Part shown: positions 1-13,326 of the stretch, in pieces
How the letters are laid out: each line of letters opens with the position of its first letter
Position numbering within the stretch: the first letter of the stretch is position 1
Origin: Candidatus Cloacimonadota bacterium
GTDB taxonomy: Bacteria; Cloacimonadota; Cloacimonadia; Cloacimonadales; WRIO01
Assembly: GCA_023230175.1 (NCBI GenBank)
Contig: JALNXV010000057.1
Coordinates: forward strand, 1-13,326
Length of the DNA stretch: 13,326 bases
Direction of reading: 5' to 3'
Notes under the pieces: generated by a model
Told to the model about the DNA's origin: nothing
Seen by the model: the letters and a program-made list of their open reading frames with translations, nothing else
Databases searched by the model: none
Made by a program: the position numbers and the translations under genes

Positions 1-4
1 GCAA

Positions 5-23
5 TGTGATAACGATAACATAT
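5..23. promoter_or_regulatory. LacI-type operator ahead of unit A
   Basis: An imperfect CG-centred palindrome (core TGATAACGATAACA, 7-20) lies just upstream of the first ribosome binding site. It shares the 11-base string TAACGATAACA with the much stronger palindrome at 1262-1285. The CG-centred inverted repeat of about 14-20 bp is the usual form of LacI/GalR-family operators. The centre is only about 24 bases from the start codon, so a bound repressor would block initiation or early elongation. The promoter itself is probably cut off by the window edge. No regulator gene is in the window. Confidence 0.6.
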
Positions 24-36
24 TTTGGAGGTGTTT

Positions 37-393
37 ATGGCATATGGCAAGAAAGTTTGGGTATTCCCGGATGCTGAGCTTCCGCCTAAAGGGGTCAATC
101 TGATTCCTGGACACGAATCCATCATCATAACTAATACAGGAAAGACGACGGCTAAGATCAAGGTGACTTTGTTCTTCACGGAAAAAGAGCCTGTTTCATT
201 CTTTTCAGAGGTTGAGGCCGAAAGAGTCCGATGCTTGAGGACGAATCAGAAAAAGGATTTCGGCGATTTCATTCCTGAAATTGGCGAACAATACGCAATA
301 ATGCTTGAAAGCGATGTTCCGGTAGTAGCCCAGTATGGAAGGGCAGAACCAAGAGAAGTCAATTTCTATACTACCCCAGGATACTGTGAGTGA
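37..393 (+). CDS. ASRT-family (sensory rhodopsin transducer-like) small-molecule-binding protein
   Basis: This 118-residue protein resembles the Anabaena sensory rhodopsin transducer family, a small all-beta fold forming oligomers and predicted to bind sugars or related small molecules. Matching stretches are KVWVFPDAELPP near the N-terminus, the ESIIITNTG strand, the FFTEKEPV segment, and SDVPVVAQYGR near the C-terminus, where the Anabaena protein has SNVPIVVQHTR. It has no signal peptide and no membrane segment, so it is cytoplasmic. ATG at 37 is chosen over the in-frame TTG at 25 because GGAGG at 27-31 sits five bases before it. The creatininase-family gene follows after 26 bases, so the two are likely co-transcribed. 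No rhodopsin gene is nearby, and a photosensory role is not supported. A sugar or metabolite sensor or chaperone role is inferred from context. Family assignment is fairly sure; ligand unknown. Confidence 0.78.
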   Translation: MAYGKKVWVFPDAELPPKGVNLIPGHESIIITNTGKTTAKIKVTLFFTEKEPVSFFSEVEAERVRCLRTNQKKDFGDFIPEIGEQYAIMLESDVPVVAQYGRAEPREVNFYTTPGYCE

Positions 394-419
394 TTGTGTT
401 TTGAAAAGGGAGGTTTTCA

Positions 420-1157
420 ATGCAGTTGATTGATATGTTTTTTGATGAAATAGAAGATGCCAAGAAGAGAAAAGTTCCTTTTATAATCCCTATCGGGACA
501 ATAGAATATCATGCACATCATATGTCATGTGGAACTGATACTATGGTTGTCATGGGTTGCCTGAGGGAACTTGAGAAGGAAAAGGAAATCATTGTATGTC
601 CGCCGGTTTGGTATGGCGTTGCTTCATATGCAGTTGGAGGACCTGAGACTGGAACTATTCAAGTTGATGAAGATTCTTATGGCAACTACATTTACTGCAT
701 TGTCAAATCATTAATCTATGGAGGAGTGAAGAATCTGTATCTGATTCCTCATCATCAGACCGAAGAAGCAGGCCTGATGCCGATGACTATCGCCTGCCAT
801 AAAGCAGCAAAGAAAGTCACTATGGAATACATGGAAGACACCAGAGGAAAAGGATGGTGGGGCAGTGACAGCTACAAGGATTATTATGCCAACCTCGGAA
901 GCGGTGATGACCCATTCTCTTATGTCAAGGTTATTCCATTGATTGGCAAGGATGCACAGCACAAGTGCGGTGGATTCGATCATGCCGGAAAATGGGAAAC
1001 TTCACTGATGCTTGGTACCTATCCTGAGAATGTTGATCTGACACGCTGCAATAGGAATACTGAGTGGTTTGCTCAAAGTGCAAAGGAAGCTACAGTTGCT
1101 AATGGAAAGCACATGGTTGATTGCACATTGGAATGGCTTAGAGATCAAATTAAATAA
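420..1157 (+). CDS. creatininase-superfamily hydrolase, divergent
   Basis: This is a 245-residue cytoplasmic enzyme of the creatininase superfamily, metal-dependent amidohydrolases that open cyclic amides or related bonds. The first metal motif is intact: E29, H31 and D40 keep the spacing E-x-H-x8-D of creatinine amidohydrolase. The second motif, usually NGHGGN or GHYEN, is changed to PHHQTEE (110-116), with H111 kept and Q113 at the usual Gly/Glu ligand position. The C-terminal HAGExETS motif reads HAGKWETS (188-195), with Lys for Glu. These changes argue against plain creatininase activity. Other members act in cyclitol breakdown; from memory, 3-dehydro-scyllo-inosose hydrolase (IolN) belongs here, and it is a reasonable alternative. 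The ribosome binding site AAAGGGAGG ends six bases before ATG. It forms a two-gene unit with the ASRT gene. Superfamily is secure; substrate is not. Confidence 0.8.
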   Translation: MQLIDMFFDEIEDAKKRKVPFIIPIGTIEYHAHHMSCGTDTMVVMGCLRELEKEKEIIVCPPVWYGVASYAVGGPETGTIQVDEDSYGNYIYCIVKSLIYGGVKNLYLIPHHQTEEAGLMPMTIACHKAAKKVTMEYMEDTRGKGWWGSDSYKDYYANLGSGDDPFSYVKVIPLIGKDAQHKCGGFDHAGKWETSLMLGTYPENVDLTRCNRNTEWFAQSAKEATVANGKHMVDCTLEWLRDQIK

Positions 1158-1261
1158 AGGATTGTTTATGCATAGCAGATTCCATCATTGTAATTGCTTC
1201 TATTCTGGAAAGTCATTCAATGGTGGGGTTGCGTGCATGAAGAATATTATATTTGAATGCA

Positions 1262-1285
1262 TTTTGTGTTAACGATAACACAAAA
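1262..1285. promoter_or_regulatory. strong LacI-type operator of unit B
   Basis: This is a 24-bp inverted repeat centred on CG (1273/1274) with eleven of twelve base pairs symmetric; only 1272/1275 (A/A) breaks it. The core is TGTTAACGATAACA. Length, symmetry and the central CG fit a LacI/GalR-family repressor. It lies just downstream of the -10-like sequences, where binding would block initiation. The core is shared in part with the sites at 5-23 and 8658-8669. Confidence 0.75.
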
Positions 1286-1294
1286 ACATAAGGA

Positions 1295-1309
1295 TCCAGC
1301 GTTGCTGGA
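1295..1309 (+). other. short leader hairpin before binding-protein gene
   Basis: A six-base-pair stem (TCCAGC / GCTGGA) with loop GTT lies five bases before the ribosome binding site. A similar five-pair hairpin (CTGGC-TTT-GCCAG) sits in the same place ahead of the other binding-protein gene at 8681-8693. Both are followed by AAAAAGGAGTAGAA and an ATG AAA AAG start. It could stabilise the mRNA end or influence translation; function is inferred only from recurrence. Confidence 0.4.
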
Positions 1310-1324
1310 AAAAAGGAGTAGAAA

Positions 1325-2329
1325 ATGAAAAAGTTTGTAGCAGTAGTGCTCATTCTTGGGCTCGTTGCAGGTTCTGTTTTTGCAAATGGAACAACAGAAG
1401 CTGTGAACGCAAAGGAAACGAAGATTGGAGTAAGCATCATGGAGCTTTCTGCTTATACATGGTACTTAGGAGTGGAGGACGGCTGCAACCAGTGGGCTGC
1501 TGATCATCCAGATGCCGGTTTTGTTTTCCAGTTTGAGGATTCAAGATCAGATGTGTCGACAATGCTCAATAATATTGATTCATTGGTGACATGGGGAGCA
1601 AAGGCAATAATTCTCTTCCCAGCTGATGCTTCTTCTGCAATTCCTACAATGAAGCAGTATGTAAAGCAGGGAATCCCATTTGTAATCGGAGATTATGCAC
1701 AGACCACTAAGAGCGATGCTGACATTGTCTGGTCAACATTCGTAGGACATAACATGAGAGCCCTTGGAGAAAAGGCCGGAGCTGTCGCTGTTGATTATCT
1801 GAAGACAACCGGAAAGACTGCCCCTGTTTGCTTGTTTATAAGCAGACCGACTTCAGGACAGGTTTCTGTTGATAGATTCGAAGGTTTCAGAGACACCATT
1901 CTTGCTGCTTTCCCGAATGCAAAGATCATTGAGGAAGGTGATGTAGGTGCAGGTTCAAGAGATTCTTCACAGACTCTGATGGAAAACGTGCTTCAGAGAG
2001 AATCCGTCATCGATGTTGTCTGCGGACATAACGATGCAGAAGTAGTTGGTGCATACAATGCAGCAGTTGCCGCCAATAGGAACGAGATCAAATTCATCGG
2101 AATCGCTGGAGACAAGGATGTTCTTGGTTATGTTACCAATGGAAATGCAATGTGGCTTGGCGAAGTCCTTCAGAATCCAGTAGATCTTGGATACCAGGCA
2201 ACAGAAGCGATCTATGAGACTTATGTCGAGAAGAAAGAACTTCCAAAGGTATGGAATCTTCCTGAACCAGAAGCTATCACACCGGCAAATGTAGCTAAGT
2301 ATGATTGGCAGACATGGTCATGGCTGTAG
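1325..2329 (+). CDS. RbsB-like sugar ABC transporter substrate-binding protein
   Basis: This 334-residue protein is the periplasmic binding component of a CUT2-type (ribose/galactose class) ABC transporter. It opens with a signal peptide: MKK, a hydrophobic core, then SVFA with likely cleavage after A20. The mature protein starts the type-1 periplasmic-binding fold with KIGVSIMELSAYTWYLGVEDG. The repeated features of this fold follow: WGAKAIILFPAD (the usual 'vdgiii' strand), IPFVIGDY, the hinge region DRFEGFRDTI and the C-lobe VVCGHNDAEVVGAYNA and KFIGIAGDKDVLGYV. Length is normal for the family. GGAG ends six bases before ATG. It is the first gene of unit B and works with the ATPase (4487-5986) and permease (5990-6958). 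A stem-loop follows the gene, which may raise its level relative to the membrane parts. The ligand is unknown; a mono- or small saccharide is expected. Confidence 0.9.
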   Translation: MKKFVAVVLILGLVAGSVFANGTTEAVNAKETKIGVSIMELSAYTWYLGVEDGCNQWAADHPDAGFVFQFEDSRSDVSTMLNNIDSLVTWGAKAIILFPADASSAIPTMKQYVKQGIPFVIGDYAQTTKSDADIVWSTFVGHNMRALGEKAGAVAVDYLKTTGKTAPVCLFISRPTSGQVSVDRFEGFRDTILAAFPNAKIIEEGDVGAGSRDSSQTLMENVLQRESVIDVVCGHNDAEVVGAYNAAVAANRNEIKFIGIAGDKDVLGYVTNGNAMWLGEVLQNPVDLGYQATEAIYETYVEKKELPKVWNLPEPEAITPANVAKYDWQTWSWL

Positions 2330-2347
2330 AGTATTAGAAACGTATCA

Positions 2348-2372
2348 TGCCAGGTCTGTTTCAGACCTGGCA
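2348..2372 (+). other. intercistronic stem-loop after the binding-protein gene
   Basis: An eleven-base-pair perfect stem (arms 2348-2358 and 2362-2372, TGCCAGGTCTG and its complement) with a TTT loop lies in the 69-base gap before the glycosidase gene. The bases after it (GCTTTGAATG) are not a U-run, so it is a poor intrinsic terminator. Such hairpins behind binding-protein genes commonly act as mRNA stabilisers or partial attenuators that keep the binding protein in excess. A counterpart stands at 10228-10253. Confidence 0.7.
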
Positions 2373-2398
2373 GCTTTGAATGAAATAGCAGGTAGAAT

Positions 2399-4468
2399 AT
2401 GATTAATCTGTTGCCGGAACCCAAAAAATGCATTGACATGAATGGTTCTTCAAGTGAATTCTCAAAAATCAGGATTGATTCCGACAGCAAGGAGATCAAG
2501 CATCTTGCAGAACTCAGATTCTGGAATTATCCAGAAATACTCGCAGATTCAGAAGATGCATATAAAGTAGAAATCAGAAAAGGCCTTGATCTTGAGGAAT
2601 CCGAAGATCCTGTGCTTTTCAAGAAGCAAGGCTATGTATTGAAGATCGATAAGGATTCCTCAATTATTGCATACGATGAGAAATCCGGTCTGGTCAATGG
2701 GCTTACTTCCTTGAAGATGCTTCTTAAGAAATGCGGTGATGCTTATCAACTTCCGCTTTGCTGCATTACGGATTGGCCATCTGTCGAAGTCAGAGCTGTA
2801 GCTCCTACTTTTTCATGGTATGCAGGGTATGGTCGGTTCGGATTCGATAGTCAGCTGTGGGGACTGGATGAGTGGGTCCAGTTCATGAATATCAGCCTTG
2901 ACAATAAAATCAACCAGTTCAATATGGTCATGTATGGGTATTGGCCTTTTGAACTTGAAGAATACCCGGAAACTGTATTCAGGAATGTACCGATTCAAAT
3001 CTGGAATGCTGAGAACAGGCGATGGCTTACAGTTCATTATACCCATCCGAATATTGAAAAGCCTTATCTTGACAAGCTTATTGCCTTGGGACACGAACTG
3101 AATTTCCATTTCTTTGCTTATGTTGGATTGAATTCATATAATGGTGCATATTCAATAAAGCATCCAGAAGCAAGGATGAAGCCCCCGAAATCAGGGAAGT
3201 ATCTGAACGATTTCGATTCCCTTTGCCTAAGCAGCAAGGAGAACGTTGCTTATATCATTAAATCAATGGAGAGGATTGCGGAACTCGGTTTCGATGGTTA
3301 TACACTTGAGGAGAGCGAAGAAGGGTTCTGGTTCTGTGAATGTGATGAATGCAAGAAAAGATGGCATCAAGGAAAAACTCCAGTTGAAGCGAAGCATGCT
3401 GCAAATATCTGGCTTCTGAATCAGATATGGTCTGCTGTAAAGAAAATCAATCCGAACCTTGTCCTGGGAATCCGAGCTTTCAGACAGCCTCCATTGGAAA
3501 AGGACCCGTCATTTCTTGAAGAATGCGTGAAGACAATGCCCAAAGGCGTGAACCTGTTCTGGGCGCCAGGTCTTTATGTCCCTGAAAATGAGTTTGCAAA
3601 ATGGGTAAATGCGTTTGGCAAGGATCATATTTGGGGAAGAGATACAGAATCCAATTCTATTACCTCAACGATGGGCAGGCTTTTCAGGACTTTCAAGTCG
3701 AATATGATCCGTTATGAGGATGAACCTAATGAGCAAGTAATCGAAACTGACATAAGACAGCATATCGGAAGCGTTGATATGCATGTTCATGGCATCAATG
3801 GATTCATGTTCGAATGGTTCGGTCTTTTCATGCACGAATTTGCCCATGGAAATTACGGATGGGGTTCGAAAATGGATACTGAAGTATTCTTCAAGAAAGC
3901 CTGTGAACTGAATTTCGGAGATCTTGGAGATGATGTTCTTTATGTTATCAAGAACATACTTACGATTCATGAAAGCCAGATGCCTTTCTATCAGGTACCT
4001 TTCCCATTCCAGAAAAACAAAATCAAAGATTCTGATATTCCTGTGATTCTGGCTGCAAAGGCTAATCATCCTCACCTGATGGACTTGATCGAAAAGATCA
4101 GGAAACGCTGCTATGACGATCAAAGCATGCGCTGCTGGCTTCCTCATTTTGATAAGATTGCAAATGCAGAAAGGCGAAATGATGTTATCTATGATATGGT
4201 GCTGGCTTCATTACGGTATGAAGACGAAGAAGATCCTGTAAAAAAGGACAGGATTCTGGATGAAGTGCTTTATTACAATGAAAAAGATTTTGATATTGCA
4301 AAGGAGATGTTTTTTGATGTGAATCCTGTGGCGGAAACTGGAGTCAAGAGCTGCATGTTTCCTTACCATGAGATTAAAAGGGAGATTTATAATTTGAGGC
4401 ATCCGGATTCACCAGATAAAGATGTTATCTGTTCTGGTGTCGAAGCATTAGGGTGGCTTTGGTTGTAA
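2399..4468 (+). CDS. cytoplasmic GH20-like glycoside hydrolase
   Basis: This 689-residue protein looks like a retaining-type TIM-barrel glycosidase preceded by the small alpha/beta domain typical of GH20 hexosaminidases and of GH67/GH84-like families. The N-terminus (LLPEPKK) and the stretch from GYVLKI through SGLVNGLTSLKMLL to CITDWPSVEVRAV follow the GH20 domain order, in which a 'D-x-P-x4-R-G' motif opens the barrel. The barrel runs roughly from residue 125 to 470. Candidate acids lie in YTLEESEEGFW (E304, E305, E307, E308), followed by a cysteine cluster CECDEC (C313, C315, C318) like those in GH67- and DUF4838-type proteins. There is no signal peptide, so it acts on an imported glycoside. 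Its ribosome binding site is weak (AGG, 2390-2392). It lies between the binding-protein and ATPase genes, which ties it to the transported substrate. The exact family and substrate are uncertain. Confidence 0.6.
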   Translation: MINLLPEPKKCIDMNGSSSEFSKIRIDSDSKEIKHLAELRFWNYPEILADSEDAYKVEIRKGLDLEESEDPVLFKKQGYVLKIDKDSSIIAYDEKSGLVNGLTSLKMLLKKCGDAYQLPLCCITDWPSVEVRAVAPTFSWYAGYGRFGFDSQLWGLDEWVQFMNISLDNKINQFNMVMYGYWPFELEEYPETVFRNVPIQIWNAENRRWLTVHYTHPNIEKPYLDKLIALGHELNFHFFAYVGLNSYNGAYSIKHPEARMKPPKSGKYLNDFDSLCLSSKENVAYIIKSMERIAELGFDGYTLEESEEGFWFCECDECKKRWHQGKTPVEAKHAANIWLLNQIWSAVKKINPNLVLGIRAFRQPPLEKDPSFLEECVKTMPKGVNLFWAPGLYVPENEFAKWVNAFGKDHIWGRDTESNSITSTMGRLFRTFKSNMIRYEDEPNEQVIETDIRQHIGSVDMHVHGINGFMFEWFGLFMHEFAHGNYGWGSKMDTEVFFKKACELNFGDLGDDVLYVIKNILTIHESQMPFYQVPFPFQKNKIKDSDIPVILAAKANHPHLMDLIEKIRKRCYDDQSMRCWLPHFDKIANAERRNDVIYDMVLASLRYEDEEDPVKKDRILDEVLYYNEKDFDIAKEMFFDVNPVAETGVKSCMFPYHEIKREIYNLRHPDSPDKDVICSGVEALGWLWL

Positions 4469-4486
4469 AACAATCAGGAGATAGAG

Positions 4487-5986
4487 ATGAGTGCAGAAAA
4501 ATTAATTGAATTGAAGAATTGCACAATGGATTTCCCAGGTGTAAGAGCTCTTGATCATGTTGATTTCACTCTGATTTCGGGTGAATGTCATGGTCTCGTA
4601 GGGGAGAATGGCGCTGGAAAATCTACGCTTTCAAAGTGCATAATCGGGGACAATCATATGACCGAAGGGGAATTGTTTGTCCTAGGCAAAAAAATAAGTA
4701 TTCCAAATTACTCTGTTAGAGAATCCCAGAAACTCGGAATTGCTATAGTTCACCAGGAATTCCAGCTTATGAATGATCTTTCCGGTCTTGAGAATATTTT
4801 CCTCGGCAGATACGAAACAAAAGGAGTCTTTGTTGATTGGAAAGCACTTGAGAAACGCGGGAATGAGATCATGGAATTCCTTGAGTGTGATATAGATCTG
4901 AGCCTGCCGGTCAAGAGATTAAGGACTGCTGAAAAGCAGATTGTTCAGCTTGCCAAAGCAATCCTGGATAATCCGAAAGTGCTGATACTTGATGAATTGA
5001 CTGCAGTTCTTCAAGAGCGTGATATCAAGAATATTTTCCGCATCATCAATCTTCTGAAGGCAAAGGGAATGGGAATAATCTATATTTCCCATCGATTGGA
5101 TGAAATTTTCCAATGCTGTGATTCCTATACAGTTCTCTGTGATGGAAAATACATAAACAGTGGCCTTGTAAAGGATATTGACAAGAACGAGCTCATCAAG
5201 ATGATCATCGGAAGAGAACTGAAGAATGTTTATCCTCCCAAGGAAACGAATTTCGGTGAAACAATTCTTGAGGTTCGGAACTTGACTGCACCGAAGGCTT
5301 TCAAGAATATATCTTTTGATGTCAAGGCTGGAGAGGTTGTTGGAATTGCCGGTTTGCTTGGAGCAGGCAAGACAGAGCTTCTTCATGCCATCATGGGAAA
5401 CCATAAGATAGAATCCGGACAGATCATATACAAAGGGAAGGAAGTGCATATTAAGAATCCACGCGAAGCAGTAAAGCTTGGATTCGGAATTGTTCCCGAT
5501 GAACGAAGAATGCTTGGATTGAATATGCAGTTCGATATCAAGGACAACACAACGCTTCCATCTATAGATAATTTCACTAAGCATAGGATTTTCATTGATC
5601 ATGAAAAAGCAGCAAAAGCCGCTTTCGATGAGAATGAGAAGCTTAATCTGAAGTATACATCCCTCTGGGATTCAGTGAAGAAGCTTTCAGGCGGAAACCA
5701 GCAGAAAATCGTTGTTGCCAAATGGATGCTCAGGAATTGCGATGTGTTCCTTCTTGATGAACCGACAAGAGGCATAGATATTGGAGCCAAGTTCGAAATC
5801 TATACTCTTATTCATGATCTTGCAGAGCAAGGCAAGGCTGTTGTCCTTGTTTCGCCTGAGCTGGATGAATTGATTGGTCTTTGCAACCGCGTATATATCA
5901 TGTTTGAAGGGAATATGATGGGAATGGTTCAGGGAAAAGACATCAATCAGGAAACTATTATTACGAATCTATTAGGAGAAAAATAA
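4487..5986 (+). CDS. RbsA/MglA-like sugar ABC transporter ATPase (two nucleotide-binding domains)
   Basis: This 499-residue protein carries two fused ABC ATPase domains, as usual for CUT2 sugar importers, and powers uptake at the inner face of the membrane. Domain 1 has Walker A GENGAGKST (39-47), a degenerate signature LRTAEKQ (145-151), Walker B ending DELT (169-172) and an ISHRLDE switch region. Domain 2 has Walker A GLLGAGKTE (289-297), an intact LSGGNQQ signature (400-406) and DEPTRGID from 424. DELT instead of DEPT in domain 1 is unusual. AGGAG at 4476-4480 ends six bases before ATG, and the gene starts 18 bases after the glycosidase stop. The permease starts three bases after its stop. 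Assignment is firm; the sugar is not known. Confidence 0.95.
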   Translation: MSAEKLIELKNCTMDFPGVRALDHVDFTLISGECHGLVGENGAGKSTLSKCIIGDNHMTEGELFVLGKKISIPNYSVRESQKLGIAIVHQEFQLMNDLSGLENIFLGRYETKGVFVDWKALEKRGNEIMEFLECDIDLSLPVKRLRTAEKQIVQLAKAILDNPKVLILDELTAVLQERDIKNIFRIINLLKAKGMGIIYISHRLDEIFQCCDSYTVLCDGKYINSGLVKDIDKNELIKMIIGRELKNVYPPKETNFGETILEVRNLTAPKAFKNISFDVKAGEVVGIAGLLGAGKTELLHAIMGNHKIESGQIIYKGKEVHIKNPREAVKLGFGIVPDERRMLGLNMQFDIKDNTTLPSIDNFTKHRIFIDHEKAAKAAFDENEKLNLKYTSLWDSVKKLSGGNQQKIVVAKWMLRNCDVFLLDEPTRGIDIGAKFEIYTLIHDLAEQGKAVVLVSPELDELIGLCNRVYIMFEGNMMGMVQGKDINQETIITNLLGEK

Positions 5987-5989
5987 AAA

Positions 5990-6958
5990 ATGAGTGGATT
6001 TGATGAAAAAAACAAGCGTTTTAGAGGTGGTTTCAAGTCATTCTTCAGTGAATGGATGATTCTTTTTCTCTTTATCTTTTTGGTGATTATCTGCTGTATC
6101 TGTTCACCGAAATTCAGAACGACAAATAATATAATGAACGTTCTTCGTCAGGCTTCATTCATTTCAATCATTGCAATGGGAGAATTCTTCGTCATTCTTA
6201 CTGGAAACATGGATATGTCCATTACTTCCACTATAGGCATGACATCAATCTTCTTCTCTGGCTTTGTCGTGAACAGCGGAATGCCGATGTGGCTGGCTAT
6301 TGTAATAGTTTTCGCCATTTCGACGCTGATGGGAGCAGTCAATGGAATCCTGACCGTGTATGGTAAAGTTCCTTCTTTCATTTCTACGCTTGTGGTCATG
6401 AATATCATGAAAGGAATTTATTTCATTTATTCAAAGGGATTGCCGATTTCGGGACTTCCTGACAGCTTCAATTTCTTCGGTGCCGGATATGTTGGATTCA
6501 TCCCGTTCCCTGTGATACTGATGATCCTGGTAGGTGTCATCTTGTATTTCCTTACGCAGCATACTCCACTAGGACGCTCATTCTATGCAATAGGCGGTAA
6601 CATGGAAGCTGCTAAGCTTTCAGGTGTCAATGTCAAGTTCGTAGGAGTTCTGGCATTTGTCATCTGTGCTTGGCTTTCTTCTCTTGGTGCTCTTGGGCTT
6701 ACTGCAAAGACTCTTAGCGGAAATGTTATGATTGGAGAGAACCTGCTGTTCGATGTCATGACGATTGTCGTTCTTGGCGGTACTTCTCTTGCTGGTGGAA
6801 GAGGAAAAATCGTTGGAGTCATAATCGGAGCTCTGTTCCTTCAGGTGATTTCAAATATCATGGTTCTTCTTTCCATCAACACCTATTGGCAGTGGGTCGT
6901 TAAGGGAATCATTCTTATCATAGTTGTAGTTATTGATTCAAATACAAAGCGTGACTAG
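5990..6958 (+). CDS. RbsC-like sugar ABC transporter permease
   Basis: This 322-residue, very hydrophobic protein is the membrane channel of the unit B importer. It shows about eight to ten hydrophobic spans. Family marks include FITGN-like [14 protein letters not shown] near residues 65-80, [15 protein letters not shown], the cytoplasmic coupling region [13 protein letters not shown] (about 203-215) that meets the ATPase, and [16 protein letters not shown] near the C-terminus, all typical of RbsC/BPD_transp_2 permeases. The AGGAG ribosome binding site lies within the end of the ATPase gene, eleven bases before ATG, so translation is probably coupled. The mutarotase-like gene follows after two bases. 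Confidence 0.93.
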
Positions 6959-6960
6959 AA

Positions 6961-7281
6961 ATGCAGATAAGAAGATTCGGGCAGATTGGCACTCTGAAAG
7001 CAGACAAGGTCAAGGAGTATACTAAGCTTCATTCCGCAGTCTGGCCAGGTGTTCTGAAGACCATTAATGAATGCAACCTGAGGAATTACTCAATTTATAT
7101 CAAAGGGAATCAGGTGTTTGCCTATTTTGAATATGCAGGCACTGATTATGACGGTGATATGGAGAAGATGAGCAAGGACCCGGTCACGATTGAATGGTGG
7201 AAGCATACTAAGCCTTGCTTTGAAGGTTTTGAAAAGGGTTCATTTTATGAAGATATGGATGAGATATTCCATTTCGATTAG
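6961..7281 (+). CDS. L-rhamnose mutarotase-like protein (RhaM/YiiL family)
   Basis: This 106-residue protein matches the L-rhamnose mutarotase family, small dimeric alpha/beta-barrel enzymes that interconvert alpha and beta anomers of L-rhamnose. Visible family marks are EYTKLHSAVWPGV with Y20 and H24, which keep the Y-x3-H spacing of the E. coli active-site Tyr18/His22, the NYSIYI strand, and the conserved pair in EWWKHTKP. Length matches the family (about 104). There is no obvious ribosome binding site and only two bases after the permease stop, so translation is probably coupled. No rhamnose isomerase, kinase or aldolase is nearby, so the true sugar may be another 6-deoxy or related pyranose. 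The product should act on the imported sugar in the cytoplasm. Confidence 0.85.
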   Translation: MQIRRFGQIGTLKADKVKEYTKLHSAVWPGVLKTINECNLRNYSIYIKGNQVFAYFEYAGTDYDGDMEKMSKDPVTIEWWKHTKPCFEGFEKGSFYEDMDEIFHFD

Positions 7282-7303
7282 GCAGTAGAAGAATTGTTCT
7301 ATA

Positions 7304-7430
7304 GGAGGAGCAATATGTTTGGAGAGATTAGGATTCCAGATGCTGAATTCAAGGAAAGAGTTCAGAAAGCAGCAGCGATACTAAGAAGGGAAAAGCTTGA
7401 TGCCTTGATTGTCAATTCAGGAGAGGCTGA
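7304..7430 (+). repeat. 127-bp direct repeat, internal copy
   Basis: Bases 7304-7430 are identical to 13200-13326 (offset 5896). The match starts at the ribosome binding site GGAGGAG, covers the first 116 bases of the M24 gene and runs to the window end. The base just before differs (A at 7303, T at 13199), so the left boundary is real. Confidence 0.97.
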
Positions 7431-8487
7431 CTATGCGAATGTCAGATACTTCTCTGATTACTGGCCGCTTTTCGAGCGTGCCGGTGTTGCGATTTCGGCT
7501 GGTGGCGATGCTGCCCTGATGGTTGGGCCGGAAAGTGCGAAGTACGGTGCTGACAGAAGCAAGATTGACAAGGTGTTCGTGCTAAAGGATTATCGCGAAG
7601 GTGCAGATCCGGCTTACCCGGAACTGAATGCAAGCTCATTCAACGATGTATTCAAGGCAATCGGTGTTCATGGAAAGAAGATCAGGATCGGGATTGCCAG
7701 CACTCTTGATACTACATTGACTGAATATGATGGGATCAAGGCTGCGTTCCCAGAAGCCGAGATAGTCAAGGCCAATCCGATAATGGTTGAGCTAAGGCAG
7801 ATCAAGAGCGAGAATGAACTTGCCTGCCTCAGGGAAGGCTACAGGATTGCAGAGCTTGCTACCCAGCAGGTCATCAAGGAGATCAAGCCTGGCATGACCG
7901 AGCTGCAGATGGTCGGTGTTGCACAGCGTGTTGTTTATGAGAACGGAGCTGAATACGAGGGTCTTCCAATGTATGTGTTCAGCGAAGCTTCGACTCGTCA
8001 TGCTATTTCAAGATCAAGCTACAGGCAGTTCCAGAAGGGAGACATCGTTCAGCTGAATCTTTCAGCGAAGATCGATGGCTACAGCGCTGCTCTTGGGTAT
8101 CCGATCATTCTTGGAAAGCTGGAAGGCAAGAGAAGGGATGTCGTTCTGTTCTGCAGAGATGCTCATTTCTGGTCGGAGAAGCAGGTGAAGGCTGGAGTGA
8201 TGGCATGCGACATTGCAAAGAACTTCTACAAGTACTTCTGTGACAACGGATACAAGGACAACTATGTATACGGGCCGCTTCATGGAACTGGAATGATTGA
8301 GGTTGAGTCTCCATGGTGCGAGACCTCATCGAATTATCCGCTTCAGCCTAACATGACATTCAACGTGGACACATTCATTTCCGGCGATACATTCGGATGC
8401 CGCTGGGAGAAGGGGATTGCTGTTACCAAGGATGGATGCCAGGTCATGTCGCCTGAAATCGGAAAGCTTTACGAACTGGAGTTCTAG
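7315..8487 (+). CDS. M24-fold creatinase-like protein lacking most metal ligands (copy 1)
   Basis: This 390-residue protein has the creatinase/aminopeptidase P layout: an N-terminal creatinase_N domain (about 1-165) and a C-terminal pita-bread domain (about 170-390). It is cytoplasmic. The five peptidase metal ligands D, D, H, E, E read N248, A259, H323, D352, E365, so three are substituted and the dinuclear centre is very unlikely. His229 (TRHAIS) sits where creatinase has its catalytic His and methionine aminopeptidase its auxiliary His. Creatinase itself works without metal, so a creatinase-like C-N hydrolase is more plausible than a Xaa-Pro peptidase. The ATG at 7315 has AGGAGGAG four bases before it; the in-frame TTG at 7294 has no support. 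It is the last gene of unit B, 33 bases after the mutarotase gene, and is paralogous to 12017-13186. Substrate unknown. Confidence 0.85.
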   Translation: MFGEIRIPDAEFKERVQKAAAILRREKLDALIVNSGEADYANVRYFSDYWPLFERAGVAISAGGDAALMVGPESAKYGADRSKIDKVFVLKDYREGADPAYPELNASSFNDVFKAIGVHGKKIRIGIASTLDTTLTEYDGIKAAFPEAEIVKANPIMVELRQIKSENELACLREGYRIAELATQQVIKEIKPGMTELQMVGVAQRVVYENGAEYEGLPMYVFSEASTRHAISRSSYRQFQKGDIVQLNLSAKIDGYSAALGYPIILGKLEGKRRDVVLFCRDAHFWSEKQVKAGVMACDIAKNFYKYFCDNGYKDNYVYGPLHGTGMIEVESPWCETSSNYPLQPNMTFNVDTFISGDTFGCRWEKGIAVTKDGCQVMSPEIGKLYELEF

Positions 8488-8497
8488 GTTTTATTTC

Positions 8498-8535
8498 TAT
8501 CATTGAACCAGTTTATAAATTCTGGTTCAATGATA
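8498..8535. terminator. stem-loop ending unit B
   Basis: A fourteen-base-pair perfect stem (arms 8498-8511 and 8522-8535; TATCATTGAACCAG and its complement) encloses a ten-base loop, eleven bases after the M24 stop codon. It is followed by AT-rich DNA but not by a clean T-run, so termination may be partial or factor-assisted. Position between two independently controlled units supports a terminator role. Confidence 0.65.
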
Positions 8536-8619
8536 TATTGATTATTACAATATTCCTAGGTTTAAAGACTTTTCCTTGTTGTTAATTGAGTTTTATTTGT
8601 ATGTTGGAAGTTAATTGTT

Positions 8620-8631
8620 TTTAACGTTAAA
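8620..8631. promoter_or_regulatory. operator box C1 (TTTAACGTTAAA)
   Basis: A perfect 12-bp palindrome centred on CG, of the LacI-family type, lies 38 bases upstream of box C3 centre to centre. Together they flank a different palindrome at 8638-8657. Confidence 0.55.
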
Positions 8632-8637
8632 TTGAAA

Positions 8638-8657
8638 TAATTGTTGGTCAACAATTA
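8638..8657. promoter_or_regulatory. 20-bp palindrome between the two CG boxes
   Basis: Nine-base arms, perfectly complementary (core TTGTTGGTCAACAA), are separated by GT. The symmetry is unlike the CG-centred boxes on either side and suggests a second regulator, for example of GntR type, or a shared site. Its centre is about 38 bases upstream of the predicted start point, close to the -35 position. Confidence 0.55.
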
Positions 8658-8669
8658 GTTAACGTTAAT
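8658..8669. promoter_or_regulatory. operator box C3 (GTTAACGTTAAT)
   Basis: This CG-centred box matches the unit B operator core GTTAACGATAAC at ten of twelve positions. It directly abuts the -10 element, so a bound repressor would exclude RNA polymerase. Confidence 0.55.
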
Positions 8670-8673
8670 ATAT

Positions 8674-8679
8674 TATAAT
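8674..8679 (+). promoter_or_regulatory. -10 element of unit C
   Basis: A consensus TATAAT lies 29 bases before the start codon. No good -35 hexamer stands 16-18 bases upstream, where the palindromes lie, so the promoter may need an activator. The predicted start point is near 8686. Confidence 0.5.
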
Positions 8680-8680
8680 G

Positions 8681-8693
8681 CTGGCTTTGCCAG
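8681..8693 (+). other. leader hairpin before the second binding-protein gene
   Basis: CTGGC-TTT-GCCAG forms a five-pair stem and is placed like the hairpin at 1295-1309. If the TATAAT at 8674 is used, transcription would start inside this element, so it would act as DNA or another promoter must be used. Confidence 0.35.
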
Positions 8694-8708
8694 AAAAAGG
8701 AGTAGAAG

Positions 8709-10220
8709 ATGAAAAAGTGGCTAAAGGGAGCGCTGCTCTTATTAGTTGTTGTTTCTTTCGTTTTGATTAGTTGTGAGGGAAATTCAAATAGCGGGGTTTC
8801 CAGCGATAAAGCAACTAATACAACTGCTGAGCAAGTATCGAGTGAACCTGCAAGTTCAACAAAGAGTGCAAGCGACAAAATTAAAATCACTGTAGTTGGA
8901 GATGGTGGTAACAATCAGGTTGCTTGGCTTTGGAATCAGCAAGAAATGGAAGATGAATTTGGATGTGAAATAGAAATTGTGTCTGTTCCATTTGAAAACT
9001 TATATACAAAGTTGAAGACTGAGTTTGTAGGGAATACAGGTGCTTATGATATCATTGTATACTTCCCGAAATTCATGGGTGATTTTGTTGAAAACGGTTA
9101 TATCATTCCTATAGATGATTACATTGCGAAAGATGACCCGAATTTGGCTGACATTGTTCCGGCTTTCCAGGAACTTTATGGCAAATGGGGTGGAAAGACC
9201 TACAACCTTCCTTATGATGGAGATGTCCTTGCATTATTTTATCGTAATGATATATTTACTGATCCTATTGAAAAACAGAATTTTAAGGCCAAATACGGTT
9301 ATGAACTTCATACACCAAAGACTTGGGATGAATATATGGATATTGCTGAATTCTTCACAAGGAAAAAAGGCGATACCTTAATGGGAAAGGTTCTTACAGA
9401 AGATTTCTATGGAACAGCAACTTATGGACAGCAGGATTTCCAGTATTGTTGGTATATGTGCATTGCTGGAAGCATGGGAGCTGATTATTTTGACGAAGAT
9501 ATGAACCCCACTATTAATTCGCCTGAAGCAGTCAAAGCTTTGGAATTATTCAAAGAGCAATTCAAGTATTGCCCACCAGAATGCACAAACTTTGGTTTTG
9601 ATGAATTGCAGGCAATCTTTCTTGAAGGAAACTGTGCAATGGAAATTCAATGGACTGATCCTGGACGTGTAGGACAGAATCCAGAAATATCCAATATTTC
9701 TGGAAAAATTGGAACAGCACTTGTACCAGGTACCAAACAAGCAGATGGAACCATCAAGAACACCGCGACCTTGGCAGCTGGGCGTGTAATGGCAATTTCC
9801 TCAACTTGTAAGAATCCTGACATTGCATATCAAATAATCAGATACATGTCTCAGGAGGCAAGTCTTGCGTATGTTTCAAGTCCACAGTCAGGACAAGATC
9901 CATTTAGATTCTCACATTATGAAAACACAGGTGCTTTCGAAATGTTTGAAAGACAAAGCGATGCAGTTGATTACCTTAATGGAATAAAGGAAAACCTAGA
10001 ACATGGCTATCCTGAATTGATGATTCCTGGTGCCCAACAATATTTGGATCAACTTGCAGTAAATATCAATGATTATATTTCTTCAAATACAATGACTGCA
10101 CAAAAAGCTCTTGATAACACCGCTAAGCAATGGAATGATATTACTAATACTTATGGAAAAGACAATATGAAGACTGCATATAAAAATATGCTTGTTCAAG
10201 TTCGTTCGGTTGGTCTGTAA
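8709..10220 (+). CDS. lipoprotein sugar ABC transporter substrate-binding protein (CUT1 type)
   Basis: This 503-residue protein is the binding component of a second importer, belonging to the large family-1 extracellular solute-binding proteins. It begins with MKKWLKG, a hydrophobic core and a lipobox LISC, giving a lipidated C22, followed by a Ser/Thr/Asn-rich linker to about residue 55. The folded domain opens with KIKITVVGDGGNNQVAWLWNQQEMEDEFGCEIEIVSVPFENLYTKLKTEF and includes YDIIVYFPKFMGDFVENGYIIPIDDY, typical of oligosaccharide-binding proteins, and EGNCAMEIQWTDPG with AAGRVMAISSTCKNPDIAYQ later. GGAG at 8699-8702 ends six bases before ATG. A stem-loop follows the gene before the permeases. 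No ATPase is encoded in unit C, so a shared MsmK/UgpC-type ATPase elsewhere is expected. Substrate unknown. Confidence 0.9.
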   Translation: MKKWLKGALLLLVVVSFVLISCEGNSNSGVSSDKATNTTAEQVSSEPASSTKSASDKIKITVVGDGGNNQVAWLWNQQEMEDEFGCEIEIVSVPFENLYTKLKTEFVGNTGAYDIIVYFPKFMGDFVENGYIIPIDDYIAKDDPNLADIVPAFQELYGKWGGKTYNLPYDGDVLALFYRNDIFTDPIEKQNFKAKYGYELHTPKTWDEYMDIAEFFTRKKGDTLMGKVLTEDFYGTATYGQQDFQYCWYMCIAGSMGADYFDEDMNPTINSPEAVKALELFKEQFKYCPPECTNFGFDELQAIFLEGNCAMEIQWTDPGRVGQNPEISNISGKIGTALVPGTKQADGTIKNTATLAAGRVMAISSTCKNPDIAYQIIRYMSQEASLAYVSSPQSGQDPFRFSHYENTGAFEMFERQSDAVDYLNGIKENLEHGYPELMIPGAQQYLDQLAVNINDYISSNTMTAQKALDNTAKQWNDITNTYGKDNMKTAYKNMLVQVRSVGL

Positions 10221-10227
10221 TTATTAT

Positions 10228-10253
10228 TTGCGGCAGGGATCTCCCTGCCGCAA
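10228..10253 (+). other. intercistronic stem-loop after the second binding-protein gene
   Basis: Twelve-base arms (10228-10239 and 10242-10253, GC-rich core GCGGCAGGG) pair perfectly around the central TC; a real loop of about four bases leaves eleven pairs. The downstream sequence TTTGAGAGG lacks a U-run and holds the next ribosome binding site. It matches the placement of the hairpin at 2348-2372 and probably stabilises the upstream message or attenuates the permease genes. Confidence 0.7.
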
Positions 10254-10267
10254 TTTGAGAGGTTTTT

Positions 10268-11170
10268 GTGTTGTATAAACGAAATAAAGAAAGGACATTA
10301 ACGCAGTCTCAAATTGATAAACGTTTTGGTTTATCTTTAGTCTTGCCTGCGATAGTAATTGTAATAATAATTGCTGTCTTTCCATTGTGTTATGCGTTAT
10401 TTTTGAGCTTTTTCAAATATGAACTAGCGACTTCAATACCAAAGAAATTTGTAGGATTAAATAACTACATTCGTGTTTTTTCTGATGCAAGATTCTGGAA
10501 TGCATTGAAAGTGACGGCCATAATTGTTGCAGGGGGAATCATTTTACAATTAGCAATTGGCTTAATTGTTGCACTTTTACTTAATAAAGAATTTCATGGG
10601 AAGAAAATTGTAACCGCCTTCTTGCTTATTCCATCTGTCATAGCCCCAGTAGTTGTTGGTTTTATTTTTAGGATGATGTTTAATGATCGGTATGGTCCAA
10701 TCAATTATTTCCTTTCTTTGCTACATATTTCCCCAGTTAGCTGGTTGAGCAAACCTATCCCCTCTTATTTTGCTGTTATGTTGGCAAATGCTTGGGAATG
10801 GTTTCCTTTCATGATGCTCATGCTCCTAGCTGGCCTTCAATCAATATCAAAAGATCAAATGGAAGCAGCTGAATTGGATGGATGTAATGATTTGCAAAAA
10901 TTCTTTTATGTTACACTTCCAAATCTTTGGAATATTATACTTACGGTAGTTTTAATTCGAGCGATTGAAGATTTCAAAATGTTTGATTTGATTTGGGTTC
11001 TCACTGCTGGGGGACCTGGTGTAGCTACGGAAACTTTGAATATATATACTTATAAACAAGGTTTTAATTTCTTCAGCATTGGATATGCGTTGGCTTTGGC
11101 TGTTGTTCAAACAGTTTTGACTTTCTTTATCGTAAAAACCATGTATACCCGAATAAAGAAAAAGAATTGA
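10268..11170 (+). CDS. MalF/UgpA-like sugar ABC transporter permease
   Basis: This 300-residue membrane protein is one of the two channel subunits of the unit C importer. It has about six transmembrane spans, the first at about residues 25-45 (LVLPAIVIVIIIAVFPLCYALFL region). The coupling loop EAAELDGCNDLQKFFYVTLP begins near residue 199, which is the conserved EAA motif that docks on the ATPase. WVLTAGGPGVATETLNIYTYKQGF near the C-terminus is typical of UgpA-type permeases. It lacks the large periplasmic loop of E. coli MalF. The start is GTG with GAGAGG five bases before. It overlaps nothing and is followed ten bases later by the partner permease. Confidence 0.92.
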   Translation: MLYKRNKERTLTQSQIDKRFGLSLVLPAIVIVIIIAVFPLCYALFLSFFKYELATSIPKKFVGLNNYIRVFSDARFWNALKVTAIIVAGGIILQLAIGLIVALLLNKEFHGKKIVTAFLLIPSVIAPVVVGFIFRMMFNDRYGPINYFLSLLHISPVSWLSKPIPSYFAVMLANAWEWFPFMMLMLLAGLQSISKDQMEAAELDGCNDLQKFFYVTLPNLWNIILTVVLIRAIEDFKMFDLIWVLTAGGPGVATETLNIYTYKQGFNFFSIGYALALAVVQTVLTFFIVKTMYTRIKKKN

Positions 11171-11180
11171 GGTGCTGAAA

Positions 11181-12005
11181 ATGAAGAAAAAAATAACATG
11201 GAAATCGGTTTTATGGATTCTCCTTTTAATATTGATTATCATTATTGTTGCTTTCCCACTTTATTGGATGTTTATTGGAGCATTCAAAACGAAAAATGAG
11301 TTTTTCACTAATCCGCCAGTTTTCAGTTTAAAGCCATTGAGAACTAATGCTTTTCAAGTTGCCTTGTTTGGTATTGGTGGAAAGGGCTTAAAAGACAGCT
11401 TGATAATAGCTAGCTTTTCTACAATTATTTCCTTGTTCATTGGAGCATTAGCTGCACATGGAATAGTCCATTATCACATTGGAAAGAAAAACTTGATTTT
11501 CATTTTTCTTGTAATTCAGATGATGCCGCCTGTTTCGTTGGCAATACCCTTATTCTTAATGTTTAATGAACTGAAGCTTCTTGATACGTATGTTGCATTG
11601 ATTATTTCTAATACGGTATTTAATTTGCCTTATGCGATTTGGCTTTTGACAGGTTTTTATGAGGAGATTCCAGAATCAATTCTTGAAGCAGGAAAGATCG
11701 ATGGGGCTTCGAATTTAACAATTTTTACCAAATTGGTTCTTCCTTTGGTGAAACCTGGTTTAATGGCTACCGGTTTCTTCACATTTATCTTTGGCTGGAA
11801 TGAATTCATACTAGCATTTACTTTCTGTAGAACAAAAGTAAAACCATTAACGGTAGCGATTCCGACTATGGTTGGATCTGATACTATTGTCTGGGAACAG
11901 GTATATGCCACAAGTATTGTTGCCATTGTCCCTGTGCTGATTCTTGCTATTTTTATGCAAAAATATCTAATTAGAGGACTGTCCTTTGGTGCTGTAAAGG
12001 AGTAA
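11181..12005 (+). CDS. MalG/UgpE-like sugar ABC transporter permease
   Basis: This 274-residue protein is the second channel subunit of the unit C importer. A positively charged start (MKKKITWK) leads into a first membrane span, followed by YWMFIGAFKTKNEFFTNPP, a standard MalG-family stretch. The EAA loop reads EAGKIDGASNLTIFTKLVLP from about residue 169. The C-terminal MQKYLIRGLSFGAVKE is the classic family ending. ATG at 11181 is chosen because GAGG (11169-11172) stands eight bases before it; the GTG at 11172 overlaps that site. The MalF-like gene ends ten bases upstream and the M24 gene starts eleven bases after its stop. Confidence 0.92.
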   Translation: MKKKITWKSVLWILLLILIIIIVAFPLYWMFIGAFKTKNEFFTNPPVFSLKPLRTNAFQVALFGIGGKGLKDSLIIASFSTIISLFIGALAAHGIVHYHIGKKNLIFIFLVIQMMPPVSLAIPLFLMFNELKLLDTYVALIISNTVFNLPYAIWLLTGFYEEIPESILEAGKIDGASNLTIFTKLVLPLVKPGLMATGFFTFIFGWNEFILAFTFCRTKVKPLTVAIPTMVGSDTIVWEQVYATSIVAIVPVLILAIFMQKYLIRGLSFGAVKE

Positions 12006-12016
12006 AGGGGTTTATT

Positions 12017-13186
12017 ATGGAAAAATTTATAATTCCGGATTCCGAGTTTTCTGAACGTTTCAGAAGAATTCAATCGGAAATGAAAGAAAATGGTGTTGAT
12101 GTGCTTCTTGTTTTTGGAAATGAAGCTGAACCACAATTCCTTCGGTATCTTTCTGATTATTGGCCGTCTTTTGAAACCGGTGGAGTTTTGCTTGGACAAG
12201 ATGGCGATCCTATTCTGCTTATTGGTCCTGAATCTTTGACCTATGCCAAAGACCATTCAAGAATTTCAAGAATATTACGAATACAGTCTTTTAGGGAATC
12301 TTCCAATCCTGAATACCCTGACTTGAAAATTGAGTCTTTTGACGATGCTCTTGATCTTGTTTCTTCAAAACAAAAACTTTCAAAATGTGCGATAGCTGGT
12401 TTTAATATTATTTCTCAACTTGTTTATATTGATTTCTTGAAATCTGTCCAGAGAAGAGGCGGATTTGTGGTAAATGGCGATTTACTAATAATGAAATTTA
12501 GAATGATAAAATCTGAAAATGAGCTTCAAATAATGAAAAAAGCTTCTTGCATTTCAAATGCGGCAATGAAGTTTACGATAGACAACATCAAGTTAGGAAT
12601 GTCCGAATTCCAAGCTAAAGGGCTTGGAATACAAAAGATGTTTGAGCTTGGTGCAGAAAGTGAAGCATATCCAACATGGGTTTTAGTAGGAAAGGGTGGT
12701 AATCAAGCAATTGCTAGGCCAAGAAGGTGTGTTATTCATGATAATGACCTTGTTCATATTAATTTAGGGGCAAGAGTTGAGGGTTATGCTTCTTCGATTG
12801 GTAGACAAGTGATTTTTGGAAAAGTGGATGATTGGGTTCTCTCTGCAATTGAGAAAGCATACGAAGCTCATGACTTGGTTCTCAAGCAATTATATGATGG
12901 TAATAACGCCAAAAAGGTAGCTTCTACATATTATAATTGTATGAAAGATTACAAGGAATGGCTTCTATATGGGCCATGCCATGCTTCAGGATTGATGGAA
13001 GGGGAACCACCTTGGATTGAATCAAATAGCGATTATCTTTTACATGAGAATATGACTTATTGTATTGATATTTTTATGCGAAAGCCAGGAACAGAATATG
13101 GATTTAGAGTTGAGGATAGTGTACGAGTTGGAAAAACTTGTGGTGAAAATATGACAAATTTCCCAAAAGAAATCTTTAGGAAATAA
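12017..13186 (+). CDS. M24-fold creatinase-like protein lacking most metal ligands (copy 2)
   Basis: This 389-residue paralogue of the gene at 7315-8487 shares its start (IPDxEF), the RYxSDYWPxFE motif, the GPES motif and the whole two-domain layout, but is clearly diverged. The peptidase metal ligands D, D, H, E, E read N249, S260, H322, D351, E366, the same pattern of loss as copy 1. The His at 229 of copy 1 is replaced here by Q230 (GNQAIA), so the two may differ in substrate or one may not be catalytic. It is cytoplasmic. AAAGGGG ends six bases before ATG, eleven bases after the MalG-like stop, so it belongs to unit C. Base composition is visibly more AT-rich than copy 1. A Xaa-Pro peptidase label from family similarity would probably be misleading. 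Confidence 0.85.
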   Translation: MEKFIIPDSEFSERFRRIQSEMKENGVDVLLVFGNEAEPQFLRYLSDYWPSFETGGVLLGQDGDPILLIGPESLTYAKDHSRISRILRIQSFRESSNPEYPDLKIESFDDALDLVSSKQKLSKCAIAGFNIISQLVYIDFLKSVQRRGGFVVNGDLLIMKFRMIKSENELQIMKKASCISNAAMKFTIDNIKLGMSEFQAKGLGIQKMFELGAESEAYPTWVLVGKGGNQAIARPRRCVIHDNDLVHINLGARVEGYASSIGRQVIFGKVDDWVLSAIEKAYEAHDLVLKQLYDGNNAKKVASTYYNCMKDYKEWLLYGPCHASGLMEGEPPWIESNSDYLLHENMTYCIDIFMRKPGTEYGFRVEDSVRVGKTCGENMTNFPKEIFRK

Positions 13187-13199
13187 AATATTTTTGTTT

Positions 13200-13326
13200 G
13201 GAGGAGCAATATGTTTGGAGAGATTAGGATTCCAGATGCTGAATTCAAGGAAAGAGTTCAGAAAGCAGCAGCGATACTAAGAAGGGAAAAGCTTGATGCC
13301 TTGATTGTCAATTCAGGAGAGGCTGA
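13200..13326 (+). repeat. 127-bp direct repeat, terminal copy
   Basis: This is identical to 7304-7430 and stops only because the window stops. The length of exactly 127 equals a common maximum k-mer size of de Bruijn assemblers, so it may be an assembly-graph overlap. A real duplication cannot be excluded. Confidence 0.95.
13211..13326 (+). CDS. 5' fragment of a second M24 copy-1 gene (cut by window end)
   Basis: The first 38 codons and two further bases are identical to the start of the gene at 7315-8487 (MFGEIRIPDAEF onward), including the ribosome binding site GGAGGAG. It starts 24 bases after the stop of copy 2. If the junction is genuine, the genome carries either two copies of this gene or a tandem 5896-bp unit; if not, the fragment is an assembly artefact. 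Confidence 0.6.
   Translation, partial: MFGEIRIPDAEFKERVQKAAAILRREKLDALIVNSGEA

Follow-up and report, generated by a model that had tools for sequence, protein, structure and literature searches.

The window (the whole stretch of 13,326 nucleotides that was analysed) carries two genes for M24-fold proteins, both on the forward strand, viz. copy 1 (7315..8487; 390 aa) and copy 2 (12017..13186; 389 aa), and the best explanation of their sequences, to which we assign a probability of about 0.55, is that both belong to a non-peptidase branch of the M24B fold which is old and has many branches of its own; this would be a family of enzymes acting in sugar catabolism, whose active site is remodelled and probably metal-independent. 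Both genes are open reading frames, and their products share 33% identity. PF00557 (M24, pita-bread fold) and PF01321 are matched above their cut-offs (90 and 47 bits, respectively, for copy 1), and the match to PF00557 is common to both copies. A structure model was made for copy 1 (pLDDT 91.6), and its predicted fold, based on Foldseek and the fold matches of this copy, is plain M24B. If the matches are ranked by Foldseek E-value, then Xaa-Pro peptidases come first; if they are ranked by Z, creatinase is on top, and ectoine hydrolase and SPT16 are also found among them.

At the columns for the catalytic and ligand residues, the metal-type M24 proteins from genomes G001-G003 (L081, L086, L087 and L088) read H/D/D/H/H/E/E in a MAFFT alignment (in a second alignment, L087 is shifted by one position at the catalytic-His column). 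In copy 1, the two Asp ligands are replaced by Asn248 (codon 8056..8058) and Ala259 (8089..8091) and the first Glu by Asp352 (8368..8370), while His323 (8281..8283) and Glu365 (8407..8409) are retained. The corresponding residues in copy 2 are Asn249 (12761..12763), Ser260 (12794..12796), Asp351 (13067..13069), His322 (12980..12982) and Glu366 (13112..13114), all codons being on the forward strand. These are the residues named in the preliminary description of this DNA; all 10 letters are found at the positions claimed, and the HMMER alignments to solved M24 enzymes and the MAFFT alignment agree on the five ligand columns. The losses extend further than was noted there, as the catalytic His is replaced in both copies by Ile, viz. 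Ile231 (8005..8007) in copy 1 and Ile232 (12710..12712) in copy 2, also on the forward strand, according to both the alignments and the residue counts in relatives, and the second His is replaced by Val in copy 1 and Gly in copy 2. We take these two His positions to be His243 and His361 of AMPP, a numbering that also appears in PDB titles. A His which could replace the lost catalytic residue was looked for nearby, and the candidate in copy 1, His229, is Asn or Ser in close relatives.

The same pattern is seen in the relatives of each copy, for which the best 120 of 4404 rows (copy 1) and the best 120 of 1121 rows (copy 2) were counted, the query being included in each case. Among these best rows for copy 1, the five ligand columns contain N in 120, A in 107 and S in 13, H in 120, D in 120 and E in 120, and the second-His column is V in all 120. 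Among those for copy 2, the first Asp column is Q in 93, G in 19, N in 3, C in 3 and M in 2, the second is T in 64 and S in 56, and the retained ligand columns are H in 120, D in 82 and C in 38, and E in 120, with the second-His column being G in all 120. The catalytic-His column is Ile in 240 of the 240 rows of both sets. Thus, three of the five ligand positions are indeed altered in both copies, but one of these changes is a conservative one from Glu to Asp, so that a His, an Asp and a Glu remain. The earlier claim that the metal site has been lost is correct in the sense that the usual two-metal M24 site cannot form. The two proteins are likely to be metal-free, but the residues that they keep, viz. 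His323, Asp352 (or Cys) and Glu365, make up the ligands of M24 metal site 2.

In a phylogenetic tree of M24 proteins, both copies are located inside one well-supported clade, which comprises 37 of the 46 rows (support 100/99). Neither of the Asp ligands, nor the catalytic His, nor the second His is present in any of the 37 clade rows, and therefore the loss of these residues is ancestral. His323, Glu329 and Glu331 are retained by all of the clade rows, and the wider retained set consists of these three residues together with Asp352 or Cys (31 D and 5 C in the 36 complete clade rows), Arg363 and Glu365, and in most cases also Arg44, Arg233 and Trp334. Over 32 rows, 55 columns are invariant, many of them polar and including Glu329, which is absent from the metal-type rows. 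The tree left out L103, L089 and L083, rows longer than 460 aa were cut to their last 430 residues, one alignment left out L103, a long-branch warning applies (L093, L114, L106 and others), and the rooting serves for drawing only. The single clade and the invariant residues of the pocket motifs bear out the earlier proposal of an ancestral and maintained loss, and gene decay is ruled out by the open frames and the invariant residues. However, the Asn which both copies have at the first ligand position should not be interpreted as a sign of their common descent, because it is present in only 2 of the 119 listed relatives of copy 2, most of which have Gln or Gly; this was judged by reading the tree. 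Proteins of this kind are also seen in a survey of eight genomes, where 20 genes called non-metal were checked by residue and where one (L133) of eight lower-scoring M24 genes also lacks the ligands, the catalytic-His column of another of these eight (L134) being not judgeable. Two order-wide searches, of 295 genomes each at E values of 1e-90 and 1e-100, found only the centre genome, and the close relatives are therefore patchy in their distribution; a relative of copy 2 is present in 9 of the 198 genomes of the phylum of the genome carrying L040 (E 1e-40). When the eight long-operon loci are compared with the window, the median identity is highest for copy 1 (76.7%), but as the loci were ranked by their likeness to copy 1, which favours this gene, the value is not used as a sign of constraint.

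The genes surrounding the two copies, all on the forward strand, are largely of sugar-related types. They begin with an ASRT-family (PF07100) predicted small-molecule-binding protein (40..393; 81.4 bits, cut-off 25; TM1070) and a creatininase-family protein (PF02633; 420..1157; 107.4 bits, cut-off 31.3), which are followed by a ribose-type sugar-binding protein (1325..2329; Peripla_BP_4), a GH84/GH20-like predicted glycoside hydrolase (2399..4468; GH20b domain and fold matches, model pLDDT 69.6), an ABC transporter ATPase of RbsA type by likeness (4487..5986; two ABC_tran stretches), an RbsC-type permease (5990..6958) and an L-rhamnose-mutarotase family protein (PF05336; 6961..7281; 91.3 bits, cut-off 23.4), which scores below its NCBIfam equivalog cut-off (46.3 against 99.6). 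Between the two M24 genes lie the solute-binding protein of a second ABC transporter (8709..10220; SBP_bac_1) and its first (10268..11170; BPD_transp_1) and second (11172..12005) permeases; the RbsC-type and the last permease were named by position and sequence reading. In 8300-8900, a scan detected four promoter-like sites, against 1.6 expected, and a single terminator-like site, which is inside the next gene. The metal ligands of creatininase are E, H, D, H and E. In the creatininase-family protein, which misses the creatininase equivalog cut-off (72 against 235 bits), E29, H31, D40 and H112 are present, and in one alignment Thr114 stands where the last Glu would be expected. Each of E29, H31, D40, H111, H112 and E193 is retained by no fewer than 95% of 66 rows; for these columns only creatininase-family matches of more than 120 bits and more than 220 aa were taken, and for the corresponding ASRT columns only matches of more than 60 bits.

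An association with such genes is also observed in other genomes, and Diplocloster agilis (L012) and Muricomes intestini (L021) are culturable carriers of the operon. In 61 of 62 loci of close copy-1 relatives (those of 80 that extend 2.5 kb or more to either side, counting the same strand only), an ASRT-, creatininase- or rhamnose-mutarotase-family gene is present within 2.5 kb, and in the exception (L028) an ASRT gene is 4.3 kb away; the 80 loci were those most similar to the query, and with many close kin among them they are not independent. In the eight-genome survey, four of five ASRT genes have a non-metal M24 gene within 5 kb once the four loci of G001-G004, which were chosen for holding a copy-1-type gene, are set aside. 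In half of the eight genomes (G015, G043, G058 and G151), non-metal M24 genes occur but an ASRT gene does not, and for 9 of the 13 creatininase-family genes there is no non-metal M24 gene within 5 kb, the other 4 having one within 75 bp. Of 14 loci from other branches, 5 (L118, L119, L124, L125 and L126), some of them on short contigs, showed no gene labelled as a sugar transporter, as LacI or as Gfo/Idh; the gene caller is rough, and it missed the creatininase-family gene in L121. As the glycoside hydrolases, transporters and other neighbours differ from locus to locus, no single substrate is implied. Of the earlier suggestion of a sugar-linked hydrolase family, the link to sugar-type genes is upheld, strongly so for copy 1, but the hydrolase activity is unsupported. 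For the ASRT/ASRAH family, to which the neighbouring gene in the window belongs, the main text of De Souza, Iyer and Aravind 2009 (PMC2739507) predicts intracellular sugar sensing, notes a linkage with sugar operons and calls the general function open. That main text has no word beginning with creatinin, M24, aminopeptidase or hydrolase, and a link to M24 or creatininase genes is thus not told there.

These results bear on several other interpretations of the two proteins. It is extremely unlikely that they are ordinary M24 peptidases or dipeptidases whose metal site is unusual and yet functions, although they share fold, sequence family and database name with Xaa-Pro dipeptidase and aminopeptidase P, and the best Foldseek E-values are those of Xaa-Pro peptidases. 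The named relatives listed are called Xaa-Pro aminopeptidase, Xaa-Pro peptidase, aminopeptidase P or M24 metallopeptidase, as expected from the earlier remark on mislabelling, but both Asp and both His of these enzymes are missing and their third ligand is changed from Glu to Asp, so that this reading is ruled out on residues, and the scores of 61 and 60 bits on the NCBIfam peptidase models are far below the cut-off of 630. That the copies are a true creatinase or ectoine hydrolase, paired with the creatininase-family gene nearby, is also very improbable. Creatinase is metal-free, though it retains His and Glu at these ligand positions, and it uses a catalytic His232 and a Phe62/Arg64 substrate clamp in its N-domain. 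In the clamp region, where the alignment is weak, F53 is opposite a Phe of the creatinase row (L094) and the Arg is unconserved in copy 2. Besides the top rank of creatinase by Z, L094 has, like copy 1, Asn and Ala in place of the two Asp ligands. However, as the catalytic His of creatinase (1CHM), which is present in L094, is Ile here, the two copies are not simply creatinase-like; L094 in turn lacks their Glu329, Trp334 and Arg233, and the sarcosine-oxidase or serine/glycine genes of its locus, like any other gene for a creatine-to-glycine pathway, are absent among the window genes, whose neighbours are instead of sugar type. Ectoine hydrolase (DoeA/EutD; 6TWJ, 6TWK and 6YO9) has the M24B fold in common with copy 1, but the copies score only 50.1 and 43.3 bits on the NCBIfam equivalog DoeA models (cut-off 613), and the DoeA-like rows that were aligned in place of a true DoeA sequence (two of L095, and L096) retain the catalytic His and have Tyr at His323.

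It is unlikely that the proteins are mononuclear metalloenzymes, with one metal ion held by His323, Asp352 (or Cys) and Glu365. The retention of all three in the 120 copy-1 rows is consistent with such a site, as is the alternation at the middle position between Asp and Cys, both common metal ligands, but the metal-bridging Asp and the catalytic His are gone from all 37 clade rows, and creatinase has no metal in spite of its His and Glu. A non-catalytic role, in which the proteins would bind a metabolite or act as a scaffold for the ASRT and creatininase-family proteins, similar to PA2G4/EBP1 or Spt16, is possible but rather doubtful. Those two proteins are eukaryotic, have other roles and are not known to be linked to sugar genes. 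The known catalytic residues are lost and copy-1-type genes are tightly linked to the gene of a predicted sensor (PMC2739507, main text), which speaks for this role, while the many invariant polar columns, and the loci (L117-L120 and L123-L126, several on short contigs) where neither an ASRT nor a creatininase-family gene is in view, speak against it. Creatinase had been described as the only well-known precedent for a non-metal M24 protein, but this is incorrect, since ectoine hydrolase, PA2G4 and Spt16 are precedents as well: PA2G4 is a non-peptidase M24 pseudoenzyme according to the abstract of PMC3888471, the Spt16 N-domain is among the fold matches, and ectoine hydrolase, according to PMC5924519, is a ring-opening non-peptidase enzyme encoded in a catabolic cluster. 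The DMSP lyase DddP, also a fold match, is another case of non-peptidase chemistry in this fold, but it retains its metal ligands and binds metal (PMC4108388), whereas this invariant ligand set is incomplete in the two copies.

Based on these considerations, the two proteins most likely carry out a different chemistry on a sugar-derived compound. A glycoside or sugar would be imported by the transporter, and released and equilibrated by the GH84/GH20-like enzyme and the mutarotase-like protein; the M24 protein would then act on a molecule derived from it in the cytosol, with acid/base or nucleophilic catalysis by its kept carboxylates and His323 in place of a two-metal centre, the creatininase-family protein may perform a neighbouring step, and the ASRT protein may bind or sense the same metabolite. 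Creatinase and ectoine hydrolase cleave C-N bonds. As these are the non-peptidase enzymes nearest by fold score, a first guess is that the bond acted on may likewise be a C-N bond (amide or amidine). A more speculative and improbable extension is that an undescribed metal-independent M24-fold family, a creatininase-family enzyme and an ASRT sensor form a sugar-side counterpart of the creatinine-creatine pathway, in which the pair would strip an amide or amidine from (amino)sugars freed by the GH84/GH20-like enzyme. Members of the proposed family could be recognised by the lost catalytic His and by H-x(5)-E-x-E with Asp/Cys and R-x-E after it.

No title on this M24 branch was found in the open-licence literature, which does not imply its absence in print, nor did an activity, a substrate or a structure with bound ligand turn up for any member. 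A relative of copy 1 with 79% identity is present in the gut bacterium Mediterraneibacter gnavus, and the copy-1 relatives bear peptidase-type names although the residues for peptidase chemistry are missing. Through a conserved and partner-linked family of this kind, a new enzyme activity of gut carbohydrate metabolism can be approached directly, and the family also provides a cellular context for the ASRT proteins.

The preliminary description had placed ten residues at the five metal-ligand columns (D-D-H-E-E in M24 peptidases) of the two M24 proteins, viz. N248, A259, H323, D352 and E365 in copy 1 (7315-8487; 390 aa) and N249, S260, H322, D351 and E366 in copy 2 (12017-13186; 389 aa; 33% identical to copy 1), and both the sequence itself and HMMER alignments with solved Xaa-Pro peptidases, which match the five columns to these ten residues, agree with this assignment. 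However, the loss of active-site residues is wider than was claimed, as the catalytic His and the second His are also gone. Residues were counted in the best 120 of 4404 matches for copy 1 and the best 120 of 1121 for copy 2, queries included. Ile occupies the catalytic-His column of the two copies and of 240/240 of these rows, and the second-His column holds Val or Gly in 240/240, whereas four metal-type M24 proteins, i.e. those keeping the Asp ligands and catalytic His (L081, L086, L087 and L088, from genomes G001-G003), show H, D, D, H, H, E, E at these columns. The retained positions in both sets (copy 1 numbering) are His323, Glu331, Asp352 and Glu365, with position 352 being Asp in 120/120 rows of the copy 1 set, while in that of copy 2 it is Asp in 82 rows and Cys in 38; Glu329, Arg233 and Trp334 are present in 117 or more of the 120 rows in either set.

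A tree was built from 46 M24 rows; it was rooted for drawing only and carries long-branch warnings. Both copies fall inside one of its clades, which has 37 rows (support 100/99). None of these 37 rows has Asp at either Asp column or the catalytic His, and all have His323, Glu329 and Glu331; the complete rows have Glu365 (36/36) and either Asp (31) or Cys (5) at position 352. Four extra genes (L128-L131), chosen by profile score with their residues inspected afterwards, show the same residue states, and two genes with lower profile scores (L132 and L135) are metal-type. The non-metal M24 branch is old and single. Within it the two copies occupy separate sub-branches with other rows between them, and hence they are not a recent pair. 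Further, the Asn at the first Asp column of copy 2 is common to only 2 of its 119 listed relatives (best 120 of 1121, query included), the others having Gln, Gly, Cys or Met, and therefore the two copies did not inherit their Asn as a single state. The absence of Asp, by contrast, is inherited, as in the earlier proposal that the loss is ancestral.

The DoeA-like M24 proteins of a Sinorhizobium plasmid (L095) and a Rhizobium plasmid (L096), which are annotated as Xaa-Pro peptidases, retain the catalytic His and have Tyr where the ligand His stands; they are a second, separate non-metal group.

The neighbourhood of copy 1 relatives was surveyed in 80 loci, which are the top-ranked 80 among 440 confirmed relatives and include many close kin, and linkage was counted in the 62 with 2.5 kb on both sides. 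Within 2.5 kb, a gene for ASRT (PF07100) is present in 49/62 loci, a creatininase-family (Crn) gene in 51/62, and RhaM in 17/62; 61/62 loci have one or more of the three. Eight loci also carry a glycoside hydrolase and transporter of the window's kind; in others the M24-ASRT-Crn trio has different neighbours, viz. a LacI regulator, Gfo/Idh dehydrogenase, DUF4432, ureidoglycolate-lyase-like protein, sugar acetyltransferase, FGGY kinase, polysaccharide deacetylase, GH3 and alpha-L-rhamnosidase, the last of these in L078. Some of the scanned neighbours are clearly unrelated, e.g. RNase HII, a magnesium-chelatase-type protein and leucyl-tRNA synthetase. A cupin-like gene (e.g. L009 11980-12468) is found near copy 1-type genes in 13 loci, and the one member scanned matches both ureidoglycolate lyase and DUF4867. 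In L078 (neighbours scanned) and L080 (neighbours assigned by likeness), the trio adjoins a gene resembling the GH3 gene of L073 and an alpha-L-rhamnosidase-type gene; taken together with the presence of RhaM, this arrangement gives a hint of a 6-deoxysugar theme.

Genome-wide counts bear out the ASRT linkage, and the creatininase linkage only partly. Eight whole genomes together contain 9 ASRT genes, four of the eight having none; 8 of the 9 are no more than 5 kb from a non-metal M24 gene, against 0.1 expected. Of 13 creatininase-family genes, 4 lie within 75 bp of a non-metal M24 gene, and none of the remaining 9 is as near as 5 kb. Among 14 loci of other branches, 9 have at least one gene labelled as ABC sugar transporter, LacI or Gfo/Idh and 5 have none; L129, whose identity to copy 1 is only 26%, has ASRT and ABC transporter genes adjacent and a partial RhaM match. 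One genome (G001, that of L012) has eight non-metal M24 genes, and ABC sugar-transporter genes occur in all five loci viewed there, which cover seven of the eight.

The window's predicted GH84/GH20-like glycoside hydrolase (2399-4468) has no catalytic domain in Pfam and, at E 0.01, matches no sequence in the PDB. An Asp-Asp pair is a feature of GH84; here an invariant Glu304-Glu305 may stand in its place, and hence the substrate may not be an N-acetylhexosaminide. Proteins of about 700 aa also occur near copy 1-type genes (L016 13623-15701, L033 11985-14132 and L038 6978-9131); the first two have no Pfam match, the third resembles that of L033, and all three are possibly glycoside hydrolases outside the assigned families.

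The retained His, Asp/Cys and Glu correspond to the second metal site in M24 enzymes, and due to this the family is only likely, not certain, to be metal-free. A mononuclear-metal enzyme and, slightly more likely, a pseudoenzyme are the less probable alternatives. In the open-licence literature searched, a scope without most subscription journals, none of the titles listed concerned this branch. DddP carries out non-peptidase chemistry on the M24 fold, but its metal ligands are retained (PMC4108388). For intracellular ASRT proteins, De Souza and others predict a role in sensing sugars and report linkage in sugar operons, e.g. to genes for isomerase, aldolase, kinase and transporter (PMC2739507). 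As the non-metal M24 family is conserved and intact, with a rebuilt active site and mostly sugar genes as neighbours, the explanation that fits best is a non-peptidase enzyme acting on a sugar-derived molecule.
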